Shown here one piece after another: positions 1 through 64,000 of a stretch of 64,000 nt of DNA; position 1 is the stretch's first letter; each line of letters starts with the position of its first letter. A program made the translations under genes and the position numbers. Source of the stretch: Acuticoccus sp. MNP-M23 (GTDB lineage: Bacteria; Pseudomonadota; Alphaproteobacteria; Rhizobiales; Amorphaceae). The stretch is from positions 3,092,501 through 3,156,500 of the forward strand of contig NZ_CP133480.1 in the NCBI RefSeq assembly GCF_031195445.1. Direction: 5' to 3'. The notes under the pieces are model-generated. The model had not been told where the DNA came from. It saw only the letters and a program-made list of their open reading frames with translations, and searched no databases.

Positions 1-1
1 G

Positions 2-304
2 TCGATTCCCACGCCGCAGCCGGTCTACATGCGGCCGATGTTCGGTGCATTCGGTGCCTCGATGACGTCCTCTTCGGTCACGTTCGTCTCCCGTGCGGCA
101 TCGGACAACGACTATGGCACCATGAAGGAGACGGTGCCGGTGGAGGGCTGCCGCGGCATCGGCAAGGCGGACATGAAGCTAAACGACGCGCTGCCGGACA
201 TCGAGGTCGATCCCGAGACCTACCGCGTCACCGCCGACGGCGAGCACCTCACCTGCGAGCCGGCGGCCGAACTCCCGCTCGCCCAGCGCTATTTCCTCTA
301 CTAG
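2..304 (+). CDS. ureC: Urease alpha subunit, C-terminal fragment (5' end outside window)
   Basis: The last 100 codons of the nickel-dependent urease catalytic subunit, which hydrolyses urea to ammonia and carbamate in the cytoplasm. The frame is open from base 2 and carries the conserved UreC ending: a [16 protein letters not shown] stretch, then [17 protein letters not shown], then a C-terminus of the LAQRYFLY type. The active-site histidines and carbamylated lysine lie upstream of the window. The natural start is missing only because the window begins inside the gene; nothing suggests a pseudogene. A RidA-family gene follows 10 bases after the stop, where an accessory gene such as ureE is often found. 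Confidence 0.95.
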
Positions 305-314
305 GAGCCGCAAG

Positions 315-719
315 ATGGCCGAACGCCTCAACCCGCCGAGCCTTTACGATTCAGTCCAGTACGGCTTTTCCCACGCTGCGGTGAGTGGGGAGGGGCGCAC
401 GATCCACTGCGCGGGGCAGGTGGCGTGGGACAAGGACCACAATCTCGTCGGCGCCGGCGACCTTGCCGCCCAGACGCGGCAGATCGTGAAGAACCTCAAG
501 GCTGTGCTGGAGGCGGCGGGGGCAGGGCCTGCGGATGTGGTGCGCATCCGCACCTACGTTGTGGATCACACGCCGGACAAGCTTGGCACCGTCGGCGCCG
601 AGATGGCCGGCTTCTGGGGGGACGTGACCCCGGCGCCCAACACATGGATCGGCGTCTCCACCCTGGCGCTGCCTGACTTCATGATCGAGATCGAGGCGAC
701 CGCGGTCGTCTCGTCATAA
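315..719 (+). CDS. RidA/YjgF family protein (enamine/imine deaminase-like)
   Basis: A 134-residue protein, the usual length for the trimeric RidA fold. RidA members hydrolyse reactive enamines and imines released by PLP enzymes, but the family also includes proteins with other roles. The typical core is visible: an AGPADVVRIRTYVVD stretch near residues 70-90, with the arginine that holds the substrate carboxylate, and a C-terminal MIEIEATAVV strand. An AGGAG ribosome site sits before the ATG and the gene follows ureC by only 10 bases, so it is probably in the urease transcript. A hairpin (726-746) follows the stop. Confidence 0.88.
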   Translation: MAERLNPPSLYDSVQYGFSHAAVSGEGRTIHCAGQVAWDKDHNLVGAGDLAAQTRQIVKNLKAVLEAAGAGPADVVRIRTYVVDHTPDKLGTVGAEMAGFWGDVTPAPNTWIGVSTLALPDFMIEIEATAVVSS

Positions 720-725
720 GCCTCA

Positions 726-746
726 GCGACCGGCCTCTCCGGTCGC
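726..746 (+). terminator. Hairpin after the ureC-ridA transcript
   Basis: A perfect 8-bp stem (gcgaccgg / ccggtcgc) with a 5-base loop begins 7 bases after the RidA stop. It has no U-tract, so it may stabilise a 3' end or aid termination rather than be a classic intrinsic terminator. A second hairpin (cactgt / acagtg) lies at 834-851. The rest of 720-962 is unusually AT-rich near 870-930 for this genome and probably holds the promoter of the caspase-like gene, but I cannot name convincing -35/-10 boxes. Confidence 0.4.
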
Positions 747-962
747 CATGCGCGAAATCTGACGAACTGTGATGACGATCACCCATTGCGCGCGTCCGGT
801 CCCTTGCAGAATGCCTGCCTGGTGACGACCTGACACTGTATCGAGACAGTGAACGGGCCGCGCAAACTCAGCAGGTACACTATATTTTAGATGCTTCAAG
901 CAGTATCGCTTGCGCGGTCCACTTTATTTTATTGGCGGCTACAGGCCGCTGTTATTTAGTGG

Positions 963-2672
963 ATGAGAAAAATGCTCAAGCGAATATTGTCGATGTTGGC
1001 GCTGTCGCTGGTGGCAGTGGCGCCTGTTGCGGCAGAAGCCGCGTTTGAAAAGAAAGTCGCGCTGGTGGTGGGCAACGCGGCCTATCGCAATGCTCCGGCG
1101 CTCGCCAATCCCGTCACCGATGCCAAGGCCATGGCCGCTGCCTTCGAGCGGCTGGGCTTCGAGACGGTGACGGGCTACGACCTGGGCAAGGACGAGCTGG
1201 AGGCGACCATCCGGCGCTTTTCGCGCACGGCCCGCACCGCAGACCTCACGGCGTTCTTCTACGCCGGTCATGGTGTGGCGTTTGACAACCGCAATTTTCT
1301 GGTGCCGGTGGACGCGAAGTTCGCTGACGCAACCGCCCTCGATTTCGAGGCGGTGTCGACGGACTTCGTCATCAAGCAGATGCGCTACGGCAATGGTGTC
1401 AGCCTGGTGTTTCTGGATGCCTGCCGGGACAACCCGCTGGCCGGCACGCTGTCCCGCTCGCTTGGCCAGTCGACCCGCTCGGCGCTGAGCCGCGGGCTGA
1501 CGGTGATGGATGTGAAGAACGCCGGCAAGGGGCTCGCCATTGCCTTTGCCACCAGCCCCGGCGAGGTCGCCTACGACGGTGCAGACGAGCACTCGCCGTT
1601 TGCAAGGGCACTCCTCAACAACATCGAGACCGAGGGCAAGGACATCACCGAAGTGATGTCGCGCGTCACCGGAGAAGTCCTGAAAACCACCGACGAGCGG
1701 CAGCGGCCCTGGCTCAACGCCTCGCTCACCGGACCCGTGGTGCTGAAGCCGGTGCCGACGCTGACCCTCGGCGAGCCTGTGGTGCCGGTGGTGCCTGTGG
1801 CCCCGGTGGCTGAGGCGGCGGCGCCGGCCGGCATGATCGAGGTCGAGAAATCGCTCTTCCAGTTTGCGCAGGAGACGGGCCGCGCCGCATCCTACGAGGC
1901 CTATCTCCGCGCCTTCCCGAAGGGCGTTTTTGCCGGGGTTGCCCGCAAGGAGATCGAAGCGCTGGGCGGCGAGGGTGTTGCGGCGGCCATCGAGGTTGCG
2001 TCGCTGACCACGCCGGGTGGCAGCCTTGCCGGCGATGACGCCGCCCCTGCGGCAGCCGCACAGGTAGGCGGCACACGCGAAGAGGGGATCGAGATCGGCA
2101 ACGAGGCCACCGAGGAAACCCTGGGGCTGAGCCGCTCCGCACGCCGGGAAATTCAGGTGCGGCTCAATCTGGCCGAGGCCAATGTTGGCGGTGCCGATGG
2201 TCTGTTCGGCCCCCGCACCCGCGCCGGTATCGCCGTATTCCAGGAAACCCTTGGCGCTGCATCGACCGGCTATCTCACGAAGGCGCAGGTTGCATCGTTG
2301 CACGAGACCACCGAAGGCGCCTACGCGGATTATCTCAACCAGCAGGCCAAGGCCCGCGCCCGCCGGGCGAAAGCCCGCGCCAAGGCCCGTGCGCGGAGCA
2401 AGGCGGCGGAAACCCGCTCGGTCAAGAAGAAGCGCAAGGCAGCGCCGCGCAAGACTGCCAAGCGGAAGACCGCAAAGCGCAAGGCCACAAAGCGCAAATC
2501 GGCCACTCGCCCGCGGGTGACGGCACGCCCCGCACCGGTCCGCGAGCGGCGCATTGTGGAGTACGTCGAGCCGGCGCCGCGCTACAGGCGGCCCCGCCGG
2601 CACAACCCGGCCGCGGCAGCAATCGTCGGCGGGGTGGTGGGGAGCCTCATCATCGGTGGCTACGGCCGCTAG
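963..2672 (+). CDS. Exported caspase-like (peptidase C14) protein with peptidoglycan-binding-like domain and basic tail
   Basis: A 569-residue protein of unusual layout. Residues 1-27 form a signal peptide (basic start, hydrophobic core, AEAA end), so the protein should be periplasmic or outside. Residues 30-250 are a caspase/EcoCaspase-type domain with the catalytic dyad visible: His103 in FYAGHG and Cys154 in LDACRDNP. Residues about 390-450 resemble a PG_binding_1 repeat (VGGADGLFGPRTRAGIAVFQ). Residues about 460-540 are a Lys/Arg/Ala-rich, histone-H1-like tail, and the end is a glycine-rich hydrophobic stretch. Substrate is unknown. An alternative ATG lies 9 bases downstream. The AT-rich upstream region and the terminator at 2697-2723 suggest a single-gene unit. 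Confidence 0.85.
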   Translation: MRKMLKRILSMLALSLVAVAPVAAEAAFEKKVALVVGNAAYRNAPALANPVTDAKAMAAAFERLGFETVTGYDLGKDELEATIRRFSRTARTADLTAFFYAGHGVAFDNRNFLVPVDAKFADATALDFEAVSTDFVIKQMRYGNGVSLVFLDACRDNPLAGTLSRSLGQSTRSALSRGLTVMDVKNAGKGLAIAFATSPGEVAYDGADEHSPFARALLNNIETEGKDITEVMSRVTGEVLKTTDERQRPWLNASLTGPVVLKPVPTLTLGEPVVPVVPVAPVAEAAAPAGMIEVEKSLFQFAQETGRAASYEAYLRAFPKGVFAGVARKEIEALGGEGVAAAIEVASLTTPGGSLAGDDAAPAAAAQVGGTREEGIEIGNEATEETLGLSRSARREIQVRLNLAEANVGGADGLFGPRTRAGIAVFQETLGAASTGYLTKAQVASLHETTEGAYADYLNQQAKARARRAKARAKARARSKAAETRSVKKKRKAAPRKTAKRKTAKRKATKRKSATRPRVTARPAPVRERRIVEYVEPAPRYRRPRRHNPAAAAIVGGVVGSLIIGGYGR

Positions 2673-2696
2673 CATCAAACAGATTGCAAGCGACAG

Positions 2697-2723
2697 GAAC
2701 GTCGGCGCATAGCGCCGGCGTTC
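2697..2723 (+). terminator. Intrinsic terminator of the caspase-like gene
   Basis: A 12-bp stem (gaacgtcggcgc / gcgccggcgttc, one G-U type pair) with a 3-base loop, followed by a T-rich run (ttcgttgtttc). It lies 24 bases after the stop codon of the caspase-like gene and before the next gene's leader. Confidence 0.75.
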
Positions 2724-2834
2724 TTCGTTGTTTCACCGGCCAGCCAGCCACACAGATTGCAAGACTGACGGTGACACGGCCTGGCGTTCCCGTGCTAACA
2801 GGGAGAAAACGCCAAGGGTTTCGGGATCGCCACC

Positions 2835-3578
2835 ATGAACAATTATGACTTTACCGGCCGTGTGGCCGTCGTCACCGGCGGGGCGCAGGGGATTGGCGGC
2901 GCCGTGGCCGACAGGCTCGCCGCAGGCGGCGCAAAGGTCGCGATCTGGGACGTGGACCTCGACCTTGCGAAGGAAAAAGCCGCCTCCCTCGACGTTGCAC
3001 ATCCCGTAAAGGTCGACATTGCGGACTTCGCCGGCGTGGAAGCGGCCCATGCCGAAACGGTCGAGGCGCTCGGCGGCGTCGACATTCTGGTCAATTCGGC
3101 CGGTGTCGCGGGAATGAACGCCACCGTGGCGGACTATCCGGTCGACGAATTTCACCGGATCTGCGCCATTAACCTTCTGGGCACCTTCCATGTGAACAAG
3201 GTTGTGGTGGCCGGCATGCGCGAGCGCGATTACGGGCGGATCGTCAACATCGCGTCCATCGCCGGCAAGGAAGGCAACCCCAACGCCTCGGCCTATTCGG
3301 CGTCCAAGGCGGGGGTGATCGGCTTCACCAAAAGCCTCGGCAAGGAGCTTGCCGCACAGAACATATCGGTCAATTGCGTGACACCGGCGGCCGCCCGCAC
3401 CCGCATCTTCGACCAGATGAAGCAGGAATTCATCGACTACATGCTGTCGAAGATCCCGCGGGGCCGTTTCCTCGAAGTCGAAGAGGCCGCGAACATGATC
3501 GTCTGGCTCGCCAGCGCGGAAAATTCCTTCACCACCGCCGGTGTGTTCGACCTGTCCGGCGGCCGAGCCACCTACTGA
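2835..3578 (+). CDS. SDR family NAD(P)-dependent oxidoreductase
   Basis: A 247-residue classical short-chain dehydrogenase, normal length. The nucleotide-binding TGGAQGIGG motif is at residues 14-22, NSAG at about 90-93, and the catalytic Tyr154-x3-Lys158 pair in AYSASKAG. Asp in WDVDLD after the second strand hints at NAD rather than NADP preference. These enzymes oxidise or reduce alcohols, ketones or sugars; the substrate cannot be read from sequence. It stands alone, between the terminator at 2697-2723 and a convergent L,D-transpeptidase gene 13 bases beyond its stop. Confidence 0.88.
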   Translation: MNNYDFTGRVAVVTGGAQGIGGAVADRLAAGGAKVAIWDVDLDLAKEKAASLDVAHPVKVDIADFAGVEAAHAETVEALGGVDILVNSAGVAGMNATVADYPVDEFHRICAINLLGTFHVNKVVVAGMRERDYGRIVNIASIAGKEGNPNASAYSASKAGVIGFTKSLGKELAAQNISVNCVTPAAARTRIFDQMKQEFIDYMLSKIPRGRFLEVEEAANMIVWLASAENSFTTAGVFDLSGGRATY

Positions 3579-3591
3579 TGAGAAGCGTCCG

Positions 3592-4017
3592 TTACGGGAG
3601 GACGCGGATTGCGGTGTTCTCCGCGCCGACCGTGACAACGAGGTCGAAGAATTTCTCCGCATTGGCCGGGGAGAGGCGGATGCAGCCGTGTGAGGCGGGG
3701 CGGCCGAGGCTGCTGGTCTCGTAGCTGCCGTGGATTGCGTAGCCGGCATCGTAGAACACCGAATTGGGCATTGGCGCGCCGTCATACTGCCGCGAGAAAT
3801 ATTCACGGTACATGCGCTGGGGGCGGAACGTGCCCGGCGGGGTGCGGAAGCCTGCCCGGCCCGTGGACACCTTCCACCGCGCCAGCGCCTCGCCCTTGTA
3901 GACCACGGTGAGCTGCTGGGACGACAGATCGATTTCCGCCACGAGCGTCTTTGCCGCAGCGGCGCTGGTCCCAAGCCCAGCCAGAATCATTATAATCGCA
4001 AAGAAAATGCGGGTCAT
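3592..4017 (-). CDS. L,D-transpeptidase (YkuD domain), exported
   Basis: A 141-residue YkuD-type enzyme. It starts with a signal peptide (MTRIFFAIIMILAGLGTSAAAA) and carries the catalytic SHGCIRL motif near the C-terminus, preceded by the conserved IHGS. Such enzymes make 3-3 cross-links in peptidoglycan or attach proteins to it, acting in the periplasm with Cys as nucleophile. It is small, with no LysM or extra binding domain. It is convergent with the SDR gene (13-base gap). Confidence 0.9.
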   Translation of the reverse strand: MTRIFFAIIMILAGLGTSAAAAKTLVAEIDLSSQQLTVVYKGEALARWKVSTGRAGFRTPPGTFRPQRMYREYFSRQYDGAPMPNSVFYDAGYAIHGSYETSSLGRPASHGCIRLSPANAEKFFDLVVTVGAENTAIRVLP

Positions 4018-4149
4018 GTTAAGGCCTCCTCAGCGGCGGTCATCAGCGCCATTTGATCTTTGCCTGATGACTATCGCGAGAAGGTTCACGATTCGCTACA
4101 GCAACGCTGTCGCACTTGCGCGCGTTGCCCGACCTTTCAGGAGACGCCA

Positions 4150-4737
4150 ATGCTGTTGATGATACTCGGCCTCGTCATCTTTCTCGGCCTTCACTCGATG
4201 CAGATTGTGGAGCCGGTCCGCGCCGGGCTGACGCGCGTGATGGGCGAGATCGGCTACAAGGTGGTCTACAGCATCGGCTCGCTGGTTGGTTTGATTGCCA
4301 TCGCAGAGGGTTACAAGGCGTGGAAATATGTCGACGGATCGCCGATCCTCTACAATCCGCCGGCCTTTCTCGCGCACATTTCATTGCTGTTGATGGCGCT
4401 GGCGTTCATCGCGCTGCCGGCCGCCTACCTCAACGGCTACATCCGCAAGGCGCTGAAGCACCCCATGCTGGTTGCGGTGAAGCTGTGGGCCACGGCGCAC
4501 CTTCTGGCCAACGGCGATGCCGCGTCGGTCCTCTTGTTCGGCGCCTTTCTGGCGTGGGCGGTGGTCGACCGGATCTCGGTCAAGAAGCGCGAGCGGGCGG
4601 GCCTCAAGGCACCGGTGGACTTCACACCACGCGTTTCGGCAGATATTGCCGCCGCTGCGATCGGACTTATCGTTTACGCATTGTTTGTGTGGAAGGTCCA
4701 TTTATGGCTAATAGGCGTTTCGCCGATCGCGATGTAA
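4150..4737 (+). CDS. NnrU family membrane protein
   Basis: A 195-residue integral membrane protein with about six hydrophobic helices, matching the NnrU family (named from nitrite/nitric-oxide respiration clusters; function unclear). Typical features are the LGLHSMQIV start of helix 1 and a HLLANGD segment near the middle. The start at 4150 was chosen because the frame further upstream adds a non-hydrophobic Arg/Cys-rich stretch and the ATG here is preceded by a CAGGAGA ribosome site. No denitrification genes are nearby. The gap to the next gene is 72 bases, so it could be read with the genes that follow. Confidence 0.85.
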   Translation: MLLMILGLVIFLGLHSMQIVEPVRAGLTRVMGEIGYKVVYSIGSLVGLIAIAEGYKAWKYVDGSPILYNPPAFLAHISLLLMALAFIALPAAYLNGYIRKALKHPMLVAVKLWATAHLLANGDAASVLLFGAFLAWAVVDRISVKKRERAGLKAPVDFTPRVSADIAAAAIGLIVYALFVWKVHLWLIGVSPIAM

Positions 4738-4809
4738 CGGTCTGCCTGCGCTTGAAGGCGTGGGTCGGTCCTTTGCGCGACGGATGTTGAACGAGTAGCC
4801 GGTGGGTCA

Positions 4810-5505
4810 ATGAGCGATATCTTTAAGGAAGTTGAAGACGATCTCCGGCGGGAGCGTCTGAAAACTCTGTGGGACCGGTACGGCATCTTTGTGCTGGGTG
4901 CTGCGCTCCTCATCGTCATCATCACCGCCGGGTGGCGCGGCTATGAGGCGTGGGAAACCAACCGCGACCGGACGGCGGGCGACACATACCTCACGGTCCT
5001 CAACGAGGTTGAGGGCGTCAGCACGGCAGGGTCGGCCGACACGCTGCTCGCCTTCGCGGCCGATGCGCCGGGCGGCTACGGCATTCTGGCCGAGTTTCGT
5101 GCCGCCACCATTCTGGCCGATGCCGGCGAGAGCGTCCGCGCGGCCGACTTGCTGAACACCATCGCAGACGATGGCGAAGCGCCTGCCGTCTACCGCGATC
5201 TGGCGCGCATCCGGCAGGGCCAGGTGCTGCTGGATGCCGGCGACGCACAGGCCGCGGTGGACGTCGTCAGCGGCCTTGCCGAGGATGCCGGCAACCCGTT
5301 CTACGCCTCTGCGCAGGAACTGATGGGCCTTGCGGCCTACGCCGCGGATGACCTTTCCGGCGCGAGGCGCTGGTTCACGGCCGTCACCGAAGAGGTGGGC
5401 ACGCCGCCGGGTGTTCGCGCCCGTGCCCGGTTCATGCTTGCGCTGATCACTCAGACGGCGCCGGAAGCGGACGCCGCCGGCACAACGGCCGAGGAGGCCA
5501 ATTGA
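4810..5505 (+). CDS. Tetratricopeptide-like membrane-anchored protein (YfgM-type)
   Basis: A 231-residue protein: a charged N-terminus (DDLRRERLKTLWDRYG), one membrane helix at about residues 28-47, then an alpha-helical TPR-like region in the periplasm. This matches the YfgM/TPR_21 family, which in E. coli associates with SecYEG and periplasmic chaperones; here that role is by analogy. It overlaps the next gene by one base (TGATG), and the order YfgM-like, bamB, der is the standard outer-membrane-assembly neighbourhood. Confidence 0.85.
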   Translation: MSDIFKEVEDDLRRERLKTLWDRYGIFVLGAALLIVIITAGWRGYEAWETNRDRTAGDTYLTVLNEVEGVSTAGSADTLLAFAADAPGGYGILAEFRAATILADAGESVRAADLLNTIADDGEAPAVYRDLARIRQGQVLLDAGDAQAAVDVVSGLAEDAGNPFYASAQELMGLAAYAADDLSGARRWFTAVTEEVGTPPGVRARARFMLALITQTAPEADAAGTTAEEAN

Positions 5506-6824
5506 TGCGCACGATCCCAGCCATTGTCGCGTTGTCTCTGCTTGGCGGTTGCGGCGCGGTCTCTGACCTCAACCCGTTCGGCTCCAAGGACGAGCATCTT
5601 CTGGGCGAGCGGACGAGCGTCTTTTCCACCAATGCCCCCGTTGTGGCGGCGAACCGGTCGGCTTCGGTCTCGCCGGCCGTGGCCAATTCCGATTGGCCGC
5701 AGCCCGGCGGCAATGCGCAGAACGCACCCGGCCATCTCGCCTTCAACGGCGGCGGGGCGCGCGTGTGGAAGGCGCAGGTCGGCAGCTCCAGCCTGTCGGG
5801 CATGGCCATGGTGCGCGCGCAGACGCGGATTTCGGCCCGCCCCGTGGTGGCCGGCGACCGGGTTTATGTCTATTCGCCCGACGGCATGGTGACGGCACTC
5901 TCCGCATCCTCCGGTGGGCGCGTGTGGCGCCAGTCGCTCCGCCCGTCCAAGGAGAGCGAACCGGCGCCAGGTGGCGGCGTGACGGTATCGGGAGGCCGCG
6001 TGTTCGTGGCCACCGGGTACGGCGAGGCCGCAGCGCTTTCGGCGCAAAATGGCGAGATCATCTGGCGGCGCGAGCTGGACACGCCGGCGCGCAGCGCGCC
6101 GACGGCAGGCGCGGGCAAGGTGTTCGTCGTCAGCCAGAAAAACCAGGTTTTCGCCATCAATCAGGATGATGGCGCAGAAGACTTCTCCTACGACGGGATT
6201 CCCGAGCAGCAGGGTCTGGTTGCCGCATCATCCCCGGCAGTCTCCGGCGACAAGGTGGTCATCCCCTATTCGTCCGGCGAAGTGATGGCGTTCTCCGTCT
6301 CGTCCGGTGAGCCGGTCTGGCAGGAATTCGTCACCCGCTCCATGCGCACGCTCGCCGTCTCCGGCATGACCGACGTGTCGGGCAGCCCGGTGATTGAAGG
6401 CGGTGTGGTGTATGCCACCGGCGTTGCAGGCCGGACCATCGCGGTGTCGCTGTCGGACGGCACGAAGAAGTGGGAGCGCAACATCGGTTCGGCTTTCACC
6501 CCCGTGGTGTCGGGAGACGCGGTGTTCATGGTGGATCTGGCAGACCGGATGGTTGCGCTCGACCGCTCCAGCGGCGAAACGCTGTGGATGACGCAGCTTC
6601 CCAAGCCGAAGAAGAAGAAAGACACCACCTACGCCGGTCCCGTCCTTGCAGGCGGCGGCCTCTGGGCGGTTTCCAACGATGGTCGCCTGGCGCAGATCAA
6701 CCCTGCAACCGGCGCGCTCGTTTCTGATCGCACCATCGGTTCTTCGGCGTATACTGCACCCATCGTGGCAAACGGGCAGATGATTATCGTCTCCGACACC
6801 GGCGAGATCACGGCGCTGCGCTAG
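5505..6824 (+). CDS. bamB: Outer membrane protein assembly factor BamB (PQQ-like beta-propeller lipoprotein)
   Basis: A 439-residue lipoprotein. The N-terminus is a lipoprotein signal with the lipobox LGGC (lipidated Cys at residue 16). The rest is a run of PQQ-type beta-propeller repeats with recurring G-x-xxW motifs (VWRQSL, IWRRELD, VWQEF, KWERN, LWMTQ). BamB helps the BAM complex insert beta-barrel proteins. I place the start at the ATG at 5505, which shares a base with the upstream stop; an in-frame TTG lies one codon earlier. The genes on both sides are the expected neighbours. Confidence 0.92.
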   Translation: MRTIPAIVALSLLGGCGAVSDLNPFGSKDEHLLGERTSVFSTNAPVVAANRSASVSPAVANSDWPQPGGNAQNAPGHLAFNGGGARVWKAQVGSSSLSGMAMVRAQTRISARPVVAGDRVYVYSPDGMVTALSASSGGRVWRQSLRPSKESEPAPGGGVTVSGGRVFVATGYGEAAALSAQNGEIIWRRELDTPARSAPTAGAGKVFVVSQKNQVFAINQDDGAEDFSYDGIPEQQGLVAASSPAVSGDKVVIPYSSGEVMAFSVSSGEPVWQEFVTRSMRTLAVSGMTDVSGSPVIEGGVVYATGVAGRTIAVSLSDGTKKWERNIGSAFTPVVSGDAVFMVDLADRMVALDRSSGETLWMTQLPKPKKKKDTTYAGPVLAGGGLWAVSNDGRLAQINPATGALVSDRTIGSSAYTAPIVANGQMIIVSDTGEITALR

Positions 6825-6846
6825 GCAAGCGCCGCCAGGAGTAGAC

Positions 6847-8205
6847 ATGAAAGTCGCGATTGCGGGACGCGCCAATGTTGGCAAGTCCACGCTGTTCAAC
6901 AGGCTTGCCGGCAAGCGCCTCGCCATCGTCGACGATACGCCCGGCGTAACGCGCGACCGGCGCGAGGCGGATGCGCGCCTGCATGACCTGACCTTTACCG
7001 TCACCGACACCGCCGGTTTCGAGGGCGCCGACATCGGCACCCTCGAAGGCCGGATGTGGGCGCAGATGAGCCGTGCGCTGGACGATGCGGACATCTACCT
7101 CTTTGTGGTTGATGCGCGCGCCGGGGTGACCCCGCTGGACGAGACGCTTGCGGCGGATGTGCGCCGCCGCGGCAAGCCCGTGGTGCTGATCGCCAACAAG
7201 GCGGAGGGGCGGGGCGCCAGCCTCATGAGCCTCGACGCCTACAGCCTCGGCCTTGGCGACCCTGTTGCGTTCTCCGCAGAGCACGGCGACGGCCTGTCCG
7301 ATCTGCGCGACGCGCTGTCCGATGCCTTCGAGACCGTGAAGGCGCAAAGCCCCGCGGTGGAGACCGACGAGGACGAGGAGGCCGCGTTCGACCCCTCGCG
7401 TCCCATCTCGCTCGCCTTCATCGGGCGCCCGAACGTCGGCAAGTCGACGCTGCTCAACCGCGTGATCGGCGAGGAGCGGATGCTGACGGGACCGGAAGCG
7501 GGCCTGACCCGCGATTCGATCTCGGTGGAGTTCTCCTCCCACAATCGCAAGTTCAAGCTGGTGGACACCGCAGGGCTGCGGCGCCGCTCCAAGGTGACCG
7601 ATACGCTGGAGCGCGCCTCCACGTCCGATACCATCCGGTCTCTGAAGTTTGCCGAAGCGGTGGTGGTGGTGGTCGACGCCATGCAGCCATTCGACAAGCA
7701 GGACGTGCAGATCATCGACCTTGCGGTCCGCGAAGGCCGTGCGGTGGTGGTGGCGATGAACAAGTGGGATCTGGTGGAAGACACCGACACCCACATCCGC
7801 ATCGCACGCGAGGAAATTACCCGGCTGCTGCCGCAGGCAGCGGGCATGCGTGTGGTGCCGGTGTCGGCGTTGTCCGGCCGCGGGATCGACAAGCTGCTCG
7901 CCACCGTGCTGGAGACTGTCGAGAAATGGTCGGCGCGCATTTCCACAGGTCGCCTCAACCGCTGGCTGGAAGGCGCGCTGGAGCGGCACACGCCGCCTGC
8001 CGTCGGTGGCCGCCGGATCAAGATCCGCTACGTCACGCAGGCCAAGGCCCGGCCGCCGACGTTCGTCGCCTTCTGTTCCCGGCCGGACGATCTGCCCTCG
8101 GCCTACCAGCGCTATCTGGTGAACAGCCTTCGGGAAAAATTCGATCTGCCGGGCATCCCGATCCGGCTGCTGCTGCGCAAGGGCGATAACCCCTACTCGG
8201 AATAA
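6847..8205 (+). CDS. der: Ribosome biogenesis GTPase Der
   Basis: A 452-residue protein with the diagnostic double GTPase layout: first P-loop GRANVGKST at residues 7-15 with DTAGFE, second P-loop GRPNVGKST near 196-204 with DTAGLRR and NKWD, then a KH-like C-terminal domain. Der (EngA) acts in 50S subunit assembly. The length is normal. The first P-loop has Ala where most Der proteins have Pro, as seen in some alphaproteobacteria. The gene follows bamB by 22 bases and ends at a strong terminator. Confidence 0.97.
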   Translation: MKVAIAGRANVGKSTLFNRLAGKRLAIVDDTPGVTRDRREADARLHDLTFTVTDTAGFEGADIGTLEGRMWAQMSRALDDADIYLFVVDARAGVTPLDETLAADVRRRGKPVVLIANKAEGRGASLMSLDAYSLGLGDPVAFSAEHGDGLSDLRDALSDAFETVKAQSPAVETDEDEEAAFDPSRPISLAFIGRPNVGKSTLLNRVIGEERMLTGPEAGLTRDSISVEFSSHNRKFKLVDTAGLRRRSKVTDTLERASTSDTIRSLKFAEAVVVVVDAMQPFDKQDVQIIDLAVREGRAVVVAMNKWDLVEDTDTHIRIAREEITRLLPQAAGMRVVPVSALSGRGIDKLLATVLETVEKWSARISTGRLNRWLEGALERHTPPAVGGRRIKIRYVTQAKARPPTFVAFCSRPDDLPSAYQRYLVNSLREKFDLPGIPIRLLLRKGDNPYSE

Positions 8206-8207
8206 AC

Positions 8208-8239
8208 AAAAAGCCGGACGCTGATGCGCCCGGCTTTTT
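8208..8239. terminator. Bidirectional intrinsic terminator between der and the SDR gene
   Basis: The arms aaaaagccgg and ccggcttttt flank a 12-base loop. The A-run on one side and T-run on the other make it a usable terminator from both directions, fitting the convergent genes der (+) and the SDR gene (-). Confidence 0.88.
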
Positions 8240-8267
8240 GGTGTGGCCCTTCGAGCGGCGTCGCGGC

Positions 8268-8999
8268 TCAGGTCAGCCGGGGGGCCGATGTGGGCAGGCA
8301 CAGGCGCGCGATGGCTGGCGCAATGTCTGCCGGCATGGGCAGGGTGGATGCGTCCTCCCCCGGCACGGCCTTGGCGCGGAGCTGGGTGCGTACCGCACCG
8401 GGATCGTGAAGGCCGATTTTGATGGTGGTCTGCTCGGTCTCCAGCGCGTAAGTCCGCGCCAAAGCTTCCAGCGCGACCTTGGAGACCGCGTAGGGGCCAT
8501 GGTAGGGGCGCAGGGTGCTGGCATCGCCTGCGGTCATGAAGAGCACGCGGGCGGCGTCCGAGCGGCGCAGCACCGGGTCCAGCGTCCGGATGAGCCGCCA
8601 GTTGGCCGAGACGTTCACATCCATCGCGGAGGCCCAGTCCTTCGCCTTGACATGGCCCAGCGGCGAGATGGGCCCCAGCACCCCGGCGTTGCCCACCAGA
8701 ATATCGAGCTTGCCCCATCGCTCGAAGATGGAAGCACCGAGCTGGTCGACGCCCGGTCCGTCGGTGAGGTTGAGCGGCACCAGTGTTGCCGCCGGACCGC
8801 CCGCCGCGCGGATCTCGTCGTCCAGCTCTTCAAGCCCCTTCACCGTGCGCGCCACGGCGACCACCTGCGCGCCGCATGCACCCAGGAGAGACGCCACGGC
8901 ATAGCCGATCCCCCGGCTGGCCCCAGTCACCACCGCCAGACGGCCGGCGAGGGCGGCGCGTTCTGCGTCGCTCAGCGGGCTGATGTCATTGAGGCTCAA
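8268..8999 (-). CDS. SDR family oxidoreductase (downstream of purF)
   Basis: A short-chain dehydrogenase of about 243 residues, with TGASRGIG for nucleotide binding, NAG, and the catalytic Tyr/Lys in GPYAVSKVA. Substrate unknown; an SDR directly after purF is common in Hyphomicrobiales. The start is taken as a TTG at 8999 that overlaps the purF stop (TTGA). The next in-frame ATG, at 9095, would run about 100 bases into purF and adds a sequence unlike the family. Confidence 0.8.
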   Translation of the reverse strand: MSLNDISPLSDAERAALAGRLAVVTGASRGIGYAVASLLGACGAQVVAVARTVKGLEELDDEIRAAGGPAATLVPLNLTDGPGVDQLGASIFERWGKLDILVGNAGVLGPISPLGHVKAKDWASAMDVNVSANWRLIRTLDPVLRRSDAARVLFMTAGDASTLRPYHGPYAVSKVALEALARTYALETEQTTIKIGLHDPGAVRTQLRAKAVPGEDASTLPMPADIAPAIARLCLPTSAPRLT

Positions 9000-10459
9000 T
9001 GGCTGGGTTCCAGGAAGGACAGCTGCGGTGCGGGCTTTACCGCCGCGCGGTCCGTCAGCGTGGTGGGGTATTCGCCGGTGAAGCACGCATCGCAATATTG
9101 CGGCTTCGCGGGGTCCCGGCTCTGCTCCCCGGCGGCGCGGTAGAGCCCGTCGATGGAGATGAACGCCAGGCTGTCGACGCGGATGTAGCGGGAGAGGGCA
9201 TCGAGGTCCATGCGCGAGGCGATGAGCTTGGACTTTTCGGGCGTGTTCACGCCGTAGAAGCAGGAGTCCCGCGTCGGCGGCGACGCGATGCGCATGTGGA
9301 CTTCGGTGGCGCCCGCCTCGCGCACCATCTGCACGATCTTGAGCGAGGTGGTGCCCCGCACGATGCTGTCGTCCACAAGCACCACGCGCTTGCCGGCAAT
9401 GACGGCGCGGTTGGCATTGTGCTTCAGCTTCACGCCCATGTGGCGGATCTGGTCCGTCGGTTCGATGAAGGTCCGGCCCACATAGTGGTTGCGGATGATC
9501 CCGAGGTCGAAGGGCAGCGCCGACCCTTCGGCGTAACCGATGGCGGCGGGGGTGCCCGAATCAGGCACCGGGATCACCACGTCGGCGGGGGCAGGGGCCT
9601 CGCGCGCCAGCTCCGCGCCGATGGCCTTGCGCACGTCGTAGACGTCGAGCCCGCCGACGGCGGAGTCCGGCCGGGCGAAGTAGACATATTCGAACAGGCA
9701 GAAGCGGGAGGCGGTGTCCGGGAACGGACGCAGCGATTCGATGCCGCTTTCGGTGATGATGACCATTTCGCCGGGTTCGACATCGCGCACATAGCGGGCG
9801 CCGATGATGTCGAGGGCGCAGGTTTCCGAGGTGAGGATGAACGATCCCTCGAAATCGCCGATCACCAGCGGGCGGATCCCGAGCGCATCGCGGCAGCCGA
9901 TCAGCATGGAGCGGGTCAGTGCCACCAGCGCGAAGGCGCCTTCGATCTGCCGGACCGCATCCACGAACCGCTCGATCATCGACGACTTGGGCGATGTGGC
10001 GAGAAGGTGCAGGAGAACTTCGGTGTCCGAGGTGGACTGGAAGATGGAGCCGGTTTCGCGGAGCGAGGAGCGGAGTTTTCGCGCGTTGGTGATGTTGCCG
10101 TTGTGGGCCACGGCAAAGCCGCCAACCGCGGTTTCAGCAAACAGGGGCTGCACGTTGTGGAGCGCCGGCTCGCCGGTGGTGGAGTAGCGGTTGTGGCCGA
10201 TGGCACAATCGCCCTTGAGGCGCTGGATCACGTCGGCACTGGTGAAGTTGTCGCTGACGAGCCCCATGTGGCGCTCGGCGTGGAATGTGCCGCCGTTGCA
10301 GGAGACGATACCGGCCGCCTCCTGTCCGCGGTGCTGAAGGGCGTGGAGCCCCAGCGCGGTCAGCGCCGCAGCGCCGCCGTTGCGATGGACCCCGAAGACG
10401 CCGCATTCATCGTGAAAGCGGTCGTCCTCGCGAATGTCGTAGAGCCGCGTGGTGCTCAG
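8996..10459 (-). CDS. purF: Amidophosphoribosyltransferase, apparent CTG start
   Basis: First committed enzyme of purine synthesis: PRPP plus glutamine to phosphoribosylamine. An N-terminal Ntn-type glutaminase (catalytic Cys in DECGVFGVH) is joined to a phosphoribosyltransferase domain (VLVDDSIVRGTT). The first canonical start codon (10267) would delete the catalytic Cys and about 45 residues of the glutaminase. The frame stays open upstream, and the only start-like codon before the Cys is CTG at 10459, preceded by GGAGG and a 6-base spacer and overlapping the cvpA stop as CTGA. From there the protein is 487 residues, with the Cys at position 19 after a short propeptide, as expected for PurF. 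Motifs certain; start codon inferred. Confidence 0.93.
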   Translation of the reverse strand: MSTTRLYDIREDDRFHDECGVFGVHRNGGAAALTALGLHALQHRGQEAAGIVSCNGGTFHAERHMGLVSDNFTSADVIQRLKGDCAIGHNRYSTTGEPALHNVQPLFAETAVGGFAVAHNGNITNARKLRSSLRETGSIFQSTSDTEVLLHLLATSPKSSMIERFVDAVRQIEGAFALVALTRSMLIGCRDALGIRPLVIGDFEGSFILTSETCALDIIGARYVRDVEPGEMVIITESGIESLRPFPDTASRFCLFEYVYFARPDSAVGGLDVYDVRKAIGAELAREAPAPADVVIPVPDSGTPAAIGYAEGSALPFDLGIIRNHYVGRTFIEPTDQIRHMGVKLKHNANRAVIAGKRVVLVDDSIVRGTTSLKIVQMVREAGATEVHMRIASPPTRDSCFYGVNTPEKSKLIASRMDLDALSRYIRVDSLAFISIDGLYRAAGEQSRDPAKPQYCDACFTGEYPTTLTDRAAVKPAPQLSFLEPSH

Positions 10460-11157
10460 TTCTGGCCTCCAACTGTGGGCGTATCCACAGGCTCTGCCGG
10501 GGTGGGGGCAATGACCGTGGAATCGTCCGTCGAGCCGTCGATCAGCTGGTCAAGGCCATTGCGGTTCTGCGGGGTCAGCGTGGTGTCTGCCGGCTCTGCG
10601 GCATCTTCGAGCGCTTCGCCGGTATCCTGCATGGCTTCGCCGGCACCTTCAAAGGCGCCGCGGATGGCCGATTCGGGATCGTCGGGGATGGCAGCCAGAA
10701 GACGATCGCCAAGGTTGGAAAGCTCAGGGTAGGTGGCGGCGGTGGTGACCCAGGCCGGGCGGTTTTCGGCATCCACCAGCCAATTGAAGAAGATCACCGC
10801 GACAACCACCAGAAGGACGCCGCGTGCGGCACCGAACAGGAAGCCGAGCAGCCGGTCGATGGCGCCGACAGGCGAGTCCATCACGAAGTCGGAGATCTTC
10901 ATGGTGATCAGGCTGACAATGATGAGCGACACCAGGAAGATGGCCGCAGCGGACACGCCGATCGCGATCTCGGTCTTCTCGATGTATTCGCTGACGTAGG
11001 GGACCAGCTGTTCGTAGAACAGGTAGGCGAGCACTGCCGCCGCGACCCAGGCCGCGATGGAAAGCACTTCGCGGACAAAGCCGCGGAACATGGCAAGGAT
11101 CGCCGAAATCAGCACGACAGCGATGACGACGCCGTCCAGGATCGCGATATTCATCAA
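10456..11157 (-). CDS. cvpA: CvpA family membrane protein
   Basis: A 233-residue inner-membrane protein with four hydrophobic helices and the CvpA signature near the N-terminus (AMFRGFVREVLSIAAWV). The C-terminal 80 residues are Asp/Thr/Pro-rich and probably disordered. CvpA was named for colicin V production; its place next to purF is widely conserved but its role is unclear. It overlaps radA (4 bases) upstream and purF downstream, so all three are translationally coupled. Confidence 0.9.
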   Translation of the reverse strand: MMNIAILDGVVIAVVLISAILAMFRGFVREVLSIAAWVAAAVLAYLFYEQLVPYVSEYIEKTEIAIGVSAAAIFLVSLIIVSLITMKISDFVMDSPVGAIDRLLGFLFGAARGVLLVVVAVIFFNWLVDAENRPAWVTTAATYPELSNLGDRLLAAIPDDPESAIRGAFEGAGEAMQDTGEALEDAAEPADTTLTPQNRNGLDQLIDGSTDDSTVIAPTPAEPVDTPTVGGQN

Positions 11158-12566
11158 TCGTCTCCAGAGGGGGGCTTTGACCGTTCGTCAGTGAACCCGT
11201 TTGGTGCGATGCGGTGGACCAAATCGGCCAGTAATGCAACCTCGCTGACGCGTGCCCCACCGCCTTCCGCACCCGCTTGCGGGGGAACGATGGCGCCGGT
11301 GAAGCCGAGCTTGGCCGCCTCTTTCAGCCGGCCGGTGGAGTGCGGCACCGCACGCACCCGCCCCGACAGGCTGATCTCGCCGAAATAGACGAGATCGCCC
11401 GGCAACGCGACACCCGCGCGCGAAGAGATGAGCGCTGCGGCCACCGCAAGGTCTGCCGCAGGCTCGGCAATGCGCATGCCGCCTGCCACTGCGAGGTAGA
11501 TATCGTGGCTGGACAGTACAAGTCCGCAGCGTGCTTCCAGCACCGCCAGCACCATGGAAAGACGTGCCGAATCCCAGCCGATCACCGCGCGGCGCGGCGT
11601 GCCGAGGCGCGAGGGAGCGACCAGCGCCTGCACTTCCACCAGGAGCGGCCGGGTGCCCTCCATGCCGGCAAAGACCGCAGCGCCGGGGGAGGAAACATCC
11701 CGCTCGCCCAGAAAAAGCTCGGACGGGTTGACCACTTCGGCAAGCCCGCCGCCGGTCATCTCGAACACACCCAGCTCGTCGGTGGGGCCGAAACGGTTCT
11801 TCACGCCGCGCAGGAGCCGGAAGGCGTGGGAGGGGTCGCCGTCGAATGTCAGCACCGCGTCGACCATGTGCTCCACCACGCGCGGACCGGCCAGCTGCCC
11901 GTCCTTGGTGACGTGGCCGACGAGAATGACCACCGCCCCCGACAGTTTTGCATAGCGGATCAGCGCCTGCGCGGAGGCCCGCACCTGCGTGACCGTGCCC
12001 GGCGCCGCCTCCGCAATGGAGGTGTGCAGCGTCTGGATGGAATCGATCACGACCAGCGCGGGGGCAGGGCCGGCGGCAAGCGTTTCGAGAATGGTCTCGA
12101 CGCTGGTTTCCGCCGCCAGCGACACGGGCGCAGTGTCGGCGCCAAGGCGGCGGGCGCGCAGCTGCACCTGCGCCGTCGCCTCCTCGCCGGTGACGTAGAC
12201 CACATGGTGCCCGGCGCGGGACAGGGCGGCGGCGGTTTGCAGAAGAAGCGTGGACTTGCCGATGCCGGGGTCGCCGCCGATCAGCACGGCGGAGCCCGGC
12301 ACAAGGCCGCCGCCGGTGACGCGGTCGAACTCGCCGATGCCGGAAAGGATACGCGGCGCTTCGTCGATCGGCTCGTCGAGCCGGGAGAGCGACAGGCGCT
12401 TGCCCTTGGTGCGGGAGGCCTTGCCGGTGGCCTTCGTCATGATGTCTTCGGCGGAGGCTTCCTCCACCAGCGTGTTCCAGCTGCCGCAACCCTCGCACTT
12501 GCCCTGCCAGCGCGAGTGGACGGCCCCGCATTCCTGGCAGACGAAATGGCTCTGGCGCTTGGCCAT
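11154..12566 (-). CDS. radA: DNA repair protein RadA
   Basis: A 470-residue RadA/Sms. In order: N-terminal C4 zinc finger (CQECG...CEGCG, residues 9-29), Walker A GGDPGIGKST near residue 100, the RadA-specific KNRFG motif, and a C-terminal Lon-protease-like domain. RadA is a RecA-related ATPase that promotes branch migration and recombination repair. The start at 12566 (MAKRQSHF) places the zinc finger at the usual spot; upstream sequence in frame is a shadow of alr. The gap to alr is 25 bases, the overlap with cvpA 4 bases. Confidence 0.95.
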   Translation of the reverse strand: MAKRQSHFVCQECGAVHSRWQGKCEGCGSWNTLVEEASAEDIMTKATGKASRTKGKRLSLSRLDEPIDEAPRILSGIGEFDRVTGGGLVPGSAVLIGGDPGIGKSTLLLQTAAALSRAGHHVVYVTGEEATAQVQLRARRLGADTAPVSLAAETSVETILETLAAGPAPALVVIDSIQTLHTSIAEAAPGTVTQVRASAQALIRYAKLSGAVVILVGHVTKDGQLAGPRVVEHMVDAVLTFDGDPSHAFRLLRGVKNRFGPTDELGVFEMTGGGLAEVVNPSELFLGERDVSSPGAAVFAGMEGTRPLLVEVQALVAPSRLGTPRRAVIGWDSARLSMVLAVLEARCGLVLSSHDIYLAVAGGMRIAEPAADLAVAAALISSRAGVALPGDLVYFGEISLSGRVRAVPHSTGRLKEAAKLGFTGAIVPPQAGAEGGGARVSEVALLADLVHRIAPNGFTDERSKPPSGDD

Positions 12567-12591
12567 CAATAATCTTCCCGGCGTTGGAGGC

Positions 12592-13668
12592 TCATAGCGG
12601 ACCGTGGACGCGTTCGGCGCGGCGCGAGAGGCCGGTGAGAAGCTCGTAGCCGATGGTCCCGGCGTGGCGTGCCACGGTCTCCAGCGGCACGTCCGGGCCA
12701 AGGAGCTCGATGAAATCGCCGCGCCTTGCCCCAAGCCCGGTAACGTCCACGGCAATGAGGTCCATCGACACGCGGCCGATGAGGCGGGTGGGGGCACCGC
12801 CAAACGCCGCCGGGGCCCCGGCCGCCACGTCACTTCCCCCTGCGGCGCGCAGGAAGCCGTCCGCATAGCCGAGCGAGACAATGGCAATCTCGGCGCGCTG
12901 TTTCAGCGTCTGGGCAGCGCCATAGCCAACGGTTTCGCCAGCCTCTGCGGTGCGGACCTGAATGATCCGCGCCTCCAGCCGCACGGTGGGCTCCAGCGGC
13001 GCAATGCCGTCCACAGGGGCGCCGCCATAAAGGGCAATGCCGGGGCGGGCGAGATCGTAGTGGGCATCAGACCGCGTCAGGAGCGCTGCGGAGTTGGAAA
13101 GGGATGCAGGCACCGCCGGAAAAGCACGGCGCACGGTGGCGAAGGCGGCGGACTGCGCATCGTTCAGCGTGTGGTCCGGCGTGTCGGCACAGGCAAAGTG
13201 GCTGGCAATCAGGGCCGGGGCGGGCGCGGTGGCGGCGCGCGCAAGGGCTTGGCTGACCGAAACGCCGAGCCGGTTCATGCCGGTGTCGATGTTGAGCGCG
13301 AAGGGGAGGTCGTCCGGCCATTCGGCGAGGGCATCCAAGGATGAGATGAACGGGCGCAGCTGGTGCCGGCGCGCACTGTCCGGCGTGCCGAAGATGCCGT
13401 TGAGCACGTAGATGGTGGCGCCCGGCACTGCGGCGCGCAGGTCGACCCCTTCGGCCTCCAGCGCCACGAAGAACGTGTCGCAACCGGCCTTTGCAAGCGC
13501 GGGGCAAACAGTCTCGGCGCCGTGGCCGTAGGCGTTGGCCTTCACCACCGCGCCGCAGCGGCCGCCTGTCATGGCGGCAAGGTGCTGCCAGTTCCGCACC
13601 ACGGCCGCCGGGTCGACGGTGAGCCGTGCGCCTGCGGTCGAAGCGGAGAGGGGATCGCGTTCAGCCAT
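12592..13668 (-). CDS. alr: Alanine racemase
   Basis: A 358-residue PLP enzyme that makes D-alanine for peptidoglycan. The PLP-lysine motif VKANAYGHG is near residue 45, and the C-terminal domain carries the RVSMDLIAVDVT segment that precedes the second-subunit active-site region. The start at 13668 (MAERDPLS) was preferred over an ATG 60 bases upstream because the extension is Arg/Pro-rich and not typical. It sits between dnaB and radA, a standard order. Confidence 0.94.
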   Translation of the reverse strand: MAERDPLSASTAGARLTVDPAAVVRNWQHLAAMTGGRCGAVVKANAYGHGAETVCPALAKAGCDTFFVALEAEGVDLRAAVPGATIYVLNGIFGTPDSARRHQLRPFISSLDALAEWPDDLPFALNIDTGMNRLGVSVSQALARAATAPAPALIASHFACADTPDHTLNDAQSAAFATVRRAFPAVPASLSNSAALLTRSDAHYDLARPGIALYGGAPVDGIAPLEPTVRLEARIIQVRTAEAGETVGYGAAQTLKQRAEIAIVSLGYADGFLRAAGGSDVAAGAPAAFGGAPTRLIGRVSMDLIAVDVTGLGARRGDFIELLGPDVPLETVARHAGTIGYELLTGLSRRAERVHGPL

Positions 13669-13728
13669 GGCCCCTACGTCGTGCGCGGGAGCGGCGGAGG
13701 CAATGGGGCGGAGAGGCCGGCACCGCAA

Positions 13729-15195
13729 TCAGTTGGGGATGGATTCGTCCAGAGCCAGGTCGGAGAAGCGCGTCACCTCCGCCTCGAACTGGAGTTTCAC
13801 GGTGCCCGTCGGCCCGTGGCGCTGCTTGGTGACAATCACTTCGGCAACGCCGTGGACCGCTTCCATCTTGGCCTCCCATTCGAAGAATTCCGGCGTGCCT
13901 TCCGCCGGCTTGCGCGACTGGAGGTAATATTCCTCGCGGTAGACGAACATCACCACATCGGCGTCCTGCTCGATGGAGCCGGATTCGCGAAGGTCGGAGA
14001 GCTGCGGCCGCTTGTCGTCGCGCTGCTCCACCTGACGGGAGAGCTGGGAGAGCGCGATGACCGGCACCTCCAGCTCCTTGGCGAGCGCCTTGAGTCCGGT
14101 GGTGATCTCGGTGACTTCGTTGACGCGGCTGTCGGACGAACGCTTGCCCGAGCCGGACAGGAGCTGGAGATAGTCGACGATCAGAACGTCGAGCCCCTTC
14201 TGGCGCTTCAGCCGGCGGGCGCGGGCGGCAAGCTGGCCGATGGTGATGCCGCCGGTCTGGTCGATGTAGAACGGGACCGTCTGCATCATCTTTGCAGCTT
14301 CCACCAAGTCGTGGAACTGGCTCTCGCTGATCGAGCCGCGTCGGATGTGGCTGGACGAAATCCCCGCCTGCTCTGCCAGAATACGGGTGGCGAGCTGCTC
14401 TGCCGACATTTCGAGGCTGAAGAAGCCGACAATGCCGCCATCCACCGGCCGGCCGTTGTTGTCCCGCGCCGGGCGATAATTCTTGGCGATGGCGTAGCCG
14501 ATGTTGGTGACGAGCGACGTCTTGCCCATGGCGGGGCGGCCGGCGAGGATCACAAGGTCGGAGCGCTGCATTCCGCCCATCAGCCGGTCGAGGTCGGACA
14601 GGCCGGTTGCGATGCCGGAGAGGCCGCCTGCGCGATCATGTGCGGCGGCGGCCATGTCGACGGCCGCGCGCAGCGCGTCGTTGAAGCCGATGAAGCCCTG
14701 GTCGAACCGGCCGGTTTCCGCCAGTTCGTAGAGGCGCCGCTCGACGCCTTCGATCTGGTTGCGCGGGGTCAGCTCGGGCGGTGCATCGAACGATTCGTTG
14801 ACCATGTCCTCGCCGATGGAGATCAGCGCGCGCCGAAGCGCCAGGTCGAACAGCGTGCGCCCGTAATCCTCGGCATTGATGATGGTGGTGGCGTTGGCGG
14901 CGAGCCGGGCGAGATACTGGGTGACCGAGAGGTCGGCCATCTGCTCGTCGGCGGCAAAAAAGGTCTTTACCGTGAGGGGGGTGGCGACCTTGCCGGCGCG
15001 GATCAGCTTTTCCGCCGTCTCGTAGATCCGCCGGTGCGGCTCCACGAAGAAGTGCTCCACCTTCAGAAAATCGCTGACGCGGTAGAACGCCTCGTTGTTG
15101 ACCAGGATGGCGCCGAGAAGCTGCTGTTCGATTTCCTGGTTCTGCGGCGCCGTGCGGATCATCTGGAGCGCGTTGTGATCGAGCGGTTGATTCAT
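13729..15195 (-). CDS. dnaB: Replicative DNA helicase DnaB
   Basis: A 488-residue hexameric helicase of normal length. The N-terminal domain holds the PQNQEIEQQLLGAIL region, and the RecA-like domain has Walker A AGRPAMGKTS, Walker B LDVLIVDYLQLL and the RQVEQRDDKRPQLSDLRESGSIEQDAD segment. There is no intein. It unwinds the fork and interacts with primase and the loader. It is the first gene of the dnaB-alr-radA-cvpA-purF block; its promoter must lie in the short region 15196-15320. Confidence 0.97.
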   Translation of the reverse strand: MNQPLDHNALQMIRTAPQNQEIEQQLLGAILVNNEAFYRVSDFLKVEHFFVEPHRRIYETAEKLIRAGKVATPLTVKTFFAADEQMADLSVTQYLARLAANATTIINAEDYGRTLFDLALRRALISIGEDMVNESFDAPPELTPRNQIEGVERRLYELAETGRFDQGFIGFNDALRAAVDMAAAAHDRAGGLSGIATGLSDLDRLMGGMQRSDLVILAGRPAMGKTSLVTNIGYAIAKNYRPARDNNGRPVDGGIVGFFSLEMSAEQLATRILAEQAGISSSHIRRGSISESQFHDLVEAAKMMQTVPFYIDQTGGITIGQLAARARRLKRQKGLDVLIVDYLQLLSGSGKRSSDSRVNEVTEITTGLKALAKELEVPVIALSQLSRQVEQRDDKRPQLSDLRESGSIEQDADVVMFVYREEYYLQSRKPAEGTPEFFEWEAKMEAVHGVAEVIVTKQRHGPTGTVKLQFEAEVTRFSDLALDESIPN

Positions 15196-15320
15196 GGAGC
15201 CTCGCAGGAGTTGGACTCCTTGATAGGCGCATCGCTCTAGACAAATAGTGAACGCAAAAAGTGCGCCGAGTTGTTCACACGATCCTTGCTTCGTCGTGTG
15301 TCAGGCTGTTGATAAATTTC

Positions 15321-16130
15321 TCAAGAATTTTTCACACTTTCGCTATCGCCCGAAGCGCCGGCCTCTCCGCTCGGGTGGTTGCGCGCTTGCTCCCGTTCCT
15401 CAAGTTCCCGCTCGCGGTCTGCGGTGAGGGCGGTGGCAATCAGCCCAGTGGGGACGGCAACAACACCCAGCGCCAGAATGAGGATGACGCCCGTGAAGAT
15501 CCGCCCGCCGGCGGTGATGGGGTAGACATCGCCGTAGCCGACCGTGGTGAACGTGACCACTGCCCACCACAGGGCATGCGGGATGGAGGCGAAGGCTTCG
15601 GGCTGCGCCGTGTGCTCGAACAGGTAGACCACGGTGGCGCACATGTAGAGCATGATCCCCGCCATGAAGGCGAACACGGCCAGTTCCGGCGCCACTGAGC
15701 GGATGGAGCGCGCCAGCCGGTTGAAGGCGTGGACGTAGCGCATCATTTTCAGAAGGCTGAGAATGCGCAGCGCGCGCACGGCGCGCATCGCCCGCAGGTC
15801 GAGCCCCGCAAACAGGATCGTCGGCGCAATGGCGAGCGCGTCGATCACCCCGTAAAAGCTGAAGATGTAGGCCAGCCGCCGGGGCGCTGCGTAGACCCGC
15901 AGCGCATACTCGGTGCCAAACACCGCCACCACGAACAGCTCTTCGTAAAGCAGGAATGTCCGCAGCCCGTCCGGCAGGTCGGGCAGCGTCTCGATGGCGA
16001 CCGAGATGACCGAGATCAGGATCAGCGCCTGGATCGCGAACGCCACCCGGCGGCCGAACACGGCGTCTTCGCCATCGAGGATCGCCTGGATTCGGCGCCG
16101 CCTTGGACTGATTTCGGGCGCGGCCCTCAG
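15321..16130 (-). CDS. Potassium channel / ion transporter family protein, possible CTG start
   Basis: A voltage-gated-type cation channel: S1-S4 region with an arginine-rich S4 (RAMRAVRALRILSLLKMMR), S5, pore loop with the K+ selectivity filter TTVGYGD, S6 and a charged tail. The first canonical in-frame start (GTG, 16061) would remove an RRRRIQAILDGEDAV stretch that looks like the family's pre-S1 segment. The only start-like codon before it is CTG at 16130, which overlaps the methyltransferase stop as CTGA and has GGAG 7 bases upstream. With CTG the protein is 269 residues; with GTG, 246. Function clear, start less so. Confidence 0.85.
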   Translation of the reverse strand: MRAAPEISPRRRRIQAILDGEDAVFGRRVAFAIQALILISVISVAIETLPDLPDGLRTFLLYEELFVVAVFGTEYALRVYAAPRRLAYIFSFYGVIDALAIAPTILFAGLDLRAMRAVRALRILSLLKMMRYVHAFNRLARSIRSVAPELAVFAFMAGIMLYMCATVVYLFEHTAQPEAFASIPHALWWAVVTFTTVGYGDVYPITAGGRIFTGVILILALGVVAVPTGLIATALTADRERELEEREQARNHPSGEAGASGDSESVKNS

Positions 16131-16942
16131 CGCGCTGCTCCGGTCAGCTGCGCAAGGACGAGATCGCCAGCAACCGGCACGCCTTCTTCATAACGCACGG
16201 TAATGGGGCTGGATGCGACAAGGCTGAAGCCGGCGCTTTCAAGGGTTGCCGCCAGATATGCGGGCGCATGGGCAAAGCGCTGGGTGGTGGTGACTTGCCA
16301 GTCCGCCTCGGAGCGCTCCGAAGAGGCAATCAGCAACCCACCCTCCACAAGCGCGTTGGCGCCGGCGGCTGCGGTGCAGAACGGCACAAGGTCGCCGAGA
16401 TACGGCCACACATCGGTTGCGACGATGAGATCGAACGGCGCTTCGTCCCACTCGGCCATGAAATCGACCGCATCGGCGACGTATAGATCGTTGTAGACCT
16501 CGCGCTCGTCGCAAAGGCCGAGCATTTCCTCGGCAAGGTCCACGCCGGTGATGTCGGGAGCGATCTCGGCAAAGGCGAGGCCGGCAAGGCCGGTGCCGCA
16601 GCCAAGGTCGAGCATGCGGAAGGGGCCGCTGGCGTGGGCGTCCACCATGGTACGGGCCAGGCGGGGGACGTCGTAGCCAAGGCGGCCGACGAGCACATCG
16701 TCGAATGTCTCGGCATGCTGGCCGAAAAGGGTGGCCACGTAGGCAGCGGGCGCCCGCTTCGGTGCCGCCAGGCCGAAGGCGGCAAGGCGCATGGCCACGC
16801 CGCAATGGTCCTCGGGGTCCATCGCAAGGCAGTCGCGGAAGAGGGCGGCCGCATTTTCGCGGTCGCCGGCATCTTCGTGGGCGCGGGCGCGGGCATAAAG
16901 GTCGCCCAGCGCGTCGGCGTCGAACGTGTCGGTGCTGTTCAC
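16127..16942 (-). CDS. TPR/class I SAM-dependent methyltransferase (COG4976-like)
   Basis: About 271 residues. A short N-terminal TPR-like region (DLYARARAHEDAGDRENAAALFRD) is followed by a Rossmann methyltransferase with motif I LDLGCGTGLAG and acidic post-I GVDLAEEML. This matches the predicted TPR methyltransferases of COG4976; the substrate is unknown. The GTG start at 16942 overlaps the cfa stop by 4 bases (GTGA), so it is translated with cfa. An in-frame ATG further upstream would lie inside cfa and is rejected. Confidence 0.85.
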   Translation of the reverse strand: MNSTDTFDADALGDLYARARAHEDAGDRENAAALFRDCLAMDPEDHCGVAMRLAAFGLAAPKRAPAAYVATLFGQHAETFDDVLVGRLGYDVPRLARTMVDAHASGPFRMLDLGCGTGLAGLAFAEIAPDITGVDLAEEMLGLCDEREVYNDLYVADAVDFMAEWDEAPFDLIVATDVWPYLGDLVPFCTAAAGANALVEGGLLIASSERSEADWQVTTTQRFAHAPAYLAATLESAGFSLVASSPITVRYEEGVPVAGDLVLAQLTGAAR

Positions 16943-18183
16943 CTTCGTTGCGCAACCAGCGCGGGGCCCATGAGCTGCCGGCCATCGCGGGCGGCCAGCC
17001 CGTGCTCGGCCTCGGCGATGTAGTCGCGGGTCAGCGGCACGGTGGATTGCTGCTTGGCCAGCTGGATCTGGAATACCATCATGTCTCCTGAGCGGAACGA
17101 GGCTTCGGATGCCGCAAGGTAGAAGTCCCACATGCGGTAGAAGCGCTCGTCTTTCAGTGCAATGACCTTGCTGCGATTGGCAGCAAATCGCTCGCCCCAT
17201 GCCTTCAGCGTTTCGGCATAATGCAGGCGCCAGATCTCGATATCGGTGACGTACAGGCCAACGCTCTCGATGATCGGAAGCACCTCCGACAGGGACGGGA
17301 TGTAGCCGCCCGGAAAGATGTGCTTGTCGATGAAGGGCGCGGTGTAACCCGGCGGGCCGGTGCGGCCGATGGAGTGGAGCATCATCACCCCGTCATCGGT
17401 GAGAAGCCGTTTCACCGTCTCGAAATACTGGCGGAAATAGCCAACCCCCACATGCTCGAACATGCCAACCGAGACGATCCGGTCAAAGCTCTCCGTGACG
17501 TCGCGGTAGTCCTGCAGGCGGAATTCCACGCCCGCGGTGTCTCTGGCACGCCGCCTTGCGCGGGCGAGCTGCTCATCGGACAGGGTGACACCCGTGACGT
17601 TCACCCCGGTATGCTTTGCCAGATAAAGGCCCATGCCACCCCAGCCGCAGCCGATGTCGAGCACGCGCTGGTCGTCCTCCAGCAGCATCTTGGCTGCAAT
17701 GTGCCGCTTCTTGGCGACCTGGGCTTCTTCCAGTGTGGTTTCGGGGTTCGGAAAATAGCCGCAGGAATATTGCCAGTCCTCGTCGAGGAACAGCGCGTAT
17801 ATGTCGTTGCCGACATCGTAATGATGGTGGACGTTGCGGCGCGCCGCCCGTGCGTGATTGCGCTGGCGGATGCGGCGCATGCCCTGATGCAGCATCTGTC
17901 GCCAGAGCGGGACGGTGCCGGTATCCATGTTCTGAAACAGCATGGTGAGGAGGCCAGCCAGCGAGCCTTCCCGCAGCCACCACCGGCCTTCCATGTAGAG
18001 TTCGCCGAAGCGCAGCTCGGGATGGAGCAGCATATCGCGGCCGACGGCGGGATCGTTGAAGACCAGGACATATCGCGGACCGTCGCCGTCGCCGAAGCTG
18101 CGGGACGTGCCGTCCGCATATTCGATCACCATGTTGCCATGCTTCACGAGTCGATCCAGGAACTTTGTGAATAGTGTCGCCAT
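16939..18183 (-). CDS. cfa: Cyclopropane-fatty-acyl-phospholipid synthase family protein
   Basis: A 414-residue SAM-dependent enzyme that methylenates cis double bonds of membrane phospholipid acyl chains. It shows the N-terminal lipid-binding part (GRWWLREGSLAGLLTMLFQN) and the methyltransferase motif VLDIGCGWGGMG near the middle, followed by GVTLSDEQ. Length is normal. First gene of a three-gene overlapping unit with the COG4976-like methyltransferase and the K+ channel. Confidence 0.92.
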   Translation of the reverse strand: MATLFTKFLDRLVKHGNMVIEYADGTSRSFGDGDGPRYVLVFNDPAVGRDMLLHPELRFGELYMEGRWWLREGSLAGLLTMLFQNMDTGTVPLWRQMLHQGMRRIRQRNHARAARRNVHHHYDVGNDIYALFLDEDWQYSCGYFPNPETTLEEAQVAKKRHIAAKMLLEDDQRVLDIGCGWGGMGLYLAKHTGVNVTGVTLSDEQLARARRRARDTAGVEFRLQDYRDVTESFDRIVSVGMFEHVGVGYFRQYFETVKRLLTDDGVMMLHSIGRTGPPGYTAPFIDKHIFPGGYIPSLSEVLPIIESVGLYVTDIEIWRLHYAETLKAWGERFAANRSKVIALKDERFYRMWDFYLAASEASFRSGDMMVFQIQLAKQQSTVPLTRDYIAEAEHGLAARDGRQLMGPALVAQRR

Positions 18184-18283
18184 GGTTCACCGCGCTGTGC
18201 CTGCATCAAAAATCAAAATTTTCGCAGCAGGCTGTCAAGTGGTGAAAGCGAGGGGCGTTTGCGCAATGGCGTTGCAGAACAGC

Positions 18284-18313
18284 AAAAAGCCGGCGCCCTG
18301 GCGGGCGCCGGCT
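18284..18313 (-). terminator. Intrinsic terminator of the rpsF-rpsR-rplI operon
   Basis: On the minus strand a 10-bp GC stem (agccggcgcc with its complement) is followed by TTTTT. It lies about 40 bases beyond the rplI stop and before the cfa leader. Confidence 0.88.
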
Positions 18314-18354
18314 CTTGTCAGAGGCTGCTCGGTGCGCCGGGCGGCGCAACGCTG

Positions 18355-18957
18355 TCAGACGTCGGGCTGTTCGCCCTGACCCGGCGCGACAGCGGCTTCG
18401 TCGTCGCTCTCGCGGGCATCGTTGTAATCGTCGTCGTCATCATCGTCGTCATCGTCGCCGTAGACTTCGGGGGCGAGAACGTCCTCACCGGCGAACTGGC
18501 GCTCGGCTTCGTCCTTGGTGCGCGCGACGTTGATGATCACGGGCACGACCACTTCGGGGTGGAGGACGAGCATGATTTCGTGCAGGCCGATGGTCTTGAT
18601 CGGGCCCTTCATGTCGACCTGGCGGCGCTCGACGCGGAAACCGTCGGCGGAAAGCACTTCGGCAATGTCGCGGGTGGACACCGAACCGTAGAGCTGGCCG
18701 GTCTGGCCTGCCTGGCGGATGGCGACGAAGGTCTTGCCGGAGACGCGCTTGGAGAGGGCCTCGGCCATCTGACGGCGCTCGGCGTTGCGCTCTTCAAGCT
18801 CGACCTTCTGGGCTTCGAACTGGGCGCGATTTTCGCGGTTGGAGCGAAGCGCCTTGCCCTGCGGCAGAAGGAAGTTGCGGCCGAAACCGTCGCGAACGCT
18901 GACGACTTCGCCCATTTCGCCGAGCTTGGGAACGCGCTCGAGTAGAATGACTTGCAT
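18355..18957 (-). CDS. rplI: 50S ribosomal protein bL9 with acidic tail
   Basis: A 200-residue L9. The N-terminal RNA-binding domain ([32 protein letters not shown]) and connecting helix ([14 protein letters not shown]) are canonical. The tail after about residue 150 is an acidic extension containing ten consecutive Asp residues, then Glu/Asp/Ala-rich sequence. Acidic tails on L9 occur in alphaproteobacteria, but this Asp run is long. Last gene of rpsF-rpsR-rplI, separated from rpsR by a repeat-bearing spacer. Confidence 0.96.
18427..18456 (-). repeat. GAY trinucleotide run encoding ten Asp in rplI
   Basis: Ten successive GAC/GAT codons. Mixed third positions make it an imperfect trinucleotide repeat, still a possible slippage site; length change in units of three would keep the reading frame. 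Confidence 0.9.
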
Positions 18958-18972
18958 TGGATCTGTCTCTTT

Positions 18973-19056
18973 ATCTGTCCCGCCAGCGGCGGTTAGGGGC
19001 CGTGCCCCAGATGATCTGTCCCGCCGTGCGGCGGTTAGGGGCGGCTGCCCCAGATG
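18973..19056. repeat. Imperfect tandem duplication between rpsR and rplI
   Basis: Two adjacent copies, 18973-19013 and 19014-19056, each beginning atctgtcccgcc, containing ggcggttaggggc and ending gccccagatg. Each copy has internal inverted repeats (cccgcc/ggcgg and ggggc/gcccc) that could fold into hairpins in the rpsR-rplI mRNA. They occupy most of the 132-base gap between two ribosomal genes that are usually close together. Confidence 0.85.
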
Positions 19057-19089
19057 GCGGCCGGGCGGTGAGGCCCGGCCGGCGCCGTC

Positions 19090-19338
19090 TTATTTGATGA
19101 CGTAGGGGATGAGGCCGAGGAAGCGCGCACGCTTGATGGCCTTGGAGAGTTCGCGCTGCTTCTTCGCCGAGACGGCGGTGATGCGCGACGGGACGATCTT
19201 GCCGCGCTCGGAGATGTAGCGCTGCAGGAGCTTGACGTCCTTGTAGTCGATCGCCGGCGCGTTCGGGCCCGAAAAGGGGCACGTCTTCCGGCGGCGGAAG
19301 AACGGGCGACGGGTCGGCAGCTGAGCAATATCAACCAT
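19090..19338 (-). CDS. rpsR: 30S ribosomal protein bS18
   Basis: An 82-residue basic protein with the S18 core: [55 protein letters not shown]-type order, of which DYKDVKLL and SAKKQRELS are clear. It sits on the 30S platform beside S6. Its ATG shares one base with the rpsF stop (TAATG), coupling the two partners. Confidence 0.97.
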
Positions 19339-19805
19339 TAGGAGAACTCCCTTTCGCGGCGTTCAGGACGCGGGCCATCGCCGCGGTCGGGGCGGTCGGA
19401 ACGCTCGGGCCGGTCACCACGATCACCGCGGGGGCCGTCGCCGTCACGCTCGCCCCGTTCCCGCCGGCGGCGGTCGTCGCGGTCGCGCTTCTGCTTCATG
19501 ACGGACGGGCCGTCTTCGTGCTCGTCGACCTTCACGGTCAGCGTGCGCAGCACGTCTTCGTTGAGGCGCATCTGGCGCTCCATCTCCTGAACGGCAGGAG
19601 CCGGGGCATCGATGTCCATCAGCGCAAAGTGCGCCTTGCGGTTCTTGTTGATGCGGTATGCAAGGGTCTTGAGACCCCAGTTCTCGACCTTGCCGACCGA
19701 GCCGCCATTTTCGGTCAGCACTGTCGTGTACTGCTCGATCAGCTCATCGACAGCCGTGCTCGACACGTCCTGCCGGATCAGGAAAACACATTCGTATAGG
19801 GCCAT
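19338..19805 (-). CDS. rpsF: 30S ribosomal protein bS6 with charged tail
   Basis: A 155-residue S6. The fold-defining N-terminus ([16 protein letters not shown]) and [20 protein letters not shown] are canonical. The last 45 residues are an Arg/Asp/Gly/Pro tail of repeated DRGDRPE-type units, a common low-complexity extension in alphaproteobacterial S6. The start at 19805 was chosen because it gives the conserved N-terminus; the longer in-frame ORF reads into the intergenic region. Confidence 0.96.
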
Positions 19806-20142
19806 GCCCACCTCTTTCTGTGGCGCGCCACCGTGGCGCTCTTCCCGTCGGCGCAAAGCCTCGTCGAAGCCCCAAGAGGCGTCCGACCTTCGCGAGCAGG
19901 GACACCGGTGGGCGGCAATCGAATGCCTCGGGCGCCTGCCAGCAGGCACGCGCACGCCACCGTTCAGCCCCTGGCCAACGTGGAAGAGGTGCACATAGGC
20001 GGCTGAATGCCTCAAAATCAAGCGGAAACTGGTGAGCTCGGTCACTTTCGCAGGCAACGGACTTGACGGGCCTGATGCAGCGGTGGTCTTTGCCGTTTCC
20101 CGTCCACACCTATACTGTGCACGCCGACCGACGCCGAGAGCC
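19806..20142. promoter_or_regulatory. Divergent intergenic region rpsF / fabD (337 bases, no gene)
   Basis: No credible coding sequence. On the minus strand TTGATT (20021-20016) and TATGTG (19997-19992), 18 bases apart, are a possible rpsF promoter with a long leader of about 180 bases. On the plus strand cTTTGC (20088-20093) and TATACT (20111-20116), 17 bases apart, are a possible fabD promoter giving a leader of about 20 bases. The long rpsF leader is a natural place for ribosomal-protein autoregulation, but I could not recognise a defined S6:S18-binding motif. Confidence 0.4.
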
Positions 20143-21084
20143 ATGACAATCGCGTTTACCTTCCCCGGACAAGGCAGTCAGACCGTTGGTATGGGCCGTG
20201 CCTTGCACGATGCCTATCCGGTTTCCCGTGCCGTGTTTGCCGAAGTCGATGCCGCCCTGGGCGAATCGCTGTCTTCGCTGATCTTCGAAGGGCCGGAAGA
20301 GACGCTGCAGCTGACCGCCAATGCGCAGCCGGCGCTGATGGCCGTCAGCCTTGCGGCCATGCGGGCGCTGGAAAGCGAAGGCGTCAAGATGGCCGACGCC
20401 GCGCTGGTAGCCGGCCACTCACTCGGCGAATATTCCGCGCTTGCCGCCGCTGGCGCGCTGTCTCTCGGCGATGCGGCCAAGCTGCTGCGCCTGCGGGGCA
20501 CGGCAATGCAGGCAGCGGTCCCGGCCGGCGAGGGGGCCATGGCCGCGCTCCTGGGGCTGGACCTTGAGGCCGCTGTAGAGGTCGCCGCGCTCGCGGCTGA
20601 CGGCGATGTCTGCGAGGTCGCCAACGACAATGCGCCGGGACAGGTGGTGATTTCCGGGAGCCGGGCCGCTGTGGAGCGCGCCATCGAGCTCGCGCGCGGC
20701 CGCGGTGCCAAGCGGGCCATCCTGTTGCCGGTCAGCGCGCCGTTCCACTGTTCGCTGATGGGGCCTGCTGCCGAAAAGATGGCCGAGGCACTGGCAAGCG
20801 CCGATCTGAAGGCGCCGCAGGTGCCGCTCCTTGCCAACATTTCAGTGACACAGCTCACCGATCCGGCCGCGATTCGCGAAAGCCTGGTTGCCCAGGTCAC
20901 GGGGCGGGTGCGCTGGCGCGAAAGCGTTGTCGCCATGGCTGAGGCCGGCGTGACCGAACTTGTGGAAATCGGTGCCGGCAAGGTGCTGTCGGGCCTCGTG
21001 CGCCGGATCGACAAGTCGCTCGGTGCCACCGCCATCAACACTCCAGAAGACGTTGCCAGCTTCGCTGCAGAGAGAGCCGCATAA
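20143..21084 (+). CDS. fabD: Malonyl-CoA:ACP transacylase
   Basis: A 313-residue FabD that loads malonyl groups onto acyl carrier protein. Visible: FPGQGSQ at residues 6-12, the catalytic serine in [14 protein letters not shown], and the downstream His in SAPFHCSLM. The start at 20143 gives the standard [11 protein letters not shown] beginning; the frame upstream lacks family similarity. It heads the fabD-fabG-acpP-fabF cluster. Confidence 0.96.
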
Positions 21085-21816
21085 ATGTTCGACCTTTCCG
21101 GCAAGACCGCGCTCGTCACAGGCGCCACCGGCGGCATCGGCGGCGCCATTGCCGCCAGCCTCAAGGGGCAGGGCGCCAACGTGATCGTGACCGGCTCGAC
21201 CATGGAGCGCGCCACGAAGGCTGCGGAGGCCATCGGCGCCACACCGCTGGCGGCGAACCTTGCCGACCGCGCGGCCGTGGATGCACTGGCCAAGGACGCC
21301 GAGGCGGCAGGCCCGGTGGACATTCTGGTCAACTGCGCCGGCGTCACCCGTGACGGGCTGATGATGCGGATGAAGGACGAGGATTTCGACCAGGTGCTCG
21401 AAATCAATCTCACCGCCGCGTTCCGCCTGTCCAAGGCGGTGATGCGCGGGATGATGAAGCGGCGCTGGGGCCGGATCGTCAATGTGGGGTCGGTGGTCGG
21501 CTTTTCCGGCAATGCCGGGCAGGCCAACTATGCGGCGGCCAAGGCGGGGCTTGTGGGCCTCACCAAGTCCATTGCGCGCGAAGTGGCGAGCCGTGGCATC
21601 ACCGCCAACGTGGTGGCGCCCGGATACATCGCCACGTCGATGACCGATGTCTTGTCCGAAGATCAGCGTGCCGGCATCCTGACGGCCATTCCGGAAGGCT
21701 CCATCGGCACCCCGGAAGACATTGCAAACGCTGTGGTCTACCTGTCCAGCCTTGAGGCGCGCTACGTGACGGGGCAGACGCTCCACGTCAACGGCGGCAT
21801 GGCGATGGGCTTTTAG
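21085..21816 (+). CDS. fabG: 3-oxoacyl-ACP reductase FabG
   Basis: A 243-residue SDR, normal for FabG, performing the NADPH-dependent keto reduction in fatty acid elongation. Motifs: TGATGGIGG near residue 12, NCAG, and the catalytic Tyr/Lys in ANYAAAKAGL. It starts directly after the fabD stop with no gap. Confidence 0.95.
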   Translation: MFDLSGKTALVTGATGGIGGAIAASLKGQGANVIVTGSTMERATKAAEAIGATPLAANLADRAAVDALAKDAEAAGPVDILVNCAGVTRDGLMMRMKDEDFDQVLEINLTAAFRLSKAVMRGMMKRRWGRIVNVGSVVGFSGNAGQANYAAAKAGLVGLTKSIAREVASRGITANVVAPGYIATSMTDVLSEDQRAGILTAIPEGSIGTPEDIANAVVYLSSLEARYVTGQTLHVNGGMAMGF

Positions 21817-21991
21817 AAGTGCAGCAACCGGTGAACAGAACTTTCCAAACGACAAAGTGTTGTGATACCGGCCTTTCGACGAGGGCTTACCGGCGCGGCC
21901 GAGCCCGCTAACTCCCATTCGCCGCGACCGGCCACGTGGACCTCCACGCGTCCGCGGCCTAACCAAGGCGGCAAGCCTTAAGGATGTTCCC

Positions 21992-22231
21992 ATGAGTGAT
22001 ACCGCAGAACGCGTTAAGAAGATCGTTGTCGAGCACCTCGGCGTCGAGCAGGACAAAGTGACCGAGCAGGCGTCCTTTATCGACGACCTCGGCGCTGATT
22101 CGCTTGACACCGTCGAGTTGGTGATGGCGTTCGAAGAAGAATTCGGCGTGGAGATCCCCGACGACGCGGCAGAAACCATTCTGACCGTCGGCGACGCGAT
22201 CAAGTTCCTCGACAAGAACGCCACGTCGTAA
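21992..22231 (+). CDS. acpP: Acyl carrier protein
   Basis: A 79-residue acidic four-helix carrier. The phosphopantetheine serine lies in [13 protein letters not shown]. It carries growing acyl chains for FabD/G/F and lipid A synthesis. The 175-base gap from fabG holds sequence resembling a promoter region (acaaagtgttgtgataccgg), consistent with acpP being expressed more strongly than its neighbours; that promoter is only a suggestion. Confidence 0.97.
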
Positions 22232-22276
22232 GACTGAAGCGTTTCGCAAAGATCTGACCTTTCTGTACGGAGTTTA

Positions 22277-23536
22277 ATGGTGCGTCGCGTCGTTGTGACC
22301 GGTCTCGGGACAGTCAATCCGCTGGGTAGCGGGGCGGACGCGTCGTGGCGTGCGATCCTGAAAGGCCATTCGGGCGCGAAGGCGGTCGACCGCTGCAAAG
22401 TGGACGACCTGCCTTCGCGGATCGCCTGCCAGGTGCCACGGGGGAACGAGGACAACCCGTTCGACCCCGATGCCACGATGGATCCCAAGGACCAGCGGAA
22501 ATTCGATGAATTCATCGTGTTTGCCGCCGCCGCTGCCGATGAGGCGATAGCCGATGCCGGCTGGAAGCCCACGGCGGAGCAAGAACTGGACCGGACCGGT
22601 GTTCTGATCGGATCCGGGATCGGTGGTCTCATTTCCATCGAGCGTTCGGCGAAGGCTCTTGAAGAGAGGGGGCCGCGCCGCGTCTCGCCTTTCTTCATCC
22701 CCGGCGCGCTCATCAACATGGCGTCCGGCCTCGTTTCCATCCGGCACGGCTTCCGCGGTCCCAACACCTCGGTGGTGACGGCTTGCTCCACCGGTTCGCA
22801 CGCCATTGGCGACGCGGCCCGGCTGATCATGCTGGATGATGCCGACGTGATGATCGCCGGCGGTGCGGAAGCCTCGGTCGGGCGGCTGGCGCTGGCGGGC
22901 TTTGCGTCCTGCCGCGCGCTGTCCACCCACTTCAACGACACGCCCGAAAAGGCGTCGCGGCCTTATGACCGCGACCGCGACGGGTTCGTCATCGGCGAGG
23001 GCGCCGGCATTGTGGTGCTCGAAGAGTACGAGCACGCCAAGGCCCGTGGCGCGACCATCTATGGCGAGATCATCGGCTACGGTCTTTCGGGCGATGCCTA
23101 CCACATCACTGCGCCGTCCAGCGACGGCAACGGCGCCTTCCGCTGCATGTCGGCGGCGCTGAAGCGGGCCGGCGTCGATCCATCGGACATCGATTACGTA
23201 AACGCCCACGGCACGTCCACGCCGCTGGGAGACGAGATCGAGCTGAATGCCGTCCATCGGATCATGAACGGCAACGGCAAGGGGCTCACCATGAGCTCCA
23301 CCAAGTCGGCCACCGGGCACCTTCTGGGGGCTGCCGGCGCGGTCGAGGCGATCTTCTCGCTTCTCGCCATCCGCGACAATGTCGCACCGCCGACGATCAA
23401 TCTGGACGATCCGTCCGTCGAGACCGATATCGACCTCGTGCCGCACGAGGCAAAGCAGAAGCCGATCAATACGGTTCTGTCCAACTCGTTCGGGTTCGGC
23501 GGCACCAATGCATCGCTCGTTTTCCGGCGCGTTTGA
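22277..23536 (+). CDS. fabF: 3-oxoacyl-ACP synthase II FabF
   Basis: A 419-residue condensing enzyme that elongates acyl-ACP with malonyl-ACP. The Cys-His-His triad is visible: TACSTGSHAIG, NAHGTSTPLGD and KSATGHLLGAAG, with the C-terminal SNSFGFGGTNAS. Length normal. It follows acpP by 45 bases and precedes mltG by 31. Confidence 0.96.
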   Translation: MVRRVVVTGLGTVNPLGSGADASWRAILKGHSGAKAVDRCKVDDLPSRIACQVPRGNEDNPFDPDATMDPKDQRKFDEFIVFAAAAADEAIADAGWKPTAEQELDRTGVLIGSGIGGLISIERSAKALEERGPRRVSPFFIPGALINMASGLVSIRHGFRGPNTSVVTACSTGSHAIGDAARLIMLDDADVMIAGGAEASVGRLALAGFASCRALSTHFNDTPEKASRPYDRDRDGFVIGEGAGIVVLEEYEHAKARGATIYGEIIGYGLSGDAYHITAPSSDGNGAFRCMSAALKRAGVDPSDIDYVNAHGTSTPLGDEIELNAVHRIMNGNGKGLTMSSTKSATGHLLGAAGAVEAIFSLLAIRDNVAPPTINLDDPSVETDIDLVPHEAKQKPINTVLSNSFGFGGTNASLVFRRV

Positions 23537-23567
23537 TCCGAGGCGCGTCTAGTCCAGAGGATCGCAC

Positions 23568-24770
23568 ATGCGGCAACGCCGTCGCGGTAGCACCACCCCC
23601 CCGTTTCCCGGCAACACGCCCGTGGCCGGGGATGGCGACGCGGCGGCATCCCCGCGCCGGCGGCCCGAGCCGCTGGTCACCCCGACGGATGCGCGCGCCA
23701 AGGCCAAGGCTTCCATGAAAATGCAGACCTCCCGCCATCGCTCCGAGAAGGCGCGCCACCCGGTGGTGTTTCTTCTCAACTTCGTCCTGTTCTTCATCGT
23801 GATCACGCTGATTGCGGGCATCGCCGGCGTGGTCATCGGCCGGGACATGTACGTCGCCTCCGGCCCGCTGGCCGAAGACGTGCAGCTCAACATCCCGCGC
23901 GGCGCTTCGGTGCAGTCCATTGCCGCCGGGCTGGAAGCGCAGGAGATCATCTCCAACCAGTACGTGTTCCTGGCGGCCGCCTACACCAGCGGCGCCACCA
24001 AGAACATGAAAGCCGGCGAGTATGAAATTTCGGCGCGCTCGTCCATGGCCGAGGTTCTGGCCAAGATCGTGTCCGGCGAAGTGGTGCAGCACCAGATCAC
24101 CATTGCGGAGGGCCTCACCTCCGCGCAGGTGGTCAAGCGCCTCAATGCCGACGACAGGCTGACGGGGACCATCCGTTCGATCCCGCCGGAGGGCAGCCTC
24201 CTGCCCGAAACCTTTGCCATCACACGCGGCATGAGCCGCGACCGGGTTCTGGAAATGATGCGCGATGCGCATGACCGGGTGCTGCGCGAGGCCTGGGAAA
24301 ACCGCGATCCCGATCTGCCGCTCACGTCGCCGGAAGAGCTGGTGACGCTGGCATCCATTGTGGAGAAGGAAACCGGGCAGCCGGACGAACGCGACCATGT
24401 GGCCGGCGTCTTCGTCAATCGCCTCAACCGGCGCATGCGCCTCCAGTCCGACCCGACAATTCTTTACGGCCTTTATGGCGGCGAAGCGTGGGATGAAGGG
24501 CGGACGCTGACAAAGACCGACCTCAACCGCCCCAACTCCTACAACACCTACCAGATTGCAGCGCTCCCCCCCGGTCCGATCACCAATCCGGGCCGCGAAG
24601 CGATGATGGCGACAGCCAATCCGCTCCAGACGGACGATGTCTTCTTCGTCGCTGACGGGACCGGCGGCCATGTTTTCGCCGTCACCTACGAAGAGCATCT
24701 GGCGAACGTGGCAAAGTGGCGCGAGATCGAGCGCAACCGCGCATCCGCCAACGCCGCGACCACGCAGTAA
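23568..24770 (+). CDS. mltG: Endolytic murein transglycosylase MltG
   Basis: A 400-residue inner-membrane protein. A cytoplasmic N-terminal 65 residues are Pro/Arg/Ala-rich; one membrane helix follows (VVFLLNFVLFFIVITLIAGIAGVV), then a LysM-like subdomain and the YceG catalytic domain with the essential Glu in LASIVEKETG and the NTYQIAALPPGPI motif. It cuts nascent glycan strands at the septum or during elongation. The position between fabF and yicC is typical for the order. Confidence 0.94.
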   Translation: MRQRRRGSTTPPFPGNTPVAGDGDAAASPRRRPEPLVTPTDARAKAKASMKMQTSRHRSEKARHPVVFLLNFVLFFIVITLIAGIAGVVIGRDMYVASGPLAEDVQLNIPRGASVQSIAAGLEAQEIISNQYVFLAAAYTSGATKNMKAGEYEISARSSMAEVLAKIVSGEVVQHQITIAEGLTSAQVVKRLNADDRLTGTIRSIPPEGSLLPETFAITRGMSRDRVLEMMRDAHDRVLREAWENRDPDLPLTSPEELVTLASIVEKETGQPDERDHVAGVFVNRLNRRMRLQSDPTILYGLYGGEAWDEGRTLTKTDLNRPNSYNTYQIAALPPGPITNPGREAMMATANPLQTDDVFFVADGTGGHVFAVTYEEHLANVAKWREIERNRASANAATTQ

Positions 24771-24771
24771 C

Positions 24772-25647
24772 GTGGCCGCCATCCAGTCCATGACGGGGTT
24801 TGCGAGCCGGGAGGGCGAGATCGACGGTCTTGCCTTCCAGATTGACGCGCGCTCGGTCAACAACCGTGCGCTGGATGTGCGCCTGCGTGTGCCACAGGGC
24901 TTCGAGCGGCAGGAAGCGGAACTGCGCAAAGCCGTGGCCGCAACCTTCCGGCGGGGGTCCGTCAACCTGACCGTCAGCGTGAAGCGCGCCGAGGTGGAGA
25001 CCCGCTTCAGCGTCAACCACACACAGTTAATGACCTACGTGGACGCCATTGCGGCGCTTGCGGAAAGTGGCTCTGTGGCCGCGCCCCGTGCGGACGGGCT
25101 CCTCGCCCTGCGCGGAGTGATCGAGGCGGCCGAGGGCGACGAGACGGTCGCCGTGCCGGACATGATGGACGAGGCGCGCCAGGTTCTCGCCGCGCTGGAG
25201 GCGGACCGGCTGGAGGAGGGGGCGCGCATTCGCCCCGTGCTGGAAGACCAGCTGAGGGCAATGGACCGGCTGCGCGAGGCGATCGACGCGCATCCCGAGC
25301 GGGCGCTGCCGGCCATCCGCGCGCGCATCGAACGGCAGATTGCGGAGATGCTGTCCGGCGCCAGGGCGCTTTCCGATGAGCGGCTGCATCAGGAGGCCGC
25401 GCTCCTTGCCACCCGCGCCGACGTTCGCGAGGAGCTGGACCGCCTTGCCGCCCACATTGCGGCGGCGCGGGCATTGCTGGCCGAAGGCGGTGCCGTCGGC
25501 CGCAAGCTCGATTTCCTGTCCCAGGAACTCAACCGCGAAACCAACACAATCTGCGCAAAGGCGCCGCATCATGCCATCACCGCGCTCGGCCTGGAGCTGA
25601 AAGCGGTGGTGGAGCAGTTGCGTGAGCAGGTGCAGAACCTCGAATGA
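24772..25647 (+). CDS. YicC family endoribonuclease-like protein
   Basis: A 291-residue YicC protein with the conserved SMTGFA N-terminus and the C-terminal end KAVVEQLREQVQNLE. E. coli YicC has been linked to sRNA turnover as an endoribonuclease. I take the GTG at 24772 as start because it follows the mltG stop by one base and gives the common xxIQSMTGFA beginning; the ATG at 24790 is an alternative. It overlaps gmk by 4 bases (ATGA). Confidence 0.9.
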   Translation: MAAIQSMTGFASREGEIDGLAFQIDARSVNNRALDVRLRVPQGFERQEAELRKAVAATFRRGSVNLTVSVKRAEVETRFSVNHTQLMTYVDAIAALAESGSVAAPRADGLLALRGVIEAAEGDETVAVPDMMDEARQVLAALEADRLEEGARIRPVLEDQLRAMDRLREAIDAHPERALPAIRARIERQIAEMLSGARALSDERLHQEAALLATRADVREELDRLAAHIAAARALLAEGGAVGRKLDFLSQELNRETNTICAKAPHHAITALGLELKAVVEQLREQVQNLE

Positions 25648-26276
25648 CTGCAATCAACCGACGCGGCGTCCTTGTGGTGCTGTCCTCACCCTCCGGTGCG
25701 GGCAAAAGCACCCTGTCGCGCCTCCTTCTGGATCAGGACCACGGCCTTTCGCTGTCGGTGTCCGTCACCACCCGCAAGCGCCGCCCCAGCGAAGTGCAGG
25801 GCATCCACTACGATTTCGTGTCAGACGCCGAATTCGAGCGGATGCGCGAGCGGGGCGAGCTTCTGGAATGGGCCGAGGTGCACGGCAACAAGTACGCCAC
25901 ACCGCGCGATCCGGTGGAGCAGGCGCTGTCCGAGGGCCGGGACGTGTTGTTCGACATCGACTGGCAGGGCGCCGACCAGATGCGCGCCGCGATGGCTGAT
26001 GATCTGGTCTCCATCTTCATCTTGCCGCCATCGGGTGCCGAGCTGCAAAGCCGCCTCGTGCGCCGGGCCGAGGATGACGAGGCGACCATCCGCCGCCGCC
26101 TCGACAATGCGCGCGAGGAGCTGACCCACTACAGCGATTACGATTATGTGGTGGTCAACGAGGATCTGGGGACGGCGCTGGCCGGTGTGACGGCGGTCCT
26201 GGCGGCCGAGCGCCTGCGCCGCCGCCGCCTGACCGAGCTTGACGGGTTCGTCTCGGACATCAGCAACGCTCTGTAG
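25644..26276 (+). CDS. gmk: Guanylate kinase
   Basis: A 210-residue enzyme phosphorylating GMP to GDP. P-loop SPSGAGKSTLS at about residues 13-23, SVTTRKRRPSE for GMP binding, and the family segment EVHGNKYATPRDPVEQAL. It is the last gene of this plus-strand cluster. Its 3' end overlaps the convergent rsmA gene by 17 bases. Confidence 0.96.
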   Translation: MTAINRRGVLVVLSSPSGAGKSTLSRLLLDQDHGLSLSVSVTTRKRRPSEVQGIHYDFVSDAEFERMRERGELLEWAEVHGNKYATPRDPVEQALSEGRDVLFDIDWQGADQMRAAMADDLVSIFILPPSGAELQSRLVRRAEDDEATIRRRLDNAREELTHYSDYDYVVVNEDLGTALAGVTAVLAAERLRRRRLTELDGFVSDISNAL

Positions 26277-27156
26277 CGCGGGCCTGGACGAGCCTGGCGA
26301 GCGACACGAAGTCCGCCACCGAAACCCGCTCTGCGCGCTCGTTGGCCGGAATGCCGGCCGTCTCCAGCAGCGTATGCGCATCGCCCAGGCTCTTCAGGCT
26401 GGAGCGCAGCATCTTGCGCCGCTGGCCGAAGGCCGCCGCAGTCACCTTTTCCAGAACCTTCACCGGTACATCCCCGGCATCCGGTTTCGGGTCGAACCGC
26501 ACCACGCTGGACCAGACCTTTGGCGGCGGCACGAAGGACGCGGGAGAAACATCGAAGAGTGACGTTGCGAACGCGCGGGCGCCCGTGAGCACGGCAAGGC
26601 GGCCGTAGGCATCAGCGCCGGTGTCCGCAACGATCCGGTCCGCCACCTCGCGCTGGACCATGACGGTGGCCGACGACCACCACGCCGGCCACGGGCCTGT
26701 CAGCCAGCCCGCAATCAGCGGCGTTGCCACATTGTAGGGTAGGTTCGCGCAGATGGCAGCGCCCTGCGGTGCAAGAGCCGTCCAGTCCACGCCCAGCGCG
26801 TCGCCGATGACAAGGGTAAGCTTCCCGCCGGCAGCCTCGACCAGCGGGGCGAGGGCCTCAGCGGCGCGCCTGTCCTTTTCCACGGCAATGACGCTGGCAC
26901 CGGCGCGCACCAGCGAGCGGGTGAGACCGCCCGGCCCGGGGCCGATCTCCACAACCGTCTGGCCCGACAGCGGTGCATCCGGGTCGGCGCCGGGCGCCCG
27001 CGCGGATGCTGCAATCTTGTCCGTAAGGTTGCGGTCCAGAATGAAATGCTGGCCGAGCGACTTCTTGGCGGTGAAGCCGGTTGCCGCCAGCACCTCGCGC
27101 AGCGGCGGCAAGGCGTCGATCCGCGCACGCAGCGCGGCCAGCGAAGGGTCGGACAC
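26260..27156 (-). CDS. rsmA: 16S rRNA (A1518/A1519) dimethyltransferase RsmA
   Basis: A 298-residue KsgA-type enzyme that dimethylates two adenines in helix 45 of 16S rRNA. Motifs: LGQHFILDRNL, the SAM loop VEIGPGPGGLT, and the catalytic NLPYN. The GTG start at 27156 gives the usual N-terminal length and leaves an 8-base gap after surA; the longer in-frame reading would lie inside surA. pdxA, often between surA and rsmA, is not here. Confidence 0.94.
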   Translation of the reverse strand: MSDPSLAALRARIDALPPLREVLAATGFTAKKSLGQHFILDRNLTDKIAASARAPGADPDAPLSGQTVVEIGPGPGGLTRSLVRAGASVIAVEKDRRAAEALAPLVEAAGGKLTLVIGDALGVDWTALAPQGAAICANLPYNVATPLIAGWLTGPWPAWWSSATVMVQREVADRIVADTGADAYGRLAVLTGARAFATSLFDVSPASFVPPPKVWSSVVRFDPKPDAGDVPVKVLEKVTAAAFGQRRKMLRSSLKSLGDAHTLLETAGIPANERAERVSVADFVSLARLVQARATERC

Positions 27157-27164
27157 CGACCGGC

Positions 27165-28079
27165 CTAGCGGATTTCGATCACGGCATCGCGCCGGAGCTG
27201 GCGCAGGTATTGTTTGGAGAAGGCATCGCCGCGGGCCGCCGTCATGTCCGGCTCCAGCTTTTTCATGGCGGCATTGGTGGATTTGACGACCTTCTTGTCG
27301 CACACCGCAAGCATCACCATCCCGCGCGGCTGCGGGAAAGGTTCGGTCAGCTTGCCCACCGGGGTGGCTGCCAGAAGCTCCTGCACTGCGGGCGGAAAGT
27401 CCACATCCATCCGTGCGCCGAAGTCCCGCACGACCACGTTGCGGGTCTTTTTCGCCATGCTGACGCCTTCGCGGCACGACGTGAAGCGCTTGCGCAGATC
27501 GTTGGCTCTGGCGGTCGCCTGGCGGATCCGCTGGTCGGACGGATCATCCGGCAATGCGATCGTGATCTGGGTCAGGTCATAGCGGTTGCTGTCGATGGAT
27601 TTTTCCTTGGTGTCGTCCTTCAGCAGCGCGGCGACGAGGTCCTGCTCGGTCACCGTGGCCAGTGCCTTGAAGCGGGCGCGGACGAGACGGCTGAAACCCA
27701 CCTGGGCACGGATGCGGTCCTGCAGCGTCGACATGGACACGCCGGACTGCTTGAACGCGGCGTTGAGCTGGGCGCTGGAGATTTTCGCGTTCTTGGCGAT
27801 GTTGGCGATGGCGGCGTTCACATCAGCGTCAGTCACCTTCAGACGGGCCTTCTCGACGGCGTCGTTCTGGATCGCTTCGTTGATCAGCTCATCGAGGGCG
27901 GCCTTGCTGCCGCCGGGCTGGCCGGTGAGGCGGAGGAGCTTTTGCCGCTGGGCCACCGCGTAGTTGGTGATGGGGCTGCCGTTGACCACGGCAACAATCC
28001 GCGTTTGCGCGGCAGCAGGCATTGCCGCCGTCGCCAGCATCGCGAAAAGGATAGCGAGAACGAGGCTGATACGCGCCAT
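27165..28079 (-). CDS. surA: SurA-like periplasmic chaperone
   Basis: About 304 residues: a signal peptide (MARISLVLAILFAMLATAAMP), a SurA N-terminal chaperone domain (VNGSPITNYAVAQRQKLL, then DELINEAIQNDAVEKARL) and a shorter C-terminal region where the parvulin domain would be expected; parvulin motifs are weak, so prolyl isomerase activity is doubtful. It would escort outer-membrane proteins. Alternative ATGs lie 24 and 42 bases upstream; I chose the one giving a clean signal peptide. The gene order lptD-surA-rsmA supports the name. Confidence 0.87.
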   Translation of the reverse strand: MARISLVLAILFAMLATAAMPAAAQTRIVAVVNGSPITNYAVAQRQKLLRLTGQPGGSKAALDELINEAIQNDAVEKARLKVTDADVNAAIANIAKNAKISSAQLNAAFKQSGVSMSTLQDRIRAQVGFSRLVRARFKALATVTEQDLVAALLKDDTKEKSIDSNRYDLTQITIALPDDPSDQRIRQATARANDLRKRFTSCREGVSMAKKTRNVVVRDFGARMDVDFPPAVQELLAATPVGKLTEPFPQPRGMVMLAVCDKKVVKSTNAAMKKLEPDMTAARGDAFSKQYLRQLRRDAVIEIR

Positions 28080-28186
28080 GATGACCGCCTTGTTTAAAGC
28101 CATAACCAGCTTTGGAACCAAAAGAACAACGTCCGCTGCGTCAGTCTAGAACGCAGCGAGCCCCTTGGCTGTAGCGTTGTCGGCGG

Positions 28187-30532
28187 TCAGTTATCAAGTC
28201 CCGGTGACACGGAGGTATTGCCGATGGTGCGCAATCCGAGCCGCAGAAACACCGTTCGGTCCACGGGCTCGGTGGCAAGACCGCCGCGGTCTTCGGAATA
28301 GGCGAGGGACACTGAAAGGGCGTCGTCGTCATAGGCAACGCCGGCGCCGTTGCGGATGATGTCGTTGTCCTGCATGTCGTAGCGGACCATCCCGAACAGG
28401 CGGACCCGGTCGAACACGCGCAGCGATGCGGAGCTGTGGATCTCCTCGCGCGGGTCGATATAGCCAAGGTCCGGCTGGCGGTTGAGGAAGGCGTAGACCA
28501 CCCGCGTCGACAGGGGCCCGGCCTGTCCGGCCGCCGCAAGTTCGGCGCGTTCCACCGACAGGGTCTCGTCGTCGAACCGCGCATTGGCGGACAGGGTGAA
28601 GCCACGGGCGGTGTTGAGCGTCAGGTCGGCCACGAAATCGGACGTGTCGGTGTTGAGGCCGGACTCGCCGGTGGAGTCCAGAATGTCGGGCACTGCAAAG
28701 GAGTTGCGGCCGGCAAGGTGATAGGACTGGCCAACGGTGGCGGACAGGAAGCCGCCCGCATAGGTCTGCAGGGTGTAGCGCAGGCCCACATTGGCGCGCA
28801 CGCCGCCCTCGACACGGTCGTAGCCGGAGAACTTGCTGGGGCCGAACAGGGTGGTGTCGTCAAACACCAGGCTTTGCGCATCATCGTTCTGAAGCTGGCC
28901 GATGCTGCCCTCGTTGGGGCTGGCGATCAATTCGGCCACCGGCTCGATGGTCTGCGTGCCCCAGCCGGCCGAGATCAGCCAGGGGTATCGGTAGTTCACG
29001 CCGACCCAGGGCATTGCCCGCAGCCGGAATTCATCATCCGCCAGCTGGGATACGTTGGGGTCGCGGTTGTTGAGGTAGAACAGGTCCGCCCGCGCGCCGG
29101 CGAACGGGGTGATGACCTGGCCGAGCGGGGCGATGATCTGCTTGCGCCACGCGACTTCCGCGCTCTGGCGCGCAAACGTGCCCTCCACGCCGCGGAAGCG
29201 GGGGACCAGCACGCCGTTGCTGAAGGCGCCGAACGCATCGGTTTCCTGCCGGCTCAGCGACGTGGTGTTGAAGCCATAGGACAGTTCGCCGCCCAGCACC
29301 GCACCGTCATAGACGCCCTCATAGTCGATGGCCGGGTGGACGTAGGCCTGCTTGCCCTGAAGCCGCTGCCCGACGCCCGAGAAGGGGGGCGGCGGGTTGA
29401 GAACGCGGGTCGACACATAGTCGTCCTGCAGGATGCGGAAGGCCCACAGCCTTGCCTCGAACGAGTTCCGCTTGCCGAGACCCTTGAGGTAAAGCGTGGT
29501 CGGTTCGGTCAGATTGTCGCTGGTGGTGAGGTCGTAATCGTTCAGGAAGCGTCGGTCGGTGGTGATCGTCGATTCCCAGCCATACTGCCAGCGGGGGTTG
29601 ATGTAGAAGTTGCCGACGGTGGTCAGCGAGCCGCGGAAGTCGCGATCGCCGCTGGTGCCGTCGAACGCGTCCGGCGAAAGCTGGTAGATCCCGGCGGCCG
29701 AAATCTGGAAGGCGCCGGTGGAAGTGGCCTGCCGGTAGGTGATATCGCCCAGCGCGCCTTGCCGGGTCAGCCCGGTGAGGCCGTAGGTAACATCCCGCGA
29801 GGGACCCCACGTCTGGAAGTAGGAGCTGCGCACGCCCATGCCGAGCCGGTTGTTGTAGACCGCCGTCGGCATCAGGAAGCCCGATTTGCGGCGGACGGAC
29901 GGGTCCGGAATGCTGAAGCTCGGCAGCGGGCCGATATTGGCGCCGAAGAACTCGAACGACGGATCCTCGAAACGGAGGCTTCTTTCTTTCTCGTCGGCGA
30001 TGATGCGGCGCGCCTTGATGGCCCAGGTGGGGGGCGCATCCGGGCGGCGGCGGCACGAGTAGCACGCGGTGTAGCCGGCTTCCTCGAACACGGTCACGTC
30101 GCCGCCGGTCCGCTCGGCACGGTTGGCGGCAAGGCGGGTGCGGTAGATCGTGTCTGCGCGCAGTCCGGTCAGGAAACCGTCGCGGAAATCGTCCGAAAGC
30201 TCGACTTCACGGGCGATGACGACGTTGCCGCCGGGCTCCTCCAGACGAACGCCACGGCGCGCCACCAGCGTGTTGGTGCTCCGGTCATAGGTCACCTCGC
30301 TCGCGAAGAGCTGGTAGCCCTGGTAGGCGATGAACACGGCGCCGACGGCCGCCGCGCTGCCTGTCCGGGTGTCGTAGTGGAGCGAGTCGGCTTCGAGCAG
30401 CAGCTTGGCGTCGGTGTCCCCTTCGCCGATCTGCGGGATGAGCTGGGCGTGTGCGACGACCGGCAGGGCGGACGCAAGGCCGATGGTCGCGACGGAGGCG
30501 AGGAGCAGTCTGGACAGGGGGCCGCGCATCAT
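28187..30532 (-). CDS. lptD: LPS-assembly protein LptD
   Basis: A 781-residue outer-membrane protein that inserts LPS into the outer leaflet. Signal peptide (about residues 1-30, ending VVAHA), an OstA/LptA-like jellyroll (YDRSTNTLVARRGVRLEEPGGNVV), then a beta-barrel with alternating strands up to the C-terminus. A C-x2-C pair (TACYSCRRRP) lies near residue 155, possibly for a disulfide. ATGATG start; the first ATG overlaps the lptG stop (ATGA). The open frame reads further upstream into lptG, which is a shadow. Confidence 0.94.
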   Translation of the reverse strand: MMRGPLSRLLLASVATIGLASALPVVAHAQLIPQIGEGDTDAKLLLEADSLHYDTRTGSAAAVGAVFIAYQGYQLFASEVTYDRSTNTLVARRGVRLEEPGGNVVIAREVELSDDFRDGFLTGLRADTIYRTRLAANRAERTGGDVTVFEEAGYTACYSCRRRPDAPPTWAIKARRIIADEKERSLRFEDPSFEFFGANIGPLPSFSIPDPSVRRKSGFLMPTAVYNNRLGMGVRSSYFQTWGPSRDVTYGLTGLTRQGALGDITYRQATSTGAFQISAAGIYQLSPDAFDGTSGDRDFRGSLTTVGNFYINPRWQYGWESTITTDRRFLNDYDLTTSDNLTEPTTLYLKGLGKRNSFEARLWAFRILQDDYVSTRVLNPPPPFSGVGQRLQGKQAYVHPAIDYEGVYDGAVLGGELSYGFNTTSLSRQETDAFGAFSNGVLVPRFRGVEGTFARQSAEVAWRKQIIAPLGQVITPFAGARADLFYLNNRDPNVSQLADDEFRLRAMPWVGVNYRYPWLISAGWGTQTIEPVAELIASPNEGSIGQLQNDDAQSLVFDDTTLFGPSKFSGYDRVEGGVRANVGLRYTLQTYAGGFLSATVGQSYHLAGRNSFAVPDILDSTGESGLNTDTSDFVADLTLNTARGFTLSANARFDDETLSVERAELAAAGQAGPLSTRVVYAFLNRQPDLGYIDPREEIHSSASLRVFDRVRLFGMVRYDMQDNDIIRNGAGVAYDDDALSVSLAYSEDRGGLATEPVDRTVFLRLGLRTIGNTSVSPGLDN

Positions 30533-31632
30533 CCGTCCTCCGTATAAAGGAGGGTCGTGGCGCCAATCAGCGCAGCGGCAAGGCCGGGCAGCCACGCGGC
30601 GTAGACGGGGCCCACGGCACCCGCCTCGCCAAGGTCGGATGCGACGGCAGAGGCAATATAAAGAACGAAGCCGGCAATGACGCCGCCCGTCACCGCGCGG
30701 GCCATGCCGCCAAGGCGGACAAGGCGGAGCGAGACCGAGGCCGCAATCAGAACCATCGCCGCCAACAGGAGCGGCCGTGCCAGCAACACCTGCTGCTGAA
30801 GCGCAAAGCGATGGGTGGGCAGGCCCGCGCGCCGGGCAAGCTCTACCGCGTTGGGGAGCTGCCAGAACGAAATGGCGTCGGGCCGTGCAACCGCCTCGCG
30901 CACTTCCACTGGGGTGAGTTTGGTTTCCACCCGTGCGGAGGTGAGGTCGGAGCGCGCCCCGTTCCGGTCGTATTGGGTGACGCGGTACAGTGTCCACTCA
31001 CCGTTTCCGAGCGTTGCGGTGTCGGCCTCGATGCGGCCGGCGAAGCGGTTTTCAAGGTCGAACAGGTGAACTTCCACACGGTAAAGGGTGAGGCCATCCG
31101 AGCTGGCGGCCGAGGCGTGCATGATGGAGCCGCCGGAGGGGCCTTCCTGGCGGAACCAGACCGAGCGGGTGCCACCAGTCAGCATTCGTGTCTCCTTGCC
31201 CAGAACGCGGGCACTCAGGACCTCGGAGCGCTCGCGCGCTGCAGCGGAGAGCGGGTTGTAAAGGGTGGTGGCGGCCACGCCAAGCAGCATGACCACAACC
31301 AGGCCCGGCATGATGAACTGCCACACAGAAACGCCGGCCGCGCGCATCACCGCAAGCTCCAGCCGCCTGTTGAGCGCCAGAAAGGCGGCAATGGCGCCGA
31401 ACAGGACGGCAAAGGGCAGGAACTCCTCGGTGAGGGAGGGGGTCTTGTAGAAGGAGGCGAGCACCGCGTCGGCGGCCGAAAAGCTTTCCCGGTCGACCGA
31501 GCGGCGGATGAGCTCCACCGCATCGGCCAGAAAGATGATCGCGCTGCCGAGCAGAAAGAAGCCGACGATCCAGCGCAGGAAGATGAGCGCCAGATAGCGC
31601 GACAGGGTGAAGCCGGGGGCAACGCGCATCAT
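30529..31632 (-). CDS. lptG: LPS export ABC transporter permease LptG
   Basis: A 367-residue permease of the LptB2FG extractor: N-terminal helices (LALIFLRWIVGFFLLGSAIIFLADAVELIRRS), a periplasmic beta-jellyroll and three C-terminal helices. The start at 31632 overlaps the lptF stop (ATGA), and its own stop overlaps lptD, so the three Lpt genes are coupled. The ATPase lptB is not in the window. Confidence 0.93.
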   Translation of the reverse strand: MMRVAPGFTLSRYLALIFLRWIVGFFLLGSAIIFLADAVELIRRSVDRESFSAADAVLASFYKTPSLTEEFLPFAVLFGAIAAFLALNRRLELAVMRAAGVSVWQFIMPGLVVVMLLGVAATTLYNPLSAAARERSEVLSARVLGKETRMLTGGTRSVWFRQEGPSGGSIMHASAASSDGLTLYRVEVHLFDLENRFAGRIEADTATLGNGEWTLYRVTQYDRNGARSDLTSARVETKLTPVEVREAVARPDAISFWQLPNAVELARRAGLPTHRFALQQQVLLARPLLLAAMVLIAASVSLRLVRLGGMARAVTGGVIAGFVLYIASAVASDLGEAGAVGPVYAAWLPGLAAALIGATTLLYTEDG

Positions 31633-32795
31633 GCCCGCGCTCCCGCAGGCCGCGCCCACAGCGCCGCAAGGCGGCTCGCAACAGCATTCCACAGCCGCTC
31701 GTGGAGGGTGATCGTGCGGTCGGTCGCAATCAGCGTGAGGGCAATGGCGGCGGCAGCGGCCAGCACCACGAACACCAGGGGCGCCAGCGCGGGTGACCCG
31801 TCTGCGGCGAGCAGCGTGCCGTATGTGGCGGAGCGGACGGCCGCAACGCCGAGGCCCGCGGCGATGATCCCCGCCATCCGGCTCTGCCGGTGCATCCGTG
31901 GGTCGCCCACAAACAGGAAAACGATGAGGGCGTAGACGAACGGCGCCAGCGGCTGCGCCAGCCGGTCCAGAAGTTCGGTCTTGAAACGCGCCTCGCGCTC
32001 GGCGCGGTAGGTGTCGTCGGGGTCGGGCGTCAGAAGCTCCACCAGCGTCCGCTCCGACGGGCGCAGCGCGGTGGTCACCGGACCGCCGGAAAGGTCCGTC
32101 AGGTCGAATGCGTAGGCGTCGAACGCGACGACGGAGAGTTCGTTTTCCGGCCGCTCAAGGCGCTGGAGGCTGCCGTTGGTCATCACCAGAAGGGTGTTTT
32201 CCGCCGCCTCGACGACGCGGCCGGTCTCCGCAAGGTAGGTGAGCGAAACGTCGGCAGAGCGGCTGTCCGACAGGAGAAGCCCTTCCAGCGAACCGTCGGC
32301 CAGCCGGTCGCGGATGTGGACGGTAAGCCCGTCCTCGATCTCGATGAAGCGGCCGGGCTGGACGATGGAGGTCACCACGTCGGCGCGAACGTCGGTCAGC
32401 ATGACGCGGGCTTTGGCAAGGCCTGCGGGCGCCACATGGACGACGCCGACGGCCACCAGCAGTGCGCACGCGCCGGCGGCAAAGAGGGCAGGCGTCAGAA
32501 GGCGGAAGCGGCCGGCGCCGGACGCGCCCATCACCACCAGCTCGCTGTCGCGGTTGAGCCCGTCATAGACCGCGACCATGGCGATGACGAACGCGATCGG
32601 CGCAAGGAGCGTGGCGAGATAGGGGACGGCCAGCATGGTCAGCTCGAAGAAGACGGCGAACGTCTGCCCCTTGGACGTCACAAGGTCGAGCCGCTGAAGG
32701 GCTTGGGTGGACCAGATGATCAACGTCAGCACCAGCAGGCAGGCTGGAAACAGCGTCAAGATCCGCCGACACATATACCAATTTAGCAGCGGCAT
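31629..32795 (-). CDS. lptF: LPS export ABC transporter permease LptF
   Basis: A 388-residue partner of LptG with the same layout: MPLLNWYMCRRILTLFPACL start, three N-terminal helices, a periplasmic jellyroll, three C-terminal helices with FVYALIVFLFVGDPR. The start at 32795 is chosen on similarity; upstream in-frame sequence lies in the divergent spacer before pepA (32796-33012), which should hold both promoters. Confidence 0.93.
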   Translation of the reverse strand: MPLLNWYMCRRILTLFPACLLVLTLIIWSTQALQRLDLVTSKGQTFAVFFELTMLAVPYLATLLAPIAFVIAMVAVYDGLNRDSELVVMGASGAGRFRLLTPALFAAGACALLVAVGVVHVAPAGLAKARVMLTDVRADVVTSIVQPGRFIEIEDGLTVHIRDRLADGSLEGLLLSDSRSADVSLTYLAETGRVVEAAENTLLVMTNGSLQRLERPENELSVVAFDAYAFDLTDLSGGPVTTALRPSERTLVELLTPDPDDTYRAEREARFKTELLDRLAQPLAPFVYALIVFLFVGDPRMHRQSRMAGIIAAGLGVAAVRSATYGTLLAADGSPALAPLVFVVLAAAAAIALTLIATDRTITLHERLWNAVASRLAALWARPAGARA

Positions 32796-33012
32796 GGACC
32801 TCTCGCCACAACAGGGGAGGCCCTGCACAAAGCTGCAGCGCCCCTCATACTGGCCTACACCAACGCCTGTCAGGGTTGAAGAATCGCTTCGGTTTTGGGT
32901 GAACAAATCCTTGCCAAGATGTTGCCGGCGTGTCCTGAAGGACGCACCGATATGGAGTTGTCCCCATGCGTCAAAGCGGATACGTCCCAAAGACGCCGTG
33001 AAAGGACCCTCC

Positions 33013-34542
33013 ATGCCTCAGCTTCCCGTGATCACATTTGCGCCCGAAACCCTGCCAGCCGGGGGGACGCTCGTCGTGTTCGCCGCCGAAGATCTGGCGC
33101 TCGGTGACGCCGCCATGCGGGTCGACGCCGCAACCGACGGGCTGGTGAAGGCCGCGGCAGAAGCGCAAGGGTTCAAGGGCAAGCGTTTTGGCACCATGCT
33201 GATTGCGATGCCCCGTGGCATCGAGGCCACCGGACTTCTGGTCGTCGGCCTCGGCGATCCGGCAAAGCTGACCGAAGCGGACTGGTCCAAGCTCGGCGGA
33301 TCGGTGATCGGCGCGCTGCCCTCCGGCCCCAACAGCGACGTGACGGTGCTGGCCGAAACGCCCGCTGGCGCGCTGGGTGCCGCCGAAGCCGCCGAGATTG
33401 CGCTCGGCATGACGCTGCGCAGCTACAGCTTCGACACCTACAAGAGCAAGAAGGCCGAGGACCCGGCTCCGGCGGCCCGCAAGATCATCATCAGCGGCGG
33501 CGACAGCGACGCGGCCGGCAAGGCGTGGGAGCGCGTTTCGGCCATTGGCGCCGGCGTCATCCTGGCGCGCGAGCTGGTCAACGAGCCCCCCAACGTGCTG
33601 GGCCCGGTGGAGTTTGCGGACAAGGCCGAGGCGCTGCGCGACCTTGGCGTGACGGTGACGATCCTGGAGCCCGCAGAGCTGGAACGCCTTGAAATGCGCG
33701 CTCTTCTCGGCGTGGCGCAGGGCTCGGAGCGGCCCGCCCGCGTTGCCATCATGGAATGGATGAAGGGCCCGGCGGAAGTGAAGCCCGTTGCGCTGGTGGG
33801 CAAGGGCGTCGTGTTCGACACCGGCGGCATCTCCATCAAGCCGGCCGGCGGGATGGAAGACATGAAGGGCGACATGGGCGGCGCGGCTGCCGTGATCGGC
33901 ACCATGCATGCGCTGGCGGCCCGCAACGCCAGGGTCAATGCCGTCGGCGTGATCGGCCTCGTGGAAAACATGCCGGACGGCAAGGCCCAGCGGCCGGGCG
34001 ACATCGTGAAATCGAAGTCGGGGCAGACCATCGAGATCATCAACACCGACGCCGAAGGGCGTCTGGTGCTGGCCGATCTCCTTACCCACACCATCGAGAC
34101 GTATGAGCCCAAGGTGGTCATCGACCTTGCGACGCTGACCGGCGCCGTGATCGTCGCTCTCGGCCACTTCAACGCCGGCATGTACACCGACGACGATACG
34201 GTGGCCGCGCAGCTGTCCGATGCGGGCAAGGCCACGGGCGATCTCGTCTGGCGGATGCCGCTGTCGAAGGACTATGACGGGCTGATCGACTCGAAATTCG
34301 CCGACATGAAGAACACCGGCGGGCGCTGGGCCGGCTCCGTTACCGCCGCGCAGTTCCTGAAGCGCTTTGCCAAGGACTCGCTCTGGGTCCACCTCGACAT
34401 TGCGGGCACCGGCTTCGGTGCGCCCGCCAACGAGATCAGCCGCACGTTCGCCTCCGGCTTCGGCGTGCGCCTTCTCGACCGCTTCATCGCCGACTTCCAC
34501 GAAGACGGCGCCGACAAGACCCCCCGCGGCCCCGCAGCGTGA
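33013..34542 (+). CDS. pepA: Leucyl aminopeptidase
   Basis: A 509-residue M17 family dimetal aminopeptidase. Metal and catalytic motifs are intact: GKGVVFDTGGISIKPAGGM, and the signature NTDAEGRLVLAD. It removes N-terminal residues from peptides; in some bacteria PepA also binds DNA. The start at 33013 (MPQLPV) is preceded by an AAAGGA ribosome site; the longer open frame starts inside lptF. Confidence 0.95.
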   Translation: MPQLPVITFAPETLPAGGTLVVFAAEDLALGDAAMRVDAATDGLVKAAAEAQGFKGKRFGTMLIAMPRGIEATGLLVVGLGDPAKLTEADWSKLGGSVIGALPSGPNSDVTVLAETPAGALGAAEAAEIALGMTLRSYSFDTYKSKKAEDPAPAARKIIISGGDSDAAGKAWERVSAIGAGVILARELVNEPPNVLGPVEFADKAEALRDLGVTVTILEPAELERLEMRALLGVAQGSERPARVAIMEWMKGPAEVKPVALVGKGVVFDTGGISIKPAGGMEDMKGDMGGAAAVIGTMHALAARNARVNAVGVIGLVENMPDGKAQRPGDIVKSKSGQTIEIINTDAEGRLVLADLLTHTIETYEPKVVIDLATLTGAVIVALGHFNAGMYTDDDTVAAQLSDAGKATGDLVWRMPLSKDYDGLIDSKFADMKNTGGRWAGSVTAAQFLKRFAKDSLWVHLDIAGTGFGAPANEISRTFASGFGVRLLDRFIADFHEDGADKTPRGPAA

Positions 34543-34550
34543 GCACAGGC

Positions 34551-35162
34551 ATGAAACTTTACACCGCAGGCGCGTCCCCCTTCGGACGGACAGTCGAACT
34601 CGTTGCCTATGAGCTGGGCCTCCACGAGGACATCGAGATCATCGCGACCAAGGTCGCCCCGACCACCGCCAACAAGGACTATCAGGCGACCTTCCCGCTG
34701 CGGAAGATCCCGGCGCTGGTCACCGAAGAGGGCGTCGTTCTCGGCGAATCCGGGTTGATTGCGCAGTATCTTGCCGCCCGCGTTGGCGACACGCACCTGT
34801 TTGCGCAGAACGCACCGGAACACTGGCAGGTCCTGTCGGACTACATGCTCGCCAAGGGGATGGCCGACTGCGCGGTTGGCTGCCGTTACGAGCTGGCCGT
34901 CCGCCCCGAAGAAAAGCGCTGGCAGCCCTGGGTCGACGATCAGCTGGACAAGATCGACGCCGGCCTTGCCCACTTCGCCAAGACGCCGCCGACCACCGAG
35001 GGCCGGCTCACCATCGCCGCCATCGCGCTCGGCGCAACGCTCGGCTATCTCGACTTCCGCTTTGACGGGATTGTCGACTGGCGCGGCAAGTACCCGGCGC
35101 TGGTGGCGTGGGCGGAGCCGCTGTTCGCGCGCCCGTCCTTCGCCGCAACCATGCCCGGCTGA
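34551..35162 (+). CDS. Glutathione S-transferase family protein
   Basis: A GST of about 203 residues: thioredoxin-like N-terminal domain (MKLYTAGASPFGRTVEL, RKIPALVTEEG, ESGLIAQYL) and an all-helical C-terminal domain. The SPFGR segment is where the catalytic Ser/Cys sits in many bacterial GSTs. The substrate is unknown. An in-frame GTG at 34539 overlaps the pepA stop (GTGA) and is an alternative start. It lies between pepA and holC, which are usually direct neighbours. Confidence 0.87.
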   Translation: MKLYTAGASPFGRTVELVAYELGLHEDIEIIATKVAPTTANKDYQATFPLRKIPALVTEEGVVLGESGLIAQYLAARVGDTHLFAQNAPEHWQVLSDYMLAKGMADCAVGCRYELAVRPEEKRWQPWVDDQLDKIDAGLAHFAKTPPTTEGRLTIAAIALGATLGYLDFRFDGIVDWRGKYPALVAWAEPLFARPSFAATMPG

Positions 35163-35169
35163 GCCTGCC

Positions 35170-35619
35170 ATGGCCGAGGTGATGTTCTATCACCTTGAGC
35201 ATCAGGAGCTCGAGGATGTTCTCCCCGTGCTCCTGGAGAAGACGCTCGCGCGCGGCTGGAAGGCAGTGGTCGAACTGCCGGACGCTGCGCGCCTTGAAAC
35301 GCTGGACCGTCACCTCTGGGTCTTCCGCGAGGACAGCTTTCTGCCCCACGCCAGTGAGCGCGAGGATTCGGGCGAGCAGCAGCCTGTCTGGCTGACGACG
35401 GGCCGGACCAACCCCAACGGCGCAGCGGTGCGCTTTCTGGCGGGCGGCGCCGAGCCGGAGGCGGTGGCGGACTATGCCCGCGTGATCTTGCTGTTCTCGT
35501 CGGACGATGAAGCGGCCATTGCGCGTGCGCGCCAGCACTGGAAGCCGCTGAAGGCCGCGGGCCACGATTGCACCTACTGGCAGCAGACCCTTGCGGGCGG
35601 CTGGACCAAGAAAGCCTGA
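35170..35619 (+). CDS. holC: DNA polymerase III subunit chi
   Basis: A 149-residue chi subunit, linking the clamp loader to SSB. The family pattern is visible: VMFYHLEHQELEDVLPVLLEKTLARGW, LDRHLWVFREDSFLPH, and the QPVWLTT/NPNGA segments. Start at 35170, 7 bases after the GST stop. A 16-bp perfect palindrome (35620-35635) follows the stop and separates it from a convergent gene. Confidence 0.92.
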   Translation: MAEVMFYHLEHQELEDVLPVLLEKTLARGWKAVVELPDAARLETLDRHLWVFREDSFLPHASEREDSGEQQPVWLTTGRTNPNGAAVRFLAGGAEPEAVADYARVILLFSSDDEAAIARARQHWKPLKAAGHDCTYWQQTLAGGWTKKA

Positions 35620-35635
35620 CGCGGCAGCTGCCGCG
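35620..35635. repeat. 16-bp palindrome between convergent genes
   Basis: cgcggcagctgccgcg is perfectly self-complementary and lies directly after the holC stop, ahead of the end of the disordered-protein gene. No T-run follows, so a terminator role is uncertain. Confidence 0.5.
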
Positions 35636-35658
35636 CCGATCTGCCCCTCAAGCGGCGC

Positions 35659-36564
35659 TCAGGCCCAAAGGCGGCGGGGAGAGGGTTCGCGCTGATGGTG
35701 CGGCTCGGCATGCGCACGGGCGGCCTGAGCTTCCTGTGTCTTGGCACGGGCCGCTTCACGCAGCCGCTCTGAACGGCTCAGCTGCGGCTGCGGCTCCGGT
35801 GGCAGCGCAGCGGCGATAACGGCGCTGGTCGCCTCGGCCTTTTCACGCGCGCGCTCGAAGCGGCTCAGCGGCCGCGCTTCCAGCCGCGCAATCCGCGCCT
35901 CCAGGGCCTGAATGGTCAGCTGCAACGCCGCGATGATTTCCGCGTCCTGCTTGCTGCGTTGTTCGGGTGCCGGCGTTTCGGCGCGGGGGGGCGGGGCCTC
36001 GGCTGCCGGCTCGGCGCGCACGGCCTCGGTCCATGTGGCGGTGCGCCGCAAAGTGGGGCGACCTGTCTCGGCCGGCACACGCGCCTCGTAATATGGCCGG
36101 GGCCGCTCCGGCGCCGGAACGCGCCGGGCGTCCAGCGGCTCGGCCTCATAGCGTGGCGCGCGGCCCGGCCACCCTGCCGGTTCAGCGGGCGCGGCATAGC
36201 GCGGCTGCTCCGGCGGCCGTTCGCGGCCCGGCGATGCGGGTTGAACGGCGCGGTTGCGATAGCGTCGGTCTTCGATGGCGCGGGCAAGCTCGTGAAAATC
36301 GCCATAGCTGGCAGGCTCGCCCTGACGCGGCGCATAACGCGGCGCCGCATAGGCCGGGCGTGGCGGGGCAGGCTGATATTCGGCTGCGCTGAGGCGCTCT
36401 TCCACGTAGGTCTGGCGCCATGGTGCAGCGCGCGACTCGCGGATCTCCGCGCCGGGGTCCCGCGGCGCGTTCGGGTGGGGATAGGGGGCCCATGCTTCGG
36501 GTTCACCCATGAGCGCTGCACCCTGATAGTTGCGATCGTACGGTCTGTTCAGCATGCGCATCCC
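35659..36564 (-). CDS. Predicted disordered Pro/Arg/Ala-rich protein with short coiled coil
   Basis: I recognise no family. About 301 residues, mostly low complexity: Pro, Arg, Ala, Glu and Tyr rich, with repeated PRYA/RPxY patterns in the first two thirds. A likely amphipathic helix occurs near residues 220-245 (AEIIAALQLTIQALEARIARLEAR), which could form a coiled coil. No signal peptide or membrane segment. In favour of coding: a GC3 bias matching this strand and a plausible start region with several in-frame ATGs (36564, 36558, 36552). The opposite frame (35959-36669) is less protein-like. Confidence 0.6.
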   Translation of the reverse strand, partial: GMRMLNRPYDRNYQGAALMGEPEAWAPYPHPNAPRDPGAEIRESRAAPWRQTYVEERLSAAEYQPAPPRPAYAAPRYAPRQGEPASYGDFHELARAIEDRRYRNRAVQPASPGRERPPEQPRYAAPAEPAGWPGRAPRYEAEPLDARRVPAPERPRPYYEARVPAETGRPTLRRTATWTEAVRAEPAAEAPPPRAETPAPEQRSKQDAEIIAALQLTIQALEARIARLEARPLSRFERAREKAEATSAVIAAALPPEPQPQLSRSERLREAARAKTQEAQAARAHAEPHHQREPSPRRLWA

Positions 36565-36805
36565 CATCTGAGAGCGGCTTCCACGGCCGGAAGTGCAACG
36601 AATCAAAAGTCATCAATTCCAGCGTCCGGGAGATTGGACAGTTGTCCGGCGTTTAACGCAAAGCCTTAGCGGCCTTTTGCACAGCCTGAACGCGAACGGG
36701 GGGCGACTTGCGGGGAGAATTCATCTGGCGACTTCAAATTTGCCGGCAGATGGCCGATCAGGGCCTGGTAAAATCGGACAGGCTGCGGCGCTGGGAGAAA
36801 GACTG

Positions 36806-37411
36806 ATGGAGCGGCCATCGCGTTACCGGCAGATCGTCTGCGGTGTCGATGAGGCGGGGCGCGGGCCGTGGGCGGGGCCCGTTGTGGTGGCCGCCGTGAT
36901 CCTCGACCGCGCATCCCCCATTCATGGGCTCGACGATTCCAAGAAGTTGAGCGCACACCGGCGCGAGGTTCTGTTCGGCGAGATCATGGCGTCCTCCTGG
37001 GTGGCCGTTGCCACTGTGGGCTGCGATCGGATCGAAGCGATGAATATCCGCGGCGCCACGCTTCATGGCATGACGCTGGCGATTGGCGGGCTGGCGCTCC
37101 GGCCGACCCTTGCCCTCATCGACGGCAACGCGCTGCCGCCCGGCTGCCCGGTGAAGGCACGGGCCCTGGTGGGCGGCGACGGGCGGTCTGCCTCCATTGC
37201 CGCGGCCTCCATCGTGGCCAAGGTGACGCGGGACCGGCTGATGGTGCGGCTGGCGAGGGCGTGTCCCGGCTACGGCTTCGAGGCGCACAAGGGCTACGGC
37301 ACGGCGCGTCACCGCGAAGCGCTCGACCGGCTCGGCCCCTCCATCCACCACCGCCGGGGTTTTGCGCCCATCCGCGCAGCGCTCGCTGCAAGGCTGCAGG
37401 CTGCCTTGTAG
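36806..37411 (+). CDS. rnhB: Ribonuclease HII
   Basis: A 201-residue RNase HII that removes ribonucleotides and RNA from RNA-DNA hybrids. Motif CGVDEAGRGPWAGPVVVAAV at residues 10-29 carries the first acidic ligands, and GDGRSASIAAASIVAKVTRD and GYGT are also present. The start at 36806 has a GGGAGA ribosome site. In many Hyphomicrobiales ccrM follows rnhB; here a convergent radical SAM gene begins 10 bases after the stop. Confidence 0.95.
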   Translation: MERPSRYRQIVCGVDEAGRGPWAGPVVVAAVILDRASPIHGLDDSKKLSAHRREVLFGEIMASSWVAVATVGCDRIEAMNIRGATLHGMTLAIGGLALRPTLALIDGNALPPGCPVKARALVGGDGRSASIAAASIVAKVTRDRLMVRLARACPGYGFEAHKGYGTARHREALDRLGPSIHHRRGFAPIRAALAARLQAAL

Positions 37412-37421
37412 GACCACGCCC

Positions 37422-38510
37422 CTAAAAGAGCTCCAGTTGCGCGCGCTCCCGCTGCGGCGGCTGAAACAGGTCCGTGCGCAGCCGCAGCGAGCCGACATCA
37501 AGGCCGTGCCGCTTGGACGCCAGCGCCATGCGCGCTGCAATCGCGTCGGCAAACGGGCCTTCGCCGCGCTGGCGGTGGCCCCAGCGGGCGTCGTAATCCT
37601 TGCCGCCGCGCATCGCCTGCATCACCGACATCACCCGCCGTGCCCGGTCCGGAAAATGCCGGCCGAGCCAGTCGCGCATGATGTCGCTCACCTCGTGCGG
37701 AAGGCGCAGCATCACAAAGTTCACGCGGGTTGCGCCGGCCTCGGCAACGGCGGCCACAATGTCCTCGATCTCGTGGTCGTTGATGGCGGGGATGATCGGC
37801 GCAATGAGGGCGCTGACCGGCACACCCGCTGCGCTGAGTGCCGCGATGGCGGCAAGCCGCTTCTTCGGCGTCGGCGCGCGCGGCTCCATCAGGCGGGCAA
37901 GGTGCGGGTCGAGCGTTGTCACCGAAAGGCCGACCTTGGTGAGGTTGTCGGCGGCCATCGGGCCCAGAATGTCGAGGTCGCGCAGCACCAGATCGGACTT
38001 CGTGACAATGCCGACCGGGTGCCGCACGCGCGCCAGAACCTCCAGGATCTCTCGGGTTATGCGGCGGGTTCGCTCGATGGGCTGGTAGGGGTCGGTGTTG
38101 GTGCCGATGGCGATGGAGCGGGGCTTGTAGGAGGGCGCTGAAAGCTCCCGCTCCAGCAACGCCGCAGCGTTCGGTTTGGCGTAGAGCCGCGTCTCGAAAT
38201 CGAGGCCGGGCGACAGGCCGAGATAGGCGTGGGAAGGCCGTGCGAAACAGTAGACGCAACCGTGCTCGCAGCCGCGATAGGCGTTGATCGACCGGTCGAA
38301 GCCGATGTCGGGCGATGCATTGCGGGTGATGATGGTGCGCGCCGCCTCGTCGGTCACGCGGGTGCGCAGCGGCGGCAGGTCGGCCTCCGGGTCGGTGCCC
38401 CAGCCGTCGTCCGCCTTGGCCCGCCGCTCAGGCTCGAACCGGCCGTCCGGGTTGATGCCCGCACCGCGCCCCGGCTTTTGAGTTCGCGCTATGTTCAGTG
38501 ATACGGCCAT
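37422..38510 (-). CDS. PA0069-family radical SAM protein
   Basis: A 362-residue radical SAM enzyme. The [4Fe-4S] motif is GCEHGCVYC (C-x3-C-x2-C) in the N-terminal third, and the TIM-barrel region has GTNTDPYQPIE and VSALIAPIIPAIND. This matches the widespread PA0069 or 'Rv2578c'-type radical SAM family of unknown substrate, related to SPL-like enzymes. The start at 38510 gives a normal N-terminus; the longer frame would read through moaB. Confidence 0.88.
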   Translation of the reverse strand: MAVSLNIARTQKPGRGAGINPDGRFEPERRAKADDGWGTDPEADLPPLRTRVTDEAARTIITRNASPDIGFDRSINAYRGCEHGCVYCFARPSHAYLGLSPGLDFETRLYAKPNAAALLERELSAPSYKPRSIAIGTNTDPYQPIERTRRITREILEVLARVRHPVGIVTKSDLVLRDLDILGPMAADNLTKVGLSVTTLDPHLARLMEPRAPTPKKRLAAIAALSAAGVPVSALIAPIIPAINDHEIEDIVAAVAEAGATRVNFVMLRLPHEVSDIMRDWLGRHFPDRARRVMSVMQAMRGGKDYDARWGHRQRGEGPFADAIAARMALASKRHGLDVGSLRLRTDLFQPPQRERAQLELF

Positions 38511-38587
38511 AAAGATCTCCTGCCGGGGCCGAGAATACGCTGGCTTCACACGGCGCTCAATCACGTTTTGTTCTATTTTTCGCGCGC

Positions 38588-39118
38588 CTATCGTTCGGCG
38601 AGGCGCGGCATTATTTCGACAAAGTTGCAGGGGCGGAAGCGGAAGTCGAACTGCTGGGCGAAGACGCCGTCCCACGCATCGCGGCACGCCCCCGGCGACC
38701 CCGGCAGCACGAATACGAACGTGGTCCCGATCAGCCCGGCGGTGGCGCGCGACTGGATGGTGGAGGTGCCGATCTTTCCAAACGAGAGAGCGTGAAACAC
38801 GGCCGAAAAGCCCTCCATCCGCTTGGTGAAAAGCGGCTCCAGCGCCTCCGGCGTCACGTCCCGCCCGGTAAAGCCCGTGCCGCCGGTGGTCAGCACGACA
38901 TCGGTGCCGGGGTCGTCCACGCCATCCATCACGGCGGCGCGAATGGCATCCGCATCGTCCGGCACGATGGTCCGTGCGCAAAGGGTGTGGCCTGCGGCTT
39001 CGATGCGGTCTGCCAGAGTGTCGCCGGATTTGTCCGTGGCTGGCGTGCGGCTGTCGGAGACGGTGATCACCCGAAAATTGACCGCATGAAATGGCCGTGT
39101 TTCGTCGATTTTCGGCAT
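38588..39118 (-). CDS. moaB: Molybdenum cofactor biosynthesis protein MoaB/MogA family
   Basis: About 176 residues with the molybdopterin-binding signature: FRVITVSDSRTPATDKSGDTLADRIEAAGH and TTGGTGFTGRDVTPEAL. These proteins adenylate molybdopterin before metal insertion. Start chosen at 39118 because AAGGTGG sits at a usable distance; an ATG 9 bases upstream is also possible. It is divergent from maeB with a 67-base spacer. Confidence 0.9.
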   Translation of the reverse strand: MPKIDETRPFHAVNFRVITVSDSRTPATDKSGDTLADRIEAAGHTLCARTIVPDDADAIRAAVMDGVDDPGTDVVLTTGGTGFTGRDVTPEALEPLFTKRMEGFSAVFHALSFGKIGTSTIQSRATAGLIGTTFVFVLPGSPGACRDAWDGVFAQQFDFRFRPCNFVEIMPRLAER

Positions 39119-39185
39119 TAGACCCATTCCACCTTGTTGCTCTCGGCCTGCTCCGCCCATACTCCAGAGGTGCACGAGGACCGCC

Positions 39186-41486
39186 ATGACCGACCAGCCC
39201 ACCGCACTCGACCTTGCCGCGCTCGCCTATCACAGCCGGGAGCCTGCCGGAAAGCTAGAGATCAAGGCCACGAAGCCGCTGGCCACCCAGCGCGATCTCT
39301 CGCTGGCCTACTCGCCGGGCGTCGCCGCGCCCTGCCTCGAAATTGCGCGCGATCCGCTGACCGCGCTCGACTATACCGCGCGCGGCAACGTGGTCGCCGT
39401 CATCACCAACGGCACGGCGGTGCTGGGGCTAGGCGCCATCGGGCCGCTGGCCTCCAAGCCGGTGATGGAGGGCAAGGCCGTCCTCTTCAAGAAGTTCGCC
39501 AACATCGACGGCATCGACATCGAGGTCGACGAGACGAACATCGAGAAATTCTGCGACATTGTGGCAGCGCTCGAACCGTCCTTCGGCGGCATCAACCTTG
39601 AAGACATTCGCGGGCCGGACTGCTTTGCCATCGAGGAAGAGCTGAAGAAGCGGATGGCGATCCCCGTCTTCCACGACGACCAGCACGGCACCGCGATCAT
39701 CGTGTCCGCGGCGGTCCTCAACGGTCTGCGCATCTCCGGCAAGAACCTCAGCGAGATGCGCATCGTGACGGCGGGCGCGGGGGCGGCGGCGCTGTCCTGC
39801 CTCAACCTACTTCTGTCGTTGGGCGCAAAACTCGAAAACATCATCGTCACCGACATTGACGGCGTGGTCCACGAGGGCCGCAACGAGAGCATGGACCCGT
39901 GGAAGGCGAAATTCGCGCGCACCACGGAGCTGCGTACGCTGCGTGAAGCGATGGTGGGGGCCGACATTTTCCTCGGCCTGTCCGCCGCCGGCATCGTGAA
40001 GCCGGAGATGGTCAAGGACATGGCCGAGCGGCCGATGGTTCTGGCGCTCGCCAACCCCACGCCCGAAATCATGCCTGACCTCGTGAAGGAAATCCGCCCG
40101 GATGCGCTGATCTGCACCGGCCGGTCCGATTTCCCCAACCAGGTCAACAACGTCATCTGCTTCCCCTACCTCTTCCGGGGCGCGCTGGATGCCGGCGCGA
40201 CGGCGATCAACGAAGAGATGAAGCTCGCCGCCGTCGAGGCCATCGCCTCGCTGGCGCGCGAGCGGCCGACCGAGGAAGTCGCGCGGGCCTACGGCGGTGT
40301 CGTCTCGACGTTCGGGCCGGAATATCTCATCCCGGCGCCGTTCGACCCGCGGCTGATCCTGCGCATTGCACCGGCCGTCGCCAAGGCTGCGGCCGAGACC
40401 GGCGTTGCCCAGCGGCCCATCGCGGACATGGCGGCCTACAGCGAGCGTCTTGCCCGCTTCGTGTTCCGCTCCGGCTCCATCATGAAGCCGCTGTTCGCCT
40501 CGGCTGCCGCGGCCAACAGCACCAACCGCATCGTGTTCGCCGAAGCCGAGGACGAGCGCGTGCTGCGCGCTGCGGAGATCTTGCTGGAGGAGGGCTTCGG
40601 CACGCCCGTGCTCATCGGTCGCCGCCGGGTCATGGAAGCGCGGGCCGAACGTGCCGGGCTCACCCGCGTGCCGCACGACGCCGAGCAGATCGACCCCGAA
40701 GACGATCCCCGCTACCGCGAGTACGTGGACGAGTATTTCGGCCTCGTCGGCCGCAAGGGGGTGACGCCCAGCGCAGCGCGCACCGTGGTGCGCACCAACA
40801 CCACCGTGATCGGCGCGCTCGCGGTGCTGCGCGGCGAGGCCGATGCGCTGATCTGCGGCGCCGAAGGCTCCTACAAGTCCCACGTGAAGGCCATTGCGCA
40901 GGTGATTGGCGTGGAGGAGGGCGTGAGCAACCTTGCCGCCCTCTCGCTGCTCCTGTCGGACCGGGAAACACTGTTCCTGGTGGATACCATGGTCAGCGAC
41001 CACCCGTCGCCCAAGCAAATTGCCGAGATGACAATGCTCGCGGCCGAAAAGGTGCGCGCGTTCGGCATCACGCCGCGGGTGGCGCTCCTGTCGGCGTCGC
41101 ACTTCGGCTCGCGTGACGTCGCCTCGGCTGTGCAGATGCGCGAGGCGCTCGCCATCTTGCGCAAGCTGGCGCCGGATCTGGAGGTGGACGGCGAGATGAA
41201 CGGTGAGGATGCGCTGATCGAGAGCGTGCGCAACCGCGCGATGCCCGATAGTCCGCTGACGGGGAGCGCCAACCTCCTGGTCTTCCCCAACATCGATTCG
41301 GCGCACATCGCGATGACGCTGCTTCAGGGCGTGACCGACGCGCTGCACGTCGGCCCGATCCTTCTGGGCACCCGCCTTTCGGCGCACATCACCACCCAGT
41401 CCACCACCGCCCGCGGCATTTTGAACCTGACGGCCATTGCCATTGCGGATGCAGCCTCCCGCAAAAGCCGCAGTGCGGAGGGCTAG
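39186..41486 (+). CDS. maeB: NADP-dependent malic enzyme (malic-PTA fusion)
   Basis: A 766-residue two-domain protein. Residues 1-430 are malic enzyme (SLAYSPGVAAPC, FHDDQHGTAIIVSAA, GAGAAALSCLNLL for NAD(P) binding), converting malate to pyruvate and CO2. Residues about 440-766 resemble phosphotransacetylase (IVFAEAEDERVLRAAEIL, GAEGSYKSHVKAI, NLLVFPNIDSA), usually a regulatory domain that responds to acetyl-CoA. Length is standard for this fusion. Confidence 0.95.
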   Translation: MTDQPTALDLAALAYHSREPAGKLEIKATKPLATQRDLSLAYSPGVAAPCLEIARDPLTALDYTARGNVVAVITNGTAVLGLGAIGPLASKPVMEGKAVLFKKFANIDGIDIEVDETNIEKFCDIVAALEPSFGGINLEDIRGPDCFAIEEELKKRMAIPVFHDDQHGTAIIVSAAVLNGLRISGKNLSEMRIVTAGAGAAALSCLNLLLSLGAKLENIIVTDIDGVVHEGRNESMDPWKAKFARTTELRTLREAMVGADIFLGLSAAGIVKPEMVKDMAERPMVLALANPTPEIMPDLVKEIRPDALICTGRSDFPNQVNNVICFPYLFRGALDAGATAINEEMKLAAVEAIASLARERPTEEVARAYGGVVSTFGPEYLIPAPFDPRLILRIAPAVAKAAAETGVAQRPIADMAAYSERLARFVFRSGSIMKPLFASAAAANSTNRIVFAEAEDERVLRAAEILLEEGFGTPVLIGRRRVMEARAERAGLTRVPHDAEQIDPEDDPRYREYVDEYFGLVGRKGVTPSAARTVVRTNTTVIGALAVLRGEADALICGAEGSYKSHVKAIAQVIGVEEGVSNLAALSLLLSDRETLFLVDTMVSDHPSPKQIAEMTMLAAEKVRAFGITPRVALLSASHFGSRDVASAVQMREALAILRKLAPDLEVDGEMNGEDALIESVRNRAMPDSPLTGSANLLVFPNIDSAHIAMTLLQGVTDALHVGPILLGTRLSAHITTQSTTARGILNLTAIAIADAASRKSRSAEG

Positions 41487-41638
41487 AGACATGATTTGGC
41501 GCGCATTCTTGCGAGTGCGCGGCGTCTGACAAGGCGAGGTACGGCGAAGTTCGCATTCCGTGCCCCGTTTTGGTAAAGGCACTTTCAACCAATTTACGAC
41601 AACAAGTTCGTTTGACGTTATTTTGGAGTTGCGCAGCG

Positions 41639-42865
41639 ATGTTCGCCAGATCGACGATTTTGCGCCTTGCGGGGGGCGCGGCTCTTGCCGCCATCACGTT
41701 GGGGGCTGGAACGCTCACCAATGTACGTCCGGCAGCCGCGGACGCGTTTTCCAATTGCGTTGCCGGCAAATGGTCCGCGGCGCGCAGTGCAGGCGTCAGC
41801 CGCGCCACATTCGACGCGGCGACCCGCAATCTCCGGCCCGACAAGACCACGCTGAAATTCGCCAACAAGCAGGCCGAATTCGTCAAGCCGATCTGGGAAT
41901 ATCTGGATACGGCCGTCAGCGACAAGCGCGTTTCCACCGGCAGGCAGATGCTGCGCAAGCACGGTTCGACGCTGAAGCAGATTGGCGCGCGCTACCAGGT
42001 CGACCCGGAAGTGGTGCTGGCGATCTGGGGGATGGAGACCAGCTACGGCTCCTACATGGGCGACCACAACGCGGTGCAGGCAGCAGCGACGCTGGCCTGC
42101 ATGGGCGGCCGCCGTAACACCTTCTGGACCAAGCAGTTTGCCGCTGCGCTGAAGATCGCGCAGGACGGCCACGTTCCGCTGAACAAGATGAACTCGTCCT
42201 GGGGCGCCGCGATGGGCCACACGCAGTTCATTCCCACAAGCTGGCAGGCCTACGCTGCTGACTTTGATGGCGACGGCAAGCGCGACATCTGGCGCTCGAT
42301 CCCCGATGCGTTTGCCTCCACCGCCAACTACCTCAAGAAAGCCGGCTGGAACTACCAGCAGACCTGGGGCTACGAGGTGGCGATCCCATCGAACTTCGAC
42401 CACTCGAAGGCCGACGGCAAGAAGAAGCGCTCGCTGCGCGAATGGTCGAGCCTCGGCATCAAGCGCACCAATGGACGGCCCTGGCCGCGCCCGTCCGATC
42501 AGGCCTATCTCTACTATCCTGCCGGGGCGAAGGGACCTGCGTTCCTGATGCTGAAGAACTTCGATGTCATCAAGCGCTACAACAACGCCGATGCCTACGC
42601 GCTGGGCGTCGGGCATCTGGCGGACCGGATTGTGGGCGGCGGTGATTTTTCACAGAGCTGGCCGCGCAACGAACGTCCGCTGTCTCGCGCCGAAGTGCGC
42701 GAAATGCAGTCGATCCTGACGCGGCGCGGGTTCCCCACCGGCGGGATCGACGGCAGCGTTGGCCCCAATACGCGCAAGGCGATCCGCAACTACCAGAAGA
42801 AGGCCGGCGCCATTCCCGACGGGTTCGCCTCCAACCAGTTCCTGTCGGACCTGCGCCGCCAGTAA
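41639..42865 (+). CDS. Lytic murein transglycosylase (MltB family) with peptidoglycan-binding domain
   Basis: About 408 residues. A signal peptide (MFARSTILRLAGGAALAAITLG) leads to an SLT_2 domain with the catalytic Glu in AIWGMETSYGSYMG and the MGHTQFIPTSW motif, then a C-terminal PG_binding_1 domain (LTRRGFPTGGIDGSVGPNTRKAIRNYQ). It cleaves glycan strands in the periplasm. I start at 41639 because this gives a clean signal peptide; an in-frame ATG at 41570 adds 23 residues. It ends one base before a convergent amidase gene. Confidence 0.93.
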   Translation: MFARSTILRLAGGAALAAITLGAGTLTNVRPAAADAFSNCVAGKWSAARSAGVSRATFDAATRNLRPDKTTLKFANKQAEFVKPIWEYLDTAVSDKRVSTGRQMLRKHGSTLKQIGARYQVDPEVVLAIWGMETSYGSYMGDHNAVQAAATLACMGGRRNTFWTKQFAAALKIAQDGHVPLNKMNSSWGAAMGHTQFIPTSWQAYAADFDGDGKRDIWRSIPDAFASTANYLKKAGWNYQQTWGYEVAIPSNFDHSKADGKKKRSLREWSSLGIKRTNGRPWPRPSDQAYLYYPAGAKGPAFLMLKNFDVIKRYNNADAYALGVGHLADRIVGGGDFSQSWPRNERPLSRAEVREMQSILTRRGFPTGGIDGSVGPNTRKAIRNYQKKAGAIPDGFASNQFLSDLRRQ

Positions 42866-42866
42866 G

Positions 42867-43583
42867 TCAGCGGTGCGGATCGGCTGCCCGATCGGCAGCC
42901 ACCGCATCGGCAAAGGCGCGGGCAAGCGCCAGCGTGAGCCCGTCGGCTTGGGCATCCACGGCATCCGGCCGCATCCGCCGGTGAAAGGCGCGCACCAGCG
43001 CCGCGGCCTCGGCATCATCGTCCGGCATTTTATAGCCGCACCGGTTCAATGCCGCGAACAGCGAGGGCGCCGTGACGTCGTCAGCCGGGGGGACGGCCTT
43101 CACCCCCAGCGCCAGCCCGGCCTCGATCAGCTGCGACCATGGAAAGCCTTCGCCCGGGTCGATCTTGCGCAGCGGCGCCACGTCCGAGTGGGCCACCACG
43201 TTGCGCGGTGCAATACTCCACCGAGAACATATCGCTTCAAGCAGGGTGAGGAGCGCCGCCATTTGCGCAGCGGGAAAGCTCGGTGGGCCCGGCCGGTGGC
43301 CCGGACTGTCGAGCTCGATGCCGATGCTGCGGCTGTTGACGTCGCTGGAGCCGTCCCAGTGCGAGACACCGGCGTGCCAGGCGCGGTCTTCCTCACGCAC
43401 CATCTGCGTCACCTTGCCGTCTGCGCCGATGAGGTAGTGGGCGCTGACCCGGCTTTCCGGGTTGCACAGCCAAGCCTGCGCGCCGGCAGCGTCTTCCATG
43501 TCGGTATAATGGAGGACCACCATGTCCGGCGGGCCGGAGCGCACGTCGAAATTGGGGGAGGGGACGAAGACCGGCACACTCAT
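42867..43583 (-). CDS. N-acetylmuramoyl-L-alanine amidase (AmpD/AmiD type)
   Basis: A 238-residue zinc amidase. The first Zn ligand is in MVVLHYTDM, the acidic IGIELDSPG lies mid-domain, and the last ligands are in NVVAHSDVAPLRKIDPGEGFPW. A C-terminal PG-binding-like segment follows (SLFAALNRCGYKM). No signal peptide is evident, suggesting a cytoplasmic AmpD-like role in cell-wall recycling. The start overlaps the stop of the upstream DnaJ-like gene (ATGA). Confidence 0.9.
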   Translation of the reverse strand: MSVPVFVPSPNFDVRSGPPDMVVLHYTDMEDAAGAQAWLCNPESRVSAHYLIGADGKVTQMVREEDRAWHAGVSHWDGSSDVNSRSIGIELDSPGHRPGPPSFPAAQMAALLTLLEAICSRWSIAPRNVVAHSDVAPLRKIDPGEGFPWSQLIEAGLALGVKAVPPADDVTAPSLFAALNRCGYKMPDDDAEAAALVRAFHRRMRPDAVDAQADGLTLALARAFADAVAADRAADPHR

Positions 43584-44266
43584 TCCGCGTGGCGGACGAT
43601 CGCCTCGTAGGCGGCGTTGATGACGGCCAGCCGGTCGTTCGCGATCTTCACGAACTCGGGCGGCACACCGCGCGCGATCAGCATGTCGGGGTGATGTTCG
43701 GTGACAAGTTCGCGCCATTTGCGCCGGATCTCATCCAGCGGCATGTTGGGGCTGACGCCGAGGAGAGCGTAGGGGTCGCCGTCCGGGCTGAGGTGGCGCG
43801 CCTTGACGCGGTTCACGCGCACCCCGTCCAGCGCGAATATCTCCGCAACGCGCGTAAGGAAGGCATCCTCGGCCTCGTGGAGCACGCCATCGGCGGCCGC
43901 GATGGTGAAGAGGATATCCAGAATGTCCTCGCGCACCGCGTCGTCGTCGGGGAAGAGGTCCGCGATCTTCTGGGCGTAGGCCTCGAAGCCGGCAACGTCC
44001 TGCTGGGCAAGCTCGAACAGCCGGCGGATCGGCTTGACGGCATCGGGCGGCACGTCGAACCGGCTCCAGAAGGTGGTGGCCTCCGACATTGTGACCACAC
44101 CGTCCGCGCGGGCCATCTTGGCCGCCAGCGCCACCACGGCCATGGAGAACGCGGCTTCGCGCGCCTGCGGTCCGGTGCCGACGGCGCCGCGCAGCCGGTC
44201 GAACGCTTCGCTGCCGGCTGCGCCCATGCTCTGCACGGCCCTTGCGAAGAAGTCCCACGCGCCCAT
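43580..44266 (-). CDS. TerB/DnaJ co-chaperone (DjlA-like)
   Basis: A 228-residue protein with an N-terminal TerB-like helical domain (KMARADGVVTMSEATTFWSRF, DDDAVREDILDILFTIAAADG) and a C-terminal J domain containing the HPD motif (ELVTEHHPDML). DjlA homologues stimulate DnaK; the E. coli N-terminal membrane anchor is missing, so this is a soluble version. It shares a base with the stop of the upstream hydrolase gene. Confidence 0.88.
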   Translation of the reverse strand: MGAWDFFARAVQSMGAAGSEAFDRLRGAVGTGPQAREAAFSMAVVALAAKMARADGVVTMSEATTFWSRFDVPPDAVKPIRRLFELAQQDVAGFEAYAQKIADLFPDDDAVREDILDILFTIAAADGVLHEAEDAFLTRVAEIFALDGVRVNRVKARHLSPDGDPYALLGVSPNMPLDEIRRKWRELVTEHHPDMLIARGVPPEFVKIANDRLAVINAAYEAIVRHAE

Positions 44267-45627
44267 CAGCGGCGCCTCGCCGGCTTGGCGCCGCGGCCGC
44301 GTTTCACCGGCCGTGGCGGCGCAATCCGCGTGCGAAGCGGACCCGGCACGGTCGGTTCCGCCTCTGCAGTCCCGGCACCCGTTTCGGCATCGACGCGGGA
44401 TAGTTGCGCTGTGTGCTTGCGCCCGGCTTCGATCCGCTCGCGCAGGTTGTCGAAGCGGCCAGCGACGGACGTGTCGCCGATGTCCTCGGCTGCGGCGTCG
44501 GCATCGCCGGTATCGGGTGCTGCCTGCACCGCCGGTTGCGGGTCGATCGCCGCCACAGTTGCGGCAGGTTCTGCCTGCGGCAGCGGCGCCAGCGGCAATT
44601 CATCGCCACTTTGGGGAAGCGACGCACGGGGCGGCACCGGGTTGCCGGTGCGACCCACCACAAATTTCAGCCCGCGGCCGGCGCGGCGCGCCTTTTTCCG
44701 TTTTGCGTCCGCCGGCTGGTTGGTGACGAACGCATCGAACGCGGCAAAGAACAGGTTGCGCAGGTGGTCACGCTCCAGAAGGAGCTGGTGGCGGGCGTGG
44801 CGCATGATGACGATCCCGCCGCCTTTGACGTTGCGGGCAAACACGTCGATGGCGACGGGCGAAACCACACGGTCCGCCCCGCAGGCGATGAACAGCGATG
44901 GCACCGGCAAAAGGCCGTTCTGCATCCGCCGCGCCTGGCCCATGGCGCGGAATGTGGCGCTCAGCCAGCCGAAGGTCGGCGGGCCGATCATGAGGCCCGG
45001 ATTGTCCGCAGCCAGCTTGCAGAACGCAGAATACCGTGCCGGATCGCTGGTGATCCGGTTGTCTGCGAACGTCGTCATGTCCGGGAGCGGCCGCGCTTTG
45101 GTGACGAGGGTGCGCGAGAGGCCCACACGGGCGCCGATCCACGAGAGCGCGGCAACCATGCCAGAGGGCATCGGCAGCCGCGCAATCCTGAACAGCGGGG
45201 CGACGGAGACGACGCGGTCGACCTCGCTTGCCAGAACGGGGGTGGCCAGGGTGGCGACAAGGCCGCCCATGGAGTGGGCGAGCAGCGTGTAGGGTCGCGG
45301 CAGGCCGAGCTGCGCGGCATGGCGGACCACGGCACACAGGTCCTCCACATAATGGCGGTAGCTGTCGATGTGGCCGCCGGTGCGCACCCTTCGCGCCGAG
45401 CCGCCCTGGCCGCGAAAATCAAACGCGATGACGGCAAAGCCGCGATCGTTGAGATCGGCAATGGTCTCGCTGTACATTTCGATGAATTCGCCGCGGCCCT
45501 GGACCAGCACCACCGTGCCCGGCCCGTCCGCTGCGCCCGGCCAATGGGCAACGCGCAGCTTCGCTCCGGCGTGGAGCGTCCCGATCGTGCCGCCGAGATC
45601 CGTGGAGCCCCAGTCCGCTCTCGTCAC
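44266..45627 (-). CDS. Alpha/beta hydrolase (lysophospholipase-like) with long C-terminal tail
   Basis: About 453 residues. Residues 1-310 are an alpha/beta hydrolase: VVLVQGRGEFIEMY, DFRGQGGSARR, nucleophile elbow LLAHSMGGLVA, and catalytic-region HARHQLLLE, most like the monoacylglycerol lipase/PldB group. The last 140 residues are Pro/Ala/Gln rich with a basic end and look disordered, which is unusual for the family. The GTG start at 45627 is preceded by GGAG. It is divergent from hsp20; the spacer carries that gene's promoter. Confidence 0.85.
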   Translation of the reverse strand: MTRADWGSTDLGGTIGTLHAGAKLRVAHWPGAADGPGTVVLVQGRGEFIEMYSETIADLNDRGFAVIAFDFRGQGGSARRVRTGGHIDSYRHYVEDLCAVVRHAAQLGLPRPYTLLAHSMGGLVATLATPVLASEVDRVVSVAPLFRIARLPMPSGMVAALSWIGARVGLSRTLVTKARPLPDMTTFADNRITSDPARYSAFCKLAADNPGLMIGPPTFGWLSATFRAMGQARRMQNGLLPVPSLFIACGADRVVSPVAIDVFARNVKGGGIVIMRHARHQLLLERDHLRNLFFAAFDAFVTNQPADAKRKKARRAGRGLKFVVGRTGNPVPPRASLPQSGDELPLAPLPQAEPAATVAAIDPQPAVQAAPDTGDADAAAEDIGDTSVAGRFDNLRERIEAGRKHTAQLSRVDAETGAGTAEAEPTVPGPLRTRIAPPRPVKRGRGAKPARRR

Positions 45628-45664
45628 GCCAACTCCACGCCCTCTGCCATGATCACATTCTACC

Positions 45665-45693
45665 CTTGAACGCGGGGCAGACCACTCCCAAAT
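45665..45693 (+). promoter_or_regulatory. Putative RpoH (sigma-32) heat-shock promoter
   Basis: CTTGAA (45665-45670) and CCCAAAT (45687-45693) are 16 bases apart, close to the heat-shock sigma pattern CTTGAA and CCCAT-T. It lies about 100 bases upstream of the hsp20 start, allowing an mRNA leader long enough for the hairpins at 45738-45786. Confidence 0.6.
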
Positions 45694-45737
45694 CTCGGTC
45701 AGCGGTCGCCGGTATCGGGGCCGCATACGAACCGAGG

Positions 45738-45789
45738 CACTGGCCAGAGACCGGCAGTGTCCAACCGTTGCTTCTCATGGAGGACGACT
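45738..45789 (+). promoter_or_regulatory. ROSE-type RNA thermometer in the hsp20 leader
   Basis: Two hairpins. The first (45738-45759) pairs cactg with cagtg plus an inner cc/gg. The second (45766-45786) pairs CGUU-CUUC with GGAGGACG: UUGCU binds AGGA of the Shine-Dalgarno, leaving the G at 45770 bulged, with a UCAU loop. The UUGCU motif opposite the ribosome site with an unpaired G is the hallmark of ROSE elements in rhizobial small heat-shock genes. GGAGG is 45779-45783 and the ATG is 45790. Confidence 0.78.
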
Positions 45790-46242
45790 ATGCGTCAATT
45801 CGATCTCACCCCACTTTACCGTTCCACCGTCGGTTTCGACCGTCTGTTTTCGCTTCTGGACAACCAGACCGGCGTCAACCAGACCCCGTCCTACCCGCCC
45901 TACAACATCGAGCGGGTGACCGACGATGAGTACCGCATCACCATGGCAGTGGCCGGCTTCAAGGAAGACGAGCTGACCGTCGAGGTGAAGGAAAACACGC
46001 TCACCGTGACCGGCGCCAAGGCCGAAACGGACGACAACAACGAGAACATGCTGTACCGCGGCATTGCCGCACGTGCGTTCGAGCGCCGTTTCCAGCTTGC
46101 CGACCACGTTTTCGTGACCGGTGCCGCTCTGGATCACGGCCTGCTCCACGTCTCCCTCAAGCGGGAAGTGCCGGAGGCCAAGAAGCCCCGCATTGTCCAG
46201 ATCGAGGGCGGCACCAAGGCGATCGACGCCAGCGCATCGTAA
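45790..46242 (+). CDS. Hsp20 family small heat-shock protein (IbpA-like)
   Basis: A 150-residue alpha-crystallin-type chaperone that binds unfolding proteins. The N-terminus (MRQFDLTPLYRSTVGFDRLFSLLD) is typical of IbpA-class proteins in rhizobia, and the core contains YRITMAVAGFKEDELTVEVKEN and the GLLHVSLKREVPE segment. The start at 45790 follows GGAGG at 6 bases. Both an RpoH-like promoter and a ROSE thermometer precede it, and a strong terminator follows. Confidence 0.95.
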   Translation: MRQFDLTPLYRSTVGFDRLFSLLDNQTGVNQTPSYPPYNIERVTDDEYRITMAVAGFKEDELTVEVKENTLTVTGAKAETDDNNENMLYRGIAARAFERRFQLADHVFVTGAALDHGLLHVSLKREVPEAKKPRIVQIEGGTKAIDASAS

Positions 46243-46331
46243 CACGGCAGAAACGGGTTTGCCGGCAGGCTTGTGCTTGCGTTCCCGGCAACTGACCGGC
46301 CGGCTCGCCCGCTACAGCGGGTGACCGGACC

Positions 46332-46363
46332 AAGGCGGCTCGTCCTCGCGGACGGGCCGCTTT
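46332..46363 (+). terminator. Intrinsic terminator after hsp20
   Basis: A stem of about 14 bp (aaggcggctcgtcc with its complement, G-U pairs included) and a tcgc loop, followed by tttcatttt. It lies 90 bases after the hsp20 stop. The remaining 46243-46442 spacer holds no gene. Confidence 0.85.
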
Positions 46364-46442
46364 CATTTTGCGGCAGGGGGCGCTAGCAAGCCGCACGGCG
46401 TTCCAAAGCGCCGCTCGAAATCGTTCTTGTGAAAGGCGTGCC

Positions 46443-47234
46443 ATGAGTGTCGTCGTCGCCATTCCGGCGCGCTACCAGTCTGTCCGTTATCCCGGCAAGC
46501 CGCTTGTGGCGCTCAAGGGAGCCACCGGCAAATCGCGCTCGCTGGTGGAGCGCACCTTCCTTGCCGCCGTGGAGGCCAAGGGGATCGACCGGGTGATCGT
46601 CGCCACCGACGATTCGCGCATTGCCGCCCACGCCAACCAGTTTGGCGCCGAGGTGATGATGACGTCCCCCAAATGCCGCAATGGCACGGAGCGCTGCGCG
46701 GAGGTTCTGTCCCGCATCTCGCCGACGCCCGAATTGATGATCAACGTGCAAGGGGATGCACCGCTGACGCCGCCCGATTTTGTGGAGGCGCTGGTATCGG
46801 GGATCGGCTCGCAAGACGTCGCCACTCCGGTCCTGCGCTGCGACATGCAGATCCTCAGCCGCTTTCGGAGCGACCGGCGCAATGGCCGGGTTGGCGGGAC
46901 GCTGGCGGTGATGGACCGGGACAACCGGGCGCTTTATTTCTCCAAGGAGCTGATCCCCTACGCGGACGGGATCGAGAGCGAGGCCGCTGCGCGCACCGTG
47001 TTCCACCACGTTGGCCTTTATGCCTACACGCCCAAGGCGCTGTCGCAATATCTGTCCTGGGAGCCCGGCATTCTGGAAATGCGCGAGGGGCTGGAGCAGC
47101 TGCGCTTTCTGGAAAATGGCGCATCCATCGCCTGCGTGGAGGTGGAGGCCAAGGGGCGGCCGTTCTGGGAGCTGAACAACCCGGTGGACGTGGAGCGCAT
47201 CGAGCAGGCGCTGGTGGGCGCCGGCATCGCGTGA
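46443..47234 (+). CDS. kdsB: KdsB-like CMP-Kdo synthetase family nucleotidyltransferase
   Basis: A 263-residue nucleotidyltransferase. The CMP-Kdo synthetase pattern is clear: VVAIPARYQSVRYPGKPL, RVIVATDD, and NGTERCAEV. It would activate Kdo with CTP for LPS or capsule. In the catalytic INVQGDxPL motif the usual Glu is Ala (GDAPL), so a related substrate or subfamily is possible. Start at 46443; ribosome site weak. Convergent with the threonine aldolase gene. Confidence 0.83.
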   Translation: MSVVVAIPARYQSVRYPGKPLVALKGATGKSRSLVERTFLAAVEAKGIDRVIVATDDSRIAAHANQFGAEVMMTSPKCRNGTERCAEVLSRISPTPELMINVQGDAPLTPPDFVEALVSGIGSQDVATPVLRCDMQILSRFRSDRRNGRVGGTLAVMDRDNRALYFSKELIPYADGIESEAAARTVFHHVGLYAYTPKALSQYLSWEPGILEMREGLEQLRFLENGASIACVEVEAKGRPFWELNNPVDVERIEQALVGAGIA

Positions 47235-47253
47235 ACGACGCCGGCACCGGCTG

Positions 47254-48309
47254 TCAGCCGGCGAGTGCCTTCGCGAGCGCGTCGATTTCCCCATCACTCG
47301 TCCGGAAGCTGGCGACGAAGCGCCGGAGCTCCCAGCCATCCTGCGGCGGCTCGGGAATGAAGGCTGAGCGGAACCCGTAGGGCGCGCAGACGATGCCCGC
47401 CGCGTTGAGCCGCGCCACAGCTTCGGGGGATACGAACGCAAACACCTCGTTGGACTGGGTCGGCATCACCAGCGATGCCGCGCCGCTGGCTTCCAGCGTG
47501 GTCGCGATTCGTGCGGCCATGGCGTTGGCATGGCCGGCAAGGCCAAGCACATGGTTGTCCCGCAAGAGCGCCACGAATTGCGCGCTGGCAAAGCGGTTTT
47601 TCGAGAACAGTTGCGCTGCCTGCTTGTGGCGGTAGGCAGCGTCTTCGCGCAGGGCCGTGTCGAACAGGACCACGGCTTCGGCGGCCCAGCCTCCGGTCTT
47701 GGTGAAGCCCAGCGAGAGGACATCCACGCCGGCACGCCACGTGATGTCGGCCGGGGCAGCGCCCGTGTGCGCCAGGGCGTTGGCAAAGCGCGCGCCGTCC
47801 ATGTGCAGCGCGCAGTCACGCCCGTGGGCGAGGGCGGCAAGTTCTGCAATGTCCGCTGCGGTGTAGCACTGGCCGATTTCGTTGACGTTCGTGATCGAGA
47901 CCACCGCGGGGCGCCCGTGGTGGACGACACCGGGGGGATATTGCGCCAGCCGCGCGCTGAGCCCTTCGGTCGTGATCCGGCCTGCCGCGCCATCCAGCAC
48001 GTCAAGCTGGGTGCCGGGGGCGAAAAGAAGCGGGCCACCGGCCTCGTCACGCGCCAGATGGGCATCGACATGACACATCACGGCGCCGCCCGGCTTGCTG
48101 TAAAGCGCAAGCGCCAGCGAATTGGCCGCCGTGCCGGTGGACACGAAGAACACCGACACGTCCCGCTCGAACCATTGCCTGAGAAGGTCGCACGCGCGGC
48201 CGGTCCACGCATCGTCGCCATAGGCGGGGGCCTGACCGTCGTTGGCCTCGGCCAGCGTGGCCATCACCGCATCGGCGGCGCCCGCCCAGTTGTCGGAGCC
48301 GAAGCTCAC
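47254..48309 (-). CDS. Low-specificity L-threonine aldolase-like PLP protein
   Basis: A 351-residue PLP enzyme of the beta-eliminating lyase/threonine aldolase fold: GSDNWAGA near the start, VSTGTAANSLAL, HMDGARFANAL, and the PLP lysine in LSLGFTKTGGW. It cleaves L-threonine/allo-threonine to glycine and acetaldehyde. The GTG start at 48309 overlaps the DoxX gene stop (GTGA), making it the last gene of the bufferin-type operon; its metabolic link to that system is not obvious. Confidence 0.88.
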   Translation of the reverse strand: MSFGSDNWAGAADAVMATLAEANDGQAPAYGDDAWTGRACDLLRQWFERDVSVFFVSTGTAANSLALALYSKPGGAVMCHVDAHLARDEAGGPLLFAPGTQLDVLDGAAGRITTEGLSARLAQYPPGVVHHGRPAVVSITNVNEIGQCYTAADIAELAALAHGRDCALHMDGARFANALAHTGAAPADITWRAGVDVLSLGFTKTGGWAAEAVVLFDTALREDAAYRHKQAAQLFSKNRFASAQFVALLRDNHVLGLAGHANAMAARIATTLEASGAASLVMPTQSNEVFAFVSPEAVARLNAAGIVCAPYGFRSAFIPEPPQDGWELRRFVASFRTSDGEIDALAKALAG

Positions 48310-48857
48310 CGGACGCCTCGCAGCCGTCCCAGAAGGGCATCGAGGGAGAGCGGCCCGGCGCCCTTCAGCGTCAGGCAGACGAGGAGGAACACCCAGAGCG
48401 ACCGCTGGTCGGCAATGGCCGAGCCGGATTCGGCCGAGAACCACGAGCCGATGGTGGCGGCGTCGGCGCCGTGCTGGGTGATGTCGGTCCACGTCATCAC
48501 CGCAATGAAGGCGATCATCCCCAGCGAGGCGAGGCGGGTGAACAGGCCCACCACAATCAGCGCGGGGAGGATGAACTCGGCGTAGGTCCCGGCATGGACG
48601 ACGACATGCTCCAGAACGCCGAGCTGCGACGGGTCGTAGCTGACGGCCTCCATCTCCTTGGGCAGGATCTGCGCGTAGGCACCCGGCGACAGGTTGATGA
48701 TCCCCATCAGGCCGTCGCCGAGCTTGGTCATCGCGCTGTTCCAGAAATAGACGAGGAGCACGCCCGCAAAGACGAGCCGGCCCATCGTGCCGATCAGCCA
48801 GTCCTCCAGAAAGCGCTGGAGATTGAGAAAAAATGCGTTGTGCAGCCTGACGACCAT
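48306..48857 (-). CDS. DoxX family membrane protein (BufD-like)
   Basis: A 183-residue membrane protein with four hydrophobic helices (LVFAGVLLVYFWNSAM, FILPALIVVGLFTRL, LGMIAFIAVMTWTDI, WVFLLVCLTLKGAG). DoxX-type proteins frequently accompany DUF692/DUF2063/DUF2282 genes in copper-stress operons. Its gap to bufC is 30 bases. A role in redox supply or export is only inferred. Confidence 0.85.
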   Translation of the reverse strand: MVVRLHNAFFLNLQRFLEDWLIGTMGRLVFAGVLLVYFWNSAMTKLGDGLMGIINLSPGAYAQILPKEMEAVSYDPSQLGVLEHVVVHAGTYAEFILPALIVVGLFTRLASLGMIAFIAVMTWTDITQHGADAATIGSWFSAESGSAIADQRSLWVFLLVCLTLKGAGPLSLDALLGRLRGVR

Positions 48858-48887
48858 GAAACTTGCAATCCGGTTATTGGGGGCATT

Positions 48888-49628
48888 TCAGCCCGTGGGA
48901 ACGACGCGTGTGTGAAACGCCCCGGCCGACAACAGTTGCGCCAGGGCGCCGGCAAGGTCGAGTCCCTGCACCTGCGCCGCTTCGCCAAGTGGCGCGCCGT
49001 GCAGGAGATTTTCGGCAAATGTGGCGGCAGCATCGTCCAGCGGCCGGGTCAGCACGGTGAAGGCGGGGCGGGTGACGAGCGCCGCCGCAGCCGGCGTCTG
49101 GGCGAGCGGCGGCGTCTGGTTGGCCTGGAACGCCGCAAGGCCGCCGGCGGGTGTGCGGATCAGCGCGGTGGCGGGGTGCGCCACGAGCTGCACGCCGACC
49201 AGCGCCTGGGGGCCAAGGTCGGCCAGCGCGTCGCCGCCGAGCGGCTCGGCGTCCGCGGCATGGTAGGCGGTGACGCGGGCGAACTCGATCCGCCCCACCT
49301 CGGGCACGAACGGGTACGCGGTGAGCCCCGGCAACTGGGCCAGAAAGTCGGCAAAGGTTGCGCCGTAGCGGGCCAGGATCGGGCTTTGCGGCGGCCTCTG
49401 GCGGGCATAATCCACGGCGGCGGCGTCGAAGAAGGCGTCGCCCATCAGGCGCGCGGTGGTGGCGAACGTGGTGCGCAGGCTGTCGCGCAGCGAGGCGGCG
49501 ACATTGTTGCGGTAGACGTCCATCCGGTCAGGCGCAGGCCGGCCCCTGCCGTTGCTGAGGCCTTCCGGCGACGTGCCGCCTGCAAGGGCTTTGAGAAAGC
49601 GGTCCTGTGTGGAAGGCGGGCGCTGCAC
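48888..49628 (-). CDS. DUF2063 family protein (BufC-like recognition partner)
   Basis: A 246-residue protein matching the 'putative DNA-binding domain' DUF2063 family: RMDVYRNNVAASLRDSLRTTFATTARLMGDAFFDAAA, and YPFVPEVGRIEFARVTAYHA. In characterised systems this family is the partner protein that presents the precursor peptide to the DUF692 iron enzyme. It starts 4 bases after the bufB-like stop, as expected for a stoichiometric partner. Confidence 0.88.
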   Translation of the reverse strand: MQRPPSTQDRFLKALAGGTSPEGLSNGRGRPAPDRMDVYRNNVAASLRDSLRTTFATTARLMGDAFFDAAAVDYARQRPPQSPILARYGATFADFLAQLPGLTAYPFVPEVGRIEFARVTAYHAADAEPLGGDALADLGPQALVGVQLVAHPATALIRTPAGGLAAFQANQTPPLAQTPAAAALVTRPAFTVLTRPLDDAAATFAENLLHGAPLGEAAQVQGLDLAGALAQLLSAGAFHTRVVPTG

Positions 49629-49632
49629 GGGC

Positions 49633-50505
49633 TTAGCCGACGCCCTCGGTGGCGGCGCAGGCCTGCAAGATGCGGTCGGCGCGGGACACTTCGGCCGCCA
49701 GAATCTCGAACGGCGGAATGTCGGTGTCCCACTCGATAAGGGTTGGAACGGGCCGGCCAGTTCGTTCCAGAACCGCGCGGTAGAGCGACCAGACCGGCGG
49801 GGCGACCGGGCGGTCGTGCGTGTCGATCAGGAGCGGTGCGCCGGTAGCGTCGGCGTCCTCGGCGTGGCCGGCAAGGTGGATCTCGCCAACGGCCTCCACC
49901 GGAAATGCGGCGATATAATCGTGCGCAGTGAAACCGAGATTGGCGGCAGAGATGAAGACGTTGTTCACGTCGAGAATGAGGCCGCAGCCGGTCTGCCGGG
50001 TGACGGCCTTCATGAAGGAGAGCTCGTCCATGGTCGAAGAGTCGAACGCCAGGTAGCTGGACGGGTTCTCCAGAAGCATGGTGCGGCCAAGCGTGTCCTG
50101 CACCTCGTTGATGTGGGAGACCACGCGGGCCAGCGTTCCGGCGGTATAGGGGAGGGGCAGAAGGTCGTTGTAGTAGGCGCCGTCGTGGGTGGACCATGCC
50201 AGATGCTCGGAGACTAGCCCCGGCTCGTACCGGGCGGCGACAGCGCCAAGGCGTGCAAGATGCGCCTTGTCGAGCGGGCCTTCGGCACCGATGGAGAGGC
50301 CGACACCGTGCAGCGAGACAGGGAGGCGCTCGCGCACCGCGGTGAGGAGGCGATGGGGCACACCGCCGTCGCCCATGAAGTTTTCGGCGTGGATCTCCAC
50401 AAAGCCAAGCTGATCCGGCGCATCGAGGATGGCGTTGGCGTGCGCAAGCTTGAAGCCTGCACCAGCCCGCGCCGGGATGCCGGCCGGGCAGGAAAAGCCG
50501 CTCAC
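49633..50505 (-). CDS. DUF692 multinuclear iron enzyme (MbnB/BufB-like)
   Basis: A 290-residue TIM-barrel protein of the MNIO family. Metal-ligand motifs occur in the expected order: FVEIHAENF, SLHGVGLS, SEHLAW, LENPSSY, LDVNNVF, EIHLAGH, DTHDRPV and IEWDTDIPP. Members oxidise Cys or Asp/Asn side chains in precursor peptides (methanobactin, bufferins). Immediate neighbours, a DUF2282 precursor and DUF2063 partner, point to the bufferin-type system. Confidence 0.92.
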   Translation of the reverse strand: MSGFSCPAGIPARAGAGFKLAHANAILDAPDQLGFVEIHAENFMGDGGVPHRLLTAVRERLPVSLHGVGLSIGAEGPLDKAHLARLGAVAARYEPGLVSEHLAWSTHDGAYYNDLLPLPYTAGTLARVVSHINEVQDTLGRTMLLENPSSYLAFDSSTMDELSFMKAVTRQTGCGLILDVNNVFISAANLGFTAHDYIAAFPVEAVGEIHLAGHAEDADATGAPLLIDTHDRPVAPPVWSLYRAVLERTGRPVPTLIEWDTDIPPFEILAAEVSRADRILQACAATEGVG

Positions 50506-50512
50506 CGGCCCT

Positions 50513-50524
50513 GCCCCGAAGGGC
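50513..50524 (-). promoter_or_regulatory. UUCG tetraloop hairpin between bufA- and bufB-like genes
   Basis: On the minus strand GCCC-TTCG-GGGC, a C(UUCG)G loop known to be very stable, sits in the 58-base gap after the precursor gene and 7 bases before the bufB-like start. It could protect the precursor mRNA or limit read-through, giving more peptide than enzyme. Confidence 0.5.
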
Positions 50525-50563
50525 TGCGCCTCGGAGCTTTCCCTTGCTGCGTCCGGCAGATCA

Positions 50564-50896
50564 TCAGGCGGACGGCACGTCGCGGTCGAGCGGCTTCAGC
50601 GAGCCTTCGCGGGCATCGCCGTCGGCCATGGCCGGAAGCTGGAACTTTTCTGCGCTGGCGGTGGTGGAATAGTCGGTGCAGGTGCCTTCGGGCACCAGGG
50701 TCCAGGCATTGCCCTGATAGTCGACCTTGGAGGTGCCGGCGCATGTGGTGCCGGGGCCCGCCGCGCAATCGTTGTCACCAGCGAGAGAGATGCCGTAGCA
50801 CTTCTCGTTTGCGGCATGGGCGGGGGCAGTCGCGGCCAGCGTGCCTGCAGCGGCCACGGCAGCGGCAATTGCGGTCATCGAAAAGGGCTTGTTCAT
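50564..50896 (-). CDS. DUF2282 bufferin-type metal-binding precursor peptide (BufA-like)
   Basis: A 110-residue precursor. Residues 1-28 are a signal peptide ([17 protein letters not shown], cleavage near AHA). The mature part has exactly four Cys (33, 44, 52, 73) in the DUF2282 pattern [16 protein letters not shown], and EGTC, with a Trp/Tyr between. In Caulobacter, DUF2282 bufferins are modified by the DUF692/DUF2063 pair and bind copper in the periplasm. The tail after residue 80 is longer and acidic. The start at 50896 gives a good signal peptide. Confidence 0.9.
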
Positions 50897-51070
50897 CGTA
50901 TCACTCCGTTTGCATCCGGCATCAGGGCCTGCCGCCAATGTAGGCGGGCTTTCCGCCACGGACGAATAAACTGTCCGTGTGGAGGATGTCAGCAAATGGG
51001 AGCAGTCAGGACAAGCCTCGTGCAAGGCCGCAGGGACGGCCTTGCCGGGTCTCGTCGGTCGGACGCGGGG

Positions 51071-51289
51071 TCAGACCGTGAGGTTGAGATATTCGCGGAA
51101 GGCGTGGTGCACGACTTCGTTGCGGGACAGGCCGCGGCGTTCCAGTTCGGCTTCGCTCAGCTGGAACAGGCGCTCGGCTTCACGGCCGGCGCGGATTGCG
51201 CCACCAATGTCGGAAAACAGGCCATCGGACGAGCGGTGAAGGGCGCGACCTTCAAAACGATGCGGCGCGGTACGAGCGCGTGTGACCAT
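51071..51289 (-). CDS. DUF1127-like small basic protein
   Basis: A 72-residue protein with the DUF1127 pattern at the C-terminal half: LFQLSEAELERRGLSRNEVVHHAF, i.e. LxxLSDxELxxxGLxR. Small DUF1127 proteins are common in Hyphomicrobiales and have been linked to phosphate and carbon metabolism and stress through RNA interactions; function here unknown. A GGGGAA ribosome site precedes the ATG. It stands 174 bases upstream of the precursor gene on the same strand. Confidence 0.7.
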   Translation of the reverse strand: MVTRARTAPHRFEGRALHRSSDGLFSDIGGAIRAGREAERLFQLSEAELERRGLSRNEVVHHAFREYLNLTV

Positions 51290-51553
51290 GACAATTCCCC
51301 TGACTCACTTGACGATTGAGGCAACCCGTGCGGCTGCCTGTGAGCTCAAGATGTCGTCTTGGATTGTGCGCTGCAACACCGGCTGGTGCATTGCTGACGA
51401 CCAAGCTGTGCATACCAGCGCGCGCGCTGAGGTCCACCACGCGAAACCGGCGCAAGGTCAGCGTGTTGGCGGCCGCTTCCGGCGCACATGGTTGCGCCCG
51501 GCGGCCGGCCGTCAACACAAATGCCCTCGGAGCGCGGTCCTGCGTCCGGCCGA

Positions 51554-51826
51554 TCAGCTGTGTGCGGTGGCGGTCCGGGCCGGGGCGGTCTGGTGGGGGG
51601 CTTTGCCGTGGTCGGCCAGCAGCGCCAGCCCGTCGGCCGTGACGCGCACCATGGCGACCCCTTCGCGCGAGCGTTCCCGGCGCACGAGGCCGCGGTCCAT
51701 CGCGTCTTCCCACACCGGAAGCCGGGGGCAGGAGGTTCGCCAGGCGTCCATCACTTCGGTGTAGGCGCGCGGGCCGCGCGCCACCCATTCCACAAGGTCG
51801 ACGACGAGGGATTCGGGTCCATGCAT
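51554..51826 (-). CDS. Small conserved-type protein, possible winged helix
   Basis: A 90-residue protein I do not recognise by name. The sequence looks folded: VVDLVEWVARGPRAYTEVMDAWRTSCPRLPVWEDAMDRGLV followed by VRVTADGLALLADHG resembles a helix-turn-helix with a beta-wing. A GGAG site precedes the ATG. The reverse frame is also open but Arg/Pro-rich. The region 51290-51553 between this gene and the DUF1127-like gene holds no gene I can support. Confidence 0.65.
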   Translation of the reverse strand: MHGPESLVVDLVEWVARGPRAYTEVMDAWRTSCPRLPVWEDAMDRGLVRRERSREGVAMVRVTADGLALLADHGKAPHQTAPARTATAHS

Positions 51827-51880
51827 GGCAACGGCTCCAACCAGCAGATGACGCGTAGGTCATAGCACAATTTTGGCTTG

Positions 51881-51909
51881 AAGAATAAGGGCCGCGCTTG
51901 CGCGGCCCT
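51881..51909 (-). terminator. Intrinsic terminator of the sugar ABC operon
   Basis: On the minus strand a 10-bp stem (agggccgcgc / gcgcggccct) with a 2-base loop is followed by a T-rich stretch (tattcttc), 18 bases after the binding-protein stop. Confidence 0.8.
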
Positions 51910-51926
51910 CCCTTGCGGGTCTGCGG

Positions 51927-52862
51927 TCAGTCGTAAAGGACTGCCGCAATCTCGGGGTCATCCATGTTGGACTTGTCGTACCAGTAGAAGCCGGTGTCGA
52001 TGCTGGGCGGCACTTCGGCATTTCTGATCGCATCCACGGCAGCCTTCACCGTTTCGTAGCCGATGCCCACCGGGTTCTGGGTGATGGCGCCTGCCATCAC
52101 GCCATCACGGATCGCTTTCTTCTGCGCCGCGCCGGAATCGTAGCCGATGATGACGACATTATCGCGCCCCATCTCGCTCACCCCGTTGACGACGCCGATG
52201 GCAGACCCCTCGTTGGCGCCGAAAATGCCCTTGATTTCCGGGTTGCCCTGAAGAATGGCCTTGGTGATCTCGGTCGATTCGAGCTGGTCGCCGCCGCCGT
52301 ACTGGACGGTCACCACCTCGATGTCGGGATGCGCTTCCGCCATGCGGTTGGTGAACCCGTCCACGCGGTCGATGCCGGTGCGGCTGGTCTGGTCGTGCGC
52401 GACCACGGCAACCTGGCCGGCGTTGCCGATCAGCTCGGCCATCTTGTCGGCGGCCAGCGCTGCGGCGGCAACGTTGTCGGTGGAGGTGGTGGTGATCGGA
52501 ATGTCGCTGTCGACGCCGGAGTCGAACGCGATCACCGGGATGCCGGCCTTCTGGGCCTGTCGCAGCAGCGGGATGGCGGCCTGGCTGTCGAGCGCGGCAA
52601 AGCCCACCGCCTGCGGGTTGTTGGCAAGCGCGGCCGCCAGCATGTCGATCTGGCGGTCGACCATGGTCTCGTTGTCCGGCCCCTCGAAGGTGACCCTGAC
52701 GTCGAACTCGTCGGCCGCCTTGTCCGCGCCCTGTTTCACGGCCTGCCAGAACTGGTGCTGGAAGCCCTTGGAGATCAGCGGAATGAAAAGCGTGTCCTGG
52801 GCCATGGCGGGGGCGCTCAGGAATGCGGCGCCCACCGCGGCAAGGACGATTTGTTTCAGCAT
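51927..52862 (-). CDS. Sugar ABC transporter substrate-binding protein
   Basis: A 311-residue periplasmic binding protein of the RbsB type: signal peptide (MLKQIVLAAVGAAFLSAPAMA), then LFIPLISKGFQHQFWQAVKQG, DSQAAIPLLRQAQKAGIPVIAFDSGVDSD and GANEGSAIGVVNG. Ligand probably a sugar, polyol or related small molecule; not readable from sequence. The start at 52862 gives a clean signal. Third gene of ATPase-permease-binding protein, 61 bases after the permease. Confidence 0.92.
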   Translation of the reverse strand: MLKQIVLAAVGAAFLSAPAMAQDTLFIPLISKGFQHQFWQAVKQGADKAADEFDVRVTFEGPDNETMVDRQIDMLAAALANNPQAVGFAALDSQAAIPLLRQAQKAGIPVIAFDSGVDSDIPITTTSTDNVAAAALAADKMAELIGNAGQVAVVAHDQTSRTGIDRVDGFTNRMAEAHPDIEVVTVQYGGGDQLESTEITKAILQGNPEIKGIFGANEGSAIGVVNGVSEMGRDNVVIIGYDSGAAQKKAIRDGVMAGAITQNPVGIGYETVKAAVDAIRNAEVPPSIDTGFYWYDKSNMDDPEIAAVLYD

Positions 52863-52923
52863 TGGTTGTTTCTCCCTGTTGTGTCGCTCGAAGGCTCGTG
52901 CGGCCTTCTTTGTCTTGAGCGGA

Positions 52924-53925
52924 TCATGTCGTCCGGCGGCGCACCTGGTCCGCGTAGACGGCAAGAATGATGATGGCGCCGGTGACGACGGTCTGCCACT
53001 CCTGCGCCACCGAAAGGATGCGCAGCCCGTTGGTGAGGACCGCCATGATCAGCGCGCCGATGACCGTGCCGAGGATGGTCCCGCGCCCGCCCGAAAGCGA
53101 TGTACCGCCGATCACCACGGCGGCAATGGCCTCCAGCTCGTAGCCGAGGCCGAGGGCCGGCTGGGCCGAGTTGAGCCGCGAGGCAATCAGCAGCCCCGCA
53201 ATGCCGACGATGGCGCCCGCGGTGGCGTAGATCGCGATCTTCCACGCGTCGACGTTGACGCCGGAAAGGCGCACGGCCTCCTCGTTGGAGCCAAGCGCGA
53301 AGGTGTACCGGCCCAAAATGGTCTTTTCCAGAATGTACGCCGTGCCGGCGGCCACGAGGAAAAAGATGAGAACCCCGTTGGGGATGGGCACGGCGGGGAA
53401 GATCTCGCCAATCAGCGATCCGCGGGCAATGAGGTCGAACCCCGGCGTGTCGTTGAAATAGATCGGCCGGGTGCCGGAGATGACCAGCGCCAGACCTTTC
53501 AGGATCAGCATCATCCCGAGCGTTGCGATAAAGGGCGGGATCTTCATCTTGGCGACAAAAGTGCCCGAGCATACCCCGCACAGCGCGCCAATGCCGATGG
53601 ACGTGATGATGCCAAGCGCCAGCGGCATGCCCCAGTAGGTGAGGACAACGCCGGTCAGAACCGCGCAAAACGTCATCATGGTGCCGACCGAAAGGTCGAT
53701 GCCGCCGGTGATGATCACCAGCGTCACCGCCACGGCCAGTACGCCGTTCACGCTGGTGGCCTGCAGGATGGCCAGAATATTCGGCGTCTGCATGAAGTTG
53801 GGGGAGGCGAGCGAGAAGATGACCAGAAGCGCCACAAGGCTCGCGAAGGCGAGAAGCTTCTGGTAGGCGCCGCCGGACAGGAGGCGGGCGCCTGCGCCGG
53901 TGCGGGCGGCGTTGGTGGTCGTCAT
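52924..53925 (-). CDS. Sugar ABC transporter permease (RbsC-type)
   Basis: A 333-residue BPD_transp_2 permease with eight to ten hydrophobic helices and family motifs: [40 protein letters not shown], and [19 protein letters not shown]. The start at 53925 overlaps the ATPase stop (ATGA); the open frame further upstream is a shadow of the ATPase gene. Confidence 0.93.
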
Positions 53926-55475
53926 GCAGGTTCCTTCGGGGCAGCGTCGGTCTCGACTGGGGCATCGGGCGCCATGGCGGCGTCGCGCTTTGTGGCCAGA
54001 TGCATGATCTTTTCCTGCGTGGTGCCGCTGCCGCCGGGCAGGATGCCGGTGAGGCGCCCCTCGCACATCACCGCAATGCGGTGAGACAGCCGCAGGATCT
54101 CCGGCAGGTCTGACGAGATGACGATGATGGCGCGGCTCTGGCGCGCCAATTCGTTGAGAAGGCGGTAGATTTCGGCCTTGGCGCCAACGTCGATGCCGCG
54201 GGTCGGCTCGTCGAAAATCAGGATCTCGCTGTCCCGCAGCAGCCATTTGGCCATCACGACCTTCTGCTGGTTGCCGCCGGAGAGGTAGCGCACCTCCTGC
54301 CGGTCCGAGGGCGTGCGGATGGAGAGCTTCTCGATGAAATTCTCCGCCGACGTCCGCATCCCGCTTTCTTCAAGCGTCCCGAGCCGGGTGGTGAAGCGCG
54401 CCATGGACGCCATCGCAATGTTGGCGCGCACGCTCATGGGGGTGGCAAGGCCGAAATGCTTGCGATCTTCCGACAGGTAGCCGATCCCGGCTGCAACTGC
54501 GTCGGCGGGACTGTTGATCTCGACCTCTCGGCCATCGACGGCGATGGTCCCGGTATCGCGCGGGTCGGCCCCGAAGATGGCGCGTGCCACCTCGGTGCGG
54601 CCGGCGCCCATCAGTCCCGCAAACCCCAGGATCTCGCCCTTGCGCACCGAGAAGCTGACATTGCGGATGGCGCTGCCCCGCGAGAGATTCTTCACGTCCA
54701 GCGCAATCGACGCATCGCGCAGGTCAGGCACATTCACGGTTTCGTCGGCCAGGGTGCGGCCCACCATCATGGCGATGATTTCGGAAACCGGCGTCTCCGC
54801 CGCGTCGACCGTGCCCACGGTCTCGCCGTCACGCATCACGGTCACGCGGTCGGCGATGCGCTTCAGCTCGTCCATCTTGTGGCTGATGTAGATGATGCCG
54901 ACGCCTTCCGCCTTCAGCCGGCCGATGATGACGAAGAGTTCCTCCACCTCACGGTCGTTCAGTGCGGCGGTCGGCTCGTCCATGATGAGAACGCGCGAGC
55001 GGAAGGACAGCGCCTTGGCGATCTCCACCATCTGCTGCTTGGCGATAGTGAGGGTGCCGACCCGGACGCGCGGATCGAGATCGAGGTTCATGGAGGCGAA
55101 GATCTTCGCGGTGTCGCGGTTCAGCGCAGCCTCGTCCAGCCGGCCGAAGCGGCGGCGCGGCTCGCGGCCGATGAAGATGTTCTGGGCAGCGGTGAGATCG
55201 TTCATCAGGGCAAGCTCCTGATGAATGATGCAGATGCCGGCGGCCTGCGCCTCGCGCGGGCTGGTGATGCTGGCGGGCTTGCCGTCGACCAGCATCGTGC
55301 CGCCATCGCGCTGATAGATGCCCGAGACGATCTTCATCAGCGTGGACTTGCCGGCGCCGTTCTCGCCCATCAGGGCATGCACTTCGCCAGGTTTGAGGAC
55401 GAACGATGCGTTTCCGAGCGCAATGACGCCGGGGAAGCGCTTGGTGATCGCATCCAGCGCAATGAGGGGGGTCAG
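53922..55475 (-). CDS. Sugar ABC transporter ATP-binding protein, apparent CTG start
   Basis: A duplicated ABC ATPase (RbsA/MglA type), 517 residues from a CTG start: first half Walker [10 protein letters not shown] and [17 protein letters not shown]; second half with degenerate P-loop [18 protein letters not shown] and [11 protein letters not shown]. The first canonical start (GTG 55382) would cut away [19 protein letters not shown], which is the normal N-terminal strand of this family. The frame has no ATG, GTG or TTG upstream; CTG at 55475 has GGAGG with a 6-base spacer. Its operon lies directly beyond the amide-ligase cluster, so a link is possible. Confidence 0.92.
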
Positions 55476-55598
55476 TGTCGGCCTCCGCGTTCCTCCGGTG
55501 GCCTGCCTTCTGCGGGCAATGCCATCGCGGCAAGGGAACCATGGGTCTTGCGCATGGTCAATGACCTGATGGACAGGCTGCCCGCCCGCGCCTGACCT

Positions 55599-56819
55599 TC
55601 AGCCGGCATGAACTTTTATGCTTTCGCCCATATCGTCCAGAATGTTGCGCAAGGTGTCGTAGTCCTCGTGGCGCACCCTTGCCCAGGCGTTGGCCATGTA
55701 GCCGGCCTCCACGGCCTGTGTCGGCGTGCCGGGGGGCGGAAAATGGTGGCTGACGATGTTGTCGCCATATCTGTCCCAGATGGCCTCGGTGCCGCTGTAG
55801 CCGGTGATCCGCCCGTCCCGTTCGGGCCGCAGCGCAATGATGCCGGCGGCGTAACGGCGTGAGGGGGCGACATCCACCCGGCCATGGCAGACGGCCATCG
55901 CCCACTGGCGGTAAAGGTCGAACTCGTTGCCGGCGCAGTAGCTGTCCCACTGGCCAACGCCGGGCGGACGGCAGCCGATTTCGGAAAATTTCAGCCCCCT
56001 GGGTCCGAAGAACCACTCCATGTGCGTTGCCGTGGTCCAGATTCCGAGCGCGTCGATCACCTTCTGGCCCATCGCCTTCACCTCGGCGTAGGCGGGGGCG
56101 TCCATCCGGTTGGTGGCGACAATCTGCGGCGAGATCCAGCGTGTGCGCATGGCTTCCAGCACGTTGGGATAATAGTGGCTGATGAAGTCGTGCTGGACCC
56201 GGCCGCCGACGCACAGCGTGTCGTAGAAGCCTTCGTGGCCTTCGATGAACTCCTCGATGGCGGCCGGCACACCATCGGCAAGCCCGGACCGTTGCACCAC
56301 GTCTTCCAGCTCGGCCGCGTCGCGGGCGCGAAAGGTGCCGGCGGCGCCGGCTGCAGAGCGCGGCTTGATGATGACGGGGAAGCCGAAGGCGCCGGCAAAG
56401 TCGAACGCCTCTGCGGCAGACGAAATGCCCGCAGAGGCCGCGGTCGGCACGCCCGCTGCGCGCAAGACATCCTTCATGGCAACCTTGTCGCGGCAGAGAT
56501 ATGCGGTGCGCGCGGTGGTTCCCGGAATGCCGGTGCGTTCGCGCACATTGGCCACGGGCAGCGTATGGGCCTCGATCACGGTTTCGAGCCGGTCCACCCA
56601 GAACTGGTCCTGCGCCTTGCGCACCGCCCATTCCAGCGCACCCTCGTCGGTGACGGCGCCGATCTGCTGGTAGCTGGCAAGACGTTGCCGCGTTTCCTCG
56701 TCCAGCCAGTCATAAGGCCGCTCTCCGATGCCGTGGACGGTGGCACCGACAGCGTGAAGCGCACGGACGAACTCGCGCTGGTTGCTGGGGAACGATGGCT
56801 CGATGAAAATGACGTTCAT
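55599..56819 (-). CDS. ATP-grasp domain protein (second of two in the cluster)
   Basis: A 406-residue ATP-grasp enzyme of the carbamoyl-phosphate-synthetase/carnosine-synthase-like type: N-terminal Rossmann-like MNVIFIEPSFPSNQREFVRAL, then CRDKVAMKDVLRAAGVPT, FPVIIKPRSAAGAAGT for ATP binding, and LKFSEIGCRPPGVGQWD for Mg ligands. Such enzymes ligate a carboxylate to an amine through an acyl phosphate. Substrates unknown. Four bases separate it from the esterase gene upstream. Confidence 0.87.
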   Translation of the reverse strand: MNVIFIEPSFPSNQREFVRALHAVGATVHGIGERPYDWLDEETRQRLASYQQIGAVTDEGALEWAVRKAQDQFWVDRLETVIEAHTLPVANVRERTGIPGTTARTAYLCRDKVAMKDVLRAAGVPTAASAGISSAAEAFDFAGAFGFPVIIKPRSAAGAAGTFRARDAAELEDVVQRSGLADGVPAAIEEFIEGHEGFYDTLCVGGRVQHDFISHYYPNVLEAMRTRWISPQIVATNRMDAPAYAEVKAMGQKVIDALGIWTTATHMEWFFGPRGLKFSEIGCRPPGVGQWDSYCAGNEFDLYRQWAMAVCHGRVDVAPSRRYAAGIIALRPERDGRITGYSGTEAIWDRYGDNIVSHHFPPPGTPTQAVEAGYMANAWARVRHEDYDTLRNILDDMGESIKVHAG

Positions 56820-56823
56820 GGGA

Positions 56824-57555
56824 TCAGGCCAGTTCGCTGAGGTATCGGGGCAGCATTTCACGCCAGGTGGGCCAGTCGTGGTCGTATTGCGGGCCCCAGG
56901 AATCGACGCGGTTGGGAACGCCCTTGCGGCCCAGAATGCCGGCAAGCCGCCATGCCTCGTCCGGGCTTTCCCAGCGCCCCTCGCCGAACGCCAGCAGAAC
57001 GAAACGGCGCCGGAGGAGGGCGAGCGCCTCACCCTCCAGCCCTTCGGCAAAGAGGAGCGGCGACGAGAGGTAGAAGTCGCCATTGCCGCGAAAGCCGAGC
57101 AGGGTTTCGAGGTCGTAGCTGCCGCTCATCCCGATGGCGGCGCGAAACAGCCATGGATAGCGGCAGGTGACCGCCGTGGCCTTGAACGCGCCGATGGAGG
57201 CGCCGGCGGCAATGATGTCGATCCCGTCGGTGGCGCAATCGGCATGAATGGCTGGCACCACTTCGTGGGCCACGAACGCCTCGAAGCCGTTGAGAAGCCA
57301 GCAGCGGTGTTCCACCGTGCCCCAACCGGCAGCCAGCGCCCGGCCGGCAATGGAATCGACCGAGTAGACCTTGATCCGCCCCGCCTCGATCAGAGGCCAG
57401 ACCGCGCCGATGAGGCCCATCCGCTCCGCCTCGTCAGCATCGCCGCCTGCGGTCGGAAACAGCAGGACCGGGGTGCCGAAATGGCCCCAGCGGATGAGGG
57501 TGGCGGTTTCGCCGATCCGGTCCGAATGCCAGCTAGAAGCCGTCTTGATCGCCAT
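56824..57555 (-). CDS. Alpha/beta-hydrolase-fold esterase
   Basis: A 243-residue putative esterase of the D/S2-like group: TPVLLFPTAGGDADEAER, nucleophile elbow AAGASIGAFKA, and a C-terminal His in QYDHDWPTWREMLP. No signal peptide, so cytoplasmic. The start at 57555 overlaps the upstream ATP-grasp gene by 23 bases. With two ATP-grasp genes and a GCS2 ligase around it, it may hydrolyse or transfer an ester/amide intermediate. Confidence 0.85.
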   Translation of the reverse strand: MAIKTASSWHSDRIGETATLIRWGHFGTPVLLFPTAGGDADEAERMGLIGAVWPLIEAGRIKVYSVDSIAGRALAAGWGTVEHRCWLLNGFEAFVAHEVVPAIHADCATDGIDIIAAGASIGAFKATAVTCRYPWLFRAAIGMSGSYDLETLLGFRGNGDFYLSSPLLFAEGLEGEALALLRRRFVLLAFGEGRWESPDEAWRLAGILGRKGVPNRVDSWGPQYDHDWPTWREMLPRYLSELA

Positions 57556-58792
57556 GGCGGCCTTCCTCTTCGCGCCATTTTTCAACGCGCTGGAAGAACA
57601 GCTCGGTGAACTCGTCCACCTCGTGCGGCGGGAAGAGGGCACGCACCTTCTGGTGGACGGCATCGCGCATCTTCGCCGAGCCGAAGAAGTCGTAGGCGAG
57701 CGCGTCGAGGTGGCTGAGGTGGGTGCGGCAGAAGTCTCGGAATCGCTCGGTTTCGAACCGCTGGTGGGCGATCTTCTCGTATTCCTCAAGCCGTTCGGCG
57801 AGCGGCAGGTCGCGGTCGGCAACGGCGAAGAAGGGCTCCCAGTCCAGCGTCTTGCGCATTTTCTTGTCGGTGGCGGCGGCGAAGATGGACCATCTGAGGT
57901 TCGCCTTTATCAGCCACGGGAAGTGGAAATGGAGGCTGGTCACCTGGCTGTCGGGGCAGGCGTTGGCAAAGTCGATCGGGTGCCAGGTGCCGTTTCGGAG
58001 GAGGGCTTCGCAGGAGTTGAAGTCCCAGCCGAAGAAGGCGTTGATGGTGAGGGTGGTGTTCTCCAGCATCCGCGCGTCTTCGGCGGAGAGGAAGCCGGTT
58101 TCCATGCGGTAGCGGTCGTGGAGCGGGGCGGAGGGGTCGTAGTTGACCTTGCGGGTCTGCGGCCCGAGGCCGACGCAGCGCACGAACCGCTCGAACGGCA
58201 AGACGGCGGCCTGAAGGTTCATCACCTCGGTGCCGCTGGCATCATAGTCGCGCTGGAAATCGCCGGCGTCGTCGATCTTCGAGACGCCCTTCCAGCCGCC
58301 GCCATGGTAGGGTTTCATGAAGAACGGGTAGCCGATCTTCTCGCCAATCTCCTCCAGCGAGAACATTCGCGCGTATTGGCGCAGCGTTGCTTCCAGATCG
58401 TCGGACGCCTCGTACGCCTTGGGCGGCATCAGCCATGTGTTGGGGATGGGGAGGCCGAGGCGCATCATCGCGCAATACGAGGTGTGCTTCTCGTTGGACT
58501 GGAGCGACCACGGGTTGTTGTAGACGTAGAGGTCGTTGAGGACGATGGCTTTCTTGATCCACTCGCGACTGGTGGAGTACCAGTGGGTCAGGCGGTCGAT
58601 CACAACATCGTATTTCACCGGCTGGCGCAGGTTGAACGGCTCGATGGTGACCCGTTCGCAGTTGAAGTCGAGGCGGTCGGCACCCAGTGCCATCCCGTCA
58701 AGCTTCAGACCCTCGAAGAGGCTTTCGTAGCAGATGGGCCAGCAGATATCGGCGCCGAGCGAGAGGCCGATGTTGACGTTGCGCTGTGCCAT
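57533..58792 (-). CDS. ATP-grasp-like protein (first of two in the cluster)
   Basis: A 419-residue protein. The central part reads as ATP-grasp: SNEKHTSYCAMMRLGLPIPNTWLMPP, PFFMKPYHGGGWKGVSKI (ATP-binding lysine and glycine loop) and LRNGTWHPIDFANACPDSQ (metal-ligand region, with Asp/Asn in place of Glu/Asn). The C-terminal 130 residues are helical and Arg/Glu/Phe rich. Similar proteins are usually annotated only as RimK or glutathione-synthase-like. Start at 58792 is by similarity; an ATG-like codon 21 bases upstream is an alternative. Confidence 0.8.
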   Translation of the reverse strand: MAQRNVNIGLSLGADICWPICYESLFEGLKLDGMALGADRLDFNCERVTIEPFNLRQPVKYDVVIDRLTHWYSTSREWIKKAIVLNDLYVYNNPWSLQSNEKHTSYCAMMRLGLPIPNTWLMPPKAYEASDDLEATLRQYARMFSLEEIGEKIGYPFFMKPYHGGGWKGVSKIDDAGDFQRDYDASGTEVMNLQAAVLPFERFVRCVGLGPQTRKVNYDPSAPLHDRYRMETGFLSAEDARMLENTTLTINAFFGWDFNSCEALLRNGTWHPIDFANACPDSQVTSLHFHFPWLIKANLRWSIFAAATDKKMRKTLDWEPFFAVADRDLPLAERLEEYEKIAHQRFETERFRDFCRTHLSHLDALAYDFFGSAKMRDAVHQKVRALFPPHEVDEFTELFFQRVEKWREEEGRHGDQDGF

Positions 58793-58834
58793 AGTCTCTC
58801 CCTTGCAACGCAACCTCGCGAGGGAGCGCTTTAT

Positions 58835-60007
58835 TTAGTTGGGAGTATCTGACCGGTTCAGTGCCCACATCAAGCCGTCGCGCAGTTGATCGCGCCAATT
58901 GTGCCAGTGGTGCCCGTCCCACGCACTCTTGAACCGGACATCGACACCCTGTTCGCGCAGCAAGCCGGCCAGCTTCCGGTTCTCGTCGGCAAGGCCTTCC
59001 AGCTCGCCGGTTGAAACGAAGGCGCGTGTCCCGATGAGCTTGGGCGCCCGGCGCAGCACGGCAACCAGCTTGGCGATCCGCACGAACACAGGGTGCTCGC
59101 GCGATTGCAGGGTCTTCTCGTCGAGGATGAACGAGCCCGATTGCAGGATCAGACCGCCGAAAACACCCGGAAAGCGAAATGCTGTGGAAAGGGATGCGAC
59201 GGCGCCGAGGCTGGCGCCGAGAAGAACCCGGTCTGCCGGGTCATCCGCCAGTTTCAGCCGCGCTTCCAGCGCCGGCAGCATTTCCGTCACGATGTAGCGG
59301 GCGTGGCGGCGGCCCCTCGGGTATTCGCCCATGCGATCGCCGGTCTGCACAAGGGCTGCGACCAGGGGCGGGATGTCGCCGGCATGGATGAGGTTGTCCA
59401 GCGCGATGGAGAGGTTGGCGTAGGTGACGAAATCTGCCCCGTCGTGGATGACGACGAGGGGGTAGGGCGCGTCTCGATCGTGGTTCGGCGGCAGGTAGAT
59501 CCGCTCGTGCCGCGTCTCGCCGAACGTCTCGCTCTGCACCTCGAACGGCGCGATGATGCCGCGCGGGGCGCCGTGGTCCTCCGTCCACGCCGGCCGGGCA
59601 TAGCCGTAGGTGCGGCAGGCGGAGTTTTCGCCAAAGGGGTCGGCGGCGCGCTCGGGGTTGAGCTGGTCGAGCTGCCACTCTTCGTGATCCCCATAGCGGA
59701 TGGCAAGCTTGTACTCGAAGCGGCCGCCATCCTCCACGGCGAGGACCAGGAGCCACAGGTCGGTGTCCGGCACGCGCCAGAAGGCGGCACGGTCGATCCC
59801 TGCGTGGATCCAGCGCACCATCGCCACTGCGTCGGCATGGCCGCGCCAGGCAAACAGTGCCGACCCCGGCTCGACCAGGGGAAAGTCGTGGTCGGCCAGA
59901 AAGCGGTCGACCGCTTCGGGCGTCGGCGTGTTTTCCAGAAGTGCGGCGGCGGCCGGATGAAGGCGCGGCTCGGTGCCGGCGGCGCTGCGGTCCATGTGGA
60001 TGGTCAT
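58835..60007 (-). CDS. Enterochelin-esterase-like alpha/beta hydrolase
   Basis: A 390-residue protein of the Fes/IroD type: an N-terminal immunoglobulin-like domain (LFAWRGHADAVAMVRWIHAG, FEYKLAIRYG) and a C-terminal esterase with RIYLPPNHDRDAPYPLVVIHDGADF, nucleophile VLLGASLGAVASL and a final His in DGHHWHNWRDQL. No signal peptide. No siderophore genes are nearby, so ester- or amide-bond editing for the cluster is a better guess. A possible promoter is at 60079-60107. Confidence 0.85.
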   Translation of the reverse strand: MTIHMDRSAAGTEPRLHPAAAALLENTPTPEAVDRFLADHDFPLVEPGSALFAWRGHADAVAMVRWIHAGIDRAAFWRVPDTDLWLLVLAVEDGGRFEYKLAIRYGDHEEWQLDQLNPERAADPFGENSACRTYGYARPAWTEDHGAPRGIIAPFEVQSETFGETRHERIYLPPNHDRDAPYPLVVIHDGADFVTYANLSIALDNLIHAGDIPPLVAALVQTGDRMGEYPRGRRHARYIVTEMLPALEARLKLADDPADRVLLGASLGAVASLSTAFRFPGVFGGLILQSGSFILDEKTLQSREHPVFVRIAKLVAVLRRAPKLIGTRAFVSTGELEGLADENRKLAGLLREQGVDVRFKSAWDGHHWHNWRDQLRDGLMWALNRSDTPN

Positions 60008-60078
60008 CGACGGGCCTTTCCGGTTGGCACTGCCCGTCTAGAGGTGCTTGCCTGCCTGGGACTGTGATTGCACATAGG

Positions 60079-60107
60079 CAGATAGGCCTTCATGCTGCGC
60101 TGCACAA
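60079..60107 (-). promoter_or_regulatory. Possible promoter upstream of the Fes-like gene
   Basis: On the minus strand TTGTGC (60107-60102) and TATCTG (60084-60079) are 17 bases apart, in the 132-base gap between the GCS2 ligase and the Fes-like gene. It could give the last four genes a promoter of their own. Sequence similarity to the consensus is moderate only. Confidence 0.3.
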
Positions 60108-60139
60108 TGCGGCACTTGGGGTGTGTGTGGCGACGCCGG

Positions 60140-61291
60140 CTAGGGAAAGGTCGGCGTATCGACCGCAACGGACTGCTCGACCAGCCAGTCGACGATCTTC
60201 ACCTGCGCCTCGCGGTCGCTTTCGCCGGCCTCAAGCGCGGTGTTGTAGATCTTCAGCTGATGGTCGGCGCTGGTGCCGCGGGCGACGATCTGGCGGGCAT
60301 TCTCCACCTCCGCCCGGCAACCGACCGCCTCCGCGCAATCGCCCAGCAGCTCGATCATTTCCTCCACCAGATCGGCGAACGGCACCTTCTTGCGGATGCC
60401 GAAGTCGCCCAGCTCCGCTTCCACGCCGTAGCGCTGGGCGCGCCACTTGTTCTCCTGCACCAGAAGGCGGCGGTACTGGCGCCAGCGCTGGTTGTTCTTG
60501 CGAAGGTGGAGGAGGAAGGCCAGCGTCGCCTGGTAGAGCGCGGCAATGGTGAGCCCGTCCTCCACATAGGTGCAGATGTCGCAGACCCTGAGTTCAAGCG
60601 TCGGGTGGTTGCTGGACGGGCGGATGTCCCACCAGATCTTGGACGGATCGGTGACCATGCCGGTGGCGGCGAGATCGTCGGTCAGCTCGGTCCAGTCGCT
60701 CCAGCTTTCGAACGTTTCGGGCAGGCCGGAGCGCGGCAGGTCACCGATGATGATGGGGCGAAACGCCTTCAGCCCCGTGTCGTGCCCCTCCCAGAAGGGC
60801 GATGAGGTGGACAGCGCCAGAAGGTGCGGCATGAAGTAGGTGACCTGACCCATCAGGTCCACGCGCAGGTTCTTGTCCTCTATGCCGGCATGGACGTGCA
60901 TGCCGCAGATGGACATGCGGCGGGCCAGCGAGCGGTGTTCCGCGCCGATGATCCGGTAGCGCTCCATGTCCACCGGTTCCTGCTCCTGCCAGTGGGCCCA
61001 GGGGTGGGTGGAGGCGGCAATCATCCGCATCCCGTGGTCCTTGGCGGCCTCGGCCACAGCGCGGCGCATGGTGATCAGCTCGGCCCGCGCGTCGGCCACC
61101 GTGTGGCAGACGCCGGTGCCGATCTCCACCTGGCTTTGCAGGAACTCATGGGTGACGTTGTTGCCCAGCACCTCCTTGCACCGCGCCATGAACCCCTTTG
61201 GCGGACGGGAGGCGAGCGCGCGGGTTTCGGGGTCGATCAGAAGATATTCTTCCTCGACGCCGATCGTAATCTTCTCGCCCATCGCGGCCAT
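60140..61291 (-). CDS. Carboxylate-amine ligase, GCS2 / YbdK family
   Basis: A 383-residue GCS2-type ligase: N-terminal ITIGVEEEYLLIDPETRAL (acidic metal cluster), SQVEIGTGVC, ICGMHVHAGIED, and DIRPSSNHPTLELRVCD. Family members join glutamate or another carboxylate to an amine; YbdK has weak gamma-glutamylcysteine synthetase activity. Starts at 61291 or 61282 (both ATG). It heads the minus-strand cluster with two ATP-grasp and two esterase genes, which suggests a small peptide or amide product rather than glutathione. Confidence 0.88.
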   Translation of the reverse strand: MAAMGEKITIGVEEEYLLIDPETRALASRPPKGFMARCKEVLGNNVTHEFLQSQVEIGTGVCHTVADARAELITMRRAVAEAAKDHGMRMIAASTHPWAHWQEQEPVDMERYRIIGAEHRSLARRMSICGMHVHAGIEDKNLRVDLMGQVTYFMPHLLALSTSSPFWEGHDTGLKAFRPIIIGDLPRSGLPETFESWSDWTELTDDLAATGMVTDPSKIWWDIRPSSNHPTLELRVCDICTYVEDGLTIAALYQATLAFLLHLRKNNQRWRQYRRLLVQENKWRAQRYGVEAELGDFGIRKKVPFADLVEEMIELLGDCAEAVGCRAEVENARQIVARGTSADHQLKIYNTALEAGESDREAQVKIVDWLVEQSVAVDTPTFP

Positions 61292-61474
61292 TCTGGCACC
61301 ATCCCCTCGCGCTCTTTGCGCTATCCAAGCGGCGTGCAACAAAATTCGCAAGAATTGTTGATCGGCAGCGCAGAGAAATCCTGTCGCATGGCAGCTGATG
61401 TCACGATCGGTGGTGATGTCAGCAGGCTGGCAGTTGTGCGGTATCTTATCGCGTGATTTCTCGGGCGAAGAGGC

Positions 61475-61491
61475 GCGGTGCCTGGCACCGC
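61475..61491. repeat. Inverted repeat upstream of the GST gene
   Basis: gcggtgc / gcaccgc, 7 bp with a 3-base loop, ending a few bases before the GAGGAG ribosome site of the GST gene at 61508. It may be an operator or a translation-affecting hairpin. The divergent spacer 61292-61507 otherwise holds no gene. Confidence 0.4.
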
Positions 61492-61507
61492 ACGAGGAGC
61501 ACCAACG

Positions 61508-62122
61508 ATGACACTGACGCTTTACACCAACCCGCAGTCGCGCGGCCGGACCGCACGCTGGATGCTGGAAGAGGTCGGCGCCCCCTACCAGACGACAATG
61601 CTGGATTATGGCGCACCGATGAAAAGCGCAGAATTTCTTGCCATCAACCCGATGGGGAAGGTGCCGGCCATCGTCCACGACGGAACGGTCGTCACCGAGG
61701 TCGCGGCCATCTGTGCCTACCTTGCCGACGCGTTTCCGGAGGCGGGGCTTGCCCCCACCGGGGCGGCGCGCGGTGCGTATTATCGGTGGCTGTTCTTCAC
61801 GGCGGGTCCGCTGGAGGCGGCCTGGACGGCGAGGTCCCTCAACATTGAGCCTTCGGCGGATCACGCGAAGACGGTCGGCTACGGCAGTTTCGACCTTGCC
61901 GTCGGCGCTCTGGAGAAGGCGGTCGAGGGGCGGGACTATATCGCCGGGGACCGGTTCAGCGCGGCCGACCTGTATGTCGGCTCCAACCTCGCGTTCGGCA
62001 TGATGTTCGGCATCATTCCGAAGCTGCCGGTGTTCGAGGCCTACATCGGGCGGTTGATGCAGCGCGACGCCTTCCAGCGCGCTTCTGCGCTGGACGACGC
62101 CGCCGCGCAGCCGGCCGGCTGA
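61508..62122 (+). CDS. Glutathione S-transferase family protein
   Basis: A 204-residue GST of the beta/theta-like type: TLTLYTNPQSRGRTARWMLEEVGAPYQ, INPMGKVPAIVHDGTVVTEVAAICAYLAD, and a helical C-terminal domain with DRFSAADLYVG. The N-terminal SRGR segment marks the probable catalytic Ser. Start at 61508 follows an AGGAGC site. Nine bases separate its stop from the ceramidase-family gene, so the two are co-transcribed. Role in detoxification is generic. Confidence 0.88.
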   Translation: MTLTLYTNPQSRGRTARWMLEEVGAPYQTTMLDYGAPMKSAEFLAINPMGKVPAIVHDGTVVTEVAAICAYLADAFPEAGLAPTGAARGAYYRWLFFTAGPLEAAWTARSLNIEPSADHAKTVGYGSFDLAVGALEKAVEGRDYIAGDRFSAADLYVGSNLAFGMMFGIIPKLPVFEAYIGRLMQRDAFQRASALDDAAAQPAG

Positions 62123-62131
62123 GGGCGCGCG

Positions 62132-62797
62132 ATGGACTGGACCCGGCAGCTGGACAATTATTGCGAGCGGCTCGACCCTTCCTTCTGGGCCGAACCGGTC
62201 AATGCGGTGACCAACGCGGCTTTCGTCATTGCGGCGATCATTGCGCTGATTGTGGCGCAGCGCCGCGGACGTCTCGACTGGCCGGTGGTGGTGCTGGCCG
62301 CGATCATCGCCATCGTCGGCACCGGGTCATTCCTCTTTCACACGTTCGCGACGGTCTGGGCGGTGATGGCGGACGTGATCCCCATCCAGATCTTCATCCT
62401 GTTTTATTTCGCGCTGGCCATGCGCCGTTTTGCCGGTCTGCCCTGGTGGGGGGCCGTGGTGGCGACGGCGATGTTCATGGTGCTGTCTTTCGCTGGCGGC
62501 AACGCGCTTGGCCAGCTGGCCGGCAATGCGCTCAATGGGTCGGAGGGGTATGTCACGCCGCTCCTGGCGCTGATTGTGGTGGGCGCGTGGCTCCGCACAC
62601 GCGGACGGACGGATGCAGGGCGCGCGCTCATTACAGGCGGGCTCCTGTTCGCCGTCTCGCTCACCTTCCGGACGATTGATGCCGGTGTGTGCCCGTCTTT
62701 TGCGCTGGGCACACACTTCATCTGGCATATCCTAAACGGGATATTGCTCGGCTATCTCACCATCGCATTGGCGCGATATGGCCGCACCGCCGCCTAG
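62132..62797 (+). CDS. Ceramidase-family (alkaline ceramidase-like) membrane protein
   Basis: A 221-residue membrane protein with about seven helices and the ceramidase superfamily pattern: [47 protein letters not shown] and [14 protein letters not shown]. The three His/Asp metal ligands expected for a CREST hydrolase (H in FHT, D in MAD, H in HFIWH) are present. Whether it acts on sphingolipids is unknown. Its stop overlaps the convergent tpiA stop by 4 bases. Confidence 0.85.
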
Positions 62798-63534
62798 TTC
62801 TTGACGGCGGCGAGGGCGATGGCGAGAAAATCGTCGGCCTTGAGGCTGGCGCCGCCGATCAGTGCACCGCCCACTTCGGGCACGGCCAGCAATTCGGCCG
62901 CGTTGGAGGGTTTGACCGAGCCGCCATAAAGAATCGGGACCGCGGCGCCGGGGAAGCGGGCGTCCAGCGTCTTGCGGATGGCGGCGTGCATGGCGGCCAC
63001 ATCGTCCGTGGACGGGGTGCGGCCGGTGCCGATCGCCCAGACCGGCTCGTAGGCCACGACGAGCCTTGCCGGGTCCAGCGTTTCGGGCAGCGAGCCGGCA
63101 AGCTGGCCGTTCACCACCGTCTCGGCGTTGCCGGCGTCACGCTCGGCTTCGGTTTCGCCGACGCACACGATGGCGCGCAGGCCGGCGCGCTGGGCAGCGG
63201 TCGCCTTGGCCGCCACCAGAGCATCGTCCTCGCCATGGTCGGCGCGGCGCTCCGAATGGCCGACAATGACGGTGGTGGCGCCGCAGGCGGCCAGCATTTC
63301 GGCGGCAATGTCGCCTGTGTGGGCGCCGTTCGGCTCCGGGTGGCAATCCTGGCCGCCGATTTCCAGCGGCGACACCGTGGCGCGCTCGGCGCACTTGGCC
63401 GTCAGGATTGCGGGCGGGCACACGATCAACGTGACGCCGTTGTGCGCCGCTTCCGGCGCTCTGGCGATCATCTTGCCGAACTCGCCAAGCGTGTTCGGGT
63501 CGCCATTCATTTTCCAGTTTCCAGCGATCAGCAT
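62794..63534 (-). CDS. tpiA: Triosephosphate isomerase
   Basis: A 246-residue TIM, interconverting DHAP and glyceraldehyde 3-phosphate. Motifs: [15 protein letters not shown], the catalytic Glu in [13 protein letters not shown] and YGGSVKPSN. The start at 63534 gives the standard MLIAGNWKM; the longer open frame runs into the intergenic spacer shared with the divergent PpiD-like gene. Confidence 0.96.
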
Positions 63535-63686
63535 CGAAGGCCCTTTGCAATTATCGTCCCGCTCGGGCAGGGAAGTGGGGGAGCCGCGGGTCGCGGGGTC
63601 GCGCTTGCGGCTCGGTTGGCCCGAACATATCATCGTATACGCTGCACCATAGCAGCGATAACAACAGCAAGAACGTACTTCTCATT

Positions 63687-64000
63687 ATGCTGAACGCACT
63701 GAGGCGCGGCGCGAAGACGATCTTCGCGAAAATCCTGATCGGTCTCTTGGTCCTGTCCTTCGCCGTCTGGGGCATCGCGGACTTTGTGAACCAGATCGAT
63801 CCCACCGAAGTTGCCCGGGCGGGCGAAACACCGGTATCGGCTGCGGAATATTCGCGCCGGTATCAGCGTGCCATGAACGCCATGGCCCAGCAGACCGGCC
63901 AGGGGCTGACCCCGCAACAGGCCCAGGCGTTCGGCCTGCCGAACCAGGTCCTGTCGCAGCTGGTCACCGAAGCGTTGCAGGTGGACGCCGCCCGCGCGCT
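63687..64000 (+). CDS. PpiD-like SurA N-terminal / peptidylprolyl isomerase, 5' fragment
   Basis: The first 104 codons of a membrane-anchored chaperone. One N-terminal helix (IFAKILIGLLVLSFAVWGIADF) is followed by the SurA_N-like pattern VARAGETPVSAAEYSRRYQRAMNAMAQQ. Proteins of this type (PpiD) assist folding of exported proteins in the periplasm. The gene runs past the window end; the parvulin domain is not visible. The position next to tpiA (divergent) is frequent in this order. Confidence 0.88.
   Translation, partial: MLNALRRGAKTIFAKILIGLLVLSFAVWGIADFVNQIDPTEVARAGETPVSAAEYSRRYQRAMNAMAQQTGQGLTPQQAQAFGLPNQVLSQLVTEALQVDAARA

Follow-up and report, generated by a model that had tools for sequence, protein, structure and literature searches.

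Introduction

GCS2 enzymes make glutamyl amides, and among the ATP-grasp enzymes RimK, LysX and ArgX are glutamate ligases, the metal-site motif of RimK being E-x-N. The CE1 esterases, which include Fes, antigen 85, S-formylglutathione hydrolase and CE1 feruloyl esterases, are also capable of acyl transfer, and Fes acts on an imported compound in the use of enterobactin. Iyer and co-workers are said to have predicted, in 2009, amidoligase gene clusters that mix GCS2, ATP-grasp and hydrolase genes. The locus described here likewise mixes these three kinds of genes. It lies in a stretch of 64,000 nucleotides from Acuticoccus sp. MNP-M23, which is called the window below. An earlier note on this DNA, made from the sequence alone, knew no function for the set; in keeping with this, no name for it was given by Pfam, NCBIfam or PADLOC, and no literature on it was found among open-access papers.

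Gene Content and Layout

Five intact ORFs, named A to E, were located on the minus strand by ORF calling and by reading of the sequence:

61291-60140, minus strand: A, GCS2/YbdK-type carboxylate-amine ligase, 383 aa
60007-58835, minus strand: B, Fes-like CE1 esterase with an Enterochelin_N-like N-terminal region (below cut-off), 390 aa
58792-57533, minus strand: C, ATP-grasp ligase with a RimK/LysX/ArgX-like fold and a helical C-terminal extension, 419 aa
57555-56824, minus strand: D, single-domain CE1-like esterase, 243 aa
56819-55599, minus strand: E, ATP-grasp of the L-amino-acid-ligase kind, 406 aa

The positions, the common strand and the families given in the earlier note were borne out by the ORFs, profiles and models. 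The spacing is 132 nt between A and B and 42 nt between B and C, while C and D overlap by 23 nt and D and E are 4 nt apart, so the description of the last three genes as overlapping or within a few bases of each other was correct. As regards a precursor gene of the graspetide kind, the gaps considered were those within B to E, which measure at most 42 nt. Promoter and terminator scans of the cluster gave no signal above shuffles, the GC content at the cluster revealed no island, and none of the five proteins matched the PADLOC models of anti-phage defence at E 0.001.

Three Ligases and Two Esterases

A matched the GCS2 profile PF04107 with 192.8 bits and exceeded the cut-off of the PRK13515/NF010039 'carboxylate-amine ligase' family (485.9 vs 371 bits), and it also matched the E. 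coli YbdK structures 1r8g and 1tt4. However, the GCS2 tree set it apart from the ordinary members of this family, in a clade of its own comprising 12 of the 52 rows (support 100, branch 0.85), whose other members were seen solely adjoining B. The ordinary genes were sampled from 190 genomes of the class to which the window belongs; 46 of these carry such genes, and the NF010039 genes number 48. Of the 30 with the best scores, 26 have near them a gene of a single BLAST group, in which the one member scanned is an FGase; in contrast, no gene of this group lies beside A in the window.

C reached no Pfam cut-off. Its structure was modelled because a PDB sequence search gave only weak matches, around residues 134-221. 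The AlphaFold model (mean pLDDT 87.8) matched RimK, ArgX, LysX and Ddl ATP-grasp enzymes in Foldseek, with a best E of 6e-10, which suggests a fold shared with the RimK/LysX/ArgX glutamate ligases. C nevertheless stayed under the RimK/LysX cut-offs (TIGR00768, 19.7 vs 143.4 bits; TIGR02144, 19.2 vs 275.6 bits) and differs from these enzymes by its extra helical C-terminal part and its metal-site motif. This motif is an invariant D-x-x-N, which counts against the pathway preferred below. Lys160, Glu262, Asp274 and Asn277 were unchanged in 57/57 aligned sequences.

E is predicted to have the ATP-grasp ligase fold, scoring 40.3 bits against PF02222. Its nearest PDB sequences were the L-amino acid ligase 4wd3 (E 1.6e-11) and BacD (E 6e-8). 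The likeness to L-amino acid ligases (4wd3, BacD, BL00235) extends over about residues 58-288 and includes the H-x-E and E-I-x-x-R-type motifs, but E fell far under the BacD cut-off (NF053745, 27 vs 850 bits). Lys112, Lys152, Glu190, His266, Glu268, Glu280 and Arg284 were unchanged in all 29 aligned sequences. Thus the fold, the lysine and the acidic metal ligands of ATP-grasp carboxylate-amine ligases were found in both proteins, judged from the model for C and from the sequence for E.

B matched the esterase family PF00756 clearly (75.2 bits vs a cut-off of 22) and by its sequence is assigned the CE1 fold, but it failed the cut-off of the enterochelin esterases (NF007758, 96.6 vs 222 bits). 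Its putative Ser266-Glu337-His366 triad was unchanged in 43/43 aligned sequences. D matched PF00756 weakly (24.4 vs 22 bits) and had no match among solved proteins by sequence at E 0.1. Its AlphaFold model (pLDDT 94.9) matched feruloyl esterases, S-formylglutathione hydrolases and antigen 85 by structure, with a best E of 2e-13. In this model Ser120 follows the strand 114-119, Glu196 the strand 185-190 and His226 the strand 215-219; this putative triad was unchanged in 32/32 aligned sequences, and its order is that of Fes, antigen 85, S-formylglutathione hydrolase and the CE1 feruloyl esterases. Membership of both proteins in CE1/PF00756 is therefore indicated by the scores, the modelled fold of D and a Ser-Glu-His at the canonical places. 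Inspection by eye revealed no signal peptide in B or D.

Conservation of a B-C-D Core

A genome scan with C yielded 196 relatives, and plasmid relatives were not found. The distribution was rare and patchy, with 2 of 398 genomes, one of them the window's own; in one genome search, 6 of the 9 matching genomes were left uncounted as weak pieces (at most 23 bits) of other ATP-grasp proteins. The locus counts below rest on the best 80 of the 196 relatives, 29 from the close clade and 51 more distant. Across these 80, whose record titles span seven phyla, the identity of C to the window was 61-83%. Searches by tblastn with the proteins of the window and by six-frame profiles agreed in placing B in 78 and D in 74 of them; E was present in 60 and window-type A in 21. 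The earlier note had proposed a co-occurrence survey of all five genes: the order A-B-C-D-E was found in 17 of the best 80 loci, all among the 29 closest, and B-C-D in order in 72. Over 74 loci, the C stop and the D domain are separated by a median of -7 nt.

As a control, 11 neighbouring ORFs of the window, some of which are perhaps not genes, were searched in the 82 loci L010-L091. Only three gave any match, each in 2 or 3 loci, and matches above 100 bits were limited to L010 and L090, where they concerned the GST and ceramidase-like genes. These two loci look like one contig of the same genus in duplicate. The flanking genes are not conserved along with the cluster. Based on the locus counts and these non-conserved flanks, the cluster is real, but its constant core is B-C-D.

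In 10 genomes, chosen because their locus lacks E or holds only a piece of it, E was searched for genome-wide at E 1e-40 and was not found in eight. Window-type A was seen only in the close clade, and some of the loci there lack it. Because of these absences, a fixed order of three ligases is not required by all members, which weighs against the pathway preferred below. The grouping in the earlier note therefore holds in that three ligases and two hydrolases with conserved catalytic-type residues occur together, but not as a fixed unit of five: E and window-type A are not constant, and the set is wider elsewhere. Loose conservation or housekeeping roles, which the note had named as grounds against it, do not apply to B-C-D and apply in part to A and E.

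The possibility that A is kept elsewhere in all genomes lacking it at the locus was rejected. Seven of eight such genomes carry NF010039 genes, eight genes in all, of which only that of L114 was window-type in the tree, with a B gene adjoining; the other seven fell among the ordinary GCS2. In three further loci (L035, L046 and L081) an ordinary GCS2 gene sits 3' of D or E, which speaks for the pathway preferred below.

A Longer Version in More Distant Loci

The 51 more distant loci are without window-type A and carry additions, namely an S51-type peptidase (41 loci), further E-type ligases (29) and GlgA (28). Any of GlgA, GlgB or GlgC was found in 34 of the 51, and an FGase gene in four. The S51 gene overlaps B by 4 nt in 28/41 cases, and GlgA overlaps E by 4 nt in 13/24. 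A figure of 14/14 for GlgA came from loci chosen for holding GlgA and is no test of linkage. Window-type A and E2/E3 share a locus in 0/80, A being present in 21 and E2 or E3 in 29, a pattern that offers too few independent pairs for a tree-aware test of mutual replacement. The window holds the short version of a set that occurs in several phyla and is tied to GlgA in other bacteria. The set is small and exists in two versions, one with GCS2 and the other with S51, extra ligases and GlgA.

A requirement of the core for GlgA was rejected, and the core seems to work without it, because the window's genome showed no GlgA over the family cut-off (best glycogen synthase match 48 vs 328 bits).

Proposed Pathway and Alternatives

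Gene content, the invariance of catalytic-type residues, conservation and gene coupling, together with the modelled folds of C and D, support a cytosolic operon pathway for the synthesis of a small amide or short peptide, in which the CE1 esterases transfer or remove an acyl group; we give this reading an even chance. We infer the substrates, the order of steps, the role of the esterases and the cellular location as follows. The product would be assembled one ATP-driven bond at a time, each via an acyl phosphate. A would most likely couple glutamate to an amine, as a gamma-glutamyl amide or in a related bond; E would attach an amino acid in the manner of L-amino acid ligases, and C would make a further carboxylate-amine bond. 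The amide probably contains glutamate. B and D most likely act on an acyl or aminoacyl ester of the product, either transferring it or taking it off. The 'editing' suggested in the earlier note was a guess, CE1 enzymes being capable of acyl transfer as well. The product probably stays in the cell, because no exporter family recurs beside the core, none being found among the annotated neighbour families seen in at least four loci. Since C is at least 61% identical in 80 loci whose record titles span seven phyla, the product should be chemically defined and useful. Where other lineages add an S51-type peptidase and GlgA to the core, the addition suggests a variant that places the product on an alpha-glucan or makes it with one.

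A different reading takes the product itself to be an amino-acid-modified alpha-glucan or a glucosylated peptide, the window being a reduced form with another acceptor. The ATP-grasp enzymes would build the amide, GlgA would supply or extend glucosyl units, the esterases would attach or remove ester-linked groups, and S51 would recycle. Besides the frequency of glg genes in the distant loci and the GlgA-E overlap, this is consistent with two matches below cut-off, one of B to Enterochelin_N (E 0.003) and one of its counterpart in L054 to CBM_20 (E 0.007). It also fits the solved relatives of the two esterases: those of B include proteins named isoamylase or isoamylase-N, and those of D include proteins that carry CBM48. 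However, none of the 29 close-clade loci has glg genes nearby, no glycogen synthase in the genome of the window reaches the cut-off, and in the same-genus genome G007, which has both C and GlgA, the latter lies on a separate contig. Adjacency may also mirror shared storage regulation and not shared chemistry, and we regard this alternative as unlikely, with some chance left to it. A chemical link to GlgA, if there is one, would be a sign of a bacterial storage glucan modified by peptides. Speculatively, and at somewhat longer odds, the B-C-D core and its ligases may be the enzymes for a class of bacterial glucan conjugates in which glycogen or a glucoside carries peptides or amino acids; the records come from seven phyla, and the window would hold an ancestral or reduced glucan-free form.

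The glg genes could instead reflect co-regulation with glycogen of a chemically separate pathway for amino-acid storage or a compatible solute, from which S51-type and FGase hydrolases release amino acids. The S51 family includes cyanophycinases, and the 41 S51 and four FGase genes, the 34 loci with glg genes and the lack of a recurrent exporter would all fit. But none of the profiled cluster families contains an enzyme of cyanophycin-synthetase size, the single S51 protein that was scanned lay barely over its cut-off (25.4 vs 23.9), and the occurrence in 2/398 genomes is rare and patchy, which makes storage rather doubtful.

Compared with the amide pathway preferred here, a catabolic or detoxifying operon, in which B and D would cleave ester bonds in an acquired compound and the ligases would mark its fragments with glutamate, is improbable. 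The precedents of Fes and GCS2 would fit uptake and degradation, as would an RbsA-kind ABC importer gene that lies 3' of E in the same orientation and a TRAP importer subunit of the DctM type within 5/80 loci (L014, L021, L028, L030 and L031). However, the core has no regular link to either importer, the window ABC ATPase having matches only below 100 bits in 3/82 loci, and the 2-5 ATP-grasp stretches per locus in 64 of the best 80 loci would be costly for degradation.

Organization of the Cluster and Its Predicted Proteins

The five genes of the cluster, termed A to E, were read as open reading frames in the window genome (5.16 Mb, 98.3% complete):

61291-60140, minus strand, A, GCS2 enzyme
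60007-58835, minus strand, B, Fes-like esterase
58792-57533, minus strand, C, ATP-grasp enzyme
57555-56824, minus strand, D, second esterase
56819-55599, minus strand, E, second ATP-grasp enzyme

The spacings of A-B, B-C, C-D, and D-E are 132, 42, -23, and 4 nt, and the earlier note was right in describing five genes on one strand. Upstream lies a GST gene in the opposite orientation, which is adjoined by an ordinary-looking gene for a ceramidase-family (PF05875) protein (62132-62797, plus strand). Downstream, in the same orientation as A-E, there is a gene for an ABC importer ATPase of the RbsA kind, which scored 566 bits, below the cut-off of 745. When 11 neighbouring ORFs, part of which are perhaps not real genes, were used as queries, three had any match in 82 loci. 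Only two of them, the GST gene and the ceramidase-like gene, exceeded 100 bits, and they did so only in L010 and L090, two loci that are apparently one contig present twice. The flanks of the window cluster are not conserved together with it.

The score of A was above the NF010039 cut-off, while B and D are both members of PF00756. As modelled by AlphaFold (pLDDT 94.9), D is a CE1-like esterase and comes closest to feruloyl esterases, S-formylglutathione hydrolases, and antigen 85. Its Ser120, Glu196, and His226 are invariant and in the model come after the strands where such residues would be expected. In B, Ser266, Glu337, and His366 were kept in 43 of 43 aligned sequences, and a possible Enterochelin_N-like region (E 0.003) remained below the cut-off. 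Both esterases look catalytically complete. C reached no family cut-off in Pfam. Its model (pLDDT 87.8, built with 57 sequences) has an ATP-grasp fold closest to RimK, ArgX, LysX, and D-Ala-D-Ala ligases, to which a helical extension is added at the C-terminal end; Lys160, Glu262, Asp274, and Asn277 showed no variation in the 57 sequences. By sequence, E is closest to solved L-amino acid ligases, and its ligase motifs were invariant in 29 sequences.

Conservation of the Gene Set

A single scan of genome_contigs (one genome per species, 84,980 species), run with an alignment of C, gave 196 relatives. As the 80 best of these were retained, the counts apply to the closer members of the C family, and several of the 80 loci are near-copies (Microvirga, Granulosicoccus, and Tropicimonas). 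Six-frame profile counts, which include some pieces cut by contig ends, found B in 78, D in 74, E in 60, and A in 21 of these best 80 of 196 loci; tblastn with the window proteins gave identical counts for B and D. Where there was room, the gene immediately 5' of C was B in 75 of 78 loci, and the one immediately 3' was D in 73 of 78. The order B-C-D was found in 72 of the 80, while the order A-B-C-D-E was present in 17, all inside the 29 closest loci (L010-L038). The interpretation of the earlier note, stepwise assembly of a small peptide or amide, was right in kind, but the fixed unit is B-C-D and not all five genes. The system extends beyond the five genes of the window and is of more interest than these alone, and no paper on this gene set was found in the open-access library searched.

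The C family is rare. It was present in 2 of 398 genomes drawn from the window's phylum, one being the window's own. Within the genus, 3 of 8 genomes have it, again including that of the window. In genome G449 the cluster appears split, with a window-type GCS2 gene and an adjacent B-like gene on the opposite strand at one site (L114), and C-D-E with only a fragment of B at the other (L016).

Ten genomes were searched whole for E (9 of the 20 without E at the locus, and that of L018, where E is a piece), and in 8 of them it was not found at E 1e-40. An in-frame stop interrupts E in L011, and only pieces are left in L018 and L031, as if the gene were being lost in some lineages.

The C tree included 57 of 81 sequences. 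The window C groups at support 100 with 11 rows from alphaproteobacteria and a single row from Granulosicoccus, a gammaproteobacterium; this clade is the cluster version carrying A. Of the 21 loci that carry A, 13 were entered in a GCS2 tree of 52 rows, and in this tree window-type A formed a separate clade of 12 rows at support 100. The neighbourhoods of ordinary NF010039 GCS2 genes in the window's class were represented by 30 loci of 48 matches, and 26 had a nearby gene of one BLAST group, assigned to FGase (PF05013) from one member checked by Pfam. In L035, L046, and L081, an ordinary GCS2 gene also occurs inside the cluster, on the 3' side of D or E.

Proposed Function

Amide bonds formed by ATP-grasp and GCS2 enzymes go via acyl phosphates, and antigen 85 transfers an acyl group to an alcohol. 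The most economical reading would be that a small amide or peptide is put together stepwise. Glutamate would be the likeliest building block, because GCS2 enzymes, relatives of RimK and LysX, and BesA handle it. By analogy with antigen 85, B and D may just as likely carry out such a transfer as hydrolyze a bond. No exporter was found among the annotated neighbour families present in at least four loci, and a DctM-type TRAP importer gene was present in 5 of 80 loci (L014, L021, L028, L030, and L031), at varying distances from the cluster. We infer from the missing exporter that the product would be retained in the cell; uptake of a compound followed by its degradation is kept as a rival to stepwise assembly.

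The Wider Version of the Cluster

The 51 more distant loci (L039-L089) carried an S51-type peptidase gene in 41 cases, GlgA in 28, and the E paralogues E2 or E3 in 29. Occasional neighbours were GCS2-CBS (9), GlgC (7), GlgB (6), a BesA/PGM1-like ligase (6), and FGase (4); each family name comes from one or two members that were scanned. The S51 gene and B overlapped by 4 nt in 28 of 41 loci, and GlgA and E did so in 13 of 24; both couplings are tight. The coupling of GlgA makes an alpha-glucan partner possible in this wider version. By record title, most of the loci are from Gammaproteobacteria and Myxococcota; Planctomycetota, Gemmatimonadota, Acidobacteriota, Actinomycetota, and Eisenbacteria contribute one or a few loci each, and a few more come from alphaproteobacteria. 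Nearly all are metagenome bins, which means that part of these assignments may be in error.

GlgA above the family cut-off was found in 14 of 14 genomes picked for GlgA at the locus, necessarily so given this selection; a second match was present in 10 of the 14, below the cut-off in 6. GlgA above the cut-off was not found in the window genome (best match 48 bits, against 328) or in G001, a genome 89% complete in which C is present. In G007, GlgA was on a different contig from C. A search run without a positive control found no S51 relative in these three genomes. These results indicated that neither GlgA nor S51 seems to be needed for the core.

L051 has two GlgA genes, and with the profile of the cluster GlgA the cluster copy scored 829 bits and the copy beside GlgB and GlgC 445 bits, which suggests a distinct cluster copy. 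As many as five counted ATP-grasp genes accompany the S51-type peptidase and GlgA, for example in L054 and L073. In these two loci and in L069, a BesA-like gene is followed by a PurD-like ATP-grasp gene, whose family was also found in L067. In nine loci, mostly of Myxococcota (L049, L060, L070, L075, L076, L079, L080, L087, and L089), D is followed by a gene whose large product combines a GCS2-like part with a pair of CBS domains, as scanned in L087.
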